The notes under the pieces are model-generated. The model was not told the DNA's origin, searched no databases, and saw only the letters and a list, made by a program, of their open reading frames with translations. Positions 1-64,000 of a DNA stretch of 64,000 bases are shown piece after piece (positions within the stretch are counted from its first letter, which is position 1; the number at the start of each line of letters is the position of its first letter). The DNA is from Mesoterricola silvestris (GTDB taxonomy: Bacteria; Acidobacteriota; Holophagae; Holophagales; Holophagaceae), in NCBI RefSeq assembly GCF_030295405.1, contig NZ_AP027080.1, positions 2,852,001 through 2,916,000 on the forward strand, read 5' to 3'. Made by a program: the position numbers and the translations under genes.

Positions 1-311
1 CGGCCCAGGTGGACCACGCCGTCGCCTTCGCCCTGGCCAACGTCATGGGCCTCATCTGCGACCCCGTGAGGGGCCTGGTGGAGGTGCCCTGCGTCAAGCG
101 CAACGCCATGGGCGCCGTGAACGCCGCCGCCTGCGCCGAAATGGCCCTGGCGGGCATGGAGAGCGTGTTCCCGGCCGACGCGGTCATCGAGACCATGGGC
201 AAGGTGGGGCGCCGGATTCCCGAGGAGTACAGGGAAACCGCCCGGGGCGGATTGGCGGTCCTGCCGCTGACCGGATGCGATTCTTGTGGACAAGGGAACT
301 TCTGCTCGTAA
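1..311 (+). CDS. sdaA: L-serine dehydratase, iron-sulfur, C-terminal part (5' end outside window)
   Basis: L-serine dehydratase deaminates L-serine to pyruvate and ammonia in the cytoplasm using a catalytic [4Fe-4S] cluster. Only the last 102 residues are present, and the frame is open through the left edge (first full codon at position 3). The visible part carries the family's conserved end: a CDPVRGLVEVPCVKRNAMGA stretch, a helical segment, and the closing GCDSCGQG motif. The cysteines in these blocks sit where the family places its cluster ligands. The TAA at 309-311 is followed by an 80-base gap before the acetyltransferase GTG. Identity is clear from the motifs. Whether the protein is the one-chain or two-chain type cannot be seen. 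Confidence 0.9.
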   Translation, partial: AQVDHAVAFALANVMGLICDPVRGLVEVPCVKRNAMGAVNAAACAEMALAGMESVFPADAVIETMGKVGRRIPEEYRETARGGLAVLPLTGCDSCGQGNFCS

Positions 312-351
312 TATGACACATTCAATTCATCCACCATGGGAGAAGCCGCAT

Positions 352-390
352 ATGGGCAACGAACAGCATTTCTATGGCTGGGGGGCCTGA
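352..390 (+). other. 12-codon leader ORF upstream of acetyltransferase
   Basis: An ATG at 352 opens a 12-residue frame (MGNEQHFYGWGA) ending in TGA at 388-390. A purine-rich GGGAGAA at about 338-344 is well spaced for this ATG, so the frame looks translatable. Its stop is 2 bases before the GTG at 393 that best starts the acetyltransferase. The arrangement suggests translational coupling or a leader peptide. It could instead be the remnant of an original N-terminus lost to a frameshift. No homologue comparison was possible. Confidence 0.4.
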
Positions 391-392
391 CC

Positions 393-980
393 GTGGGCCC
401 CGAATCCTTTCCCCAGAACGTCGCCCTGCGGGACGACGCGGTCGTCGAGCTCCAGCCCTTGAAGCCAGGTGATATGGAGGACCTCCGGGCCTTCTACCGG
501 GGCCTCCCCGAGGAGGACCGCCTGGTGCTCAAGGATGACGTCACCACCCTGGAATGGTCCCGGCGCTTCCGCCACCGGCTGGAGACCGGGGAGGTCATCT
601 CCCTCGTGGCCCGGAGCGGGTCGGCCATCGTGGGCGAAGGCACCCTCTACCGCACCTTCCACGGCTGGACCCGCCACGTGGGCGAGATCCGCGTGGCCTG
701 CCACGCCGACTACCGCCGCCGGGGACTGGGCACCACCCTGGTCTCCACCCTCGTCAAGCTCGCCACGGACCTGGGCATCGAGAAGATCATCGTGCAGGTG
801 GTCGCGGACCAGCTGGGCGCGCGCCGGACCTTCGAGAAGCTGGGCTTCCACAAGGACGCCGTCCTGCCCCACCACGTCATGGACCTCAACGGGGCCAAGC
901 ACGACCTCATCCTCATGGCCAACGACATCCCGCTCATCTGGGCGGCCATGGAGAGCATGAACCTGGAGGTTCCGGTCTAG
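393..980 (+). CDS. GNAT family N-acetyltransferase
   Basis: Predicted cytoplasmic acyl-CoA-dependent N-acetyltransferase of 195 residues; substrate unknown. The GNAT fold is recognisable: an N-terminal beta/alpha part (VELQPLKPGD), a central strand ending in GEIRVACHADYRRRGLG with the acetyl-CoA pyrophosphate-binding R-R-x-G-L-G loop, and a later strand/helix (IIVQVVADQLGARRTFEKLGF) typical of motif B. The GTG at 393 is chosen because GGGGGG at 380-385 is a well-placed ribosome site. An upstream in-frame ATG at 336 has no such site and would add 19 residues unlike the family. Translation may be coupled to the leader ORF at 352-390. A convergent penicillin-binding protein gene lies downstream, with a repeat hairpin between them. 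Confidence 0.82.
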   Translation: MGPESFPQNVALRDDAVVELQPLKPGDMEDLRAFYRGLPEEDRLVLKDDVTTLEWSRRFRHRLETGEVISLVARSGSAIVGEGTLYRTFHGWTRHVGEIRVACHADYRRRGLGTTLVSTLVKLATDLGIEKIIVQVVADQLGARRTFEKLGFHKDAVLPHHVMDLNGAKHDLILMANDIPLIWAAMESMNLEVPV

Positions 981-984
981 GGCG

Positions 985-1105
985 TGTCCCGGTTTTGCGG
1001 CCCGGGTCTTTGACGCAGGCAAGCTGCGTCAAAGGAGGGGTCTCGCGTTGGGCGCGGCGCGGGTGTTCGCACCCTCCGGCTCCGGCGGGCGTGAGGGGGG
1101 GTGAT
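985..1105 (+). repeat. Dispersed repeat family C, copy 1
   Basis: This intergenic segment matches, with substitutions, the two segments near 30.68-30.79 kb and 31.06-31.16 kb. The shared core is a perfect 11-bp stem, CTTTGACGCAG / CTGCGTCAAAG with a GCAAG loop (1008-1034). It is followed by a CTCGCG block and a GTGTTCGCACC-like block corresponding to GTGTTGGCACG in the other copies. It lies between the convergent acetyltransferase and penicillin-binding protein genes. It has no U-tract, so termination is possible but not shown. Confidence 0.65.
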
Positions 1106-1204
1106 AGAGGGGGCCCTTTCCGGGGGCCTAGACTCCTTGGCCGCGCTTCGAGATCGGCGGGGGGGAGATGGGGGCGCGCCGACGCTGGACGCCGATGGGC
1201 TGCG

Positions 1205-3142
1205 TCAGGGTACGGGGGGCTGGGGGGCTTCCTGGGGGGGATGCAGGGGGCAGGGCTGGTCCGGTTCGGTGCCGGGGAGGTAGAGTTCCTCCGCCTTCCT
1301 GGGGCAGGCCGGAGTCGCCAGGAGGCCGGTGGCGGGGTCGATGGTGGCGGTGACGATGTCCTCGGGGCGGGGGAAGTCGAGGACGGGGCGGGGTTCCAGG
1401 GCCTTCTCCATGAAGCGGGCCCAGATGGGGGCCGCCACGGCCCCGCCGGTGAAGCCGCGGCCGAGGCTGCGGGGGCGGTCGTAGCCCACCCAGACGCCGG
1501 TGATGAGGTTGGGGGTGTAGCCCACGAACCAGGCGTCCTGGTAGTTGTCGGTGGTGCCGGTCTTGCCGGCGCAGGGGTGCTCCCGGCTGAAGGGCTGGAG
1601 GGACTTGGCCGTGCCGTAGGTGAGGACGTCGCCCAGCATGTTGGTCGTGACGTAGGCGGCCTCCGGGGAGAGGACGGGGGCGAGGGCCGGGGGGAACTCG
1701 GTCCAGACGTCGCGCCGGCGGTCGTGGATTCGGGTGATGGTGCGGGCCTCGGCCCGCACTCCGGCCGCGGCCAGGGGCGTGTAGGCCTGCACCAGGTCCT
1801 TGAGGGTCACTTCGTCGGTGCCCAGGGCCAGGGACAGGCCGTTCTGGGCCCGCAGGGCCAGGCCCATGCGCCCGGCGAAGTCCACGAAGTCGGGCACGCC
1901 GATCTGGTCCAGGATCTTGACCGTGACGACGTTGCTGGAGTGGGCCAGGGCCTCGCGCATCGTGATGTCGCCCAGGCGCTCCCGGCCGTAGTTCAGGGGC
2001 TTCCAGGTGGCGCCTCCGCCCCGGTCGTAGGCCACGGGCTCGTCGCTCCAGATGCTGGAGGCGGTGAGGCCCTTCTCCAGGGCGTCGGCGTAGATGAGGG
2101 GCTTGATGGCCGAGCCCGGCTGCCGCTGGGAGGCGAAGGCCCGGTTCAGGGAATTCTGGTTGCCGTCCAGCCCCCCCACCGCCGCGAGCACGTCGCCCGT
2201 GGCCGGATCCAGGCACACCAGGGCCCCCTGCAGATCCGGGGAGACACGCCGGACCCCGGCCCGCAGCGCCTCCTCCGCAGCCTTCTGGAGATCCAGGTCC
2301 AGGGGCGCCGTGATGTCCAGGCCGCCCATTTCCAGGGCGTCCTGGCCGTAGAGCTTCACCAGGGTGGCCCGGATCTGGGCGAGGTAGTGGGGCGCCCTGC
2401 CCGGCCCCTGCACCGCGCCCCACTGGGACCGCAGGGCCGCCTTCTGCTGCGGGGTGATCTGGTGCAGGTCCTCCAGGCGCTTGAGGACCACCTCCCGGCG
2501 CAGGGCGATGTCCTGGACCTTGCCCAGGGGATTGTACTTCCCCGGGTTCTTGGGAATGCCGGCCAGGGTGACGCATTCGCCCTCGGTGAGCTCCTCGGGG
2601 CTCTTGCCGAAGTAGAGGCGCGCGGCCTGGGCCAGGCCCTGGGCTCCGTTGCCGTAGTAGATCTCGTTGAAGTACATCTCCAGGATCTGGTTCTTGGTGT
2701 ACTTCGTCTCGAAGTCCATGGCCATGCGGGCCTCCTTGACCTTGCGGTCCAGGGTCGGCTCGGCGGAGAGGAACTTGTTCTTGATGAGCTGCTGGGTGAT
2801 GGTGGAGCCCCCCTCGGCGGCCCTGCCCTTGGCCACGTCCTTCACGAAGGCCCGGGCGATGCTGCGCACATCGATGCCGCCGTGCTCGTAGAAGCGCGCG
2901 TCCTCCACCGCCAGCAGGGCCCGCTGCAGGAAGACGGGGATCCGGTCCAGGGTGACCCAGTAGCGCTTCTGGGGGAGGATCCGGCCCACGTAGCGCCCCT
3001 GGCTGTCCACCACCGTGATGGGACCGACCCCCCGGGGCAGTTGGGGACAGGTGGCGAAGGGCTCCTGGGCGGCCGCGGCGAGCCCGGCGGCGACGAGGAT
3101 GGCGGAGAGGCGGAAGTGCAAGGCGGGCATGACATCCATCAT
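1205..3142 (-). CDS. Class A penicillin-binding protein (PBP1A-type transglycosylase/transpeptidase)
   Basis: Bifunctional cell-wall synthase that polymerises lipid II glycan and cross-links peptide stems in the periplasm. The N-terminal transglycosylase domain has the catalytic-Glu motif AVEDARFYEHGG (Glu near residue 80) followed by GGSTITQQL and a TLDRKVKEA-type segment. The transpeptidase domain shows SxxK in GSAIKP (Ser about 344), SSN (about 402-404) and KTGTT (Lys about 527). The C-terminus has the LATPACP region usual for PBP1A. In-frame ATGs at 3142, 3139 and 3130 are all possible; the 3130 start gives MPALHFRL followed directly by a short hydrophobic stretch ending AAAAQ. That stretch looks more like a cleavable signal peptide than the usual single anchor. 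At about 640 residues the protein is short for the family because it lacks N- and C-terminal extensions. It is divergent from the malate dehydrogenase gene. Confidence 0.93.
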   Translation of the reverse strand: MMDVMPALHFRLSAILVAAGLAAAAQEPFATCPQLPRGVGPITVVDSQGRYVGRILPQKRYWVTLDRIPVFLQRALLAVEDARFYEHGGIDVRSIARAFVKDVAKGRAAEGGSTITQQLIKNKFLSAEPTLDRKVKEARMAMDFETKYTKNQILEMYFNEIYYGNGAQGLAQAARLYFGKSPEELTEGECVTLAGIPKNPGKYNPLGKVQDIALRREVVLKRLEDLHQITPQQKAALRSQWGAVQGPGRAPHYLAQIRATLVKLYGQDALEMGGLDITAPLDLDLQKAAEEALRAGVRRVSPDLQGALVCLDPATGDVLAAVGGLDGNQNSLNRAFASQRQPGSAIKPLIYADALEKGLTASSIWSDEPVAYDRGGGATWKPLNYGRERLGDITMREALAHSSNVVTVKILDQIGVPDFVDFAGRMGLALRAQNGLSLALGTDEVTLKDLVQAYTPLAAAGVRAEARTITRIHDRRRDVWTEFPPALAPVLSPEAAYVTTNMLGDVLTYGTAKSLQPFSREHPCAGKTGTTDNYQDAWFVGYTPNLITGVWVGYDRPRSLGRGFTGGAVAAPIWARFMEKALEPRPVLDFPRPEDIVTATIDPATGLLATPACPRKAEELYLPGTEPDQPCPLHPPQEAPQPPVP

Positions 3143-3221
3143 ACAAGCCCGGACCGGCGTATTACCCTGGGGGTGCCTGGACCTCCAGGTTCCTTCCATC
3201 CCCACCCCACCGGGAGCCTCC

Positions 3222-4157
3222 ATGAAGATCGCCATCATCGGCGCGGGCAACGTCGGCGCCACCATCGCCTACACCCTCGCAACCCAGGGCATCGCCTCCG
3301 ATATCAGTCTCATCGACCTGAACGACGACAAGGCCTACGGCGAAGTCCTCGACATCGCCCACGGGGGCGCCGTTTCCGAACAGGTGAACCTCCGGGCGGA
3401 GGGCTACGAGGGCCTGGCGGACGCCGACCTCATCGTCCACGCGGCGGGCCGGGGCCGCCAGCCCGGAGAGTCCCGGCTGGATCTGGCCCGGGGCAATATC
3501 CGCATCACCGAGGCCATCATCGGCGACGTGATGAAGCACTACAACGGCCGCTCGCTGATGCTGGTGGTGACGAACCCCATGGATATCCTCACCTACGTTT
3601 GCTACAAGCGCATGGGCATCGACCGGTCGCGCATCTTCGGATCGGGCACCGTGCTGGATTCGTCCCGGTTCAAGTTCCTGCTGAGCAGCCACTTCCGCAT
3701 CAGTCCCCGGAACCTGCACGCCATGGTCATCGGGGAGCACGGGGACTCGGCCGTTCCCTTCTGGAGCGGCGCCAGCATCGGTCCCCTGCCCCTTTCCGCG
3801 TACCCCAGCCGCGAGCATCCGCGCCTATCGGCCGAGGACCGGGCGCGCATCAGCGCGGAGGTGGTGAAGGCGGGCCAGGAGGTCATCCAGCGCAAGGGCG
3901 CCACCTTCTACGCCATCTCCATGAGCGTGGCCCGGATCATCCGGGCGGTGGCCGAGGACGAGAACCGCCTGCTGTGCGTCTCCTCCCACATCGAAAGCCT
4001 GCACGGCGTGGAGGACGTGTGCCTCAGCCTGCCGGCCATCGTCGGCCGGGAGGGCATCCGGGAGATCCTGCCCCTGCCCCTGGACCCCGGGGAGAAGGCG
4101 GCGCTCCAGCATTCCGCGGCCACGCTCAAGGCGCTGCTGCGGGAGGTGGGCTATTGA
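3222..4157 (+). CDS. mdh: Malate dehydrogenase, LDH-like (LDH/MDH superfamily)
   Basis: NAD-dependent 2-hydroxyacid dehydrogenase of 311 residues, cytoplasmic. It has the Rossmann motif GAGNVGAT at the N-terminus, with Asp32 favouring NAD, then TNPMD, GSGTVLDSSRF with the substrate-binding Arg149, and the catalytic pair in GEHGDSAVP (His173). The overall motifs resemble L-lactate dehydrogenase. The residue equivalent to the lactate-specificity Gln102 is Arg79 here (GRGRQPGESR), which in this superfamily selects malate/oxaloacetate. I therefore infer a malate dehydrogenase of the LDH-like group; an LDH annotation is the alternative. The start at 3222 is set by GGGAG at 3212-3216. The region between it and the divergent penicillin-binding protein gene is only about 80 bases. 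Confidence 0.85.
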   Translation: MKIAIIGAGNVGATIAYTLATQGIASDISLIDLNDDKAYGEVLDIAHGGAVSEQVNLRAEGYEGLADADLIVHAAGRGRQPGESRLDLARGNIRITEAIIGDVMKHYNGRSLMLVVTNPMDILTYVCYKRMGIDRSRIFGSGTVLDSSRFKFLLSSHFRISPRNLHAMVIGEHGDSAVPFWSGASIGPLPLSAYPSREHPRLSAEDRARISAEVVKAGQEVIQRKGATFYAISMSVARIIRAVAEDENRLLCVSSHIESLHGVEDVCLSLPAIVGREGIREILPLPLDPGEKAALQHSAATLKALLREVGY

Positions 4158-4172
4158 TTCCGGATCTTTAAT

Positions 4173-5474
4173 TTAATTATGGATTGAGTCCAGGGCCTTT
4201 TGGGCCAGTCGGCCCAGGTCCGTGCTCCCCTGCCCGTTGGCAAGGGACTTGGCCAGGGCCGTCAGCATCGCCGCACGCACCTGGCCGGGGAGATGGGGGG
4301 CGAGATCCGCCGCGGCGGCCACGGCCAGGATCTGGTGGCTGTGGTTGAAGGCGGGGTCGTTGGTGGAGGCCGCCTCGGCCAGGAGGCCCAGGACGGCGGC
4401 CTCGTTCCCCTGCTCCAGCAGGGCGCCGGCGTGGAACATGGCCTGCAGGGGCTCCCCGTCCAGGATGGCGTCCAGGAGGCCCGTGGCGGGGTCGGCGGCG
4501 GGGGTGCGGGGCGGGACGGCGCGGGGGCGGTCCTCCTCCTCGTCCGTGGGGAAGAGGTTCACCAGGGCCGCGCCCTGCACCCAGGTTTCGGGGGCCAGGG
4601 GGCCGGTGCCGGCGCTGCGCTTGGCCAGGTGGGCGAGGTACACGAAGTTCCAGCTGGTCTTGCCCTCCAGGTCCCGGCGGGCGTCCAGCTGCTTTTCCGA
4701 GGCGGCCAGCACCAGGGCCGCCAGGAGATCGCCGTCGCCGGCCCCGGCCCTCACCCGGAGGGAGAAGGAATCCAGCAGATCCACCAGGCCCGCGTCGCAG
4801 ATCTCCCGGGCGGCCTGGGCGTGGGCGGCCGCTTCGGCCTCCGGGGCCCGGTGGGGCACGGGCGGCACTCCTTCCAGGCGCCGGGCGGCGCGCTGGTGCC
4901 AGAAGGTGTCGAAGGGCTCGGAGGCGCACAGGTAGGCCGCCAGGGCCAGCAGGGCCCGGCCCCCGGCCTTGGGCGATTCCAGGGCCAGGTGCAGTTCCCC
5001 CAGATCCCGAGCCATGACCGCCTTGTGGCCCACGTTGGCCATGTCCCGCTCCACCCGGCGTTCCAGGCGGTGGAAATCCTCCGGCGCCACCGCTTCCATG
5101 GCCATGGCCTCGCCCCAGGCGATGGAGGGGCGGTGGGTGTCCAGGGCCATGTCCAGGTTCGCCCAGGAGCCCGAACCCAGGGCCTCCAGGCCCCGGCCCC
5201 GGGCTTCCAGGGCGAAGGCGTGGAGCTGGGTGGAAAGGATGCGCAGGAAGCTGGCCTCGGCCAGCAGCGGCTTCAGGCGGAAGGCCGCCCCCAGCCCCAG
5301 GAGGCCGTGGGGGATGTGGGGCAGGTAGGCCGCCCAGTCCACCCGGGAGGTGAGGTTCTGCACGGCGTCCCGGGCCGCGTTGCGGGGGCCCTGGGGGCCC
5401 TCGGCGCGCCGGGCGAAGGCCTCGAAGAAGGCGGCGGTGGGTTTCTCCAGTTCCCCGAGCCAGTCGGCGCTCAC
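4173..5474 (-). CDS. Uncharacterised histidine-containing helical protein (433 aa)
   Basis: Third gene of a minus-strand operon of unknown function. The GTG start at 5474 overlaps the stop of the preceding gene in a GTGA arrangement. The protein is predicted soluble and mostly helical, with no signal peptide or membrane segment. Histidines recur in short motifs: YLPHIPHGLLGLG near residue 50, a VGHKAVMARDL segment, FWHQ, and FNHSHQIL near the C-terminus, where a metal- or cofactor-binding role is conceivable. The PHGLLGLG motif faintly recalls questin-oxidase-like (DUF4243) proteins, but I cannot confirm this. An acidic, proline-rich linker (DEEEDRP...PPRTPAADP) separates two helical halves. 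Being a coding gene is well supported by codon pattern and tight coupling; its function is unknown. Confidence 0.75.
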   Translation of the reverse strand: MSADWLGELEKPTAAFFEAFARRAEGPQGPRNAARDAVQNLTSRVDWAAYLPHIPHGLLGLGAAFRLKPLLAEASFLRILSTQLHAFALEARGRGLEALGSGSWANLDMALDTHRPSIAWGEAMAMEAVAPEDFHRLERRVERDMANVGHKAVMARDLGELHLALESPKAGGRALLALAAYLCASEPFDTFWHQRAARRLEGVPPVPHRAPEAEAAAHAQAAREICDAGLVDLLDSFSLRVRAGAGDGDLLAALVLAASEKQLDARRDLEGKTSWNFVYLAHLAKRSAGTGPLAPETWVQGAALVNLFPTDEEEDRPRAVPPRTPAADPATGLLDAILDGEPLQAMFHAGALLEQGNEAAVLGLLAEAASTNDPAFNHSHQILAVAAAADLAPHLPGQVRAAMLTALAKSLANGQGSTDLGRLAQKALDSIHN

Positions 5475-6076
5475 TCCATCCCCCAGGCATCGCACACCGC
5501 GCGGTTCCAATGATGGTCCCAGGCGCGCTTCCACACCAGGGTCCCCTCCTGCAGTTTCGATTCGGCGAGGCGGGCCAGGAGGCTTTCCCGGAGGGCCTCC
5601 GCCCGGGCGCCCAGGGCCGCCTCGGCCAGGGCCAGCAGGTCCCGGTGAAGCCTGCGGGCCTGGTCGAAGTGATCCAGGAAGCCTGGGGAATCCGGCGGGG
5701 GCGCCGCGGCCTGGAACCGCTTCCAGGCCTCGAAGGCCGCCCGGGCCCGGGGATCCGAGCGCAGCGGCTCCTTGACGGCTTCCCAGCCGCTCAGGTCCTC
5801 GGCCTCCACCTTGCCCAGGGCGGCGCGCAGCTTGACGGCCCGGGCCACATCCTTGGCCAGGTGGGAAAGGGCCACCCAGGTGCGGGGCTTCTCTCGCTTG
5901 GCCCTTCGCTCGAAGTAGGCTTCCATGGCCCCCACCACGGCATCGGCGGGGATGCCCTCCCCGTCCCACACCTGGAGTTGCAGGAAATCCTCGCGGCTCA
6001 TGAACGCCTGTCGCCCGTGGAGATGAAAGGCCCATTCGGCCTCCATCCAATCCAGTTCCTCGCGGGTGTAGGGCAT
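5471..6076 (-). CDS. Uncharacterised helical protein (201 aa)
   Basis: Second gene of the 4.2-6.4 kb operon. Its ATG (6074-6076) overlaps the TGA of the lipoprotein gene as ATGA, and its own stop overlaps the next gene's GTG, so the three are almost certainly co-translated. The product is a soluble, charged, mostly helical protein beginning MPYTREELDWMEAEW. Tryptophan-rich helices follow (LQVWDGEGIPADAVVGAME, later WKRAWDHHWNRAVCDAW). The segment after LQVWDGEGIP has the look of small replication-initiator-like helical domains, but this is not strong enough to name. No catalytic motif was recognised. Confidence 0.75.
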   Translation of the reverse strand: MPYTREELDWMEAEWAFHLHGRQAFMSREDFLQLQVWDGEGIPADAVVGAMEAYFERRAKREKPRTWVALSHLAKDVARAVKLRAALGKVEAEDLSGWEAVKEPLRSDPRARAAFEAWKRFQAAAPPPDSPGFLDHFDQARRLHRDLLALAEAALGARAEALRESLLARLAESKLQEGTLVWKRAWDHHWNRAVCDAWGME

Positions 6077-6399
6077 CAGGGATTCTTGGGTTCCAGGACA
6101 CCGCCATCCGTGAGGCGCACCGCCCGGCCGTCCCAGCCCGCGAAGTCCTCCTGGTGGAAGGAGGGCCGCGCCGCGCCGCGCCGGATGACGAAGAGCCCCT
6201 GGGCCAGCACGGCCCCGCTGTGGCGGTCGTAGATCTTCACCTGCCATCCCTCGTGGTCCGGCACCCCGATGGCCACGAAGGCCCCGCCCTTGGAATCCCC
6301 CGCCCAGAAGGCCCCTTCGGGAACACCCGCGGGTTTGTTGGGGATCTGGGGCCCACAGGCCATAAGGACCAGCGCACCGGCAATGATTGGCACTCTCAT
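6076..6399 (-). CDS. Small putative lipoprotein (107 aa)
   Basis: First gene of the operon. The chain starts MRVPIIAGALVLMACG: a short basic n-region, a hydrophobic stretch and a lipobox LMAC, so it should be lipidated at the cysteine and membrane-anchored on the periplasmic side. The mature part is about 90 residues of beta-rich sequence (AFVAIGVPDHEGWQVKIYD) with no recognised family. ATG at 6399 is preferred because AGGGAG lies about 8 bases upstream; a TTG at 6405 is too close to that site. It is divergent from map, with 62 bases between the two starts holding both promoters. A lipoprotein leading two soluble proteins of unknown role is unusual. Confidence 0.72.
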   Translation of the reverse strand: MRVPIIAGALVLMACGPQIPNKPAGVPEGAFWAGDSKGGAFVAIGVPDHEGWQVKIYDRHSGAVLAQGLFVIRRGAARPSFHQEDFAGWDGRAVRLTDGGVLEPKNP

Positions 6400-6461
6400 A
6401 ATCAAGCTCCCTGTTCCATGGATTCTAGCGCCTTCGGCTAGACTGTGGTCTGGAGGCGAAC

Positions 6462-7256
6462 GTGCCGATCCGCGAACAGATTCGCTACAAGAGTAAAAAA
6501 GAGATGGAAAAGCTCAGGGAGGCCGGGCGCTTGGCGGCCAATGCCCTGCGGGTGGCCGCACGAGCAGCCAAGCCGGGCGTCTCCCTGCTGGAACTGGACA
6601 AGCTGGCCGAGCTGTACATCCGCAAGAACGGCGGGGTCCCCAATTTCAAGGGCTACCACGGCTTCCCCGCCACCCTGTGCACCTCCGTGAACGACCGGGT
6701 GGTCCACGGGATCCCCAGCAACTACGTGCTGCGGGACGGGGATATCATCGCCATCGACTGCGGCGCCAAGCTGGACGGCTTCCACGGGGACACCTGCCTG
6801 TCGGTGGGGGTCGGCACCATCAGCGAGCAGGCCCGGCTCCTGCTCCAGTCCAACCAGCTGGCCATGTTCAAGGGCATCGAGTTCTGCCGCGCCGGGTACC
6901 GCCTGGGCGACATGGCCACCGCCGTGCAGACCTTCGGCGAGGGCCTGGGCTACAGCATCGTGCGCGAGTACATCGGCCACGGCATCGGCCGGGACCTCCA
7001 CGAGGACCCCCAGGTGGTCTACGCCGACGTGCGCCCCGGCACGGGCTTCCGCATGGAGCCCGGCATGACCATCACCATCGAACCCATCTTCAACGTGGGC
7101 AGCCACCGCTGCCTGGTGGAGCCGGACGGCTGGACGGTGCGCACCGCCGACGGCAGCCTTTCGGCCCAGTTCGAGCACGCCGTGGCCATCACCAAGGACG
7201 GCCCCTGGATCCTCAGCATGCCCGACCCCGAATTCGAACTGGAGGACGGCTTCTGA
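6462..7256 (+). CDS. map: Methionine aminopeptidase, type I
   Basis: Removes the initiator methionine from nascent proteins in the cytoplasm. The 264-residue pita-bread fold shows all five metal ligands: Asp99 (DCGA), Asp110 (HGDT), His173 (GHGIGRDLHE), Glu207 (TIEP) and Glu238 (FEHA), plus the substrate-side His82. Length and lack of an N-terminal extension fit type Ia. The start is GTG at 6462 with GGAGG about 6 bases upstream. The stop codon overlaps the near-cognate start of ispE. Confidence 0.96.
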   Translation: MPIREQIRYKSKKEMEKLREAGRLAANALRVAARAAKPGVSLLELDKLAELYIRKNGGVPNFKGYHGFPATLCTSVNDRVVHGIPSNYVLRDGDIIAIDCGAKLDGFHGDTCLSVGVGTISEQARLLLQSNQLAMFKGIEFCRAGYRLGDMATAVQTFGEGLGYSIVREYIGHGIGRDLHEDPQVVYADVRPGTGFRMEPGMTITIEPIFNVGSHRCLVEPDGWTVRTADGSLSAQFEHAVAITKDGPWILSMPDPEFELEDGF

Positions 7257-8080
7257 TCCTCGCGGCCCCCGCAAAACTGAACCGGTTCCTGGCCGTCCTG
7301 GGGCGGTTCCCGGACGGCTTCCACGAACTGGAGCTGGTCACCACCGTCCTGGAGGGGGTGGAGGGCCTCACCGACACGCTGGAGGGGGAGCCCGCCGGCG
7401 CCTTCTCCCTGGAGCTGGAAGGTCCCACGGCCGGGGGGCTCAGGGCCGACGAGGGCAACCTCGTGGTGCGGGCCTGGCGGCTCCTGGAGCGGGAAGCGCG
7501 CCGGGAGCTCCCCGCGCGGCTGAAGCTCCATAAGCGCATCCCCGCCGGGGCGGGCCTGGGGGGCGGTTCCAGCGACGCGGCCGCGGCGCTCCGCCTGGGG
7601 GACGCGCTCTTCGGCCTGGATTTGGGCGACGCCCTGCTGCTGCGCCTGGGCGCGGAACTGGGCAGCGACGTGCCCCTCTTCCTCCTGGGGGGCACCGTCC
7701 TGGGCCTGGGCCGCGGGGAGCGGGTGTTTCCCCTGCGCCCCGTGCCCCTGGAGCCCATCCTCATCGCGCATCCCGGCCTCCACGTGGCCACGCCCAGCGT
7801 CTACAAGTCCCTGCCCCAGGTGGGCTACCCCTTTCCCCAGGCCTGTCCCAGCCTGGGCGCGGGCGAGGCCCCGCCCTGGCGCAACGACCTCACCGGCGCG
7901 GCCATATACGCCTGCCCCGCCCTGAGCGAGGTGCGCGCGGCCCTGCTGGACACCGGGGGCGAACCGCTCCTGTGCGGCTCCGGGAGCTGCTGGGCGGCGC
8001 GGTACCCCGACGGAGCGCGACGGGACGCCGCCAGCCACGCCCTCGCGGCCCGGCCGGGCTGGACCGTCTGGAACCTTTGA
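7253..8080 (+). CDS. ispE: 4-diphosphocytidyl-2-C-methyl-D-erythritol kinase
   Basis: ATP-dependent kinase of the non-mevalonate isoprenoid pathway (GHMP kinase family). Near the start is AAPAKLNRFL, with the conserved Lys8. The ATP-binding loop PAGAGLGGGSSDAA lies at about 97-110, the catalytic Asp at about 139 in GSDVP, and a late Gly-rich GSGSCW motif follows. There is no ATG, GTG or TTG in frame at a sensible place. The best start is CTG at 7253, overlapping the map stop (CTGA), with GGAGG at 7241-7245 correctly spaced. This gives 275 residues, the family length. Initiation at the following ATC cannot be excluded. The gene is translationally coupled to map. Confidence 0.92.
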   Translation: MILAAPAKLNRFLAVLGRFPDGFHELELVTTVLEGVEGLTDTLEGEPAGAFSLELEGPTAGGLRADEGNLVVRAWRLLEREARRELPARLKLHKRIPAGAGLGGGSSDAAAALRLGDALFGLDLGDALLLRLGAELGSDVPLFLLGGTVLGLGRGERVFPLRPVPLEPILIAHPGLHVATPSVYKSLPQVGYPFPQACPSLGAGEAPPWRNDLTGAAIYACPALSEVRAALLDTGGEPLLCGSGSCWAARYPDGARRDAASHALAARPGWTVWNL

Positions 8081-8090
8081 GGAGGCAGGC

Positions 8091-9005
8091 ATGGCCGACT
8101 TGGCGCTGCGCGTGCGCGGCATCCGCAAGCAGTATCCCCGGGTGCTGGCCGTGGACGGCCTGGACCTGGACGTGGCCCGGGGGGAGGTCTTCGGGCTCCT
8201 GGGGCCCAACGGCGCCGGAAAGACCACGACCCTTGAGATGATCGAGGGCCTCACCCCCGCGGATTCGGGGGAGATGGAGATCCTCGGCCTCGACTGGAGG
8301 CGCGACGGCCGCGCCATCCGCAGCCGCATCGGCGTTCAGCTTCAGAGCACCAGCCTCTTCAACAAGATCACCCCCCGGGAGGCCCTGGACCTCTACGGCA
8401 GCTACTACCCCCGCAGCCGCGGCGCCGCGGAGCTCCTGGACCTGGTCCAGCTCGCGGACAAGGCCGACGCCTACCACGTGACCCTCTCCGGCGGCCAGAT
8501 GCAGCGGCTGGCCCTGGCGCTGGCCCTGGTGAACGACCCCGAGCTGGTCTTCCTGGACGAGCCCACCACGGGCCTGGATCCCCAGGCCCGGCGCTCCCTG
8601 TGGGACGTGGTGCGGCGCATCAAGGCCGAGGGCCGCACCGTCATCCTCACCACCCACTACATGGACGAGGCCGAAGCCCTCTGCGACCGCCTGGCCATCA
8701 TGGACCACGGGCGCGTGCTCACCGCGGGCACGCCCCTGGGGCTCATCCAGCAGCTGGCCATCCCCAGCGTGGTGGAGCTCGCCTTCCAGGGGGAGGCCCC
8801 GGACCCGTCGGCCTTCGCGGCCGCCCTGGGCCAGCCCGTCACGGTCCGCGCCGATCTCTGGGAGATCCCCACCCAGGACCCCAAGGCCCTCCTGCCCTCC
8901 CTGCTGGAGGCCGCCGAGGGCTTCCCCTACCAGCAGATCCATGTGCGCCGGGCCACGCTGGAGGACGTCTTCCTGCATCTCACCGGCCGAAGCCTGAGGG
9001 ACTGA
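8091..9005 (+). CDS. ABC transporter ATP-binding protein (ABC-2 exporter type)
   Basis: Cytoplasmic ATPase subunit of an ABC exporter, 304 residues. Walker A GPNGAGKTT is at 38-46, the Q-loop region is VQLQSTSLF, the signature LSGGQ is at 132-136, Walker B LVFLDEP is at about 152-157 with the catalytic Glu, and the H-loop His is in TTHYMDEAE. The C-terminal 80 residues form the extra domain common in DrrA/CcmA-like drug and lipid exporters. The ATG has GGAGG upstream, 10 bases after ispE. The next gene starts 2 bases after its stop and encodes the permease. Confidence 0.93.
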   Translation: MADLALRVRGIRKQYPRVLAVDGLDLDVARGEVFGLLGPNGAGKTTTLEMIEGLTPADSGEMEILGLDWRRDGRAIRSRIGVQLQSTSLFNKITPREALDLYGSYYPRSRGAAELLDLVQLADKADAYHVTLSGGQMQRLALALALVNDPELVFLDEPTTGLDPQARRSLWDVVRRIKAEGRTVILTTHYMDEAEALCDRLAIMDHGRVLTAGTPLGLIQQLAIPSVVELAFQGEAPDPSAFAAALGQPVTVRADLWEIPTQDPKALLPSLLEAAEGFPYQQIHVRRATLEDVFLHLTGRSLRD

Positions 9006-9007
9006 CC

Positions 9008-10036
9008 ATGCCGCTCCTCCGACAATTCCTCATGGAATGGAAGCTCTACGGCCGGGACCGGGTGGCCCTCTTCTGGACCTTCGCGTTCCCGATCCTCATG
9101 CTGGTGGGCTTCGGCACCATCTTCCGCTCGGGCTCCGGGCCCAGCCTCACCCTCGTGGTGGCGGGACCCGCCTCCCCGGAGCTCCTGGCGGCCCTGGCCA
9201 AGACGCCCGTGAAGCCCCTGTCCATGACCCCCGCCGAGGCCCAGGCGCGGTGGAAGAAGGGGGACACCGCCGCCCAGCTCCAGGAGGGCCGCCTGCGGGT
9301 GAACACCTACCTCGCCGCCCAGGGCCAGATGACGGCCCAGATCGTCCAGCAGGCCAACCTCGCCGTGCAGATGGGCCAGGCCGGGGTCGCCCCCCGCTTC
9401 CTCCCGGTCGCCATGGAGAGCCCCGGCAGCGCCCACCTCTCCAACTACGCCGCCTTCCTCCTGCCCGGGCTCCTGGGCATGAACCTCCTGAGCATGGGCC
9501 TTTTCAGCGTGGGCATGGTGAACGTGTCGTACCGGGAGAAGGGGAAGTTCCGGCGCCTGGCCGTGACGCCCCTGCCCAAGTGGGTCTTCCTGGGCGGCCA
9601 GGTCCTGCACCGCCTCACCGTCACGTTCCTGCAGGCCGCCGCCATGCTCCTGGTGGGCCACTTCGGCTTCCACATCACCAACCAGGGCAGCTACCTCCTC
9701 CTGGTGCTGGTCCTGGGCCTGGGCTGCGCCTGCTTCATGTCCATGGGCTTCGCCCTGTCCGGCTTCGCGAAGACTTCGGAAGGCTACGCCGCCATTTCCA
9801 ACGCCTTCTTCTTCCCCATGATGTTCCTGTCGGGGGTCTATTTCACCCTGGACAGCGCGCCGCGGTGGATGCAGCAGGCCGTCATCGCCCTGCCCCTCTC
9901 CCCCTACCTCAAGGCCCTGCGCGCCGTGTTCAACGACGGCGCGACCCTCGCGGGCCACGGCGCCGGCCTGGCCATCGTAGCCGCCTGGACCGCGGGCTGC
10001 TTCCTCGTGGCCGTGAAGAAGTTCAGCTGGGCCTGA
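9008..10036 (+). CDS. ABC-2 type transporter permease
   Basis: Membrane partner of the preceding ATPase, 342 residues. One N-terminal membrane segment (VALFWTFAFPILMLVGFG) is followed by a periplasmic domain of about 120 residues. Five more membrane segments follow, from AAFLLPGLLGMNLLSMGLF to the C-terminus, with the ABC-2 signature region around SGVYFTLDSAPRWMQ. This is the ABC2_membrane_3 layout of DrrB/YhhJ-type exporters. The gap to the ATPase gene is 2 bases, so the two form one unit. The substrate is unknown and no other transport component is nearby. Confidence 0.88.
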   Translation: MPLLRQFLMEWKLYGRDRVALFWTFAFPILMLVGFGTIFRSGSGPSLTLVVAGPASPELLAALAKTPVKPLSMTPAEAQARWKKGDTAAQLQEGRLRVNTYLAAQGQMTAQIVQQANLAVQMGQAGVAPRFLPVAMESPGSAHLSNYAAFLLPGLLGMNLLSMGLFSVGMVNVSYREKGKFRRLAVTPLPKWVFLGGQVLHRLTVTFLQAAAMLLVGHFGFHITNQGSYLLLVLVLGLGCACFMSMGFALSGFAKTSEGYAAISNAFFFPMMFLSGVYFTLDSAPRWMQQAVIALPLSPYLKALRAVFNDGATLAGHGAGLAIVAAWTAGCFLVAVKKFSWA

Positions 10037-10370
10037 TTTAGGATATCGACCCACCCCGACGATCACGACCGAAGCCAGCGGAGACCGTCTGGCCCTCGGC
10101 CGGGAGCGGGCTGCGTTCAGCGGCTGATCCCTTTCATCCTGTTCATCCGCTTTCATCCCTGTTCCCGCAGGGCCAGCGCAGGGATGGGTCGGCGCATGCA
10201 GATCAAATGCGCGCCGTCCCACCTCATCGCTGGCCCTGCGGGAACAGGGATGAAATTGGATGAACAGGATGCAGGGGATGAAAGAAGGGATTGGCGACTG
10301 AGAACGTCCGGGACGCTCACGGATACGTAGCCGGGTTCCCAGGGTAGACTTTTCCCATCCTGGGGAGTCC
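10037..10370. other. Gene-free interval carrying repeat family A copy 1
   Basis: No coding frame is credible here. The interval holds the long imperfect palindrome described separately (10126-10290) and about 80 bases of leader before the NlpC/P60 lipoprotein gene. TAGACT near 10344 is a possible -10-like element but has no convincing partner. Confidence 0.6.
10126..10290 (+). repeat. Dispersed repeat family A, copy 1: long palindrome
   Basis: Two 41-base arms, 10138-10178 and 10228-10268, are reverse complements with only 2 mismatches. The 49-base loop contains a shorter inner inverted repeat (GGCGCAT / ATGCGCGCC). Core stem bases include CCCTGTTCCCGCAGGGCCAG. The central part recurs in degenerate form at 22303-22410. 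As RNA it would fold into a very long hairpin. It lies between the ABC permease and the NlpC/P60 lipoprotein genes, both on the plus strand. Confidence 0.85.
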
Positions 10371-11129
10371 ATGCGGAACGTCCTACCGACAGCGCTGGCC
10401 GGCCTGCTACTGGCCGGTTGTTCCGCGCCGCGGCCCGCGCCGCCGAAGGCCGCGCCGCCGAAAGCCGCGCCCGCCAAGGCGCCCCGGGCGGCCCGCCTGG
10501 GCTTCACCATCCAGGCGGGAGCCTTCGCGAAGGTGGAGAACGCCTCCCGCCTGGCGGACCTGCTCCAGTCCCGGGGGCTGGACGCGGTGTACTACGCGGC
10601 CCAGCCGGGGCTCTACCGGGTGCGCTTCGGGGACTTCCCCAGCCGGGAGGCGGCGCGGGCCCGGGCGGAGGCCCTGCGGGCGGCGGGGGTGATCCAGGAG
10701 TTCTACCTGGTGGCGCCGGAGGAACCACCCATGGCCCGGCCCGCGCCCCGGGAGGCCCGGGGCCTGCGCGCCAACCTCGCGGACACCGCCCGGAGCTACC
10801 TGGGGGTGCCCTACCTGTGGGGGGGCACCACCTCCCGGGGCTTCGACTGCAGCGGCCTGGCCATGGCCGTGTACCGCCTCAACGGCCTGCAGCTGCCCCG
10901 CAATTCCCGGGAGCAGTTCGAGGCCGGGGCGCGGGTCGCCGAGCCGGAGGTGGGCGACCTGGTCTTCTTCGCCACCGGCCGCCGGGGGGAGGTGTCCCAC
11001 GTGGGGATCTACGTGGGGGACGACGTCTTCATCCACGCCCCCGGCCGCGGCCGACGCATCGCCCGGGAGCGGCTGGGGGATCCGTACTTCCGGGAGCGGT
11101 ACCTGGGGGCCAGGACCTTCCTGGAGTAG
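10371..11129 (+). CDS. SPOR-domain NlpC/P60 peptidoglycan hydrolase, lipoprotein
   Basis: Predicted envelope-anchored cell-wall endopeptidase, 252 residues. The signal peptide ends in LLAGC (lipid-anchored Cys17). An Ala/Pro/Lys-rich linker with repeated PPKAAP follows to about residue 42. A SPOR domain (about 44-115, FTIQAGAFAKVENA) should bind denuded septal glycan. The C-terminal NlpC/P60 domain (about 132-252) has the catalytic Cys160 (GFDCSG), His210 (SHVGIY) and His222 (IHAPG). The start is ATG at 10371 after GGGGAG. The domain combination suggests action at the division septum. It converges with the cyclophilin gene, leaving 8 bases between stops. Confidence 0.93.
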   Translation: MRNVLPTALAGLLLAGCSAPRPAPPKAAPPKAAPAKAPRAARLGFTIQAGAFAKVENASRLADLLQSRGLDAVYYAAQPGLYRVRFGDFPSREAARARAEALRAAGVIQEFYLVAPEEPPMARPAPREARGLRANLADTARSYLGVPYLWGGTTSRGFDCSGLAMAVYRLNGLQLPRNSREQFEAGARVAEPEVGDLVFFATGRRGEVSHVGIYVGDDVFIHAPGRGRRIARERLGDPYFRERYLGARTFLE

Positions 11130-11137
11130 GGTGGCGT

Positions 11138-11725
11138 CTACTTCCTCTTGCCCGCCTTGCGCTTCACCGGCGCCGGCGCGCCCTCCAGCACCGCGCCGGT
11201 GATCACTACGGGGGTCTGGGGGCGGTCGCCGGGGAGGGTCTTGACGTCGCGGATCTTGTCCACGGTGTCCATGCCGTCCACCACCTTGCCGAACACGCAG
11301 TAGCCCCAGCCGTCCTGCCCGGGGAAGTCCAGGAAGGCGTTGTCCACCACGTTCACGAAGAACTGGGAGGTGGCGCTGTGGGGGGCGCCGGTGCGGGCCA
11401 TGGCCACGGTGCCGCGCACGTTGTGCCAGCCCTTCTCCTGGGCCTGCTTGGCCTCGTTCTGGATGGGGGCCCGGGTGGGCTTTTCCGCGCCCTGGGCCGT
11501 CATGCCGCCGCCCTGGATCATGAACTTGGAGATGACGCGGTGGAAGGTGGTGCCCTTGTAGTGGCCGCTCTTCACGTAGCCCAGGAAATTGTCCACGGTC
11601 TTCGGGGCGGCCTCGGGGTCCAGCTCCAGGGTGAAGCTGCCGAGGGTCGTGGTGAACTTGACCTTGGGGTTGGCGGCCAGGGCCGCGACGGCGGCGAGGG
11701 CGAAGGCTAGGGTGCGGATGCGCAT
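11138..11725 (-). CDS. Secreted peptidyl-prolyl cis-trans isomerase, cyclophilin type
   Basis: Catalyses proline cis-trans isomerisation during folding of exported proteins. The signal peptide MRIRTLAFALAAVAALAAN precedes a single cyclophilin domain of about 165 residues, with the core FHRVISKFMIQGG, the VAMART and SQFFVNV segments, and a lysine/arginine tail. The start at 11725 is preferred to an upstream TTG/ATG because GGAG lies 8 bases before it and it begins right at the signal peptide. The gene stands between the NlpC/P60 gene and a PIN toxin gene, with no obvious operon. Confidence 0.94.
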   Translation of the reverse strand: MRIRTLAFALAAVAALAANPKVKFTTTLGSFTLELDPEAAPKTVDNFLGYVKSGHYKGTTFHRVISKFMIQGGGMTAQGAEKPTRAPIQNEAKQAQEKGWHNVRGTVAMARTGAPHSATSQFFVNVVDNAFLDFPGQDGWGYCVFGKVVDGMDTVDKIRDVKTLPGDRPQTPVVITGAVLEGAPAPVKRKAGKRK

Positions 11726-11747
11726 GGGGGATCTCCGATGGAGGTCA

Positions 11748-12119
11748 TTATGCACCCGGATGGAGGGTTCCCTGAACCGCCCGCAGGTCCTCGCGCAGGG
11801 TGCCCATGGGCAGGTGCCCCGCCTTGCGCGCGGTTTCCAGGGCCATGGCGTCCTCGAAGTCCAGCCCGCCGCGGTAGCCTTCCAGGGCCGCCCGGGGCAC
11901 GGCGGGGTCCTCCACCACCAGGTCCTTGTTGTCCAGGATCATCTCCAGGGCCTCGACCATGCGGGGCCGGCTGCGGCCGTGGACGCCCTCCAGGGCCCGC
12001 ACCGTTTCCGCCAGCACCAGGTGGGAGACCCACACGGGCCCCGCTTCCCGTATGAAGGCCTGGGCCGCCGGGCTCCCGGCGAGGCTGCCCACCAGAAGGG
12101 AGGCGTCAACGGACCGCAT
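11748..12119 (-). CDS. PIN-domain ribonuclease, VapC-like toxin
   Basis: Probable toxin of a type II toxin-antitoxin pair, 123 residues, acting as an Mg-dependent RNase. The PIN pattern is visible: Asp5 in [10 protein letters not shown], a Glu in SHLVLAETVRAL, an Asp in LDFEDAMAL, and a final acidic position in GTLREDLRAV. Its ATG has GGAGG upstream and lies inside the end of the AbrB-type gene (14-base overlap), the classic vapBC layout. The fourth acidic block is less canonical than in well-studied VapC proteins. Confidence 0.82.
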   Translation of the reverse strand: MRSVDASLLVGSLAGSPAAQAFIREAGPVWVSHLVLAETVRALEGVHGRSRPRMVEALEMILDNKDLVVEDPAVPRAALEGYRGGLDFEDAMALETARKAGHLPMGTLREDLRAVQGTLHPGA

Positions 12120-12369
12120 GGCGCCTCCGCATCCGCTCCTTGACGCCCTCCAGGAGTTCGGGCCCCGTCTTGTGCAGCACGCCCTGCTGGAGATCCAGGG
12201 CCGTGGCCACGTCGCCCAGGGTGAACTTGCCCACCCGGCGCACCTGGAGGTTCCCGTCCTTGAGCTCCCAGTCGATGTAGTCGCCCGGGGCGATGCCGAA
12301 CTTCTTCATGACCGCCGAGGGCACGGACACCTGGCCCTGGGCCGTGATCCTGGAACGTGCGAGACTCAT
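12106..12369 (-). CDS. AbrB/SpoVT-type antitoxin, VapB-like
   Basis: DNA-binding antitoxin of 87 residues that should neutralise the adjacent PIN toxin and repress the operon. The N-terminal swapped-hairpin motif is clear: [30 protein letters not shown]. The C-terminal half is charged and helical and would bind the toxin. ATG at 12369 has GGAGGT just upstream. It is the first gene of the pair and overlaps the toxin gene by 14 bases. It diverges from the phosphofructokinase gene across a 115-base gap. Confidence 0.85.
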
Positions 12370-12484
12370 GCGGACCTCCCAGCCGGTCCAGTGTATCCAT
12401 TACCGGCTTAATGCCCGCCTTTTTGTTCGCATCAGGGTGCAAGGGAGTAGGATCCAGGACACGTCACACTTCCAGGAGGCACAC

Positions 12485-13639
12485 ATGCGAATCGGCGTCC
12501 TAACCGGCGGGGGCGACGTCCCTGGGCTCAATCCCTGCATCAAGATGCTGGTGGCCCGGGCCAACGAGGAGGGCTTCGAGGTGGTGGGGATCCGCAGGGG
12601 CTGGGCCGGGCTCCTGGAGTACAACCTCGACGACCCCGACACCCATCCCCGGTGCATCCTGCCCCTGGACAAGTTCAACACCCGCACCGTGGACCGCACC
12701 GGCGGCACCTTCCTGCACACCAGCCGCACCAACCCCGGCAAGGTGAGCCTGGGCCGGGTTCCGGACTTCCTCAAGCCCACGATCACCCCCGACCAGGAGG
12801 GCCCCTTCGATTTCACGCCCCACGTGCTCAAGGTCATCGAGAAGCTCGGCATCGACATCCTCATCCCCATCGGCGGGGACGACACGCTGAGCTACGGCGA
12901 GCGCATGCACCAGGAGGGCGTGGCCTGCGTGGCCATCCCCAAGACCATGGACAACGATATCTTCGGGACGGACTACTGCATCGGCTTCTCCACCGCCGTC
13001 ACCCGCAGCGTGGAATTCATCCACCAGCTGCGCACCTCCGCGGGATCCCACGAGCGCATCGCCATCGTCGAGCTCTTCGGCCGGAATTCCGGGGAGACGT
13101 CGCTGCTGGCCTCGTACCTTGCCGGCGTGGACCGGGCCCTCATCAGCGAGGTGCCCTTCGATCCCGTCCGGGTGGCCGAGAAGGTCATGGCCGACAAGCG
13201 CGGCAACCCGAGCAACTACGCCATGATCACCGTGAGCGAGGGCGCGCACATGGTCGGCGGGACCCCGGTGGAGTTCGGCGAGGCCGACGCCTACGGCCAC
13301 AAGAAGCTGGGCGGCATCGGCCACATCCTGGGCGAGGCCCTCAAGAAGCTCACCGGCGAGGACGTGCTGAACCAGCAGGTCTCCTACCTCATGCGAAGCG
13401 GCGCCCCGGACAGCCTCGACCTCATGGTGGCCGTGAACTTCGCCAACGTGGCCATCAACGTCATCCGCGGCGGGGAGCGCAACCGCCTGGTGGCTCTGCG
13501 CAACGGCACCTACACCAGCGTGCCCATGTCCACGCTGACCCAGGGCCTCAAGCGGGTGGACGTGGCCGAACTCTACGACAAGGACAACTACCGCCCCAAG
13601 GTCCGGCACGTGGAAGGCAAGCCCATGTTCCTCTACTGA
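12485..13639 (+). CDS. pfp: 6-phosphofructokinase, pyrophosphate-type active site
   Basis: Phosphorylates fructose 6-phosphate to fructose 1,6-bisphosphate. The 384-residue protein has the family motifs GGGDVPGLN (8-16), GGDDT (130-134), PKTMDND (152-158) and the substrate segment [16 protein letters not shown]. Two positions mark donor use. Asp133 replaces the Gly of ATP enzymes (GGDDT rather than GGDGS), and Lys153 replaces the Gly in the second motif. Both are the residues of PPi-dependent enzymes, so a reversible PPi-linked reaction is inferred. The ATG at 12485 follows AGGAGG. It is convergent with a small gene 16 bases away. Confidence 0.92.
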
Positions 13640-13655
13640 GGGAGGCGGCGCGCGC

Positions 13656-13991
13656 CTACTTCGACCGCACCATCCCCGCCTTGCAAAGCCCCATGCGGTT
13701 GAACTGCAGGGTCCGCCTGAGCCCCGTGTCCCAGAGGGAGACCTCCCTCACCAGCAGCAGTTCCTTCACCAGGTGCGCCGCCTGCGCCCGGGGCACCTCC
13801 GCGGAGTCGCGCCCCCCGAAGACCAGGTAGAGCCGCTCCTCCGGGAAGAACCGGTCCACCCGCCCCTGCACCGCGGCCTCGGAGAATTCCTGGGAGAGGC
13901 CCACGAAGGTCCACTCCTGGCCGTCGGTGCGGATCCAGTCGATGGACTTGGCGAGGCTGCGGGTGGCTCTCTGGATCGACGGGGTGCCCAT
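13656..13991 (-). CDS. Uncharacterised small protein (111 aa)
   Basis: A 111-residue cytoplasmic protein with no recognised family. It begins MGTPSIQRATRSLAKSIDWI and has alternating strand/helix character (EWTFVGLSQEF, RLYLVFGGRDS, LLLVREVSLWDTGLRR). There is no signal peptide or membrane segment. GAGG lies 7 bases before the ATG. Its stop is 16 bases from that of the phosphofructokinase gene on the other strand. Codon pattern favours coding on this strand over the antisense frames. Confidence 0.6.
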   Translation of the reverse strand: MGTPSIQRATRSLAKSIDWIRTDGQEWTFVGLSQEFSEAAVQGRVDRFFPEERLYLVFGGRDSAEVPRAQAAHLVKELLLVREVSLWDTGLRRTLQFNRMGLCKAGMVRSK

Positions 13992-14059
13992 GGCCGGCCT
14001 CGGGGTGGAGAAGGAGTCTACCGCAGCGGGCGCCCGGAGGGGTCCCCTAAGCTTCCCGC

Positions 14060-14080
14060 ACCAGACGCGCCACGTCTGGT
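14060..14080. promoter_or_regulatory. Palindrome ahead of the acid-oxidation operon
   Basis: ACCAGACG and CGTCTGGT form a perfect 8-bp inverted repeat around a five-base centre. It lies about 185 bases before the CoA-transferase start and about 40 bases before a promoter-like pair. It may be an operator or a small terminator for an upstream transcript. It has no T-run, which favours a protein-binding role. No regulator can be assigned. Confidence 0.35.
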
Positions 14081-14097
14081 TTCATGGAAAGAAAGTA

Positions 14098-14125
14098 TTT
14101 GAGGACCCATGGGTCAGGATATAAC
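14098..14125 (+). promoter_or_regulatory. Possible sigma-70-type promoter for the acid-oxidation operon
   Basis: TTTGAG at 14098-14103 and TATAAC at 14120-14125 are separated by 16 bases, in a locally AT-richer stretch of an otherwise GC-rich gap. Transcription would give a leader of about 130 bases before the CoA-transferase ATG. Consensus matches are moderate only. Confidence 0.35.
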
Positions 14126-14263
14126 GTCATGGGAAGGACGTGAGAGCCGATTCACTTCTCTGCATCCCGTCCACCCCAGCGTTCACGGCCCACGGCGACC
14201 GGCACCCCGGCGGTGTAGGGCCCGCCGGGGGCCTGCCCCGAACCCCGACCCGAGGTACCCGCC

Positions 14264-15844
14264 ATGACCAAGGTCATCCCGGCCGATCACGTGGCCAAGC
14301 TCATCCGCGACGGCGCGACCCTGGGCGCCAGCGCGATCACCCTGTCGGGCTGGCCCGAGGCGGTGGCCCTGGCCATCGAGGCCAGCTTCCTGGCCTCCGG
14401 CCACCCCGCGGACCTCACCCTGGTCCATTCCACCGGGATCGGGAACTGGAAGGACAAGGGGACCAATCATTTCGCCCACAGGGGCCTCGTCGGGCGCTGG
14501 ATCGGGGGGCACACGGGCCTCTCCCCGGACCTGGCCCGCATGATCATCGACGGGGAGCTGGAGGGCCACTGCCTGCCCCAGGGCGTGCTCTGCCAGCTGT
14601 GGCGGGAGATCGCCGCCCACCACCCGGGGGTCCTGTCCCGCATCGGCCTGGGCACCTTCGTGGACCCCCGCCTGGAGGGGGGGAGGATGAACAAGGCGAC
14701 CCTGCGCGACCGGGTGGAGGTGGTGCGGTTCGCCGGGGAGGAGTGGCTGTTCTACCCGGGCTTCCCGGTGGACGTGGCCCTCATCCGGGCCTCCACGGCC
14801 GACGAGGACGGCAACCTCACCCTGGAGGACGAGGGCGTCCTCATGGAGTGCCTGCCCCTGGCCCAGGCGGCCCGCAACAGCGGCGGCATCGTCATCGCCC
14901 AGGTGGAGCGGGTGGTGCCCCGGGGCACCCTGCACCCCAAGAGCGTGCGGGTGCCGGGGGTGCTGGTGGACCACCTGGTGGTGGCCCGGCCCGAGCACCA
15001 CTGGCAGTCGGCGGGCACGTACCGGAACCCGTCCTTCTCCGGCGACCTGCGCACGCCCCTGGGCGCCATCCCCGAGCTGCCCCCCGACGAGCGCCTGGTC
15101 ATCGCCCGGCGCGCGGCCCTGGAACTGGCCCCGGGCTCCGTGGTGAACCTGGGCATCGGGGTCCCCGACGGGGTGGCCATCGTGGCCGCCCAGGAGGGCG
15201 CCTCGGACCTGGTCACCCTCACCACCGAACTGGGCGCCATCGGCGGCGTCCCCGCCGGCGGCAGGAACTTCGCCATGTCCTTCAACGCGGACGCCTTCAT
15301 CGAGCACCAGGCGATGTTCGACTGGTACGACGGCGGCGGCCTGGACCAGGCCTTCCTGGGCGCGGGGGAGGTGGACCGCCACGGCAACGTGAACGTCAGC
15401 AAGTTCAGCGGCCGCTGCGTGGGCTGCGGCGGCTTCATCAACATCTCCCAGGCCACCCGGAAGGTGGTCTTCTGCAGCAGCTTCACGGCGGGGGGCCTGG
15501 AGGTGGGGCTGGAGGGCGGAAGGCTGGCGATCCGCAGGGAGGGCCGCAGCCGCAAGTTCGTGCGGGACGTGGAGCAGGTGACCTTCAGCGGCGCCTACGC
15601 GGCCCGCACGGGGCAGTCCGTGCTCTACGTCTCCGAGCGTGCCGTGTTCGAGCTGGTGGACGGCGCCCTCACCCTCACGGAGATCGCGCCGGGCGTGGAC
15701 CTGGAGCGGGACATCCTCGCCCACATGGACTTCGCCCCCGCCGTATCGCCCCAGCTCAAATTGATGCCAGCCGAGATCTTCCACGCCACGTGGGGCGGAC
15801 TGCGCGCGCACATCGAGAACCGGCCGGAACCGGCCTTCGCATAA
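14264..15844 (+). CDS. ydiF: Acyl-CoA:acetate/propionate CoA-transferase (YdiF-like)
   Basis: Family I CoA-transferase of 526 residues that activates short carboxylic acids by swapping CoA from another acyl-CoA. Both domains sit on one chain: the N-terminal part has GASAITLSGWPEAVALAIE and the C-terminal part GSVVNLGIGVPDG. The catalytic Glu322 is in TTELGAIGGVPAGG, where family I enzymes form the glutamyl-CoA thioester. It opens a tightly packed operon with two acyl-CoA dehydrogenases, ETF, FixC and FixX. The order parallels the E. coli ydiF/O/QRST gene set. The true acid substrate is not readable from sequence; acetate, propionate, butyrate or a branched acid are all possible. Confidence 0.9.
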   Translation: MTKVIPADHVAKLIRDGATLGASAITLSGWPEAVALAIEASFLASGHPADLTLVHSTGIGNWKDKGTNHFAHRGLVGRWIGGHTGLSPDLARMIIDGELEGHCLPQGVLCQLWREIAAHHPGVLSRIGLGTFVDPRLEGGRMNKATLRDRVEVVRFAGEEWLFYPGFPVDVALIRASTADEDGNLTLEDEGVLMECLPLAQAARNSGGIVIAQVERVVPRGTLHPKSVRVPGVLVDHLVVARPEHHWQSAGTYRNPSFSGDLRTPLGAIPELPPDERLVIARRAALELAPGSVVNLGIGVPDGVAIVAAQEGASDLVTLTTELGAIGGVPAGGRNFAMSFNADAFIEHQAMFDWYDGGGLDQAFLGAGEVDRHGNVNVSKFSGRCVGCGGFINISQATRKVVFCSSFTAGGLEVGLEGGRLAIRREGRSRKFVRDVEQVTFSGAYAARTGQSVLYVSERAVFELVDGALTLTEIAPGVDLERDILAHMDFAPAVSPQLKLMPAEIFHATWGGLRAHIENRPEPAFA

Positions 15845-15862
15845 AGGAAAGGTGGATCCAGA

Positions 15863-17020
15863 ATGAGCATCCTCACCCCGGAGAAACGCCAGATCCTCGA
15901 GGAGACGAAGGCCTTCGTCGCCCGGGAGATCATCCCCAACGCCGCCCGGTACGACAGGACCGGCGAATTCCACCTCTTCCTCCTGGAGGCGGCCCGCGAA
16001 AGCCGGATCTTCGCCATGGCCGTCCCCAAGGCGTACGGCGGGCTGGACTACGACGCCCACACCCAGGCCCTGGTGCTGGAGGCCTGGGGCTACGGCTGCG
16101 CGGGCATGGGCACCACGCTCGCCGCCAGCGTCCTGGCCATGGACTCGGTCCTGGTGGCCGGCAACGACGAGCAGAAAAAGCGCTTTTTCGACCCCATGGT
16201 GCGGGGCGAGATCGGCTCCTTCGGCCTCACCGAGCCCAACGCCGGATCCGACGCCGGCAACGGCAGGACCACCGCCCTCCGGGACGGCGACAGCTACGTG
16301 CTCAACGGCAGCAAGTGCTGGATCACCAACGGCGGGTATGCGTCCGTCTTCGTGATCTACGCCCTCACCGACCCCTCCAAGGGCATGAAGGGGCTTTCGG
16401 CCTTCATCGTCGAGAAGGGCCTTCCGGGCTTCACCATCGGCACCGTCGACCACAAGCTGGGCATCCGCAGCTCCAACACGGTCGAGCTCCTGTTCAAGGA
16501 CGTGCGCGTCCCCGCCGCCAACCTCCTGGGCGCCGAAGGCGAGGGCATGAAGGTGGCCATGAAGACCCTGGACCTGGCCCGCCCCGCCATCGCGGCCCTG
16601 GCGCTGGGCATCGCCCAGCGGGCCCTGGACGCGTGCGTCCGGCACCTCCAGTCCCGGTTCCCCGACCCCAAGGTCCAGCCCGGGCAGACCCTCCAGTTCA
16701 AGCTCGCCGATATGCGCATCGAGATCGAGGAGGCCCGGGAGCTCCTGCACCACACCATGGCCCTGCGGGACGCCGGCCTTCCCTTCTCGGTGGAATCCGC
16801 CATGACCAAGACCTCCTGCGCGGACAAGGCCATGCGCATCACCGCCCAGGCCGTGCAGCTCATGGGCGCCCACGGCTACACGTCGGAGATCGCCAAGCTC
16901 ATGCGCGACGCCAAGATCATGCAGATCTACGAAGGCACCAACCAGATCCAGCGCCTGGTCATCTCCCGCGCCGTGATGACGCCCCCCCGACCTGCGGCGG
17001 CCCAGAAAGGTGGCAACTGA
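15863..17020 (+). CDS. Acyl-CoA dehydrogenase (first of pair)
   Basis: FAD enzyme introducing a trans-2 double bond into a short-chain acyl-CoA and passing electrons to ETF. The 385-residue protein has the three-domain ACAD layout: FGLTEPNAGSDAG and WITNGGYASVFVI for flavin binding, and QLMGAHGYTSE near the C-terminal domain. The catalytic Glu357 lies in the canonical QIYEGTNQIQRL. GGAAAGGTGG precedes the ATG and the stop overlaps the next ATG as TGATG. It would pair with EtfBA two genes downstream. Chain-length preference is unknown. Confidence 0.94.
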   Translation: MSILTPEKRQILEETKAFVAREIIPNAARYDRTGEFHLFLLEAARESRIFAMAVPKAYGGLDYDAHTQALVLEAWGYGCAGMGTTLAASVLAMDSVLVAGNDEQKKRFFDPMVRGEIGSFGLTEPNAGSDAGNGRTTALRDGDSYVLNGSKCWITNGGYASVFVIYALTDPSKGMKGLSAFIVEKGLPGFTIGTVDHKLGIRSSNTVELLFKDVRVPAANLLGAEGEGMKVAMKTLDLARPAIAALALGIAQRALDACVRHLQSRFPDPKVQPGQTLQFKLADMRIEIEEARELLHHTMALRDAGLPFSVESAMTKTSCADKAMRITAQAVQLMGAHGYTSEIAKLMRDAKIMQIYEGTNQIQRLVISRAVMTPPRPAAAQKGGN

Positions 17021-18156
17021 TGAGCATCCAACTGACCGAAGAACAACAGCTGATCGGGCAGAGCGCCCGGGAGTTCGCCCAGGCGTACCTGGAGCCCATC
17101 GCGGCCGACATGGACCGCACCGGGGCCTTTCCCGCGGAGGCGGTGCGGCAGCTGGCGGCCCACGACTTCCTGGGCCTCTTCCTGCCCGGCGAGCACGGCG
17201 GCGCCGACGCGGGGTTCGTGAGCTTCGTGGAGGTGGTGGAGACCCTCTCCCGCACCAGCGCGGCCACGGCCTCCATCCTCGTCAACCACGCCATGGCCGC
17301 CTATGCCATCCACCGCTGGGGCGACGCCGCCCAGCACCGCGCCTTCCTCCCCGCCCTGGCCTCGGGCGCGTCCCTGGGCGCCTTCGCCGTCTACGAGCAC
17401 GGCCCCACGCCGGGGGTGGGCCCCGATGCCCTCCAGGCCACGCGGGTGCCCGGGGGCTGGGTGCTGAAGGGCACCAAGGCCTTCGTGCGCAACGCCGGGG
17501 AGGCCCAGGTCCTGGTGGTGGCGGCCTGCGCGGATCCCGCCGCCGGCGCCAAGGGCCTCGCGGCCTTCATCGTGCGCGCCGGGGCCCCGGGCCTCACCGT
17601 GGCCGCCCCGGCCGAGACCATGGGCCTCAGGGGCTGCCCCGTGGCCGACCTCCGCTTCGACGATGTCCTCGTCCCGGACGGGGACCTGCTCGGCAAGGCC
17701 GGCGACGGCGGGACCCTCGTGGAGGAGACCCTGGCCATGGCCTCCGTGGCCGAGGCGGCCCAGACCGTGGGCCTCGGCCAGGCCGCGGTGGAGCACGCCG
17801 CCGCCTACGCCCGGACCCGCGTCCAGTTCGGCCGGCCCATCGCGGCCCTCCAGGCCATCCAGACCCTCCTGGCGGAGACCGCCACGGACTGCCACCTGGC
17901 GCGCCTGGGCCTGCGGGACGCCGCGGAGCGCCTGGAATCCGGCGAGCCCTTCCTCGTGGAGGCCGCCATGGTGAAGACCTTCCTGGCCCGGGTCGGCAGC
18001 CGGATGCTCATCGACACCGTGCAGGTGGAGGGCGGCTTCGGCTACTCGGAGTTCATGCCCCTGCCCCGCCTCTTCCGGGACATCGCCGGCACCACCCTGC
18101 TGGAGGCCCCCGCCCAGTTCCCCGACGGGACCATCGCCGCCGCCCTGCTGGCCTGA
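17020..18156 (+). CDS. Acyl-CoA dehydrogenase, divergent second paralogue
   Basis: A second ACAD (378 residues), only distantly like its neighbour. The family core is present (VEVVETLSRTSAATASILVN, GAFAVYEHGPTPG, QVEGGFGYSEFMPLPRLFRD). The usual FGLTEP flavin motif is altered to FAVYEH. The catalytic-base position keeps a Glu (about 362), but the EGT that follows is EAP (LLEAPAQ). It could be an active enzyme of different specificity or a partner subunit of the first. ATG at 17020 overlaps the stop of the upstream gene and should be translationally coupled. Confidence 0.88.
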   Translation: MSIQLTEEQQLIGQSAREFAQAYLEPIAADMDRTGAFPAEAVRQLAAHDFLGLFLPGEHGGADAGFVSFVEVVETLSRTSAATASILVNHAMAAYAIHRWGDAAQHRAFLPALASGASLGAFAVYEHGPTPGVGPDALQATRVPGGWVLKGTKAFVRNAGEAQVLVVAACADPAAGAKGLAAFIVRAGAPGLTVAAPAETMGLRGCPVADLRFDDVLVPDGDLLGKAGDGGTLVEETLAMASVAEAAQTVGLGQAAVEHAAAYARTRVQFGRPIAALQAIQTLLAETATDCHLARLGLRDAAERLESGEPFLVEAAMVKTFLARVGSRMLIDTVQVEGGFGYSEFMPLPRLFRDIAGTTLLEAPAQFPDGTIAAALLA

Positions 18157-18166
18157 GGACAACGCC

Positions 18167-18943
18167 ATGCCCAACATTCTCGTGTGCTACAAGTGGGTCC
18201 TCGACGAGCAGGACATCAAGGTCCGGCCCGAGGACCTGGGCCTGGACACCTCCCGGGCCAAGGGCAAGATCAGCGACTTCGACCGCAACGCCATCGAGGC
18301 CGCCAGCCTCCTGGTGGAGGCCCAGGGGGGCGACGTCGAGGCCCTGTCCTTCGGCACCCAGGCCCTCAAGCTCTCCGTGAAGGACGTGCTCTCCCGGGGC
18401 CCCGGCAGGCTCACCTGGATCGGCGATCCCGCCGCCGAGACCGCCGACGCCTTCGTGGTGGCCCAGGTCCTGGCCGCCGCCATCCGCAGGGCCGGCCCCT
18501 ACGACCTGATCCTCTGCGGCGAGGGCAGCTCGGACATGTTCTTCCAGCAGACCCCGGTCCGCCTCGCAGCCCTGCTGGGCCTGCCCTGCGTCACCTTCGT
18601 CCAGAAGATGACCTGGGCGGACGGCGTACTCACCGCCACCCGCAAGCTCCCCGACGGCACCGAGGAGGTGCGGGTCGCCGGCCCCGCGGTGGTGAGCGTG
18701 CTCGGAGAGATGAACAAGCCCCGCATCCCCTCCCTGAAGCAGGTGCTGGGCGCCTCCAAGAAGCCCAGCCGGGAGCTGCCCCTGGCCAGCCTCGGCCTGG
18801 CCCCCGGGGACCTGGAGCCCCGGGCGGTGCGGCGGACGCCGAAGGGTTTCCTCATGAACCGCCGGAACATCGTCTACAAGGAGAGCGACCCCGCCGAAAA
18901 CGTCGCCCGTCTTGTCGCCAGCCTCAAAGCCGAAGGCCTGTAA
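18167..18943 (+). CDS. etfB: Electron transfer flavoprotein beta subunit (FixA-like)
   Basis: Small ETF subunit, 258 residues, holding AMP or a second flavin and docking onto acyl-CoA dehydrogenases. It starts MPNILVCYKWVLDEQDIKV, with an adenine nucleotide-binding fold containing DLILCGEGSSDMFFQQTP and a family ending with MNKPRIPSLKQVLGASKK. Ten bases separate it from the upstream dehydrogenase gene, and etfA follows after 10 bases. Together they carry electrons from both dehydrogenases to FixC. Confidence 0.93.
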   Translation: MPNILVCYKWVLDEQDIKVRPEDLGLDTSRAKGKISDFDRNAIEAASLLVEAQGGDVEALSFGTQALKLSVKDVLSRGPGRLTWIGDPAAETADAFVVAQVLAAAIRRAGPYDLILCGEGSSDMFFQQTPVRLAALLGLPCVTFVQKMTWADGVLTATRKLPDGTEEVRVAGPAVVSVLGEMNKPRIPSLKQVLGASKKPSRELPLASLGLAPGDLEPRAVRRTPKGFLMNRRNIVYKESDPAENVARLVASLKAEGL

Positions 18944-18953
18944 GGAGCCCCCC

Positions 18954-19871
18954 ATGGCAGGAATTTTCGTTTTCTCGGAAGATCCCGCGCTGACGCGGCA
19001 GCTCCTCACGCCGGGCCTGGAACTGAAGCGGGCCCTGGCCCAGCCCCTGGTGGCCCTCACGCGGTCCAGCGCCGAGGCCGGGGCCCTGGCGGGCCTGGGC
19101 GCGGACCGCGTCGTCCTCCTGCGGGGCGCCGGCGCCCCCGAGGCCCTGGCCCCGGCCGTGGCCGCCCTGGCTTCCGCCGCTTCCGTGGTCCTGGTGGGCG
19201 GCACCCTGCGCGGCAAGCACCTCGCCGCCCACGTGGCCGCCACCCTCGGGGCCGGCCTCAGCACCGACGCCAGGACCCTGCGCGTGGCCGAAGGCCGGCT
19301 GGAGACCACCCGCATCCTCTACGGGGGCCTGGCGGTGGGCGAGGAATCCCTGGCCCTGCCCGCGGTGGCCACCGTCCCCCCCCGCACCTTCCCGGCCCCG
19401 GCCCCCGCGGGGGCCGCGGTCCCGGTGGAGACCCTGGACGTGGCCCCCGATGCCCGGGTGGAGGTGCTTTCCACGCAGCCCGCCGCGGGCGAAGGGGTGG
19501 ACATCGGCGCCGCCACCCGGCTGGTGGCGGTGGGCCGGGGCTTCAACGCCCGGGCCGACCTGGACCTGGCCGTGGACCTGGCCGGGGCGCTCCAGGCCGA
19601 ACTGGCCTGCACGCGCGGCATCGCCGAGGACGAGCACTGGCTGCCCGTGGAGCGCTACATCGGCATCAGCGGCCAGACCGTGAAGCCCGAACTCTACGTG
19701 GCCGCGGGCCTCTCCGGGCAGGTGCAGCACATGGTGGGGTGCCGGGAGGCCAAGGTCATCGTGGCCATCAACAAGGACGAGAGGGCGCCCATCTTCGAGG
19801 CCGCGGACTTCGGCATCGTGGGCGATCTCTACACCGTGCTGCCGCTGCTCACCGCCGCGCTCAAGGACTGA
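18954..19871 (+). CDS. etfA: Electron transfer flavoprotein alpha subunit (FixB-like)
   Basis: Large ETF subunit, 305 residues, binding the redox-active FAD. The C-terminal FAD domain is clear: GRGFNARADLDLAVDLAGAL, a RYIGISGQTVKPELYVAAGL core, then SGQVQHMVG and AINKDERAPIFEAADFGIVGD. The N-terminal part is Ala/Leu-rich and shorter than in most FixB proteins. No extra ferredoxin domain is present. GGAG precedes the ATG at 18954. It lies between etfB and fixC, with gaps of 10 and 3 bases. Confidence 0.93.
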   Translation: MAGIFVFSEDPALTRQLLTPGLELKRALAQPLVALTRSSAEAGALAGLGADRVVLLRGAGAPEALAPAVAALASAASVVLVGGTLRGKHLAAHVAATLGAGLSTDARTLRVAEGRLETTRILYGGLAVGEESLALPAVATVPPRTFPAPAPAGAAVPVETLDVAPDARVEVLSTQPAAGEGVDIGAATRLVAVGRGFNARADLDLAVDLAGALQAELACTRGIAEDEHWLPVERYIGISGQTVKPELYVAAGLSGQVQHMVGCREAKVIVAINKDERAPIFEAADFGIVGDLYTVLPLLTAALKD

Positions 19872-19874
19872 GCC

Positions 19875-21149
19875 ATGTCCGACGATTCCTTCGACGTGAT
19901 CGTGGTGGGCGCGGGGCCCGCGGGTTCGGCCTGCGCCTTCGCCCTGGCCCGGGAGGGCAGGAGCGTCCTCCTCCTGGAGCGCGGCGACTCCGCCGGCGCC
20001 AAGAACCTGAGCGGGGGCCGGCTCTACACCTACGCCCTGGAGCTGCTGGAACCCGGCATGTACCTGCGGGCCCCCCTGCAGCGCCGCATCGTGCGCGAGC
20101 AGGTGATGCTGGTGGAGGGCCGGCGCGCCACCACCCTGGACGTCGCCGATCCCGCCTGGGGCGAGGGCGTGCCCCGGTCCCATTCGGTGGTGCGGGCCTC
20201 CCTGGACGAATGGTTCGCCGCGGAGGCCGAGGGCGCCGGGGCCGTTTTCGCCGCCGGCATGCGCGTGGACGGCCTCCTGGAGGAGAACGGCCGCATCGTC
20301 GGCATCCGCGCCGGCGAGGACGAGATGCGCGCGGGGGTCGTGGTGGCCGCCGACGGCGTCAATTCCCTCCTGGGCCAGCAGGCCGGGCTCTTCCCCGACG
20401 TGGCGGCCCGGGCCGTGGGGGTGGGGGTCAAGGAGACCATCGAGCTCCCGGATGCCGTCATCGACGACCGCTTCGGCGTCACCGCCGGCGAGGGCGTGGC
20501 CCGGGTGGCCATCGGATGCACCGAAGGCGTTTCCGGCGGCGGATTCCTCTACACCAACCGGGGCAGCCTCTCCCTGGGCATCGTCTTCAACCCGGAGCAG
20601 GCCGCCGCCCACGGCCGGCCCATCCAGGAGATCTTCCAGGACTTCAAGGAGCAGCCCGCCATCGCCGCCCTCCTCGAAGGCGGCACCAGCGTGGAATACG
20701 GCGCGCACCTGGTGCCGGAGATCGGCCACCACGGCGTCCCCGCGCGGCTCCACCGGGAGGGGATGCTGGTCATCGGCGACGCGGCCCAGTTCGGCATCAA
20801 CACGGGCCTCGTGATCCGCGGCATGGACCTGGCCATCGTCAGCGGCCTCGCCGCGGCCCGGGCCATCCTCCAGGAGGGCGCCCCCACGGGACCGGCCTAC
20901 ATGGCCCAGCTGGAGGAGCTGGCCCTCCTGCCCACCCTGAGGGCCTACGCGGAATTCCATGGGATCTTCGGCATCTCCAGGATCTTCAAGGAATATCCCG
21001 CCCTGGCCAACCAGGCCCTGGGCTTCCTGTTCCAGGTGGACGGCCGGGTCCCCCCGCCGATGCTGAAGGAACTCCTGGCCATCGTGAGAAAGAACGTCTC
21101 GTTCAGGCAACTGGCGGCCGACGCCTGGAAGGGGTACCGAAGCCTATGA
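19875..21149 (+). CDS. fixC: ETF:quinone oxidoreductase flavoprotein (FixC-like)
   Basis: Flavoprotein that accepts electrons from ETF and, with FixX, reduces membrane quinone. The 424-residue protein has the dinucleotide-binding motif VIVVGAGPAGSACAFALA at the N-terminus, the FixC-typical GAKNLSGGRLY, and a second FAD motif LVIGDAAQFGINTG. There is no built-in Fe-S domain; that is supplied by the separate FixX gene, which overlaps its stop (ATGA). This two-gene form matches FixC/YdiS rather than the single-chain mitochondrial ETF-QO. Confidence 0.93.
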   Translation: MSDDSFDVIVVGAGPAGSACAFALAREGRSVLLLERGDSAGAKNLSGGRLYTYALELLEPGMYLRAPLQRRIVREQVMLVEGRRATTLDVADPAWGEGVPRSHSVVRASLDEWFAAEAEGAGAVFAAGMRVDGLLEENGRIVGIRAGEDEMRAGVVVAADGVNSLLGQQAGLFPDVAARAVGVGVKETIELPDAVIDDRFGVTAGEGVARVAIGCTEGVSGGGFLYTNRGSLSLGIVFNPEQAAAHGRPIQEIFQDFKEQPAIAALLEGGTSVEYGAHLVPEIGHHGVPARLHREGMLVIGDAAQFGINTGLVIRGMDLAIVSGLAAARAILQEGAPTGPAYMAQLEELALLPTLRAYAEFHGIFGISRIFKEYPALANQALGFLFQVDGRVPPPMLKELLAIVRKNVSFRQLAADAWKGYRSL

Positions 21150-21436
21150 CCCTCAAACGGCTCAGCCCGGAAGAACTGCTCGGCCTCGACCGCTTCAACG
21201 TGGACGAGGGCCATCCCCACATCCTGGTGGACCGGGCCCGCTGCGCCCTGTGCGCGGCCCGGCCCTGCGTCACCGTGTGCCCCGCGCGCTGCTACCGGCT
21301 CAAGGACGGCCAGGTGGCCTTCGACTGCGCCGGGTGCCTGGAATGCGGCACCTGCCGCGTCGTGTGCAAGGACCAGGGCGTGACCAGCTGGACCTACCCG
21401 CGGGCCTCCTTCGGAATCACCTTCCGTTGCAGCTGA
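21146..21436 (+). CDS. fixX: Ferredoxin-like protein FixX
   Basis: A 96-residue iron-sulfur partner of FixC. Cysteines fall in two groups: C33, C36, C41, C45 and C49 (RCALCAARPCVTVCPARC), then C61, C64, C67, C70 and C74 (CAGCLECGTCRVVC). This is the FixX pattern carrying [4Fe-4S] on the route from flavin to quinone. Its ATG overlaps the fixC stop, so the two are made together. Confidence 0.94.
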   Translation: MTLKRLSPEELLGLDRFNVDEGHPHILVDRARCALCAARPCVTVCPARCYRLKDGQVAFDCAGCLECGTCRVVCKDQGVTSWTYPRASFGITFRCS

Positions 21437-21462
21437 CCCCCCCAACCCCAAGGAGCGACACA

Positions 21463-21900
21463 ATGGAAACCACCGCAACCCCCACCTTCGAGGTGGGCCA
21501 GACCTGCACCTATTCCCAGGTCATCGACGACCAGCTCGTGCGCGCCTTCGCGGAACTCAGCGGGGACCGCAACGCCATCCACCTGGACGACGCCATCGCC
21601 GCCACCAGCCGCTTCGGCCAGCGCATCGCCCACGGCGCGATCCTCTTCGGGATCGTCTCCAAGGTCCTGGGCATGGACATGCCCGGCGTGGGCACCGTCT
21701 ACCTCAACCAGACCTGCAACTTCAAGCTCCCCGTCTTCATCGGCGACACCGTCACCCTCACCGCCTCCATCATCGAGCTCCTCCCCAAGAGCATCGCCCG
21801 CATCTCCACCGTCATCACCCGGCAGACCGGGGAAGTGGTCATGGACGGCGTGGCGGAGGTGAAGCTGCCGGGGTGGCTCTTCAAGGCGCCTCGGGGATAG
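21463..21900 (+). CDS. MaoC-like (R)-specific enoyl-CoA hydratase
   Basis: Hot-dog-fold protein of 145 residues that hydrates trans-2-enoyl-CoA to (R)-3-hydroxyacyl-CoA. The hydratase-2 motif is present: an Asp/His pair in SGDRNAIHLDD and FGQRIAHGAILFG. It is the last gene of the operon, 26 bases after fixX, with AAGGAG before the ATG. It would act on the enoyl-CoA made by the two dehydrogenases. No 3-hydroxyacyl-CoA dehydrogenase or thiolase follows, so the pathway must be completed elsewhere. Confidence 0.88.
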   Translation: METTATPTFEVGQTCTYSQVIDDQLVRAFAELSGDRNAIHLDDAIAATSRFGQRIAHGAILFGIVSKVLGMDMPGVGTVYLNQTCNFKLPVFIGDTVTLTASIIELLPKSIARISTVITRQTGEVVMDGVAEVKLPGWLFKAPRG

Positions 21901-21939
21901 GGGGCGTAAAAATGGCAATGCGTTTGCCTAGGTCAAGCC

Positions 21940-22170
21940 GTTCAGAGGCCAGGCGACAAGGGTTGATAGGACGGCGCGAAGCAATATGGCCCGGGTGGCC
22001 ATGGCCTTGATTCTGGTTTGTCCGAGACTCTGAACGGCATTGCCGGGACGTGTCGGAAGACCGGTTGGAAAGGCTAAACGCTGGGACGCAGAGGGCTCGC
22101 AGAGGCGCTGGGAAAAAAGATAAATCTTCACCCCCAGCGCCCCAGCGAGCCCTCTGCGTCCCAGCGTTTG
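21940..22170 (-). repeat. Dispersed repeat family B, copy 1
   Basis: A palindrome with arms 22076-22112 and 22133-22169 (37 bases each, about 3 mismatches, 20-base loop) is built on AAACGCTGGGACGCAGAGG. Read on the minus strand, the 130 bases beyond the arm match those beyond the right arm of copy 2 (34741-34870), so the unit is longer than the hairpin. A minus-strand frame runs through the arm and flank (SQRLAF, GLPTRPGNAVQS, AMAT, LRAVL) and is shared in register with copy 2. It has no gene neighbours in operon. Confidence 0.8.
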
Positions 22171-22302
22171 GCATTTTGCTTGGGTTCTAACAGACCTGGC
22201 GTTCAGTCAGTGCCAATCCCACCATTCAAATGGTTGCTTTTTTTGCGCCGCGAATTGGGGGAACCAGGACTGTCCAATTCATTCAATTCATGCCTTTCCC
22301 CC

Positions 22303-22410
22303 CAGGGCCATGGCCGGGATGGGCCCGGGGCATGCGGATCAACCGCGCGCCGGCCCACCCTGGCGCTGGCCCTGCTTGAACGGGATGAAACGGATGGCCC
22401 GGATGAAGGG
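22303..22410 (+). repeat. Dispersed repeat family A, copy 2 (degenerate)
   Basis: Aligns over about 95 bases with the centre of copy 1. CAGGGCCATGGCCGGGATGG corresponds to CAGGGCCAGCGCAGGGATGG. The inner CATGCGGATCAACCGCGCGC corresponds to CATGCAGATCAAATGCGCGC. GCTGGCCCTG and a GGGATGAAA...GGATG tail complete it. The left outer arm has been lost, so the very long hairpin of copy 1 is not formed here, although the inner stem remains. Confidence 0.75.
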
Positions 22411-22540
22411 GATAAGCGTCCAAGCGGACGACAAACACCGCGCCGGACGCTGGCGCCGAAATTAAAACCCGGGCGTTTGGTATGTTATTGGGATAGACTT
22501 TCCAGGCCCCCTTCCGCCACCGATTCCCACGGAAACCCCC

Positions 22541-23530
22541 ATGGAATTCCGCCTGCTCCGATACTTCGTCGCCGTGGCCGAGGAGCTGAACGTGACCCGG
22601 GCGGCGGAACGGTTGCATACGTCGCAGCCGTCGCTGAGCCAGCAGATCCGGCAGCTCGAGGGGATCATCGGGGCGCCGCTGTTCCTTCGGGAGAAGCACC
22701 GGCTCACCCTCTCGGACACGGGACGCACCTTCCTTCCGGCGGCCCGGGACATCCTGGCCTCGGTGGCGGAGGCGCTGGCCCAGGCCCGGGCCAGCGCGCG
22801 GGACGAGGTGGGCACCCTGGCCCTGGGGATGATCATGGGGCCCGAGGGGCTGGTGCTGTCGAACCTGCTGCCCCGGCTCATGCGCACGGCCCCGGAGGTG
22901 CACCTGAAGCTCCGGACCATGACGGCCCCGGAGCAGATCCTGGCGCTCCAGAGGCGCGAGATCATGGCGGGGTTCACCCGCGGGCCCGTGGAGGGCGACG
23001 ATATCGCGGCGGAGATCTACACCCAGGAGCGGGTGGTGGCGGTGTTCCCCGACACCTGGCCCCTGGCGCGCCTGGAGCGGGTGCCGCTGGGGGCCCTCAC
23101 GGGCCTGCCCCTGGTGTCCATCTCGGAGACCATCGCCCCGGCGGTGGCCGCCCTCACGGGGCGCCTGGAGCGCCTGGGGGGGGTGGTCTTCACGAAGGGA
23201 CTCGTCACGGAGAGCTTGATGACGTCCATGAACGCCGTGGCCTCGGGACTGGGGTTCTGCTTCTTCTCGGAGTACGTGGGCGACGTGGTGCCCAAGGGCG
23301 TGGTGACGCGGCCCCTGGACCTGGATCCCGCGCCGACCCTGGATCTCCTTTTCGCGTACCGCAAGGACGCCCAGTCCGCGGCGCTCAGGAGCCTGGTGGA
23401 GGTGGTGCGGGAGAGCTCCCCCTACCGGCTCCAAGGAGGTGGGCCAGGTGGCGCCCCGCCGGCGGCGGCGGATCGCCCTCCGCGTCCAGGGTCAGCGCGG
23501 CCGACACGCACACCTCCACGTAGGGGTTGA
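22541..23530 (+). CDS. LysR-family transcriptional regulator
   Basis: DNA-binding regulator with a co-inducer-binding domain, 329 residues. The N-terminal winged helix is typical: FRLLRYFVAVAEELNVTRAA, then LHTSQPSLSQQIRQLE. The effector domain runs from about 90 to 295. The natural LysR end is near ESSPYRLQ. The last 33 residues are Pro/Gly/Arg-rich and lie antisense to the end of the next gene, so they may be a read-through extension. The target is unknown. It is not divergent from any metabolic gene, and repeats fill the upstream gap. Confidence 0.9.
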   Translation: MEFRLLRYFVAVAEELNVTRAAERLHTSQPSLSQQIRQLEGIIGAPLFLREKHRLTLSDTGRTFLPAARDILASVAEALAQARASARDEVGTLALGMIMGPEGLVLSNLLPRLMRTAPEVHLKLRTMTAPEQILALQRREIMAGFTRGPVEGDDIAAEIYTQERVVAVFPDTWPLARLERVPLGALTGLPLVSISETIAPAVAALTGRLERLGGVVFTKGLVTESLMTSMNAVASGLGFCFFSEYVGDVVPKGVVTRPLDLDPAPTLDLLFAYRKDAQSAALRSLVEVVRESSPYRLQGGGPGGAPPAAADRPPRPGSARPTRTPPRRG

Positions 23531-24044
23531 TGACGGCGGTGATGCGGGTGGCGAGGCCCCCGTCGCGGCAGGCCTCGGGGTCGCTGGCCACCAGCACCGC
23601 GCGGCAGATGGAGGGCCGGTCCCCGTAGACGCCGCAGGCGCCGTCCGGACCCAGGAAGACGCAGGAGGCCTCCTCCCGGGGCCTGCCGATGAAATCGGCG
23701 GGGGAGGTCCAGGGGCGCTGGGCTTCCAGGCGACGGGGATCGGGGCGGGGACCGGTTTCGGCCAGGAGCTCGGCCTCGTCCCGGGTGACCCCCACCCAGA
23801 GCCGGCAGCAATGCGAGCAGCCGCGGCCGCACCGCACCTGGCCGATCACGTCCGGCCTGAGGGCGGCGAACCGGGCCTGGGCCGCGTCCACGCGCCGGTG
23901 GACCTCCCGGGCCCTGCCGGCGCCCCGGGGGACCTCCCGCAGCTCCTGGACCTCCCGGGCCAGGGCGCGCAGCGCCTCCTCCCGGGCCCCCTGCCCCAGG
24001 CCGCCCAGGAAGTGATCGAAGGCTTTGGTCGTGCGGTAGTCCAT
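23385..24044 (-). CDS. YkgJ-family cysteine-cluster protein
   Basis: Putative Zn- or Fe-binding protein of 219 residues from the CxxxCxxCC (UPF0153/YkgJ) family, biochemical role unknown. The cluster is RCGRGCSHCC near residue 75, followed by CVFLGPDGACGVYGDRPSIC and a final cysteine in PYVEVCVSA, the usual eight-cysteine arrangement. A helical N-terminal region of 70 residues precedes it. The last 40 residues are low-complexity and overlap 146 bases of the LysR gene on the opposite strand. The start at 24044 is 65 bases from the divergent response-regulator gene. Confidence 0.85.
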   Translation of the reverse strand: MDYRTTKAFDHFLGGLGQGAREEALRALAREVQELREVPRGAGRAREVHRRVDAAQARFAALRPDVIGQVRCGRGCSHCCRLWVGVTRDEAELLAETGPRPDPRRLEAQRPWTSPADFIGRPREEASCVFLGPDGACGVYGDRPSICRAVLVASDPEACRDGGLATRITAVINPYVEVCVSAALTLDAEGDPPPPAGRHLAHLLGAGRGSSPAPPPPGS

Positions 24045-24109
24045 GGACCCTGATGGTCCCAGCCGGGGGCGGATTCGTCCACCGGAGGAAACTGCTATAG
24101 AATTCGCCC

Positions 24110-24499
24110 ATGACCAAAGTGCTGGTGATCGACGACAGCGCCTTCTTCCGGAAGGTGCTGCGGGGCTTCCTGGAGGAGGACGGCTTCCAGGTGGACGATT
24201 TCGAGCCCCTCTCCGCCCTGGAGGTGCTGGAGCGGGCCAGGGCCTTCCTGCCCGACCTGGTGGTCACGGACTACACCATGCCCTACGTGGACGGCCTGGC
24301 GGTGCTCCGCATGATCCGGCGCCACGGGCCCTCCCTGCCGGTGGTGGTGCTCACCGCGTACCGGGACCCCCAGCGGGAGGCCCGGCTCCGGGAGCACGCC
24401 CCGGTGTGGGTGCTCCACAAGCCCATGAAGGGCGAGGACATCGTCAAGGCCGTGAAGGGGATCGTGGCGGGGCCGGCTCCCGGTCCAGCACCAGCCTGA
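24110..24499 (+). CDS. Single-domain response regulator (CheY-like)
   Basis: A stand-alone receiver domain, 129 residues, with the acidic pocket Asp8/Asp9, phosphorylation site Asp54 (VVTDYTMP), Thr82 (LTAY) and Lys104 (HKPMKG). No output domain; a Gly/Pro/Ala tail ends it. The last 56 bases are antisense to the end of the nitric oxide reductase gene. No kinase is adjacent. The window contains a propeller kinase at 31.2 kb and a hybrid kinase at 39.4 kb that might phosphorylate it, but nothing links them directly. Confidence 0.92.
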   Translation: MTKVLVIDDSAFFRKVLRGFLEEDGFQVDDFEPLSALEVLERARAFLPDLVVTDYTMPYVDGLAVLRMIRRHGPSLPVVVLTAYRDPQREARLREHAPVWVLHKPMKGEDIVKAVKGIVAGPAPGPAPA

Positions 24500-26729
24500 G
24501 GGTGGCCCAGGCCAGGGGCAGCGCGCCGGCCAGCAGGAAGGTCATGTCCGCGACGATGCGGATCCATTCCAGGGTGTGGTACGTGCCCGACATGAGGTAG
24601 GTGAGCCTGCGGGCGTGCCAGTACCCGTTGGCCAGGGCGTCCCAGAGCTGCAGCACCCCGGCGGGGAACAGATCCAGGAGGATCATGAGGGCCAGGCCGA
24701 TGTTCAGCCCCCAGAACCCCGCCCGGATGAGCCCCTCCACCCGCGCCCAGGCCCGGTCCGAGCGGAGGGAGCGCAGGCAGAAGAACACCACCGCCAGGGC
24801 CAGCATGCCGAAGACGCCGAACATGGCCGCGTGGCCGTGGTTGGGCGTGAGGGTGGTGCCCACCTCGAAGTAGGACACGATGGGCAGGTTGATGAGGAAC
24901 CCGAAGACCCCCGCCCCCACGAAGTTCCACACCCCCACGGCGATGAGGAAGCGGATGGGCCACACGTGCCGGGACCCCAGGGGCAGGTCGCAGTCGTCGC
25001 AGACCTTGTCCTGGAGCCGGATGAAGTCCCAGGCGTCCAGGGTGAGCAGGGTGAGGGGCACCACCTCCAGGGCGGAAAAGCACGCGGCGAGGCCCATGTT
25101 CAGGGTGCCCTGGCCCGTGAAATACCAGTGGTGCCCGGTGCCCACGATGCCCCCCACCAGGTAGAGGATGCCGTCCAGGTACACCAGCCGCGTGGCGGCC
25201 AGCTCCTTGATGAGCCCCATCTGCACGAACATCACGGCCACCATCACCGTGGCGAACAGCTCGAAGAAGCCCTCCACCCACAGGTGGATGATCCAGAACC
25301 GCCAGTTGTCGATGACGGCGAAATTCGTGTGGGGCCCGTAGAAGAGCGCCGGCACGTAGAAGAGGGGGATGGCCACCGCCGCCACCAGGAAGAGGCTGGG
25401 CAGCTCCCCCTTGCCCCGGCCCATGGCGGGCCGCAGGGCCCGGAACATGAGCCACAGCCAGAAGACGAGTCCCACGGCCAGGAGCACCTGCCAGAAGCGC
25501 CCCAGGTCCAGGTACTCGCTGCCCTGGTGCCCGAACCAGAACCAGAGGCTCCCCAGGCGGTCGTTGATCCCCAGGTACTCCCCGCCCAGGCTCCCGAAGA
25601 CCACCAGGGCCAGGGCCCCCAGCAGCACCAGCACGCCCGCGTTCTGCCCCCGGGGCTCGGCGCCGCCCACCAGGGGCGCCAGGAAGAGGCCCCCGGCCAC
25701 CCAGGAGGTGGCGATCCAGAAGATGGCGATCTGCAGGTGCCAGGTGCGGGCGAGGTTGTAGGGCAGGAACCGGGCCAGGTCGAAGCCGTAGAAGGCCCCG
25801 GGCTCCACCCGGTAGTGGGCCAGGGCGCCGCCCAGGGCCGCCTGGGCCAGGAAGAGCAGCATCACCACCAGGAAGTAGAGGCCCAGGGACCGCTGGCTGG
25901 CGGTGGGGGTCCAGCCCTGCAGCGCCCCCGCGGACCCGCGGTGGCTGCCGACGCCGCCGCCCCAGCCCAGGTAGTCGAACTTCCCGAAGACGAAAAGGAT
26001 CAGCCCGAGGCCTCCCAGGAGGGTCACGAGGCTCATGGCGCTCCACAGGTAGGCGGAGCTGGTGGGCAGGTTGCCCACGAGCGGCTCGTAGGGCCAGTTG
26101 TTGGTGTAGGAGTAGTCGGTGCCGGGGCGGGTGGCCACGGTGGCCCAGGCCGCCCAGGCGAAGAAGTCGTTGAGCCGGCGCAGTTCCCCGTCGCTGCGGA
26201 TGTAGCCCGCGGGCAGGCCCGGGGCCGGGTCCAGGCCCGAGAAGTAGTCCCGCCACTCCCCGGCCTGGACCTCGTGGGCCCGGGCCTCCGGGGCGGTGAA
26301 CACCAGGGTGCCCCCGGCGTAGCGGTTCTCCTTGAGCATGAGCTTGAGCCGCTCCCCCAGCCCCGGCGCCGCGTCCGCGGGCACCTGGGCGTAGGGCGTG
26401 CCGAAGCGCTCCTGGGCCAGGGTGTCCCGGCCGATCTCGGCGAGGCGGTGCAGGTACTCGGCCGAGTAGTCAGGCCCCAGGTAGGCCCCGTGGCCCCAGA
26501 GGGTCCCGTGCTCCATGAGCCCGTACTTGAAGAACACCCCCTGCCCTTCCCGGATGTCGTCGCCCGTGAAGAGCACCCGGCCCGCGGTGTCCACCACCCG
26601 GTCCGGAATGGGCGGGGCCCCCGCGTAGGTCTTGACGGTGACCAGGCTCAGCAGGCTGAAGCCCGCGATCATCACCAGGAGGACGGCGATCCTCCACCAC
26701 GGGGACAGCGGCTTGGCTTCCTCGGACAC
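24444..26729 (-). CDS. norB: Quinol-dependent nitric oxide reductase (qNOR)
   Basis: Membrane enzyme reducing two NO to N2O with electrons from quinol; 761 residues, the single-chain length. An N-terminal membrane helix is followed by a periplasmic cytochrome-c-like domain lacking a CxxCH haem site (GQGVFFKYG, HGAYLGPDY), as in qNOR. A 12-helix NorB core follows, with haem/non-haem iron ligands in ARTWHLQIAIFW, IIHLWVEGFFE, GTGHHWYF and NHGHAAMFG. GTG at 26729 is chosen because GGAGG lies 5 bases upstream. Upstream-frame residues would extend into the promoter. It sits 105 bases after xdhC. Likely role: NO detoxification or partial denitrification. Confidence 0.94.
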   Translation of the reverse strand: MSEEAKPLSPWWRIAVLLVMIAGFSLLSLVTVKTYAGAPPIPDRVVDTAGRVLFTGDDIREGQGVFFKYGLMEHGTLWGHGAYLGPDYSAEYLHRLAEIGRDTLAQERFGTPYAQVPADAAPGLGERLKLMLKENRYAGGTLVFTAPEARAHEVQAGEWRDYFSGLDPAPGLPAGYIRSDGELRRLNDFFAWAAWATVATRPGTDYSYTNNWPYEPLVGNLPTSSAYLWSAMSLVTLLGGLGLILFVFGKFDYLGWGGGVGSHRGSAGALQGWTPTASQRSLGLYFLVVMLLFLAQAALGGALAHYRVEPGAFYGFDLARFLPYNLARTWHLQIAIFWIATSWVAGGLFLAPLVGGAEPRGQNAGVLVLLGALALVVFGSLGGEYLGINDRLGSLWFWFGHQGSEYLDLGRFWQVLLAVGLVFWLWLMFRALRPAMGRGKGELPSLFLVAAVAIPLFYVPALFYGPHTNFAVIDNWRFWIIHLWVEGFFELFATVMVAVMFVQMGLIKELAATRLVYLDGILYLVGGIVGTGHHWYFTGQGTLNMGLAACFSALEVVPLTLLTLDAWDFIRLQDKVCDDCDLPLGSRHVWPIRFLIAVGVWNFVGAGVFGFLINLPIVSYFEVGTTLTPNHGHAAMFGVFGMLALAVVFFCLRSLRSDRAWARVEGLIRAGFWGLNIGLALMILLDLFPAGVLQLWDALANGYWHARRLTYLMSGTYHTLEWIRIVADMTFLLAGALPLAWATLRLVLDREPAPPRSPSRP

Positions 26730-26812
26730 GGGCACCTCCGGAGGTCGGGAAATCCCTTGGGATCCCAGGCGTCCGACTATACGACCTGTGCGAATGAGAC
26801 GCAACCACCGTA

Positions 26813-26826
26813 TTTGTGCAAATCAA
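26813..26826 (-). promoter_or_regulatory. FNR/DNR-like dyad upstream of nitric oxide reductase
   Basis: TTTGT-GCAA-ATCAA: one half matches the FNR/DNR half-site ATCAA exactly, the other matches three of five bases. Read on the minus strand, a TATAGT -10-like hexamer lies at 26776-26781, about 41 bases away, further than in a standard class II promoter. NO- or oxygen-responsive control of qNOR by this protein family is well known. Here it is only suggested. Confidence 0.3.
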
Positions 26827-26834
26827 CGTTCCGG

Positions 26835-27314
26835 CTATTCCGCGGCCTTCTCCGCCTCCCGGAGGGCCCTTTCGGCCGCGTCGATGATCTTCTGGTAGCC
26901 GGTGCAGCGGCACAGGTGGCCCGAGAGTTCCCGGCGCACCTCGTCGTGGGTGAAGGACCGGCCGCTCTCCACCATGGCCGTGGTGCTGAGCACCAGGCCG
27001 GGGGTGCAGAACCCGCACTGGATGGCGCCCTCCTCCACGAAGGCCTCCTGCACCGGGGACAGGTGGCCGTCCCGGGCGATGCCTTCGATGGTGGTGACGG
27101 TCTTGCCGTCGGCCCAGGCGGCGAGGTAGATGCAGGAGTTCACGGGGGTGCCGTCGATGAGGACGGTGCAGGCGCCGCATTCGCCCACGGAGCAGCCCTG
27201 CTTGACCCCGGTGAACTGCAGCCGGTCCCGCAGGACGTCCAGGAGGGATTCGCGGATATCGATCTCGATGCGGTAGGGCCGGCCGTTGACGGTCAGGGCG
27301 ATCTTCTTCTGCAC
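26835..27314 (-). CDS. xdhC: Xanthine dehydrogenase-type 2Fe-2S subunit
   Basis: Iron-sulfur subunit of a molybdopterin hydroxylase, 159 residues, passing electrons from the molybdenum centre to FAD. Both clusters' ligands are visible: plant-type C41, C46, C49 and C61 (GCSVGECGACTVLIDG) and C-terminal C100, C103, C135 and C137 (QCGFCTPG, HLCRCTGYQ). GTG at 27314 with GGAG 5 bases upstream gives the family length. Earlier GTG codons would overlap the xdhB end. It is the third gene in an A-B-C order like E. coli xdhABC. Confidence 0.92.
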   Translation of the reverse strand: MQKKIALTVNGRPYRIEIDIRESLLDVLRDRLQFTGVKQGCSVGECGACTVLIDGTPVNSCIYLAAWADGKTVTTIEGIARDGHLSPVQEAFVEEGAIQCGFCTPGLVLSTTAMVESGRSFTHDEVRRELSGHLCRCTGYQKIIDAAERALREAEKAAE

Positions 27315-27333
27315 GGCCACTCCGGCGGAATTC

Positions 27334-28215
27334 CTAGTCAGCACAGCAACCTCCCCCACGCTTCACGGCCTCGGCCACGGCCCGCTGGGCCAGAACTTCG
27401 ATGAGATGCTCCCGGTAGTCCTTGGAGGCGCGCCAGGAGGTGCGGGCCCTGGCGGGCTTCACGGCGAGGCGCGCGATCTCCTGCACCACCTCCAGGGTGA
27501 CCTCCTTCCCCTTGGCGTAGGCCTCGGCCTCGAAGCACCGGATGGGCACCGGCGCCGCGACCCCCAGGCCGATGCGCAGGTCCGCGAAGCGGTCCTCCCG
27601 CACCTTGCAGACGGCGGCCACGCCCAGGGTGGCGATGTCCATGGCCTTGCGCATGGCGTACTTGATGTAGTGGCCGCCCATGCCCTCGTAGCCCTCCCGC
27701 GGGATGAGGATGGCGGTGAGGAGCTCGCCGGGGCGCAGGTTCACCTTGCCGGGGCCGGCGTAGAAGTCGCCCATGGGGATGATGCGCTCGTCCGTTGCGG
27801 TCTCCAGCTTCAGCAGCGCGTCCAGGGCGAACAGCGTCGAGGCGCTGTCGGCGGACACGGCGCCGTTGCAGATGTTGCCGCCGATGGTGGCCACGTTGCG
27901 CACCTGGGGGCCGCCCATGGACACCGCGGCCTCGCACAGGATGGGCACGCGCTCGCGGATCAGTCCGTTCCGGAAGATCGTCGTGAAGGGGGCCATGGCC
28001 CCCACCGAGATCGTCCCGTCGCCCAGCATGGCGATCTCCTCCAGGCCGTGGAGGTTCTTGAGGCTCAGGAGGCCCGAGCCCGCGAGGCTGCCGTGCTGGA
28101 GGCGGATGAGCACGTCGGTGCCGCCCGCGATGACCTTGAGGTCCGGGTTCGCGGCGAGGACCGCCTTGGCCTCCTCCAGCGTCCCGGGTTCGTGGAGTTC
28201 GCAGATGTCAAACAT
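27334..28215 (-). CDS. xdhB: Xanthine dehydrogenase-type FAD subunit
   Basis: FAD-binding subunit, 293 residues, the same length and motif order as E. coli XdhB. It has MFDICELHEPGTLEEAKAVL, then KVIAGGTDVLI for the flavin pyrophosphate, GPQVRNVATIGGNICNGAVS for the second flavin loop, and SWRASKDYREHLI near the end. Its ATG overlaps the xdhA stop by 8 bases and its stop is 19 bases before xdhC. The enzyme complex would be cytoplasmic. Purine hydroxylation is the likely activity by resemblance, though other heterocycles or aldehydes are possible. Confidence 0.92.
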   Translation of the reverse strand: MFDICELHEPGTLEEAKAVLAANPDLKVIAGGTDVLIRLQHGSLAGSGLLSLKNLHGLEEIAMLGDGTISVGAMAPFTTIFRNGLIRERVPILCEAAVSMGGPQVRNVATIGGNICNGAVSADSASTLFALDALLKLETATDERIIPMGDFYAGPGKVNLRPGELLTAILIPREGYEGMGGHYIKYAMRKAMDIATLGVAAVCKVREDRFADLRIGLGVAAPVPIRCFEAEAYAKGKEVTLEVVQEIARLAVKPARARTSWRASKDYREHLIEVLAQRAVAEAVKRGGGCCAD

Positions 28216-30523
28216 GTTCGGTGCTCCTCTGAGCCAGCAGCCCCGCTTCCCGGAACTTCTCGAAAACCACCTGCGGGTAGAGGGGGATCTTGTGGAAGGC
28301 CACGCCCGTGGCGTCGAGCACCGCGTTGCGCACGGCCGGGGCGGGGGAGATGACGGGGCACTCGCCCAGCGACTTGGAGCCGAAGGAGCCCGCGGCCTCG
28401 AAGGTCTCCACGAAGGCCGCGTTGATCTTCGGGGTGTCCAGGATGGTGGGCAGCTTGTAGTCCAGGAGGTTGTTGTTGAGGGTCTTGCCGGTCTGGGGAT
28501 CGAAGAGCATCTGCTCCAGGAGGGCGGCGCCCAGGGCCATGCTCACGCCGCCGTGCACCTGGCCCTCGGCGAGCCGGGGATTGATGATCGTGCCGGAGTC
28601 GTGGACGTTCCAGAGCTCGGCCACCTCCACCTTGCCGGTCTCCACGTCCACCTCCACTTCCACGAAGGTGGCGCCGTAGGACATGGCGTTGATGCGCACG
28701 TTGGCGGAGGTGTCGCTGGTGATGGGGGCGGCCAGGAGGCGGTCGTAGAAGGCGTCCATGGCCACGTCCTCCAGGGTGCACACCACGCGGCCCAGGGCCG
28801 TCTCGACGATCCTGCGGTCCCGGATGTCCATTTCGTCCTTGGCCAGGCCCGTGCGCCGCGCCGCCACCTCCAGCACCTTGTCCCGCACCTCCAGGGCCGC
28901 CTTGCGCACGGCGATGCCGGTGACGAAGGTCTGCCGGGAGGCGTAGGCGCCGGAATCGTAGGGGGTGATGTCCGTGTCCTGGCTGGTCACCACGTGCACC
29001 ATGTCCATGGGCAGCCCCAGCACTTCGGCGGTGATCTGGGCGAAGACGGTGTCGCTGCCCTGGCCGATCTCCGTGGCCCCCACCTGCAGGGCGACGGAGC
29101 CGTCCTGGTTCATGACGATGCGGGCGCCGGCCAGTTCCAGGGCCACGGGATGGGTGCCCGAGGCGTAGGCGAACAGCGCCATGCCCAGGCCGCGGCGCCT
29201 GGGCCCCGTCTGGCCGAGGTGGGCCTTGCGCTTCTCGTCCCACTTGATGAGTTCCATCCCCTTCTCGATGCACTGGGGGATGCCGAAGGAACGCACCACG
29301 TTCTTCGTGAGGGGGTCCTGGTGGCCCACCTTGATGAGGTTCTTCCGGCGCAGCTCCACCGGGTCCAGGTCCAGGCGGCGGGCGATGTCGTCCAGGTGGC
29401 TTTCCAGGGCGAAAAAGATCTGGGGCGTGCCGTAGCCGCGCATCGCGCCGGCCACGGGCAGGTTGGTGTAGACGGTCCTGGGCTCGTATTTCACGGCGCG
29501 GAAGTCATAGAGGGGCCGGAACTTCCCCCCCGCCGACATGGCGATGGAGTGGCCGTGGCTGGCGTAGGCGCCGGTGTTGCTCAGCACCTGCACGTGGATG
29601 CCCCGGAGCGTGCCGTCCGCGGCGACGGCGGTCTTCATATGGAGCTTCATGCCGTGGCGGGTGCGGGTGTCGATGAAGACCTCCTCGCGGGTCATGCAGT
29701 ACCGCACGGGGCGCCCGCCCGCGGCCAGGGTCATGGCGGCGGTCAGGGGTTCCACCACCACATCCTGCTTGTTGCCGAAGCCGCCGCCCACGAAGGGCTT
29801 GACGACCTTCACGCGGCCCCACTGCAGGCCCAGGGCCTGGGCCACGATGCGCCGCACGATGTGCGGGATCTGGGTGGAGGAGTTGACCACCACGCGGCCG
29901 TCGGTGTCCACGTAGGCGAAGGCGCTCATGCTCTCGATGTGGCAGTGCTGCACGACGCTGGTCTCGTAGTCGCCTTCGATGACGTGGTCGGCGCCCCGGA
30001 ATTCGGCCTCCACGTCGCCGAACTGCACGCCGAAGGAGCTCACGATGTTGCCCGGGCGGTTCTCGTGCAGGAGGGGCGCCCCCTCCTTCAGGGCGTCCTC
30101 GGCCGTGAGCACGTGGGGCAGCACCTCGTACTCGATCCCGATGAGGTGCAGCGCCTTCTCGGCGGTGAGCAGGTCCTCGGCCACCACGGCGGCCACGGCG
30201 TCGCCCACGAAGCGCGCCTTGTCCGTGAGGATCAGCCGGTCCTCCACGTCCCGGTGCCCCGGATCCAGCGACCAGGGATGCCCGGCCGTGGCGAACTTGA
30301 TCTTAGGGAGATCCTGCGCCGTGAACACCGCCACCACCCCCGGCAGGGCCCGGGCCCGGGACAGGTCCACCGACACGACCCGTGCATGGGCGTGGGGACT
30401 GCGCAGCACCTTGCCCACGAGCATGTCGCGCTCGAAGAAGTCATCGGTGTACTTGGCCTTCCCCGTCACCTTGGCCACGGCGTCTAGCCTCTGGACGCTC
30501 TTGCCCACGATGTTGTGGTCCAT
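28208..30523 (-). CDS. xdhA: Xanthine dehydrogenase-type molybdopterin subunit
   Basis: Large molybdenum-cofactor subunit, 771 residues. In order: an N-terminal a/b-hammerhead domain (DAVAKVTGKAKYTDDF), then cofactor-binding segments PFVGGGFGNKQD, AGAMRGYGTPQ and GATEIGQGSDTVF, LAEGQVHGGVSMALG, and the active-site Glu in GSFGSKSLGECP. Long stretches read like E. coli XdhA. The start ATG at 30523 has AGAGGTG just upstream. It opens the xdhABC operon, whose promoter region is bordered by an inverted pair of C repeats. No cofactor-insertion chaperone gene is adjacent. Confidence 0.94.
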   Translation of the reverse strand: MDHNIVGKSVQRLDAVAKVTGKAKYTDDFFERDMLVGKVLRSPHAHARVVSVDLSRARALPGVVAVFTAQDLPKIKFATAGHPWSLDPGHRDVEDRLILTDKARFVGDAVAAVVAEDLLTAEKALHLIGIEYEVLPHVLTAEDALKEGAPLLHENRPGNIVSSFGVQFGDVEAEFRGADHVIEGDYETSVVQHCHIESMSAFAYVDTDGRVVVNSSTQIPHIVRRIVAQALGLQWGRVKVVKPFVGGGFGNKQDVVVEPLTAAMTLAAGGRPVRYCMTREEVFIDTRTRHGMKLHMKTAVAADGTLRGIHVQVLSNTGAYASHGHSIAMSAGGKFRPLYDFRAVKYEPRTVYTNLPVAGAMRGYGTPQIFFALESHLDDIARRLDLDPVELRRKNLIKVGHQDPLTKNVVRSFGIPQCIEKGMELIKWDEKRKAHLGQTGPRRRGLGMALFAYASGTHPVALELAGARIVMNQDGSVALQVGATEIGQGSDTVFAQITAEVLGLPMDMVHVVTSQDTDITPYDSGAYASRQTFVTGIAVRKAALEVRDKVLEVAARRTGLAKDEMDIRDRRIVETALGRVVCTLEDVAMDAFYDRLLAAPITSDTSANVRINAMSYGATFVEVEVDVETGKVEVAELWNVHDSGTIINPRLAEGQVHGGVSMALGAALLEQMLFDPQTGKTLNNNLLDYKLPTILDTPKINAAFVETFEAAGSFGSKSLGECPVISPAPAVRNAVLDATGVAFHKIPLYPQVVFEKFREAGLLAQRSTEHV

Positions 30524-30684
30524 TCGACACCTCTTGGGAACCGGAAGTCCCCGGATTGCTGGAAGTACAAAGTATGGAAGCACCCGCACCCTGATTCAAT
30601 TTTTAATCAAGACAATCAATTTTTTTCACCGAGACTGAGACTGCTTCCGGACGGGGTGGGGGGGCACGTGTTCCGGACTTTCGC

Positions 30685-30774
30685 CAGGGATCCGCTGACG
30701 CAGACAAGCTGCGTCAGCGAAAGGCTCGCGACGGGGGGTTAGGGTGAAGTGTTGGCACGCTTCGGCTTCGATGG
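30685..30774 (+). repeat. Dispersed repeat family C, copy 2 (left arm of inverted pair)
   Basis: Starts CAGGGATCCGCTGACGCAG. It contains a perfect 11-bp hairpin CGCTGACGCAG / CTGCGTCAGCG (30693-30719), then GCTCGCGAC, a G-run, GAAGTGTTGGCACGCT and CGGCTTCGAT. It matches the reverse complement of 31066-31157 at roughly nine bases in ten, and copy 1 at 985-1105 more loosely. Confidence 0.85.
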
Positions 30775-31065
30775 ACCGTGAGGGGCTGGTGGGGGGCTGG
30801 GCTCCCCGGTAGGGCCTATTCCTCAGCGGCACGCTTCAAGTGGTCCGCCATGGAAGAGGTCCTGCGCCGACGTTGATCGGTCTTCACCTCTCGCAAGCTC
30901 CTGGAAACTCCACGCTCCATTTGCCTGCAATACCTGATTCCATGTGGCTCTCGCATAAGGTGATCAGCGTCGGCGCAAACCGGCCACCCTCCCGGAAGAC
31001 TTGAAGCGGATCGCTGAAGCATAGGCCCATCCGGAAGGCCCCGTCCCCCGCACGCGCCCCATCGT

Positions 31066-31157
31066 CCAATCGAAGCCGGAGCGTGCCAACACTTCCGCCT
31101 AACCCCCTGTCGCGAGCTTTTCTCTGACGCAGCTTGCCTGCGTCAGCGGATCCCTGA
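31066..31157 (-). repeat. Dispersed repeat family C, copy 3 (right arm of inverted pair)
   Basis: Reverse complement of copy 2, with its own 9-bp hairpin CTGACGCAG / CTGCGTCAG (31125-31147). With copy 2 it frames 30775-31065. The pair could form a cruciform or a 90-base RNA stem, or be the ends of a small non-autonomous element. No clear target-site duplication was seen at the outer edges. Confidence 0.85.
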
Positions 31158-31186
31158 CGCGGGTTTGGGACATGGGCCATGGAGGG

Positions 31187-34100
31187 TCACCCTTCGGTTG
31201 TGGACGGCAGTTCCAGGCAGAACGCGCATCCGACATCGGACGGTCGTTCCACCCAGACCCGGCCGTGGTTGGCGTCGACCAGGTGCTTGACGATGCTCAG
31301 GCCGAGGCCCGACGAGCTCTCCCCTCCGGTGGGGCGGGCGGAGAGTTTCACGAAGCGGCGGAAGAGATTGGCTTTTTCGGATTCCTGGATGCCGGGGCCC
31401 TGGTCGATGACCTCGATGCGGGTCGCGGCGGGTCCGGGGATCACCCGGATGCGCAGCACGGCCCCGGAGGGGGAGAACTTGGAGGCGTTGGAAAGGAGGT
31501 TGTCCAGGATCTGGCGCAGGTGGTTGGGGTCGGCCAGGACCCGGCCCTCGCCCTCCACCACCAGCACCTGGCCCTTGGCGTCCAGGCGCAGCTTGTAGAG
31601 GCTGGCCAGGGGGTCCAGGATCTCCTGGATGGCCACGGCCCTTGCGCGGGGGCTCGACATGCCGCTCTCGATGGCGTTGACGTCCAGGAACTCGTCGATG
31701 AGCGCCGTCATGTGGTGGGCGGAGGTGGCGATCTTGCGGACCCAGGGCCCGATTTCCGGAGGGCAGTCCTCCAGGTCCCCGGTGACGAGCCCGTCGGAGA
31801 CCAGGATGATGGTGTTGAGGGGGTTGCGCAGGTCGTGGGCGGCGATGCCCATGAACTGGGTCTTCTCCAGGTTCAGCAGGACCAGCTCCCGGTTCAGCTT
31901 CTCCTGTTCCTCCCGGCGCTGCTCGATCTCGCGGGTGGCGCTCCCGATGCGCTCCATGAGCTCCCGGTTGCGATCGGCCAGGACCCGGGTGCGCAGCCGG
32001 AGCAGGGCCAGCACGCCGCCGCCCAGGAGCACCGCGTAGATGCCCCAGGCCAGGGGGCTGAACCAGGGCGCCGGCAGGACCCGGAACGGGAAGGCCAGGG
32101 GACCCGTCTGGTTTCCCGCGTAGTCCCGGCCCCAGACCAGCATGGTGTACCGGCCCGCGGGCAGGCTGGGGAACTGGGCGTAGGAGAGCCCGGACCAGTC
32201 CCCCGGCGCGTCCTGGAGGCCCACCAGCTGGGTGCGGTAGACCGTATCCTGCTCCCGGTGCCCCGTGAGGAGCCGGAATTCGAAACGGACCCCCTGGTCC
32301 CGGTGGGAGAGGCGCTCGCCCTGCGCCAGGGAACGGCCCCGCACCACCGCGGATTCCCACACCAGGGGCTTGGGGACGCTGTCCTGGGTGGAGGTGCCCG
32401 GTTCGAGCCAGGCCGGGCCGTCCTCGGTTCCCACCCAGATGCGCCCGCGGCTGTCCCGGAAGAGGGACCCCTTGATGCACTCCATCCCCGGCAGGCCGTC
32501 CTCGGTGCTGAAGTTGTCCCAGGTCCAGCCCCGCCCGGGGTCCACCCGCGCCACGCCCCGGGGGCTCGAGACATAGATCCTGCCGGCGCCGTCCTGCACC
32601 AGGTCGTAGACGAGGTCCTGGCGCAGGGCCGGGGTGTTGCGGGTGGTGAAGGTGTGGTGGCCGCCGGAGCCGCCCGGGTTCTCGAAGTGGATGACGCCCG
32701 AGCCGAAGGTGCCCACCACCAGGTCCGACCGCAGCTGGAGCAGGGCGTGGACCCCCACCGGGGGGAAATTGGCCAGGACGGGAGGCGAGACCCAGGCCTC
32801 CCCCTCCAGGCAGGCCAGGCCCTTGTCGGTGCCCACCCAGAGCCTCGAACCGTCCACGTCCAGGCTGCGCACCGAGGGCTTGGGATCGCCGGGGGGAGGC
32901 GGCATGGCCTGGAAGGCCGCACCGTCCCACCGCACCAGGCCCCGGCTGGTCCCGATCCACAGCACCCGCCCGCCGCGGGCGTCCCGGGTTCCCGCGAGCA
33001 CCCTCACGGTGCCCTGGGCAAAGCCCTCCTTCTCGGACCAGAACCGGAACCGGCCCTGGGAGAAGCGCCCGAGGCTGTTGCCCATGCCGAAATAGAGGTC
33101 CTGCTCCCCCGGGAAGGCGTAGAGGCTGCGCATGGTCTCGCTCACGGGACCCGCGTTGGGCTTGTGGATGGTGTAGACGCCCTGCTCCAGGCTGGCCAGG
33201 CACGTGTTGGCCATCCACAGCACCGGCTGGCCCGTGGCGGGGTTGCGGGTCTCGGCGAAGGCCTGCACCCTCGGGTCCGCGTGGGGCCAGGGCACGGTGA
33301 CGCGCCGCCACCCGCCGGAATGGATGCGGAAGATGCCCTTGCCGTCGGAGCCCGCCCAGAGGACGGAGCCGTCCGGCCCGCCCGGGGTGAAGGCCAGGCA
33401 GCGGATGAAGTCGGACTGGAGGCCGCTGTGGGTGCTCCGCACCAGCCACTGGTCGCCCGAGATCTGGGCCATGCCCCCGCCGGAGGTGCCCACCCACATG
33501 GAGCCGTCGCCCCCGCCCAGGAGGGCGCGGACGCTGGTGTTGCCCATGCGCTCCTTCATGGGGAGGGCCTCGAGCCGGCCCTTGCGCCAGCGGTAGAGCC
33601 CGCCCTTCTCCGTGCCGATCCAGAGGCTGCGCGATCCGTCGGGTTCGGTGGACTCGGCCAGGGCCCGCACCAGGGGGTCGGCCAGGGCCCCGTTGCCTTC
33701 GAAGGGGCGCCAGCGGCCCTGCTCCAGGATCCAGACCCCCCGGGCGGACCCGACCCACAGGGCCCCTTCCCGTTCCAGCAGGCAGAAGGTCCGCTCTTCG
33801 GAAAGGTCCCCCCCCAGGCGCTGCCACGCGCCGTCCTGGTAGGCCACGACCCCCCGGCCGTGGGTCGCGCCGTAGAGGATGCGCCGCCCGGACCGGTCCA
33901 GGCGGGAGCTTTCGATGAGCTGGTTGACGTTGTTGATGGGCAGGCCGGCCTGCAGGTCGTGGACCTTCCAGGCGCCCTGGCGGTACTCCAGGTAACCCTG
34001 GAACCGGGTTCCTATCCACATGGCCCCGTCGGAGGTGCAGGTCATGGAATTGGCGTTCACCAGGAGGGCGTACCGGCTGGGGGGCCCCTCCACGGCCTTC

Positions 34101-34327
34101 CAGGCCTGGCCGTCGAACCGGGCAACCCCGGCCAGGGTGCCCGCCCAGAGCCGCCCCTGGTGATCCGCGGCCAGGGCGTAGATGGCCATCTGCGGCACCC
34201 CGTCGCTGGCGTTGAACACCCGCACGGGTCCGGCCCCCGGCGGCGCCCCCGCGAAGGCCCAGGCCGCCAGGCACAGCGCCAGCGCCAGGCGCAAGGCGGC
34301 TGCTGCGTGGAAACGTGATCCGGCCAT
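31187..34327 (-). CDS. Two-component propeller sensor histidine kinase
   Basis: Large envelope sensor kinase, 1046 residues. The signal peptide ends near AGAPPG. About 650 residues of repeated two-component-propeller blades follow (recurring GxLWxGT patterns such as GRLWAGTLAGVARF and GAMWIGTRFQGY), then a Y_Y_Y-like beta domain ending LPAGRYTMLVWGRDYAGN. One membrane helix lies near 757-777, then a coiled coil, a HisKA domain with phospho-acceptor His831 (AHDLRNPLN), and an ATPase domain with DQGPGIQ and SSGLGLSIVK. There is no receiver or AraC output, unlike Bacteroidetes hybrid sensors. No partner regulator is adjacent. The periplasmic propeller implies sensing of an extracellular polymer or surface cue. 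Confidence 0.92.
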   Translation of the reverse strand: MAGSRFHAAAALRLALALCLAAWAFAGAPPGAGPVRVFNASDGVPQMAIYALAADHQGRLWAGTLAGVARFDGQAWKAVEGPPSRYALLVNANSMTCTSDGAMWIGTRFQGYLEYRQGAWKVHDLQAGLPINNVNQLIESSRLDRSGRRILYGATHGRGVVAYQDGAWQRLGGDLSEERTFCLLEREGALWVGSARGVWILEQGRWRPFEGNGALADPLVRALAESTEPDGSRSLWIGTEKGGLYRWRKGRLEALPMKERMGNTSVRALLGGGDGSMWVGTSGGGMAQISGDQWLVRSTHSGLQSDFIRCLAFTPGGPDGSVLWAGSDGKGIFRIHSGGWRRVTVPWPHADPRVQAFAETRNPATGQPVLWMANTCLASLEQGVYTIHKPNAGPVSETMRSLYAFPGEQDLYFGMGNSLGRFSQGRFRFWSEKEGFAQGTVRVLAGTRDARGGRVLWIGTSRGLVRWDGAAFQAMPPPPGDPKPSVRSLDVDGSRLWVGTDKGLACLEGEAWVSPPVLANFPPVGVHALLQLRSDLVVGTFGSGVIHFENPGGSGGHHTFTTRNTPALRQDLVYDLVQDGAGRIYVSSPRGVARVDPGRGWTWDNFSTEDGLPGMECIKGSLFRDSRGRIWVGTEDGPAWLEPGTSTQDSVPKPLVWESAVVRGRSLAQGERLSHRDQGVRFEFRLLTGHREQDTVYRTQLVGLQDAPGDWSGLSYAQFPSLPAGRYTMLVWGRDYAGNQTGPLAFPFRVLPAPWFSPLAWGIYAVLLGGGVLALLRLRTRVLADRNRELMERIGSATREIEQRREEQEKLNRELVLLNLEKTQFMGIAAHDLRNPLNTIILVSDGLVTGDLEDCPPEIGPWVRKIATSAHHMTALIDEFLDVNAIESGMSSPRARAVAIQEILDPLASLYKLRLDAKGQVLVVEGEGRVLADPNHLRQILDNLLSNASKFSPSGAVLRIRVIPGPAATRIEVIDQGPGIQESEKANLFRRFVKLSARPTGGESSSGLGLSIVKHLVDANHGRVWVERPSDVGCAFCLELPSTTEG

Positions 34328-34942
34328 GGGCACCCGGGGGAAGTGGTGGGAAAGCCCCTGATTATCGCGGCACTTTCCGCCGGTGCCTAGGGTCTGTTCG
34401 GAGTGTGTGGACAAGGATGGCCTATACCCGATCCCCTCGGGGCATGGTGCCTGGAAGGTGAGTGTCCTGGCGACGCACGAACCTGTTGCGCCGGCGATTC
34501 CAGGCGAAAAGATGAAACGCTGGGGCGCAGAGGTCTCGCTGGGGCGCTGGGGGTTCAAGCCCGGGTGTGAAGGACCCGGCGGATCCCGCCATCCTCGAGG
34601 GGCCAGGCGCGGACGTTCATAAGCAGACCAACCCCGGGACCCGGGAAACGCAACTGCGTATTGACCAGGGCGAAGTGGGCATTCACCTGCTTCTCCTTCT
34701 TTTCCCAGCGCCCCAGCGAGTCCCCAGCGTCCCAGCGTTTGAGCTTTTCGATGGGCCTTCCGATCCGCCCAGGACAAGCCGTTCGGAGCTTCAACCACCC
34801 AACGGCGCAGGCGATGGCAACCTTTGCTGCAGAACTGCGAGCCGTCCTACCAGAGCGGATCAAATCCTGAGGTACAAGGCTTGAGCCAGGGATACAACCT
34901 AACTGCTCATTGGCCCCCTAAGATGCCGATCACGCACGAGCC
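34328..34942. other. Gene-free 615-base interval with repeat B copy 2
   Basis: Lies upstream of the propeller kinase gene and downstream of the fatty acyl-CoA regulator gene, so any promoter for the kinase is in the first 100-150 bases. Most of the interval is family B repeat and its flank. Short frames are present but none has an independent gene signature. Confidence 0.65.
34515..34870 (+). repeat. Dispersed repeat family B, copy 2
   Basis: Arms 34515-34551 and 34704-34740 are near-reverse-complements of 37 bases, opened by a 152-base loop instead of the 20-base loop of copy 1. The right arm CCCAGCGCCCCAGCGAG and the next 130 bases match copy 1 in reverse orientation. The plus-strand frame through them (SQRLSF, GLPIRPGQAVRS, AMAT, LRAVL) keeps the register of copy 1 without an indel. 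Confidence 0.8.
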
Positions 34943-36382
34943 TCACGCGCCCAGGTGGGCGAAGAAGCTGCTGCGCCGCACCCGTTCCTCCACCTGGATC
35001 CCCTGGTGCAGGGGCGGGAAGGCCCGCTGTTCGCAGTCGGCCCGGTCGCAGAGGCGGCAGGTGACCCCGATGGGCACCGGGGGCTGTTCGAGCACGAGGC
35101 CGTCGGAGTACACCAGTTCCCGGGCGTGGGCGATCTCGCAGCCCAGGCCCAGGGCCTGCATGGCGTGCTGGCCCCGGTAGGTGCCGGTGTCCTTCTGCAG
35201 GGTCCGGGCGATGCAGAAGTACTTCACCCCGTCGGGCATCTCGCTGATCTGGGTGCGGATGAGGCCCGGGGTGAGGAAGGAGGCGTGGATGTTCCACCGC
35301 GGGCAGCACCCCGAGTACCGGGCGAAGCGGATGCCCGAGGCCGAGAAGCTCTTGGAGATGTTCCCGGCGATGTCGATGCGCAGGAAGTGGAAGGGGACGC
35401 CCTCCTCCCCGGGGCGGCGCAGGGTGGTGAGGCGGTGGCAGACCTGCTCGAAGCTGGCCTCGAAGCGCCGGGAGAGCAGCTCGATGTCGTACCGCCCCGC
35501 CCGGGCCGCCCGGAAGAAGGCGCCGTAGGGCATGAGCACGGCCCCGGCGAAGTAGTTGGCCAGGGCCACCCGGGCCATGGCCCGGGCGGTGTCGTCCGCG
35601 ACCAGGGGATCCTGAATCAGGTCGTCCAGGAGCTCCCGCAGGGCCAGGAGGGCCCACTGGTGGGCCATCTGGAAGGCCCGGCTGCGGGGCGGCAGGAGCT
35701 CCGAGAGGCTGAGCACCCGGGATTCGGGGTCGTAGCGCCGGAGGATGCCCGGGGCGTCCCCGGCGCGGTGCACCCGCACCTTCACGCCGTAGCCCTTGAA
35801 CACCTCGATGAGCCCCGTGTAGAGGAGGTCCTGGTCCAGGGCGGCCCGGCTCCACAGGGCCTCGGCCGCGGCCTCCAGGGCCGGGAAGTGGTTCATGGAC
35901 CGCTGGATGAAATCCCCCGCGGCCTCCGAAGGCAGGAGGGTGGCGGGGCTCGCGTAGCCCTGGCCGTCGCTCAGCTGATCCGAAAGGGTGTCCATCTGCC
36001 GGCGCCCCTCCCGGTAGGACTGGTACAGGAAGAACACGGCCCGGGCCAGGCCGGGGCAGGTCTGGGCCAGCTCCCGCACCTCCGAGGCCGGCAGCTCCAG
36101 GGAATCGAACAGGGGGTCCCCGAAGGCCTCCATGAGGTCCTCCGCCACGCGCTGGTCCTCCTGGGGGGCGAAGCTCTTCAGATCCACCTTGAAGGCGTGG
36201 GCCAGGAGGATGAGGAGATTGGCCGTGAGCGGCCGCTTGTTGGCCTCGATGAGGTTCAGGTAGCTGGGGCTGATGGACAGCCGTTCGGCCATCTGGACCT
36301 GGCTGAGGCCCTCCTGGCGGCGGAGGGCGCGGACCTTGGCCCCCAGCTTGGGGGCGGGCCTCGGGGCGGCGGTGTCGGCCAT
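34943..36382 (-). CDS. Short-chain fatty acyl-CoA regulator (RamB/ScfR-type, HTH + ImmA/IrrE-like)
   Basis: Transcription factor of 479 residues. An N-terminal Cro/CI helix-turn-helix (about 15-65, EGLSQVQMAERLSISPSYLN) is followed by a long ImmA/IrrE-like and DUF2083 region. The C-terminus has conserved cysteine blocks SGCCPRWNIHASF and CRLCDRADCEQRAFPPLH. Members such as RamB and PccR control acetate, glyoxylate-shunt or propionyl-CoA genes in response to acyl-CoA. It is divergent from aceB-aceA across 142 bases that carry repeated TTTACAA-like sites, so local control of the shunt is a strong inference. The short spacing implies autoregulation too. Confidence 0.92.
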   Translation of the reverse strand: MADTAAPRPAPKLGAKVRALRRQEGLSQVQMAERLSISPSYLNLIEANKRPLTANLLILLAHAFKVDLKSFAPQEDQRVAEDLMEAFGDPLFDSLELPASEVRELAQTCPGLARAVFFLYQSYREGRRQMDTLSDQLSDGQGYASPATLLPSEAAGDFIQRSMNHFPALEAAAEALWSRAALDQDLLYTGLIEVFKGYGVKVRVHRAGDAPGILRRYDPESRVLSLSELLPPRSRAFQMAHQWALLALRELLDDLIQDPLVADDTARAMARVALANYFAGAVLMPYGAFFRAARAGRYDIELLSRRFEASFEQVCHRLTTLRRPGEEGVPFHFLRIDIAGNISKSFSASGIRFARYSGCCPRWNIHASFLTPGLIRTQISEMPDGVKYFCIARTLQKDTGTYRGQHAMQALGLGCEIAHARELVYSDGLVLEQPPVPIGVTCRLCDRADCEQRAFPPLHQGIQVEERVRRSSFFAHLGA

Positions 36383-36390
36383 GGGGTCCC

Positions 36391-36500
36391 TTTACAAGAT
36401 TTACAAATTCACGGACGGTCGCTTTGCCTTGATTGACAAATCAACGGGTTGAATTTCAAAGAGATCTTGCGGTTCCCCCAGATTAAGTCAATTTGTGACT
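36391..36500. promoter_or_regulatory. Operator/promoter region between RamB-type regulator and aceBA
   Basis: AT-rich for this genome. It holds two direct repeats TTTACAA (36391-36397) and TTTACAAA (36400-36407), a dyad TTGATTGACAAATCAA (36429-36444), and an inverted relative TCAATTTGTGA (36488-36498). The shared word T(T/G/C)ACAAAT resembles the TTTGCAA-type elements reported for RamB/PccR. The placement over both promoters fits a divergent-operon regulator. Confidence 0.6.
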
Positions 36501-36524
36501 GAGTTCAATTCTCAAGGGGTCCCC

Positions 36525-38137
36525 ATGACGACGAAACTGCTTTCCGGCATTGCCCGTTCCGGTTATCCCTACCACGCCGACCCCGGGATCCTCTCGGAGG
36601 GCGCCCTGGCCTTCCTCAAGGACCTGACCCGCTCCTTCCGCCCCGCCCTGGAGGCCCTCCTCGTGGAACGGACGGAACGGCAGGCCCGCCACGACGCCGG
36701 GGAGGCGCCGGGCTTCCTCCCCTCCACCCGGGAGATCCGCCACTCCCAGTGGCAGGTGGCCCCCCTGCCCCCCCTCCTCCTGGACCGCCGGGTGGAGATC
36801 ACCGGCCCCCCGGAACGGAAGATGCTCATCAACGCCCTCAACAGCGGTGCCCGGGTCTACATGGCCGATTTCGAGGACAGCCTGGCGCCCAGCCTGGAGA
36901 ACCTCGTGGAGGGCCAGCGCAACCTGGTGGAAGCCGTCCGGGGCACCCTGCGTCACGTGGACCCGCCCACCGGCCGGGTCTACGCCCTGGAGGCCCACGT
37001 GGCCGCCCTCATGGTCCGGCCCCGGGGCCTGCACCTCCCCGAGCGCCACCTGGAGGTGGACGGCCAGCCCATCCCGGCCTGCCTCTTCGACGCCGGGCTC
37101 TTCCTCTACCACAACGCCGCCGAAATCCTCGCCCGGGGCGGCGTGCCCTGCCTCTACCTGCCCAAGCTGGAGCACCACCTGGAAGCCCGGTGGTGGAACC
37201 AGGTGCTGGAGGCCGTGGAGGCGAACCTGGGCCTCGCGCCGGACAGCGTGCGCACCACCCTGCTCATCGAGACCCTGCCCGCGGCCTTCCAGATGGACGA
37301 GATCCTCTTCGAGCACCGGGGCCGCGCCGCCGGCCTGAACCTGGGGCGGTGGGACTACATCTTCTCCTTCATCAAGACCCGCCGCATGGACCCCGGCGCC
37401 ATCCTCCCGGACCGGGGCCGGGTGGACATGGACCAGCCCTTCCTGCGGGCCTACGCCAGGCTCCTGGTGCGCACCTGCCACCGCCGGGGCTGCCTGGCCC
37501 TGGGGGGCATGAGCGCCTTCGTGCCGGCCCGGGGCGACGCCGAAGGCACGGCCCGGGCCTTCGCGCAGGTGCGCGCCGACAAGCTGCGGGAGGTGGCCGA
37601 CGGCTGCGACGGCACCTGGGTGGCCCATCCGGCCCTGGTGCCCGTGGCCCAGGCCCCCTTCGACGAGCACATGGCCGGTCCCAACCAGCTGGACCGCGTC
37701 CCGGACCCCGTGGACGCGGAGGAGCTCCTGGCCGTGCCCCGGGGGCCGCGCACCGAGAAGGCCCTGCGCCACAACCTGAAGGTCGGCATCCGCTACCTGG
37801 AGTCCTGGCTCCGCGGCCAGGGCTGCGTGGCCCTCTACGGGCTCATGGAGGACGCGGCCACGGCCGAGATCTGCCGCATGCAGGTGTGGCAGTGGATCCG
37901 CCACGGCGCCGAGGTGGAGCACCTGGGGCAGCTGGACCGCCCCCTCTTCCACGCCTTCGTGGAGGACGCCCTCTTCCAGATCCGGGCGGAGATCGGCGAA
38001 GCGGACTTCGCCGAGGGCAGGTTCCTGGAGGCCTCGGATCTCTTCGAGACCCTCATCCTCGCCCGCGTCCCGCCCCCCTTCCTCACCCTTCCCGCCTACG
38101 ACCTGCTCCTGGAGCCGGTCCCCTCCGAGGTGAACCC

Positions 38138-38141
<4 letters not shown>
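36525..38141 (+). CDS. aceB: Malate synthase A
   Basis: Condenses glyoxylate with acetyl-CoA to malate, the second glyoxylate-shunt step; 538 residues, isoform A length. Visible are the active-site region [53 protein letters not shown], and the C-terminal Asp/Glu region [23 protein letters not shown] at 36525 has AGGGG upstream. An in-frame GTG at 36495 lies inside a putative operator half-site and is not preferred. It is coupled to aceA by a GTGA overlap and likely regulated by the divergent RamB-type protein. Confidence 0.96.
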
Positions 38142-39379
<1,238 letters not shown>

Positions 39380-39391
39380 GGCGCCGGGCGC

Positions 39392-41551
39392 TCAAAGGCT
39401 GTCCAGGCGCGCCCTCAGCTCCTGGATGCCGAAGGGCTTCGGGAGCAGGGTCGCCTGGGGGTGGGCCTTGACCAGGTCCAGGGCCCTCTGGTCGGGGCGG
39501 CCCGTGGCCAGGAGAACGGGAAGGGCGGGATCGAGGGTGGCCATGCGGTCCAGGGTTCCCGCCCCCCCCATCCCGGGCATGTTCAGGTCGAGGATCATCA
39601 CGTCGGGATGGAGGCCCTCCTGGATCATCCGGAGGGCCTCCTCCCCGGTCCAGGCCGCGTGGACCGCGTGGCCCAGGACCTTGAGCACGAAGGCCGTGGA
39701 GGCATGGACCAGCTCGTCGTCGTCCACGACGAGCACCTTCAGCCTCTTCACCGCCTCCCCCGGGGGGGGCGCCTCCGCTTCCGGGGGCGCGCCGCCGGAG
39801 CCGGCGGCGGCCGGGAACCTCACGGTCACGCAGGTGCCCTCCCCGGGGGCGCTCCGGATGTCCATGCGGCCATGGTGGGCCTTCACGGTGCTGAAGGCCA
39901 TGGAAAGGCCCAGTCCGGTGCCCTTCCCCACCTCCTTGGTGGTGAAGAAGGGATCCAGGGCCTTCTCCAGGACCTCCTTGGTCATGCCGGTTCCCGTGTC
40001 CTCCACCTGGGCCTCCACCTGGCCATCCAGGTTCCGGGTCCGGAGCGTGAGGGTCCCCCCCTCCCCCATGGCGTCCACGGCATTGACGCAGAGGTTCATG
40101 AACAGGTTGGTCAGGGCGCTGGCGTCGCCGCGCATGGGCCCGAGGGCGGGGTCCAGGTCCAGGGCCAGGTGGACCTTGGCGAAGGTCGTGCGCTCCAGCA
40201 GCAGCACCTCCTCCCGCAGCAGGGCGTTCAGGTCCAGTTCCCGTTCATCCGCGGGCGCGGTCCGGCTGAAGCGGAGCAGGCCGCGCACCATGTGGGCGCC
40301 CCGTTCGCAGGCCTTGATGATCGTGTCGAAGCTGCGCCGGGTGGAGGTCCCCTCCCCGTGGGTCTCCACCTCCGCGGAGGCGAGGCCGAGGATGGCCCCC
40401 AGCACGTTGTTCATGTCGTGGGCCACGCCCCCGGCCAGGAGGCCCAGGCTTTCCATCTTCTGGGACTGGATGAGCTGGGCGTGCAGCTTCTTCACCTCGG
40501 CTTCGCGGGCCTTGCGCAGCGTCATGTCCCGCCACACGCAGTGGTAGGTGGGCTCCCCACCGACCCGGATGTACTGGGCGGTGACCTGCACATCCCGCAC
40601 CTCGCCCTGCTTCGTGCGGTGCAGGGTCGGGAAATCCTCGATCCCCGCGTTCATCACGTTCCGGATGTGCCGGGCGGAATCCTCCGCGGTTTCCGCGGCC
40701 TCGATATCGGCCAGGGCCAGGCCCTGGAACTCCTCCCGGGTGTACCCCAACTGGCGGCAGGCCTGGTCGTTGAACTCCAGGATGCGCGTCGTCTCCGGGT
40801 CCAGGACCACGATGCCGTCGGGCCCGTGGGCGAAGAAGGTGCGGTAGCGCTCCTCCCGGCGCTTCAGGAGCGCGAAGGTGCGGAGCAGGGACTGGTGGAC
40901 GGCCTCGAATTCCCGGTACCGGGGGACCCCCTGGGCCTGGGAATCCACGTCCGCCCCGGAGCTCACGAGCCCGGCCAGCCTCCGGATCTCCCCCAGGGGA
41001 CGGAGGACCACCCGCCACAGGAGGATGGAGACGCTGGCCACCAGGAGCAGGTCCAGCCCCAGGAGGGTCCACAGGCTCTCCCGCAGGAAGGCCCGGAGGT
41101 CCGCGGCCACGAAGCGGGTGCTGAAGCCCACCCGCACCCGGCCCAGGGTCCTTCCGGCGTACGGGATGTCCCGCTGGATCCAGATGAGGTCCTTGCGGGA
41201 CCGGGAGTCCGCCCCCCGGTCCCGGGCGAATTCCGGCAGGCCTTCCAGGGCGGTGTCCAGGGCCACCAGCTCCACCGCGGGGTTCTCCATGACGTGGTCC
41301 AGGATGAGCCCGATCTGCGGCTCGTCGAGGTACCACACCGGCAGGGTGAGACTGGTGGCCAGCTGGCCCGTGGAGGCGCCCGCCTCCCGCCGGAGGTTCT
41401 CCACCTGCTCCCGGGTTTCCGCCCGGTAGGCCAGCCACGTGCCCCCGCTGAGCAGGAGGGTCGCCAGGGGGACCAGCACCCCGATGAAAACCGCCTGCAC
41501 GGGCACGCGCCCCCGCCCCGCCAATGTCCCCATCCGAGAATCCCGTTCCAT
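39392..41551 (-). CDS. Hybrid sensor histidine kinase with PAS and C-terminal receiver
   Basis: Membrane sensor kinase, about 719 residues. Membrane helices near 18-40 and 164-184 bracket a periplasmic sensor of about 120 residues (VWYLDEPQIGLILDHVMENP). A HAMP-like linker follows, then a PAS domain (RTFFAHGPDGIVVLDPETTR), and a dimerisation domain with His378 in GGVAHDMNNVLGAI. The ATPase domain has VNAVDAMGEGG and GKGTGLGLS, and the receiver has Asp655 (ILDLNMPG). The start at 41551 is uncertain; ATGs at 41594 and 41533 are in frame. It is divergent from a periplasmic binding protein gene 117 bases away, which may supply its ligand sensor. Confidence 0.9.
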   Translation of the reverse strand: MERDSRMGTLAGRGRVPVQAVFIGVLVPLATLLLSGGTWLAYRAETREQVENLRREAGASTGQLATSLTLPVWYLDEPQIGLILDHVMENPAVELVALDTALEGLPEFARDRGADSRSRKDLIWIQRDIPYAGRTLGRVRVGFSTRFVAADLRAFLRESLWTLLGLDLLLVASVSILLWRVVLRPLGEIRRLAGLVSSGADVDSQAQGVPRYREFEAVHQSLLRTFALLKRREERYRTFFAHGPDGIVVLDPETTRILEFNDQACRQLGYTREEFQGLALADIEAAETAEDSARHIRNVMNAGIEDFPTLHRTKQGEVRDVQVTAQYIRVGGEPTYHCVWRDMTLRKAREAEVKKLHAQLIQSQKMESLGLLAGGVAHDMNNVLGAILGLASAEVETHGEGTSTRRSFDTIIKACERGAHMVRGLLRFSRTAPADERELDLNALLREEVLLLERTTFAKVHLALDLDPALGPMRGDASALTNLFMNLCVNAVDAMGEGGTLTLRTRNLDGQVEAQVEDTGTGMTKEVLEKALDPFFTTKEVGKGTGLGLSMAFSTVKAHHGRMDIRSAPGEGTCVTVRFPAAAGSGGAPPEAEAPPPGEAVKRLKVLVVDDDELVHASTAFVLKVLGHAVHAAWTGEEALRMIQEGLHPDVMILDLNMPGMGGAGTLDRMATLDPALPVLLATGRPDQRALDLVKAHPQATLLPKPFGIQELRARLDSL

Positions 41552-41668
41552 GGTCCTTGCCCGATGTGCCTGTGCGTTGCTTGTTGGGGTCATGATACAT
41601 GGACCCCAGGGACCGCATTCCGGGAAACAAGCCTTTGTGACGATAAGATATCCGTTGGAGGATGGATC

Positions 41669-42717
41669 GTGGAGTCGAGGCGGCGGGTTCCGGGGAAGAG
41701 GCGCATGGTCTTGGGGCTGGCCGTGTCCCTGCCCCTCCTGTGCGCCCCGGGCCCGGCACCCGGCGGCCCCCGGGGGGTCCCGGGGAAGACCATCGCCTTC
41801 ATCGCCTCGGATTCCCGGAACGGCGGCGTGACGGGCGTCTTCCGGGCCTTCCAGGACGCCGCGGGGCTCCTGGGGTGGAAGGCCTCCTTCCAGGATGGGA
41901 ACGGCCGGAAGGCGAGGCAGGGAGAACTCCTCCTCCAGGCCATCCAGGGCCGGGCCGACGGGATCATCTTCGGCGGCTTTGATGCGGGGGACTTCCCCGC
42001 GGAGGTGGCGGCGGCCCGCAGGGCCGGCATTCCCCTCGTCGGCTGGCATGCCGCCCGGAACCCCGGGCCCTCCCGGGATCTGTTCCTGAACGTGGCCACC
42101 GACCCGGCCGCGGTGGCGGCCCTGGCCGTGCGGTTCGTGGTCCAGGACGCCGTGCGGTTCCGGAAACCGGTGGGGGTGGTGATCTTCACCGACTCCCGGT
42201 TCGAGGTGGCCCGCGCCAAGACCCTGGCCATGGTGAGGGCCCTGGAGGCGAGCCGCAAGGCCGGCCCCTGCCGGGTCCTGGCGATCCAGGACATCCCCAT
42301 TTCCGAAGCGGCCACCCGGGCCCCCGGGGCGGTGCCGGACCTGGTGGCGAAATTCGGCGCCCAATGGACCTACACCCTGGCCATCAATGACGTCTACTTC
42401 GATCACATGAATTTCCCCCTGGCCTTCGCCCACCGCGCGGACATCCTCAATGTGTCGGCGGGCGACGGGTCCAGCCTGGCCCTTTCCCGCATCGGGTCCG
42501 GCCGCTCCCAGCAGGCGGCCACCGTGGCCGAGCCCCTCCGCATGCAAGGCTTCCAGCTCGCGGACGAACTCAACCGCGCCTTCGCGGGGGAACGCCCCAG
42601 CGGCCAGGTTTCCCGCCCCATCCTGGTCACCGCCGAGGTGCTCAAGGCGCGGGGCGCCGGCGGCATCGAGGCGGGCTCCGGCTTCGAGGCGGCCTATGCC
42701 AGGATCTGGTCCGGCCG

Positions 42718-42721
<4 letters not shown>
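41669..42721 (+). CDS. Periplasmic substrate-binding protein (sugar-type, Peripla_BP family)
   Basis: Secreted type I periplasmic binding protein, 350 residues. The N-terminus has a basic n-region (VESRRRVPGKRR) and the hydrophobic LGLAVSLPLLC, which could be a lipobox. The bilobal fold starts KTIAFIASDSRNGGVTGVF, with GRADGIIFGGF and GIPLVGWHAARNPG typical of ribose/TorT-like binding proteins. The GTG at 41669 is chosen for GGAGG 7 bases upstream. No permease or ATPase is adjacent. The gene is divergent from a hybrid kinase, suggesting a sensing role like TorT with TorS. Its stop overlaps the SNF2 gene start (ATGA). Confidence 0.82.
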
Positions 42722-46782
<4,061 letters not shown>

Positions 46783-46804
46783 AATGGGACCCAAAGGAAA
46801 ACCC

Positions 46805-48034
46805 GTGACCGAAGCCCCCGGCCTCCTGTCCATTCTCGTGCGCCCCGGCCATCCGGATTTCCTGGACCTGCCCTGGGAGGTGGACCTGGCGGCCTGGCCC
46901 GGCGCCACGGACCGCTCCATCGAACTGCAGCGGGGCCTCTCCCGGCACGAGGTGCAGTTCGTGAGCTACGGCGGCGCGGACGTCTACGCCGTCAAGGAGC
47001 TGCCCGAGGGCCTCGCGAAGAAGGAGTACGGCGCCCTCCTGGAGATGCAGGACCGCAGCCTGCCGGCGGTGGAACCCGTGGGCCACGCCCTGGCGGCGAG
47101 GCCCGACGGGGTGCGGGTGAGCCTCCTCCTGACCCGCTACCTGGACGCCAGCCACCCCTACCGGGTGCTCTTCCTGAACCCCGGCCTGGAGCGATACCGG
47201 GAGCGGCTCCTGGACGCCATGGCGGGCCTCCTGGTGCGCCTCCACCTGGCGGGCGCCTACTGGGGCGACTGTTCCCTGTCCAACGTCCTCTTCCGCCGGG
47301 ACGCGGGGCAGCTGGGTGCCTACCTGGTGGACGCGGAGACCTCCGAGCTCCACGAGAGCCTTTCCGACGGCCAGCGCCGCCAGGACCTCATGATCATGGA
47401 GGACAACGTCGGCGGCGACCTCCTGGACATCTCCATGGTCACGAAGCTCCCCGACACCCTGCGCCCCGAGAGGTTCGGCGCCAATATCCGCCGCCGCTAC
47501 GAGAGCCTCTGGACGGAAGTGAACCGCGAGGTGATCGTGGGCGTGGGGGAGCGCTGGCGCATCCAGGAGCGGGTGCGGGCCCTGAACGCCCTGGGCTTCT
47601 CCATCCAGGAGATCAAGCTCATCGCCACCGGGGACCGGGACAAGCTGGCCATGCGCACCGTGGTCACCGACCGGGACTACCACCGCCACCGCCTCCACGA
47701 CCTCACGGGCCTGGTGGCCCAGGAGGCCCAGGCCGAGCTCATCCTCAACGAGATCGAGGAGCTCAAGGCCCGCCTCACCCTGGAGGGCCGCCGCGAGCTC
47801 CCCACCTCCGTGGCGGCCTTCCGGTGGCTCACGGATTCCTGGGAGCCCGTCCAGCGGCGCCTGGGATCCCTGGTGAAGACCGAGGCCGACGCCGCGGAAC
47901 GGTACTGCCAGGTCCTGGAGCACAAGTGGTTCCTCTCCGAGGCGGCCAAGGCCGACGTGGGGCTGGACGCGGCCCTGGACGACTACCTGGAACGTTTCCA
48001 CCCCAGGAAATCCAGGAAGGCCCGGGCACGGTAG
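46805..48034 (+). CDS. DUF4032 protein, kinase-like fold
   Basis: Protein of 409 residues whose opening, LLSILVRPGHPDFLDLPWE, is the signature of DUF4032 proteins. The N-terminal half resembles a lipopolysaccharide-kinase/RIO-like fold: VYAVKELPEGLAKKEYGALL carries the Lys and Glu. AGAYWGDCSLSNVLFRRD reads like an HGDxxxxN catalytic loop with Gly-Asp and Asn kept. YLVDAETSE replaces the DFG-type metal site. A C-terminal helical half follows. GTG at 46805 has AAGGAA in place; an ATG at 46784 is also in frame. It is 22 bases after the SNF2 gene. Its substrate is unknown. Confidence 0.82.
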   Translation: MTEAPGLLSILVRPGHPDFLDLPWEVDLAAWPGATDRSIELQRGLSRHEVQFVSYGGADVYAVKELPEGLAKKEYGALLEMQDRSLPAVEPVGHALAARPDGVRVSLLLTRYLDASHPYRVLFLNPGLERYRERLLDAMAGLLVRLHLAGAYWGDCSLSNVLFRRDAGQLGAYLVDAETSELHESLSDGQRRQDLMIMEDNVGGDLLDISMVTKLPDTLRPERFGANIRRRYESLWTEVNREVIVGVGERWRIQERVRALNALGFSIQEIKLIATGDRDKLAMRTVVTDRDYHRHRLHDLTGLVAQEAQAELILNEIEELKARLTLEGRRELPTSVAAFRWLTDSWEPVQRRLGSLVKTEADAAERYCQVLEHKWFLSEAAKADVGLDAALDDYLERFHPRKSRKARAR

Positions 48035-48051
48035 CCGCCCCGGGTGAACCG

Positions 48052-48501
48052 TCAATGATCGTCGGTGTGGTTGTGCAGGGCCTGCCACAGCACCTTGCCG
48101 AATTTGTCCTTCACGTACACCTCCCCGCTGACGTTGTCCATCAAGAGCCGGCATCCTTCCCCCTGGATCCTGGCATCCCACACGTGTCCGCCGGCCTGAT
48201 AGATGCACAAGTTGCCATCCTCCTGCATGATCAATTCGCAGTCACCGTTCATCCCTTTCCGGGTCAACTTCAGCCCCAGCGGAGTGGAAAACTCCAGGTC
48301 CCGGCGCAATTTCAGTCCGGAATTCCCTCTATCCACCGCGTAATGCGTATTGAATTCAAATTTCCCGGAGCCGAGGGAAATGCTGAGGTACGTGGCGCTT
48401 TGGCCCGAGGCCAACACCTCCAGTTCCGCACAACGCGCCCCGGTCGACGCTCCCAGGAGCACGACCAGCAGGCCCAACAGGTTCACCGAAATCCCCTTCA
48501 C
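48052..48501 (-). CDS. Secreted bulb-type (B_lectin-like) protein
   Basis: Exported protein of 149 residues. A signal peptide (LLGLLVVLLGASTGARCAE) is followed by about 120 residues of beta-prism repeats. The segment CELIMQEDGNLCIYQAGGHV matches the mannose-binding QxDxNxVxY motif with Val replaced by Cys. A weaker repeat, RLLMDNVSGEVYVKDKFG, follows. The mature protein has three cysteines. GTG at 48501 follows a G-run. Base composition is visibly more AT-rich than the neighbours, suggesting acquisition. It is convergent with the DUF4032 gene. It could bind glycans or act as a small bacteriocin-like lectin; only the fold resemblance is seen. Confidence 0.7.
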   Translation of the reverse strand: MKGISVNLLGLLVVLLGASTGARCAELEVLASGQSATYLSISLGSGKFEFNTHYAVDRGNSGLKLRRDLEFSTPLGLKLTRKGMNGDCELIMQEDGNLCIYQAGGHVWDARIQGEGCRLLMDNVSGEVYVKDKFGKVLWQALHNHTDDH

Positions 48502-48654
48502 GGCACCCCCCGGAAAGGTCCCGAGCCAGGGCCCTCTGCAATAATTTATTCATTGCCATCCCTCCGTCAAGGCCCCCGGCGAGCGCCTTCGGGGGGCCCC
48601 TTCCCCGGACGCCCCGCGGGAACCAGCCGCCGTTAAAAGGCGGTTCAGGTCATG

Positions 48655-50139
48655 CTACGCGTCCGCGATCCCCTCCGACGGCGGCAGGGTGGAGGTCCCG
48701 CCCGGGCTGGTGGGATCGTGGGGGAGGCTGCCCCGGGGGGACCGCAGGAACACGAAGGGCGTGGCGTACAGGAAATTGGAAACCCGGCTCGTGTAAACGT
48801 CGGCGTAGCGTTCCACCTGCCTGGCCAGATGGCTCTTGTCGTTGCCGGCGCGGGTGAGGAGGCCCCAGCGGTCGTTGGTGAGCTCCGTGGCCGCCCGGGC
48901 CAGGGGGGCGATCTCCAGATCCAGGGGGGTGAGGCGGTTGCGCAGCTCCTGGAGGCGGGTCTCCAGGTCGGCGGCGGGGACCTGGCCGCGGGGGCCGTAG
49001 CCCTCCCGGAGGCGCTGCAGCTCCAGGCGCGTCTGGGAGAACTGGGCCTCCAGGCGCTCCTTCTCCTCCATCTTGGAGGCGATGATGCGCTCGGCGCCGG
49101 CGAAGGATTCCAGGGCCTCCACCTCGGCCTCCAGTTCCCGCAGGATCAGGGCCGTGCGCCAGCGGAATTCGCTCTTGCTCATGTGCACGTCGCCGAACAT
49201 GTGGTCGCCCACGTAGAGGATCTCGTCGCCGCTCATGCCCAGGTCCTTCTCCACCTGGGCCGCGGAGCCCCCCATGTAGGCCACGCCGGGCTGCAGGGGC
49301 CCCATCGTGGGCCGGAGCATGCCGTCCTCGGTCACCACCTGGAAGAAGGGGGCCCGGGAGGTGAAGAACTCCGGCTTGCGGGCCCCCACGATCACCAGGT
49401 CGAAGAGGTCCCGCCAGGTCATGCCCCCGGGCAGGAACCGGTCGAAGGAGTACGACATCATGGCCGAGGAGAAGGTCCAGTCCGAATTGGTGATGAGCAG
49501 GAGCTTCTTGCCGGCGTGGCGCTGGTCCAGGAGGGTGAGGGCCGTTTCGGGATCCAGGACCACGCAGGCCTCGGGCGCCGCGATGATATCGGCCTTGAGC
49601 CGGCCCTCCATGTGCTGGGCGTCCACCACGTCGCGCACCCGCACGTAGAGCTCCCGGTAGCCCAGCACCTCGGGCAGGGCCCGCGCGTCCAGAAGGTCCA
49701 CCATCTGGGCGTAGAGGCACCCCTCCGAGAGCGAGAAGAGCGTATTGAGGAAGACCCACCGCGGATCGGACAGGTCCACCAGGGTGTCCGCGTAGGCCGC
49801 GCGCTGCTCGCTGAAGGTGAGGGGCCGCGTGCCGTGCTGGGCCCGGCGCACCAGGCCGAAGCGGTTGGCCTTGACGATATTGCCGGTCTGCGTGTCGATG
49901 ACCAGCCCCCGGGCCACCATGCCCTGGTCGAAGACCAGCCCCTGCACCGGCCAGCCCTGCTCCAGGAAGCGCTCCCGGGCGAATCCGTACACCTGCCGTT
50001 CGAAGATGTCCACCCGGTAGTTCACGAGGGTGTAGTCCATGTCGTAGCCGATGGCGTGCAGGGACCGGAAGTTCAGGGTCCGGTTGCAGAATACGCCCCG
50101 GCCGCGGGGGGGGATCACGAGGGGATCGGCATCGCTCAT
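48655..50139 (-). CDS. HAD-family 5'-nucleotidase (HAD-IG, cN-II-like)
   Basis: Cytoplasmic purine 5'-nucleotidase-type enzyme, 494 residues. HAD motif I is IGYDMDYTLVNY near residue 34, with the nucleophile and acid/base Asp pair. Motif II is LLLITNSDWTF, and the late motif is LYVGDHMFGDVHMSKSEF with the Mg-binding Asp residues. The C-terminal third is a coiled-coil (EKERLEAQFSQTRLELQRLR), then a second conserved block near SRVSNFLYATPF, as in this family. ATG at 50139 is used rather than a TTG 6 bases upstream. It is divergent from the secreted phosphatase-family gene. Confidence 0.9.
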   Translation of the reverse strand: MSDADPLVIPPRGRGVFCNRTLNFRSLHAIGYDMDYTLVNYRVDIFERQVYGFARERFLEQGWPVQGLVFDQGMVARGLVIDTQTGNIVKANRFGLVRRAQHGTRPLTFSEQRAAYADTLVDLSDPRWVFLNTLFSLSEGCLYAQMVDLLDARALPEVLGYRELYVRVRDVVDAQHMEGRLKADIIAAPEACVVLDPETALTLLDQRHAGKKLLLITNSDWTFSSAMMSYSFDRFLPGGMTWRDLFDLVIVGARKPEFFTSRAPFFQVVTEDGMLRPTMGPLQPGVAYMGGSAAQVEKDLGMSGDEILYVGDHMFGDVHMSKSEFRWRTALILRELEAEVEALESFAGAERIIASKMEEKERLEAQFSQTRLELQRLREGYGPRGQVPAADLETRLQELRNRLTPLDLEIAPLARAATELTNDRWGLLTRAGNDKSHLARQVERYADVYTSRVSNFLYATPFVFLRSPRGSLPHDPTSPGGTSTLPPSEGIADA

Positions 50140-50256
50140 GCCCAAGGATAGCGTCCTGGCGCAGTGTCACGGGGAATTCACTCGCCTTGGGATGTTCAAA
50201 TCCCGCATCATCGAAGCTTAACCCTTGCCTCGAGCCGTGGCCGTTCCGGAGTCAGC

Positions 50257-51858
50257 ATGCGCTTTGCCCCCATCTTCGCCCCGTTCCTGGCGGCGTCCCT
50301 TCTTGCGGCGCCCCGCCCGAAACTGGTGGTCGTCATTTCCGTGGACCAGTTCTCCGCGGAGCTCATGTCCCGGTGGGGCCAGGACCTCCCCGGCGGGCTG
50401 GGCCGGCTCCAGCGGGAGGGCACGGCCTTCGTGGAGACCTTCCACGACCACGGGTACACCGAGACCGGCCCGGGCCATTCGGTCCTCCTCACCGGATGCC
50501 ATCCCATGCACACCGGCATCACCGAGAATTCCTGGCGGGACCGGGCCCGGGGCCGCGACACCTACTGCGTGGAGGATCCCGCGAGCCCCCTCGTGGACGT
50601 GGCGGGGACGCCCGTGAGCCCCGCCAACCTCCGGACCGGCACCCTGGGCGAATGGCTCACGGCCCAGGTGCCCGGGAGCCGCTCCTTCGCCGTCACGGGC
50701 AAGGACCGCTCGGCGATCCTCATGGCCGGACACCGGGCCCAGGGGGTGTACTGGTTCAATGGGGCCGGGGGCTTCACCACCTCCAAGGCCTACGCCTCCA
50801 CCCTGCCCCCCTGGCTCAAGGCCTACAACACGCGCTTCCTGACGCGCCTGGCCGACGAGAGCCTGTTCTGGTCCCCCCTGGACGGGCGGCCCCTGCCCCC
50901 CTCCGCCACCTACACGGTGCACGGGGCTCCGGTGACCCTGGGCCTCCCGCGCTCCGTGCACGCCGTGGGCATGCCCCTGGACGCGGATTTCTGGGGCCGG
51001 TTCCGGGCCACCCCCTTCTTCGACGAAGCCATCCTCGGCGCCGCCCGGGCCCTGGAGGACGCCGAGCACCTGGGCCAGGGCCCCGGCACGGACCTGCTGG
51101 CCCTGGGCCTTTCCGCCACCGACTACATCGGCCACCGGTTCGGCAACGGCGGCCCCGAGATGCTGGACGCCCTGAGGCGCCTGGACAAGGGCCTGGGGGC
51201 GTACCTGGACCACCTGGCGGCCAAGGTCCCGGGCCTCTGGGTGGTCCTCACCGCCGACCACGGCGCCGCGGACTTCCCGGAGCGGCTCCAGGCCCAGGGC
51301 TACCCCGCCCGCCGGGTCTACCCCGGCCCCTGGGCCCAGGCCCTCAACCTCGAACTGCGCAAGCGCCTGGGCCTCGCCCGGGACCCCTTCCTGCCCGCCG
51401 ACGGCCCCATGCTCTACCTGGACCCCGCCCTCACCGCCCCCGCGGAGCGCAAGCGCATCCTGGACGCCGCGGTGGCGCTGGCCAAGGCCACCCCCGAAGT
51501 GGCCGACGCCTTCACCGCCGAGGACCTGGCCGCCTACGCCCCGGACCCCCAGGAACCCCCCGCCCGGCGCGGCTACAAGGCCAAGCTCCGCCTCAGCTTC
51601 GTCCAGGACCGCTCCGGCGACCTCCTGGTGGCCTACAAGCCCTTCTATTATAAGGATGACCCCAAGGACCTGGCCACCCACGGCCACCCCCAGGACACGG
51701 ACCGGCGGGTACCCCTCATCTTCTGGGGCCCCTGGCAAGCCGCCCGGGTCACCGACGAGGCCCGCACCGTGGACCTGGCCCCCACCCTGGCCGCCGAGTT
51801 GGGCATCCACCCCGCCGAACCGGTGGACGGTCATCCGCTGGCCCTTCGGGTCCGCTAA
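50257..51858 (+). CDS. Secreted alkaline-phosphatase-superfamily phosphodiesterase/phosphatase
   Basis: Exported metal-dependent phosphoester hydrolase, 533 residues, closest in motif layout to PafA-like and nucleotide pyrophosphatase enzymes. A signal peptide (MRFAPIFAPFLAASLLAA) is followed by Asp30 in VVISVDQF. The nucleophile is Ser75 in GPGHSVLLTG, where PafA uses Thr. Metal sites lie in SATDYIGHRFG and TADHGAAD, and a late His is in THGHPQDTDRRVP. GGAG precedes the ATG. It would release phosphate or nucleosides in the periplasm. Neighbouring nucleotidases and the TonB receptor support a scavenging role. Confidence 0.88.
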   Translation: MRFAPIFAPFLAASLLAAPRPKLVVVISVDQFSAELMSRWGQDLPGGLGRLQREGTAFVETFHDHGYTETGPGHSVLLTGCHPMHTGITENSWRDRARGRDTYCVEDPASPLVDVAGTPVSPANLRTGTLGEWLTAQVPGSRSFAVTGKDRSAILMAGHRAQGVYWFNGAGGFTTSKAYASTLPPWLKAYNTRFLTRLADESLFWSPLDGRPLPPSATYTVHGAPVTLGLPRSVHAVGMPLDADFWGRFRATPFFDEAILGAARALEDAEHLGQGPGTDLLALGLSATDYIGHRFGNGGPEMLDALRRLDKGLGAYLDHLAAKVPGLWVVLTADHGAADFPERLQAQGYPARRVYPGPWAQALNLELRKRLGLARDPFLPADGPMLYLDPALTAPAERKRILDAAVALAKATPEVADAFTAEDLAAYAPDPQEPPARRGYKAKLRLSFVQDRSGDLLVAYKPFYYKDDPKDLATHGHPQDTDRRVPLIFWGPWQAARVTDEARTVDLAPTLAAELGIHPAEPVDGHPLALRVR

Positions 51859-52075
51859 AAAGAATTTTTCCGCCCGGATGCTGAAATTTTCACACCTGCC
51901 CCCAGGAAGAGCCGCCCCCCGCATCCATTCCCCCGGAAGCAACCCCTTTCCCGGTTGCATTCCTGGCCGGTTGATCCGGGTCACTTGTGCATGATTTGAC
52001 AGAAAAGTTCCATCCGTTTTCCAGACCACAAGATACGATGGTCTTCATACCAACTTCATTTCTATGGAGCCCCAC

Positions 52076-54964
52076 ATGACCTCCGCAGGACTTCGCTTCT
52101 CCCGCCTGATTCCCCTGATCATCGTCGGCGCCCCCCTCCTGGCCCAGGGCGTCTCCACCCAGCTCGCCGGCCGCATCACCTCCAAGGGCGGTGCCGCCCT
52201 CGCCGGCGCCACCGTCAGCATCCGCAACCAGGAAACCGGCCTCGTTCGCACCGTCGTCACCGATGGCAATGGCCGCTACCTGGCCGCCACCCTTCCCGTG
52301 GGCGCCTACGCGGTCACCGTCACCATGAAGGGCTACCAGACCGCCTCCAACCTCAAGATCGCCCTGAACCTGGGTGACGCCGCCCCCCTCAACGTGACCA
52401 TGGCCGCCGAAGCCGCCAGCATCGTCGAGGTGGTGGCCAGCGTCGCCGCCGTGGACTCCGAGCGCGCCAGCGCCGCGGCCTTCGTGAGCCCCGAGGACCT
52501 GGTCAACCTGCCCATGTTCAACCGGAGCTTCACCAGCCTGGCGACCCTGACGCCCCAGGTGGTGGTGGACTCCCAGCGCGGCAACCTGGCCATTGCCGGC
52601 CAGCGCGGCGTCAACACCTCCATCAACATCGACGGCGGCGACAACAACGAGCCCTTCTTCGGTGGCGCCGTGGGCGCGGCCGAAGGAAAGACCCCCTTCA
52701 CCGTGTCCGTGGAAGCCATCCGCGAGTACCAGGTGATCACCGACGGCGCCAGCGCCGAATTCGGGCGCATGGGCGGCGGCTACGTCAACGCCATCACCAA
52801 GAACGGCACCAACGACTTCACCGGCGGCCTGTTCTACTACCAGCGCCCCCAGAGCATGGTCGCCAAGAAGCCCAACGTCACCGGCACGCCTGGAAGCAAC
52901 GCGGTCGGCGACTTCACGCAGAAGCAGTTCGGCTTCTCCTCGGGCGGCCCCATCATCAAGGACAAGCTGTTCTATTTCGTCGCCTACGATGGCCAGCGCC
53001 AGACCACGCCCGTCAACATGGTCTGGGGCGGCAGCTCCCCCCTGGTGCTGGATCCCGCCAAGGCCGGCGACGCCGTCCTGATCGCCAAGAGCGGCTCCTA
53101 CAACAGCAAGGCCGACTCGGACACGATGTTCCTGCGCTTCGACTACAACATCAACACGGACAACGTCCTGCAGCTGCGCGTGAACCACTCCTCCTTCAAG
53201 GGGGACGTGGGTTCCAGTGTCACCGCCGCCCAGGAGAACATGGCCACGGACAACATCACCACGGACTCCTACGTCCTGCAGTGGAACATGGTCATCAACG
53301 CGAACTGGCTCAATGAGCTGCGCGTGAACTACGTCAAGGACGACATGCCGCGCTCGCCCTACTCCACCATGCCCGAGGTGAGCATCACCAACGGCGGGTA
53401 CTACGGCGCCTATCCCTTCGACCGCACCTACAACACCAAGCGCACCCAGTTCACCGAGAACATCAGCTACAACACGCCCACCGTCCAGCTGAAGGGCGGC
53501 ATCGACTACAACACCGTCGACGTGTCCGAGTTCTTCGCGGGCAACTGGCGCGGCGTCTACATGTTCAACTCGCAGTCGGATTTCAACGCCGGCCTGTGGT
53601 CCACCTACCGCCAGAACTTCGGCCTGAACGGCAGCGTCCAGGATGCCGGCCTCTTCTCCACCACCACCAAGCAGATGGCCGCCTACATCCAGTCCGACTG
53701 GCGCGTGACCGACGAGATCAAGCTGGGTCTGGGCGTGCGCTGGGATCGCCAGCAGAACCCCGACTACCCGATCGTGGACATGAGCAACCCCCTGGCCAAG
53801 CCCCTGCCGGTCACCGCCAAGATCCCCAACGACAGCCAGTTCTCCCCCCGCCTTTCCGCCACCTACACGCCCGGCTTCGACGGCGGCAAGACGGTGATCC
53901 GCGCCACCCTGGGCCGCTACGTCAGCACCACCCCCGCCGTCTTCCTCTACCAGGTGTTCGCCGCCAACGGCCTGCGCACCGGTTCGGTGGACTTCAAGGC
54001 CGCGGACGCCACCACCTTCGGCATTCCCCGCGGTGCGACGTTCAACCCCGCCAACCCCTACTGGATCCCCTCCTTCCCCAGCGGCGCGGCTTCCAAGATC
54101 CCGGCCTTCAGCGTCTGGACCTTCAGCCCCGACTTCAAGAACCCCTACACCGACCGCGCCAACGTGGGTGTCGAGCGTTCCTTCAACAGCCTGATCGCCG
54201 GCGTGTCCGCCACCTATGCCAAGGGCAACCAGCTGGAGCGCACCACCGACCTCAACATCGGCACGCCCTCCGTGAACGCCTACGGCCGCACGGTCTACAC
54301 CGCCCGCCCCAACTCGTCCTACCAGACCATGGGCATGTATAAGTCGGACGGCACCAGCCTCTACCACGCCTACACCCTCAGCCTGAAGTACCACAAGGAA
54401 GGCAGCGACTTCGACGCCTCCATCTTCTACACCTACTCCATCAACAAGGACTTCGACTCCAACGAGCGCAACTACTCGGGCGTGAGCATCCAGGAAGTCA
54501 ACGCCCCGGGCAAGGACTGGGGCTACGCCGACACCGACCGCCGCTCGGTCTTCACCGGCTTCATCAGCTACAACGAGCGCCGGTTCTCGGGCATCATGGC
54601 CTCCCTGGCCATCCGCTACCTGAGCGGCTTCCCCTACTCCCTGTCCTACTCCAAGGACGTGAACGGGGACGGCCAGACCTCCAACGACCGCTTCTACATC
54701 AATGGCATGGATTCGGGCCGCAACACCCTGCGTTCCTGCTCCAACACCACGCTTGACCTGGCCCTGCGGCGCGATTTCGCGCTCTACAAGAAGGTCAAGC
54801 TCACCCTGTCCGCCGACGTGTTCAACCTCCTGAACCGCCAGGACACCTACCTCAGGACCTCCGTGGATGGCTCCGGTTCCGATGCGAGCCCGAAACTCAA
54901 ATACGGCCAGACCTATGTGGGCAGCCCCCGCCAGGCTCAGCTGGGCGTGCGCCTGTCCTTCTAG
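52076..54964 (+). CDS. TonB-dependent receptor, Oar-like with carboxypeptidase regulatory-like domain
   Basis: Outer-membrane beta-barrel receptor of 962 residues for TonB-energised uptake or surface display. A signal peptide (IPLIIVGAPLLAQG) precedes a CarboxypepD_reg-like domain (about 28-105, GRITSKGGAALAGATVSI). The plug (about 120-230) has FNRSFTSLATLTPQVVVD and AEFGRMGGGYVNAITKNGTN. A 22-strand-type barrel follows, ending in the outer-membrane signal RLSF. This Oar-like form is expanded in acidobacteria. ATG at 52076 is chosen for GGAG 7 bases upstream, over an ATG at 52064. No TonB/ExbBD genes are near. A strong terminator follows. Confidence 0.93.
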   Translation: MTSAGLRFSRLIPLIIVGAPLLAQGVSTQLAGRITSKGGAALAGATVSIRNQETGLVRTVVTDGNGRYLAATLPVGAYAVTVTMKGYQTASNLKIALNLGDAAPLNVTMAAEAASIVEVVASVAAVDSERASAAAFVSPEDLVNLPMFNRSFTSLATLTPQVVVDSQRGNLAIAGQRGVNTSINIDGGDNNEPFFGGAVGAAEGKTPFTVSVEAIREYQVITDGASAEFGRMGGGYVNAITKNGTNDFTGGLFYYQRPQSMVAKKPNVTGTPGSNAVGDFTQKQFGFSSGGPIIKDKLFYFVAYDGQRQTTPVNMVWGGSSPLVLDPAKAGDAVLIAKSGSYNSKADSDTMFLRFDYNINTDNVLQLRVNHSSFKGDVGSSVTAAQENMATDNITTDSYVLQWNMVINANWLNELRVNYVKDDMPRSPYSTMPEVSITNGGYYGAYPFDRTYNTKRTQFTENISYNTPTVQLKGGIDYNTVDVSEFFAGNWRGVYMFNSQSDFNAGLWSTYRQNFGLNGSVQDAGLFSTTTKQMAAYIQSDWRVTDEIKLGLGVRWDRQQNPDYPIVDMSNPLAKPLPVTAKIPNDSQFSPRLSATYTPGFDGGKTVIRATLGRYVSTTPAVFLYQVFAANGLRTGSVDFKAADATTFGIPRGATFNPANPYWIPSFPSGAASKIPAFSVWTFSPDFKNPYTDRANVGVERSFNSLIAGVSATYAKGNQLERTTDLNIGTPSVNAYGRTVYTARPNSSYQTMGMYKSDGTSLYHAYTLSLKYHKEGSDFDASIFYTYSINKDFDSNERNYSGVSIQEVNAPGKDWGYADTDRRSVFTGFISYNERRFSGIMASLAIRYLSGFPYSLSYSKDVNGDGQTSNDRFYINGMDSGRNTLRSCSNTTLDLALRRDFALYKKVKLTLSADVFNLLNRQDTYLRTSVDGSGSDASPKLKYGQTYVGSPRQAQLGVRLSF

Positions 54965-54982
54965 TCAGACCCGCTTGGGAAA

Positions 54983-55011
54983 GGGGCGGCCTTCGGGCCG
55001 CCCCTTTTTTT
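54983..55011 (+). terminator. Rho-independent terminator of TonB receptor gene
   Basis: Perfect 9-bp stem GGGGCGGCC / GGCCGCCCC with a TTCG tetraloop, followed by seven T residues (55005-55011). It begins 18 bases after the receptor stop codon. Confidence 0.95.
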
Positions 55012-55020
55012 CATGCACGA

Positions 55021-55046
55021 AAACGCCCCGGCGCGCCGGGGCGTTT
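55021..55046 (-). terminator. Terminator palindrome for the convergent 5'-nucleotidase gene
   Basis: AAACGCCCCGGCG / CGCCGGGGCGTTT is a perfect palindrome. On the minus strand it ends in a short T-run (CGTTTTCG), 17 bases after the metallophosphatase stop. With the previous terminator it insulates two convergent transcription units. Confidence 0.75.
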
Positions 55047-55063
55047 CCGCGGGTCCCGCCCCC

Positions 55064-55957
55064 TCAGGCCAGGACCGGCACCGCCATGCCCGAGGACGCC
55101 AGTTTCAGGCCGTTGCGCACCGTGAAGTCCATGCGGCCCAGGTTCACGCCGGCGAAGCCCACCTGGAAGATCTCCGTGTCGCCCACCTTCACGGGGGCGT
55201 CCAGGAAGGTGTGGCTGTGGCCGCCGATGATGACGTCGATGCCGGGCACCAGCTTGGCCAGGTGCAGGTCGTCCATGGCGTAGCCGTGGAGGTCGTAGCC
55301 CAGGTGGCTGAGCACCACCACCAGGTCCACCTTCTCCACCTCGCGCAGGTGGCGGATCACGGGCTTGATGGATTCCACGGGGTCCCGCCAGTCCACGCCC
55401 ACGTGGTTCTTGGGGGAGACCAGGCCCTTGAAGTCCACGCAGAGGCCCGTGAGGCCCACCTTCACGCCGGGGAACTCCCGCACGTGGTGGGGGCGCAGGC
55501 GCGCGGCGAGGGCGGGGGCGCCCTTGGCGTCCAGGTTGCAGTTCAGGAAGGGGAACTTCGCTTCGGACATGGCGGCCACCAGGGCGTCCACGCCGTTGTC
55601 GAAATCGTGGTTGCCCAGGGTGCCGGCGTCGTAGCCGCACATGCTCATGAGGCGGTAGTCCAGGAAGCCCTTGTATTCGTTGAAATAGGGAGTGCCCTGG
55701 AAGACGTCGCCGGCGTCGAGCACCAGGAGGTTGGGAGTGGTGGCGCGGATCTGCTTGATCATCGTCGCGCGCCGGGCCATGCCGCCGCGGCCGGTGAGGT
55801 TGCCGCTGCCGGGCCCGAAGGGCTCGATGCGGGAATGGGTGTCGTTGGTGTGCAGGAGGGTGATGCGGCCCGCGCCGGGGGCGTCCTGGGCGCGCAGGGG
55901 CAGGCTGGAGACGGCGGTGGCGGCCCCGAGGGCCTGGAGGAAGGTGCGGCGTTCCAT
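55064..55957 (-). CDS. Periplasmic 5'-nucleotidase, catalytic metallophosphatase domain
   Basis: Stand-alone N-terminal-type domain of UshA-like 5'-nucleotidases, 297 residues. The N-terminus has a twin-arginine-like motif (ERRTFLQALG), implying Tat export of a metal-loaded enzyme. The dimetal site is complete: LLHTNDTHSR, LDAGDVFQGTPY, GTLGNHDFDNG, VVVLSHLGYD and GGHSHTF. The substrate-binding C-terminal domain is missing from this chain and is encoded by the gene 7 bases upstream in transcription. The pair should assemble in the periplasm to dephosphorylate nucleotides. Confidence 0.92.
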   Translation of the reverse strand: MERRTFLQALGAATAVSSLPLRAQDAPGAGRITLLHTNDTHSRIEPFGPGSGNLTGRGGMARRATMIKQIRATTPNLLVLDAGDVFQGTPYFNEYKGFLDYRLMSMCGYDAGTLGNHDFDNGVDALVAAMSEAKFPFLNCNLDAKGAPALAARLRPHHVREFPGVKVGLTGLCVDFKGLVSPKNHVGVDWRDPVESIKPVIRHLREVEKVDLVVVLSHLGYDLHGYAMDDLHLAKLVPGIDVIIGGHSHTFLDAPVKVGDTEIFQVGFAGVNLGRMDFTVRNGLKLASSGMAVPVLA

Positions 55958-55964
55958 GGGGATC

Positions 55965-56768
55965 CTAGAACTTGAAGGTCGAGGCCTTGATGGCCGCGGC
56001 GATTTCGGGGGAGTAGGTGTAGCGGGCGCCCTCCTCGGGCTGGATGGGCTTATGCTCCCGGCCCATGCGCTCGCACACGTCGATGACCAGCTGGCGCACC
56101 GGCTGGCCCGTGAGCACCACGTTCCGCCCGGCCTTGAGGGTGGGGGTGCCGTCCCCGTTGGCCAGGAGGTAGTCGGTGGTGGCGACCTTCACGGTGGCCG
56201 CGGGGTCGATGGGGGTGCCGTCGCTCCAGGTGATGGAGACCACCGGGTGGTCCGGGGTGCCGGTGACGGAGGCCCGGGCCCCCGAGAAGGGCTCGCCGCC
56301 CCGCCTCTGGATGCCTTCCTTGATGATCTGGATCACCTCGGCGCCGGTGTACTCGGCGATCACCAGCTCGTTGTCGAAGGGCAGCACCTCGTAGATGTCC
56401 TGGACCTTCACTTCGCCGGGGTTGATGTTGCGGCGCAGGCCGCCGGTGTTGGTGAAGGCGAAGCGCACGTCGGCCTTGCAGACCCGGGTGGCGCCCTCCC
56501 GCATGACGTCGGCCAGGAAGAAGCCCAGGGGGTTGTCCCCCGCGGCCTTGGCCTTGCCGATGCCCTTGGGGGAGATGCCCAGCACCCGGCCGAAGCTGGC
56601 GTGGATCTTCTCGGCGAGGGGCGCGAGGTACTTGGCCATTTCCGCATCGTCGGCCACGGCCGGCCCCACGGGGTTGGCCACCGCGGCGTCCATGCGGGGC
56701 GCCGGAGTCTGCGCCACCAGGGCGAAGCCCAGGGCCCAGGTTCCAAGAATCATGGGGAGCTTTCTCAC
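55965..56768 (-). CDS. 5'-nucleotidase C-terminal domain protein
   Basis: Secreted protein of 267 residues equal to the nucleoside-binding C-terminal domain of 5'-nucleotidases. A signal peptide (LPMILGTWALGFALVAQ) is followed by the family blocks NPLGFFLADVMRE, FAFTNTGGLRRNINPGEVKV, VQDIYEVLPFDNELV and YLLANGDGTPTL, with the substrate-stacking region in between. Transcribed before the catalytic-domain gene, so the domain order is permuted relative to the fused enzymes. No catalytic metal ligands are present, as expected. Confidence 0.92.
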   Translation of the reverse strand: MRKLPMILGTWALGFALVAQTPAPRMDAAVANPVGPAVADDAEMAKYLAPLAEKIHASFGRVLGISPKGIGKAKAAGDNPLGFFLADVMREGATRVCKADVRFAFTNTGGLRRNINPGEVKVQDIYEVLPFDNELVIAEYTGAEVIQIIKEGIQRRGGEPFSGARASVTGTPDHPVVSITWSDGTPIDPAATVKVATTDYLLANGDGTPTLKAGRNVVLTGQPVRQLVIDVCERMGREHKPIQPEEGARYTYSPEIAAAIKASTFKF

Positions 56769-56850
56769 GTCGTTCCTCTCGCGTCGAATAGGTCGTTGGC
56801 CTACCCGACAGTATGCCAGGACGTACCATCAAACCAAGAGGTATGAACGG

Positions 56851-57990
56851 TTAACGCACCCGCTCCCGGTGCAGGGTGTACCGCTCCAGCCGGCCCGGAT
56901 CCAGGGTCACGCCCGTGCCGGGGCCCGGGGGGATGGCGATGAAGCCGCCGGGACCCAGCACCACCGGCGGGTCGGCGATATCCTCCCGGAAGTACCGGCG
57001 GGTTTCCGAGGTGTCCCCGGGGATGGAGAAATTATCCACCGTCTGGAGGTGGATGTTCACGGCCCGGCCCAGGCCCGTCTCGTCCATGCCCCCGGACCAC
57101 ACCGGGACGCCCCGCTCCTGGCAGTGCCGGGCGATGCGGATGGATTCCAGGAGCCCGCCCACCCTGCCCTGCTTGATGTTGATGACCCGGCAGGCCCCCA
57201 GCCCCAGGGCGGCGGCGGCGTCGTCCAGGCTGTGGATGGATTCGTCCAGGCACAGGGCGGTCTTCAGCTGGGGCTGCAGGAGGGAATGCTGGTAGATGTC
57301 GTGGTAGCCCAGGGGCTGCTCGATCATGGTGAGGCCGAAGGCGTCCAGGCCCTTGAGGTGCCCGGCGTCCTCCAGGGTGTAGTCGCCGTTGGCGTCGGCC
57401 ATGAGGGCGATGTCCGGGAAGCGCTCCCGCACCGCGGCCACCCAGGCCACGTCCTTGCCGCGCATGATCTTCATCTTCACCCGGTGGTAGCCCTGGTCCA
57501 CGGCCTCCTCCACCTTGGCCAGCAGGGCCCCGGTGCTCTCCTGGATGCCGATGCTGATGCCCGAGGGCACAGGCCTGGCTTCGTACCCCAGCAGCTCGTG
57601 GAGGGGGATGCCCCTGCGCCTGGCCATGAGGTCCAGGAGGGCGTTTTCCACCGTGGCCTTGGCCATGGGGTTGCCCCGCACCTTCCGGAACCGGCCCAGG
57701 GCCTCCCCCAGGGTGCGCCCGGGCTCCAGCTCCTTGAGCAGGAAGTCCCGGATGAGGTGCCGGGCGGTTGTGGTGGTCTCGCCGTCATAATAGGGGTCCG
57801 GATCCGCCACGCATTCGCCCCAGCCCACGAAGCCGTCCTGCTCGAGCCGCAGGAGGAGGGCCTCCTTGACCGCCCAGGAGGCGACGCTGGTGCCGAAGGG
57901 CTCCACGAAGGGCACGCTCACGACCACGAAGTCGATGCGGTCAAGGGTTCCCAGGACCTCGTCCTCGGGCGAATGAAAATTTTTGATCAT
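56851..57990 (-). CDS. Enolase-superfamily enzyme, OSBS/N-acylamino acid racemase type
   Basis: Muconate-cycloisomerase-subgroup enzyme, 379 residues, abstracting a proton alpha to a carboxylate. The capping domain is followed by a TIM barrel with the catalytic KxK (Lys172/Lys174 in RVKMKIM). Metal ligands are Asp199 (ADANG), Glu224 (IEQP) and Asp249 (CLDES), and the second-face Lys273 is in INIKQGRVGG. The C-terminal WSGGMDETGLGRA is the pattern of o-succinylbenzoate synthase / N-succinylamino acid racemase. No menaquinone genes are adjacent, so either activity is possible. ATG at 57990 has GAGG upstream. It is divergent from the P-loop gene across 77 bases. Confidence 0.9.
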   Translation of the reverse strand: MIKNFHSPEDEVLGTLDRIDFVVVSVPFVEPFGTSVASWAVKEALLLRLEQDGFVGWGECVADPDPYYDGETTTTARHLIRDFLLKELEPGRTLGEALGRFRKVRGNPMAKATVENALLDLMARRRGIPLHELLGYEARPVPSGISIGIQESTGALLAKVEEAVDQGYHRVKMKIMRGKDVAWVAAVRERFPDIALMADANGDYTLEDAGHLKGLDAFGLTMIEQPLGYHDIYQHSLLQPQLKTALCLDESIHSLDDAAAALGLGACRVINIKQGRVGGLLESIRIARHCQERGVPVWSGGMDETGLGRAVNIHLQTVDNFSIPGDTSETRRYFREDIADPPVVLGPGGFIAIPPGPGTGVTLDPGRLERYTLHRERVR

Positions 57991-58067
57991 GATGCCTCAC
58001 AAGTTTTCACATTCCGCCGGTTGTGGGATGATTGATTCTATACCGCAACATCATGAGGAAGCGACGA

Positions 58068-59057
58068 ATGCACGCGAAGCCACTGGACACCCTGCTCCTT
58101 TTCTCCCTCCCCGCCTCCGGCAAGTCCGAAATGCGCCGGTACCTGGCCAGCCTCACCCCCGAGCAGTGCCGCGACGATTTCGGCATGGGCCCCACGGCCC
58201 AGCTCGACGACTACCCGTACGTTCATCTCATGCACCGCATGGACGATGAGCTCCAGGCCCGGGGCTGCGGCTACCGGTTCTACTACGGCGCCACCCGGCC
58301 CTTCCAGGACGAGTGGACCTGGGCGGCCCTCATCGAGCTGCTCAACGAGGACTACGCCAACCTCCGCAAGGGCGCCCACACCGACACCCCCAGCGCCGCC
58401 CAGCTCCTCTTCGACCGCTTGGACGAGGCGCGGGTGCGCGCCGGCATGCTGCCCGTCCTGGACGAGCTGCCCCACCGCATCCGCAAGTCCATGGCCGAGG
58501 CCCTGGAGGCCGAGTGCCGCGCGGAGCTGGATACCCTGAACCGCCAGAACGCCCTGGGCATCGAAGGCAAGACCATCGTCATCGAGGCGGCCCGGGGCGG
58601 CGCCAACGGCTCCGCCTTCCCCCTCACCCCGCCCCACGGCTACGCCACCGCCTTCCAGCACCTGTCCACGGACATCCTGGACCGCGCCAGCCTCATGTAC
58701 ATCTGGGTGGAGCCCGCCCAGAGCCGCCACAAGAACATCGAACGGGGCAAGCCCGATGGCCAGGGCAGCATCCTGAACCACAGCGTCCCCATGGAAGTGA
58801 TGCTGGGCCAGTACGGCTGCGACGACATGGCCTACCTCCTGGAGCAGAGCGACCGCCCCGGCACCATCCGCGTGGACCGCCTCGTGGCCGAGGGCGACCG
58901 GTACAGCACCCGCACCTGGCACATCCCCGCCTCCCGCTTCGACAACCGGCAGGACCTCACGACCTTCGTGCGCGAACCCCGGGAGAACTGGAAGGCCGCG
59001 GACGTGGCCGCCATCCATGGAGGCCTGAAGGAGACCTTCCGGAACTTCGGCCGATAG
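58068..59057 (+). CDS. Uncharacterised P-loop protein (329 aa)
   Basis: Soluble protein starting MHAKPLDTLLLFSLPASGKS. A strand leads into a Walker-A-like loop at 13-20 (SLPASGKS) that keeps GKS but lacks the usual first glycine, as in some small-molecule kinases. Conserved-looking segments follow: FGMGPTAQLDDYPYVHLM, FQDEWTWAALIELLNEDY, and TIVIEAARGGANGS. YIWVEPAQSRHKNIERGK resembles a lid region with Arg/Lys residues. The ATG at 58068 has AGGAAG 6 bases upstream. A membrane-protein gene starts one base after its stop. I recognise no family function; a phosphotransferase or nucleotide-dependent switch is possible. Confidence 0.75.
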   Translation: MHAKPLDTLLLFSLPASGKSEMRRYLASLTPEQCRDDFGMGPTAQLDDYPYVHLMHRMDDELQARGCGYRFYYGATRPFQDEWTWAALIELLNEDYANLRKGAHTDTPSAAQLLFDRLDEARVRAGMLPVLDELPHRIRKSMAEALEAECRAELDTLNRQNALGIEGKTIVIEAARGGANGSAFPLTPPHGYATAFQHLSTDILDRASLMYIWVEPAQSRHKNIERGKPDGQGSILNHSVPMEVMLGQYGCDDMAYLLEQSDRPGTIRVDRLVAEGDRYSTRTWHIPASRFDNRQDLTTFVREPRENWKAADVAAIHGGLKETFRNFGR

Positions 59058-59058
59058 G

Positions 59059-60156
59059 ATGTTCAAATCAGCCGAAGGAAGCACCGAGAGGCTCCTGCAG
59101 CTCTGCACGGGCTATTTCCTACTGTACGTCGTCACGGGCCTGGTGGTGAAGGCCTTCACCGGGGCGCCCCACACCCCCATGGGCACCCCGCCCATGAACG
59201 ACATCGCGTTCCTGGCCTACAACACCCTGGGCGCCAACCTCACCTGCCTGATCCCCGCCGTGGTCCTGGGCTGGTGGCGCATGAAGTCCATCCGCCCCGC
59301 GCGGATCTGCGGCGTGGAGGTCCCCTCGGAGATCTTCTACATCATCCCCAGCGGCATCTGCACGGCCATCGTCATCCCCACCACGACCCTCATGTACACC
59401 CTGCCCATCTCCGTGATGGTGGCCATGGTGATCATGCGGGCCTCGGTCATCGTCATCGGCCGGGTGGTGGACGGCATCCAGATCGCCCAGGGCATCCTCC
59501 AGAAGCGCATCTACTGGGAGGAGAACGCGGCGGTGGTCTTCGCGGTGCTGGCGGCCTGCATCGAGCTGTTCGGGCCCCACACCGGGGGCTTCGCCTTCCT
59601 GCACAACCAGGCCGCCCTGGTGATCTTCACCAGCTACATCAGCTCCTACGCCATCCGCATCTACATCATGAACTACTACAAGAACACCCGGCCCCGGGGC
59701 GCGCCCCTGGACAACAAGGCGTTCTTCGCGGTGGAGCAGATCGCGGCCTCCGTGGCCATGGTCCTCATCTCCCTGGCGGTGTTCTTCTCGCCCAGGCTCT
59801 TCCCGGCCTGGGGCGGGGTGCGCCAGATCGCGGCCTTCGTGGGCGCCATCCGGACCCCCAGCCCGGGCTGGTTCTGGGCCTCCTTCTCGGGCCTGGCCTT
59901 CGGGCTCGTGGCGTTCTTCTCCGTGTTCATCTTCATGTTCAAGGGGCGCACCGCCACCTTCACGGGCCTGATCAACCGGCTCACCTCGCTGGTGGCGGGC
60001 ACCGCGGCCACCCTCCTGGGGCACTGGCTCTTCGCGAGCCGGCTGCCCAGCCTCCAGAACTGGGTGTCCCTGGGCTTCGTGCTGGTGGCCGTGTTCTTCC
60101 TCTCCCGCGCCGAACGGCGCCGGGCCCAGGAGCTCAAGCTGGCCCGGGAGATCTGA
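59059..60156 (+). CDS. Polytopic inner-membrane protein (about 10 helices), DMT-like
   Basis: 365 residues with roughly ten membrane segments. The last two (VAGTAATLLGHWLFASRLPS, then WVSLGFVLVAVFFLSRAE) read like the end of drug/metabolite-transporter carriers. Conserved polar positions occur within helices (MNDIAFLAYNTLGANLTCL, SYISSYAIRIYIMNYYKN). Helices 4-5 are rich in Ile/Val/Thr (AIVIPTTTLMYTLPIS). It starts one base after the P-loop gene and is presumably co-made. The pairing suggests that the P-loop protein modifies or gates what this carrier moves. Its C-terminal 23 bases are antisense to the next gene. Confidence 0.78.
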   Translation: MFKSAEGSTERLLQLCTGYFLLYVVTGLVVKAFTGAPHTPMGTPPMNDIAFLAYNTLGANLTCLIPAVVLGWWRMKSIRPARICGVEVPSEIFYIIPSGICTAIVIPTTTLMYTLPISVMVAMVIMRASVIVIGRVVDGIQIAQGILQKRIYWEENAAVVFAVLAACIELFGPHTGGFAFLHNQAALVIFTSYISSYAIRIYIMNYYKNTRPRGAPLDNKAFFAVEQIAASVAMVLISLAVFFSPRLFPAWGGVRQIAAFVGAIRTPSPGWFWASFSGLAFGLVAFFSVFIFMFKGRTATFTGLINRLTSLVAGTAATLLGHWLFASRLPSLQNWVSLGFVLVAVFFLSRAERRRAQELKLAREI

Positions 60157-61177
60157 CCACCCGGATCGTGTAGCAGTGATTGGCGTGCGCGACGCCCCCG
60201 TAATCGAACTTGTACCGCTCGTTGCCGCGGGCCAGGTCGAGGACGGGGGTGTCGTTCCGCTCCAGGAGGTGCCGGATGGTCCCCTGGATCAGCAGGCCCC
60301 CGGGGCTGTAGGCCCCGAAGCGCCCCTCCACGGCCAGGAAGGGCAGCGTGATGGACCCGTCCCCGGCCCGGAAGCCCGCGCAGAATCCCGCGACGGCCCC
60401 GTCGATGTGGAGGATGGCGTAGCAGGTGTTGGGCAGGCGGCCCAGGGCCAGGATGGTCGGGTTGAACCACCGGCGGAGGCAGTAGGGGAAGTACTTCCGG
60501 ACCTTGAAATTGACGCCCTTCTGCCGCATCCGGCGCCAGTACAGGTCGAAGAGCCGGAGCTGCGTGGCGAAGGGCATGGGCTGGTCCAGGAAGGTGCGGA
60601 CCTCCCAGCGCCGGCCGTCCGCCTCCAGGCGCCGGGCGGCGGCTCGCAGCTTCTGGCGGTGCCCCTTGGCCAGGCCGCCCAGGTAGCCGTCGAAGTCTAC
60701 CCCCAGGGGGATATGGGCGCAGGGCATCTCCTTGCGCTCCAGCTCCGCCGGGCCGAAGGCCGCCTCCACGAGCCGGTCCATGCGGCTCCCGGCCCGGACG
60801 CGGCTGAAGGTGAAGGCCATGGGGCGTCCCCCCGCGATCGCCTCCAGGGCGAAGCGCAGGGCTCCGGCCGTGGTCGCCTCCCCCGTGATGGCCTCCAGGT
60901 ACCCGGCCTGGGAGAATTCGCCCCACAGGAAGGCCTGCCCCGCCATGGCCCCCCGGCCCACGTGGAGCGGCAGGAGCAGCACCGTGCGGTCCGCGTCGTC
61001 CCGCACCTCGTACACGCGGTTGCGGTAGAGGGGCCGGGTGGAAAGCAGGAAGAAGCGCCCGACGATGCTGCAGTAGTCGAAGCCCTGGAAGGGCGTGTGC
61101 TCCCGGCCGTCGCCGTACAGGGCCCGCCAGGGGCCTTCCGCCGAACGCAAATCGGTGTGCAGGATGAGCCGGGGCAT
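60134..61177 (-). CDS. FemAB/CelD-like GNAT acyltransferase
   Basis: 347-residue protein with two GNAT-fold halves, as in FemAB and BcsL/CelD-type proteins that transfer acyl or aminoacyl groups. The C-terminal half is clearest: KGHRQKLRAAARRLEADG, the core CYAILHIDGAVAGFCAGFRA, then GLLIQGTIRHLLERNDTPVL and GNERYKFDYGG, the family signature for the acyl-donor site. There is no signal peptide. It is convergent with the membrane-protein gene and overlaps it by 23 bases. Substrate is unknown; envelope polysaccharide or lipid modification is the usual context. Confidence 0.8.
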   Translation of the reverse strand: MPRLILHTDLRSAEGPWRALYGDGREHTPFQGFDYCSIVGRFFLLSTRPLYRNRVYEVRDDADRTVLLLPLHVGRGAMAGQAFLWGEFSQAGYLEAITGEATTAGALRFALEAIAGGRPMAFTFSRVRAGSRMDRLVEAAFGPAELERKEMPCAHIPLGVDFDGYLGGLAKGHRQKLRAAARRLEADGRRWEVRTFLDQPMPFATQLRLFDLYWRRMRQKGVNFKVRKYFPYCLRRWFNPTILALGRLPNTCYAILHIDGAVAGFCAGFRAGDGSITLPFLAVEGRFGAYSPGGLLIQGTIRHLLERNDTPVLDLARGNERYKFDYGGVAHANHCYTIRVVRSPGPA

Positions 61178-61426
61178 CGAGGACCTTCGGGGCGGGGTGA
61201 TGGTTGGACGACCCTCACCATAGCATCCGGCCAGCCGTGAGCGAACGAGCGCTTGCTCCCCATCCTAGGCGCGACCCCGTGAGCTCTATCGTCCTGATCC
61301 AACTTGGATCTGACGTTCTTTATCCTGCCTTTTCCCCTGGATCCTGTTTATCCCCGTTGGAGCTTCGCCGGGATTTGTCGCCACCTTCGGGTAAAGGACG
61401 TCGAGTAACCTGCGCTCCGACCCACC

Positions 61427-62770
61427 CTAATGCCCCGCCCCGGAGGGCCGGGCCCTCCAGATGGTGGTCATGATGGCGGCCCCCACGAGGCTGAAGGGGA
61501 TGAGGCACGCGGCCCACACCCAGGCGTTGGCGGGCACGTGGCCCGCGGCCCCCACCCCGTCCCAGCCGTAGGCCTTCAGCACCCAGCCCAGGCCGAAGCC
61601 GGTGAGGCCCGAACCGATGTACTGGATGCCGTCCAGGGCCCCGGCCACGGTGGCCGCGGCCTTGCGGCCCCCGAAGTCCATGGAGGCGGTGCCGCTGAGC
61701 ATGCCGTGCACCCCGAAGATGAACATGGCGGTCAGGCCCAGCAGCACGATGGCCCACACCTGGCCGCCGTGGGTGCCCCGGCCCAGGGCCGCGCCCAGAA
61801 GGCAGATCATGGCCACCTGGGCCAGGTAGAAGATGAAGGCGACGGGGGGCCGCCGGCTCTGGAAAAGCCGGTCGCTCATCCAGCCGCAGAGCAGCCCGCC
61901 GAAGATTCCGCCCAGCATGAAGGCCACCCCCGTGGCCCCGAAGAGGGCCGCCCGCTTGGAAAGGTGGTAGACCTCCTCCAGGTATTCGGTGAAGTAGAGC
62001 ATGACGCCCTGGCGCACGAACCCCGTGCAGAACTCCGCGAAGATGAGGGCGATGATCACGGGGTTGCCGATGACCTTGGAAAGCAGTTCCCTGAGGGGCA
62101 GCGGCTGGTCCTCGGCCAGGTGCGCGTTGCTGCCGTCGCCCGTGTCGAAGTCCTGGAGGCCCGCGTGGCTGGGCCGGTTGCGCACCAGCAGGTAGTCCAC
62201 CAGCACCATGACGGCCATGGCCACCACCGGCGCGAACCAGATGATGGTCCAGCTCTTGAAGCTGGCCAGGAGCCAAGCGCCCACGGAGGTGGCCAGGAAG
62301 TAGCCGGAGCTGATCATGACCCCGAAGATCCCCCCGAAAACCCCCCGCTCCCGCACATGGAACCAGGTGCTGTTCACCTTCACCACGCTCAGGGCGCCGA
62401 AGCTCTGGAAGTACATGTTGACGCTCCAGAGCAGGCTCATGGACACCAGCAGCTTCGTGGTGAACCCGTTTAGGAACATCAATCCCACCAGGAGGTTGGT
62501 CAGGGCCGCCCCCAGGGAGCCCACGAGGATCGCCCGGCGCCCGCCGATGCGGTCGGCCAATGGGCCATTGATGGCCACCGCCAGGCCGTAGGTCCAGAAG
62601 CCGGCCGTGGCGATGATCCCCATCTGCCACTTGTCCAGGTGGTACCAGGCCCCGATGTCGCTCTTGACGACATTGAAGTTATAGCGGCCCATGTACATGG
62701 TCGCGTAGGTGAGGCCAAGGGGGAACCAGTTCAGGAAACGCCTGAACCGGAACGCATTCGTATGTTCCAT
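61427..62770 (-). CDS. Organophosphate:phosphate antiporter family MFS transporter (GlpT/UhpT-like)
   Basis: Inner-membrane major-facilitator protein, 447 residues, 12 helices, of the organophosphate antiporter family that exchanges glycerol-3-phosphate, hexose phosphates or phosphoglycerates for phosphate. Family marks are YMGRYNFNVVKSDIG in helix 1, the loop GPLADRIGGRRAI, and the C-terminal half TASMDFGGRKAAATVAGALD with GIQYIGSGL. The exact phosphate ester cannot be told. ATG at 62770; upstream is 106 bases before the next gene's stop. It fits the window's other organophosphate-handling genes. Confidence 0.88.
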   Translation of the reverse strand: MEHTNAFRFRRFLNWFPLGLTYATMYMGRYNFNVVKSDIGAWYHLDKWQMGIIATAGFWTYGLAVAINGPLADRIGGRRAILVGSLGAALTNLLVGLMFLNGFTTKLLVSMSLLWSVNMYFQSFGALSVVKVNSTWFHVRERGVFGGIFGVMISSGYFLATSVGAWLLASFKSWTIIWFAPVVAMAVMVLVDYLLVRNRPSHAGLQDFDTGDGSNAHLAEDQPLPLRELLSKVIGNPVIIALIFAEFCTGFVRQGVMLYFTEYLEEVYHLSKRAALFGATGVAFMLGGIFGGLLCGWMSDRLFQSRRPPVAFIFYLAQVAMICLLGAALGRGTHGGQVWAIVLLGLTAMFIFGVHGMLSGTASMDFGGRKAAATVAGALDGIQYIGSGLTGFGLGWVLKAYGWDGVGAAGHVPANAWVWAACLIPFSLVGAAIMTTIWRARPSGAGH

Positions 62771-62876
62771 GCCATGCTCCGACCCCTTCAGCTTAGACGA
62801 TGCAGGTGTCGGGAATGTAGCCGTAATGTAACGGGAAGGTTACGGGGGCCCCGGATCCGGGCCGGGGCGGCGGGCC

Positions 62877-64000
62877 CTACCTCCTGAAAATAAGGCCATT
62901 CAACCGCCGCAGCTTCCCCTGGAAACGCCAGAGGGAAGCCCGGTCGGCCACCTGGATGAAACCCGTGGCCCCGGAGGGAAACGGGCAGGCTTCCTGGAGC
63001 TGTCGCTGGAAGGCCAGACGCTTGCGGCCCAGGGGATCCCACCAGGCCCCCCGCCAGCGAACCACCAACAGGAGCACCGGACGATCCGGGTGGAAGTTCA
63101 GCTTCTTGCGCACCAGGTGGGCTTCGGCGACCCGGTCCTCCCCCAGGCACATCCGTTGGATCTCCTGGAGGACCGCCGGGTTGCAGTGGTGGGATTCCAG
63201 GGCGTCCAGCAACGAAACGCCCCTGCGCTCGCCCTGGACCTTCTCCACCAGGGCCGCGGCCCGCCGGGCCCGGTCCCATTCCTTGTGGGCGTTCAGGACA
63301 TCGCCCCGGGCCCCCAGGTGGTGGGCCAGCAGTTCATGGCAGGCCGGCGCCAGGGCCGGGTCCCGGTGGATCAGTTCCCGCGCCTGGAAGACCGCGGCGC
63401 TGTCCCGGCCGCGGTCCAGGCACCGGCGCACGGCCAGGAAGCAGGCCTCCACGCAGTCCGGGTTGGCCGAGCGGTACATGCCCAGCAGGGCGTCGAACCG
63501 GGACCAGGGGGCATGGTCATAGGCGAGCTTCAGGTAGTCCAGGGCGCCGGGATGGTCGGGGAAGGTGCCCTCCATGGGCCCGGTGAGGTCCTGGTACCGG
63601 GTGGCTTCCACCAGGCGCCCCAGGGCCGCCGCCGCCGCGCTGCTCTGAAGGCGGGCCCTCCACTGGCCCTCCACCTCCCGGGCCACCTCCGTGTCCTCCA
63701 GGAGGCGACCGTAGGCATGGGCGGAGGGGGGCAAGGGCACCCGGGGCTCGGCCTCCAGGCACTCCAGGCGCAGGCGCAGGAGCGGCGGCGCCTCCTTCAG
63801 GAGCCCGTCCAGGGCGAGTTCCAGGATGCCTTCCGCGCCCTCCGGGGTCTCCGCGAGGGCCGCCCCCAGGCGGCGGTGGAGGTCCTCGGGGAGGGGAAGG
63901 CCGGAATCCAGGCAGGCGTCCCACGGGTGGAAGACCCGGCGGACCACCAGGGGCTGCAGGATGGCCAGGCGGCACAGGGCCCGCACCAGGGTGGGCACGC
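62877..64000 (-). CDS. Helical-repeat protein of unknown function (5' end outside window)
   Basis: At least 373 residues, all helical, with TPR-like pacing: GALDYLKLAYDHAPWSRFDA, CVEACFLAVRRCLDRGRDSAA, and ALAPACHELLAHHLGARGDV. The C-terminal 80 residues are distinct and basic (RKKLNFHPDRPVLLLVVRWR, ending RRLNGLIFRR). A GTG at 63998 is in frame but the sequence before PTLVRAL is cut off, so the real start is probably beyond the edge. No signal peptide is visible and no function was recognised. Confidence 0.65.
   Translation of the reverse strand, partial: VPTLVRALCRLAILQPLVVRRVFHPWDACLDSGLPLPEDLHRRLGAALAETPEGAEGILELALDGLLKEAPPLLRLRLECLEAEPRVPLPPSAHAYGRLLEDTEVAREVEGQWRARLQSSAAAAALGRLVEATRYQDLTGPMEGTFPDHPGALDYLKLAYDHAPWSRFDALLGMYRSANPDCVEACFLAVRRCLDRGRDSAAVFQARELIHRDPALAPACHELLAHHLGARGDVLNAHKEWDRARRAAALVEKVQGERRGVSLLDALESHHCNPAVLQEIQRMCLGEDRVAEAHLVRKKLNFHPDRPVLLLVVRWRGAWWDPLGRKRLAFQRQLQEACPFPSGATGFIQVADRASLWRFQGKLRRLNGLIFRR

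Follow-up and report, generated by a model that had tools for sequence, protein, structure and literature searches.

The inverted arms upstream of an xdhA-like gene of Mesoterricola silvestris probably belong to one copy of a MITE family, with elements of about 300-520 bases and unusually long, structured arms, that was moved by an IS701-like transposase. Members of the family have inverted ends, carry no transposase gene of their own and are dispersed in copies, some of whose sites are empty in relatives; CTAG or TTAG lies at the boundaries of young copies, as it does at those of genuine IS701-type copies.

A sequence-only reading of the window, the 64,000-nucleotide stretch of contig NZ_AP027080.1 analysed here, had reported two 90-base inverted arms, matching at roughly nine in ten bases and about 290 bases apart, and had placed them correctly: in inverted register 30685-30774 matches 31067-31156 at 82 of 90 bases, across a spacing of 292 bases. 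The feature is nevertheless larger than that. Similarity of the arms extends inward (about 79% over 198 bases), a single inverted match covers 30682-31159, and an outer stem begins some 20 bases beyond the arms as first noted, so that the element as a whole forms a palindrome some 510 bases long, with approximate ends at 30663 and 31180. A scan of the entire window, with four loop sizes and 507,200 arm placements, gave a mean match of 26/90 and nothing comparable elsewhere; the only three placements to reach 60/90 all lie inside the element. Folded as RNA, 30670-31170 yields -351.9 kcal/mol, whereas 100 shuffled sequences average -207.7 (z -24.7).

From the outside inward, the element comprises an outer stem, P1 (30667-30692 with 31149-31174; 88.5% of cells paired across 13 elements); a small hairpin in each arm, as the reading had described, P2, with 11 bp and a 5-nt loop on the left (30693-30719) and its counterpart on the right at 31122-31148; a long-range stem, P3 (30720-30747 with 31094-31121); a second, 5-bp hairpin, H2, of the form AGTGT-TGGC-ACRCT (30748-30761, with its counterpart at 31080-31093); inner arms (30762-30878 and, as its inverted match, 30962-31079); and a central loop of 83 nt (30879-30961). 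Our own simple gene caller, trained on the window, called no gene between 30663 and 31180. To the right it places a sensor-kinase gene, named by eye, on the minus strand (31187-34294), whose stop at 31187 adjoins the element, and to the left, also on the minus strand, the xdhA-like molybdoenzyme gene, so labelled in the reading (28208-30523), which starts 140 nt from the element. The third arm said to occur at 1 kb is real: a single related arm, running from P1 and P2 through the inner arm, occupies 986-1187 on the plus strand between two convergent genes, whose ends lie at 980 and 1205, and its 1011-1187 portion is 63-66% identical to the arms of the window element.

The family is present at about 78 loci of the 5.0-Mb genome. 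This count is a lower bound, as the first-look search stages scored only part of the candidates; it sums 37 first-tier loci, including two in the window, and 41 second-tier loci (L106-L145), leaving out L066 and L068 as short hits. BLAST of the genome returned 111 matches grouping at about 39 places; a covariance model built on 46 arms (A1) returned 140 at E <=1, many of them the same palindromes matched again on the other strand. The P2 hairpin pattern matched 50 times, against none in a reversed control, and the outer-stem pattern 98 times, again against none, revealing 17 additional ends; at those 17 loci, with genes annotated only in outline, no transposase-bearing copy was recognised. Another giant palindrome, at 2995-3507 of L244, has the family outer stem and is 78% self-complementary over 513 nt; the first arm search had missed it. 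That arms spread individually as a rule is not what the single-arm loci indicate: at L045, L046, L054 and L059 the partner is degenerate or truncated, which suggests that two-armed elements have decayed.

Two main subfamilies share an outer end, CGTGTCCCGGAC-N-TTCGCCCCGG, and differ in the small hairpin, which is CTGACGCAG-NCAAG-CTGCGTCAG in A and GTTGCTGCGGGC-CA-GCCCGCAGCAAC in B. Median pairwise identity is 72% among the core A elements (the window copy and L031-L043) and 91% among the thirteen B elements; divergence between the two arms of one element is greater in B than in A. Mini forms (L139, L143 and L145; L060) are reduced to the outer stem and one small hairpin. At L042, tandem repeats of a roughly 30-base unit (GAATCAGTCCCGAACAGGGCCGGGACACGGGC) follow the right end of the element, just right of 3428.

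Beyond this genome the family is narrowly distributed. Among 60 related genomes, searched with filters stricter than those used for the genome itself, the arm model found matches in three of five congeners (G002, G004, G005), in none of 31 other members of the taxonomic family and none of 16 of the class, and in one of seven of the same phylum, as a single weak match (E 0.0017). Plain DNA search added short weak matches (E ~5e-4) in G001 and G014, and nothing in the phage and plasmid collections matched at E 0.01. Nor did Rfam hold any match to the family; its only hit was a group II intron (RF00029, 52.8 bits) elsewhere in L145, at 654-729, near the mini element. No description of such a family was found in the literature, as represented mostly by the openings of abstracts.

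With many copies in one genome, the arms of each element could be compared with each other and with those of other elements. In the 13 core elements, arms match their own partners clearly better than re-paired ones only in the 29 columns that follow the small hairpin, at an identity of 0.779 versus 0.633, with 0 of 5000 re-pairings as good; over the inner 120 columns there is no excess (0.657 versus 0.675). L047, L060, L061 and the 1-kb arm were left out of this comparison. An excess in P1 is significant in the 18 two-armed elements, not in the 13 core ones, and may therefore reflect subfamilies. Counts of base-pair changes agree: 19 of the 28 P3 pairs have changed on both sides, as have 2 of 5 in the left H2, and for P1 and P3 together (alignment A2) 24 pairs have done so versus a shuffled mean of 17.6, in 58 cells versus 27.6 (0 of 500 shuffles), whereas 49 control pairs in the inner arms show 12 double changes against 13.4 when shuffled. 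Across 46 arms P2 shows local covariation (CG 33 times, UA 9 and GC 4 in columns 26/48), from arm seeds allowed at most two mismatches, which biases conservation upward; in the A2 core set alone the local P2 and H2 hairpins vary too little for covariation. Long-range pairing of P2 with P2' was rejected, there being 0 pairs changed on both sides.

The part of the fold kept by compensatory change thus appears, from these alignments, to be the 28-bp P3 stem and not the inner arms, which are conserved as inverted sequence without co-evolution of pairing. Of the giant RNA hairpin proposed in the reading, then, P3 is upheld and the outer stem less surely, but the inner arms are not. Correction of a quasi-palindrome by template switching, a known route to homogenisation of long quasi-palindromes, could make the arms alike and leave a fold without function; this we consider quite improbable, since only the outer arm shows the excess (in P3, and in P1 when the full set is taken) and the inner arms show none; correction would be expected near the centre first. 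All copies in one genome would face the same transposase, and the matched P3 changes are specific to each element; they would therefore reflect pairing of bases in RNA or in single-stranded DNA rather than recognition of each end by a protein. In the window element, neither a T-tract terminator (the stem is not followed by a T run) nor a sigma-70 promoter was found.

Evidence that the elements arrived by transposition comes from their boundaries and from sites in relatives. B copies read CTAG followed directly by GAGCCYGGCTACGTAATCG at one or both ends. In the 13 young B copies, with 26 ends, CTAG, TTAG or CTAA stands at 17 of the 26 boundaries by hand count, two of these being displaced by a small indel; a YTAR-type tetramer is present at both ends of L112, L113, L130 and L138, and at L138 the two ends carry a matched, non-palindromic TTAG pair. 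At the window copy, which is old, a target duplication is not recognisable. Nine loci were compared with congeners, L119 and L130 having flanks that were non-adjacent or found on one side only, and at four of them at least one congener has an empty site: L108 in G001, G002, G004 and G005; L035 in G005, with CTAG at the junction; L118 in G004 and G005; and L124 in G001, G004 and G005, with CTAG at the junction in the latter two. The junction at L118 in G005 reads TAGCTA and not CTAG, which counts against a MITE of IS701 type. The empty L108 site of G004 holds a small ordinary hairpin where M. silvestris holds the element; the hairpin is missing from the filled site, implying either that insertion was not a simple addition or that a deletion followed. 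Other sites are differently filled: at L120, G005 has a mini form and G004 a fragment of one end, and the L031 site carries an element of another subfamily in G005 and other sequence in G004. L125 has a 66-base gap in G005. At the L031 site of G004 (L224, G004:C1:1483991-1485760) stands an inverted repeat of another kind, about 150 bases long (GGCGAACCTCGGCCCCTCGG...).

The IS701 family targets YTAG. Its transposase domain, DDE_5 (PF13546), is found in proteins of G001, G003 and G004, and the complete IS701-type copies of G001 and G004 lie between CTAG tetramers, with ends CACTACTGTGTCA. No DDE_5 protein was found in the M. silvestris genome, so that no mobiliser is in place there now. One link is an element of G004, L147, which carries a broken DDE_5 gene between its arms (E 3.7e-25) and CTAG outside both ends; its own end (TTCGACTG...GGTGGGCCGGGTCC) resembles, with a gap, that of an intact G004 IS copy, L166 (TTTGACTGGGTGGGCCGGCTCC). 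We infer that this remnant marks a parent of the family rather than a later insertion, which it could also be; only one relative has such a remnant. The GAGCCYGG end of the main family does not match the common IS701-type end TACTACTGTGTCA, and when 25 fetched transposase relatives, with L166 and L160, were screened for flanking inverted repeats, the family's arms were found in none; several had ordinary short IS701-type ends and some no significant repeat. Two intact IS701-type copies of G004, L164 and L159, lie at a CTAG adjoining a family terminus (GAGCCTGTCTACGTAAT), two elements at one target site. The likeness to the IS701 family thus consists in the same four-base target in the same genus and the remnant within L147; the difference is that the main family has another end sequence and no transposase inside. 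The small non-autonomous mobile element proposed in the reading is supported by dispersed copies, CTAG boundaries, congener sites empty or differently filled and the transposase remnant in a relative.

The placement of the copies is strongly biased. In our own gene calls, convergent genes flank 45 of 75 loci, tandem genes 24 and divergent genes 4, with 2 unassigned (L065, a duplicate of the window, the short hits L066 and L068 and the two window copies are omitted); of the other adjacent gene pairs at the same loci 20/262 are convergent (odds ratio 18, p 1e-20). Elements begin directly behind stop codons, with a preference for TAG: 70 of 103 stops within 60 bases of element ends are TAG, versus 83 of 240 in other genes (p 2e-8), the ends being taken from a loose pattern with 262 candidates, of which many chance matches inside genes were not counted. 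Distances from the stop to the TCCC of the element end peak at 25 and at 12-13 bases. A special relation to the xdhA promoter, as the reading suggested, is not supported, given that the element starts just past the stop of the kinase gene and that convergent pairs flank most copies; its link to xdhA is incidental and positional only.

Such placement, right behind stops on both sides, would also suit bidirectional terminators or 3'-UTR elements owned by the host and spread by recombination, whose symmetry would offer the same signal to both convergent genes; maintenance of P3 pairing and the mini forms L139, L143 and L145, which retain only P1-P2-P1', fit as well. Host ownership is unlikely, however, in view of the CTAG boundaries, the empty sites, the 91% identity of a young subfamily, the restriction to part of one genus and the transposase remnant between the arms in a relative. 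REP/BIME repeats, which RAYT mobilises, are likewise palindromes favouring gene 3' ends, and if such a Y1 transposase recognised the small hairpins, this would account for their conservation, with compensated stems, at each end. That origin is very improbable: the genome has no PF01797 protein, in a search whose control matched in 5 of 14 genomes, and CTAG boundaries fit a DDE transposase better.

Among known systems, Correia/NEMIS, ERIC, RUP and YPAL are, in excerpts of PMC2229807, MITEs of about 100-200 bp, mostly A+T-rich and with TA ends; the present elements resemble them in being short, non-autonomous, intergenic stem-loops from end to end, probably with a target duplication. Unlike them, ours are about 500 bp long and GC-rich, with CTAG ends, a four-way-junction fold and placement at stop codons. 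Cleavage by RNase III has been proposed for NEMIS RNA (same excerpts), and units of REP/BIME measure 20-40 bp (part of PMC3733652). Very long inverted arms and a short loop also recall eukaryotic foldback elements.

The mover would be a DDE transposase of IS701 type with a YTAG target, and in a GC-rich genome that target would survive mostly as the stop codon TAG. Insertions cutting an operon would be lost and those not cutting one persist, so that copies would accumulate between convergent genes. In single-stranded RNA or DNA the P1, P2 and P3 fold would form a four-way junction. It may supply both neighbouring transcripts with their 3' end, in place of an ordinary small terminator hairpin like that at one empty site; a role in ending transcripts would account for retention of the fold amid drift of the remainder. 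A portable bidirectional transcript end is the natural guess from sequence. We advance only tentatively the full proposal, namely that a transposon derivative with stop codons as its target takes the place of the host terminator between facing genes and then persists under selection for a long-range RNA fold, compensated locus by locus.

MITEs are usually regarded as decaying debris. Here, in many copies within one genome, a long-range stem is compensated while the adjacent inner arms are not, and the kept stem suggests that at their present sites the copies serve a use or are at least under constraint. A target motif with a stop codon inside it would explain their placement, and the family offers a direct, testable case of transposons supplying the 3' ends of bacterial transcripts.
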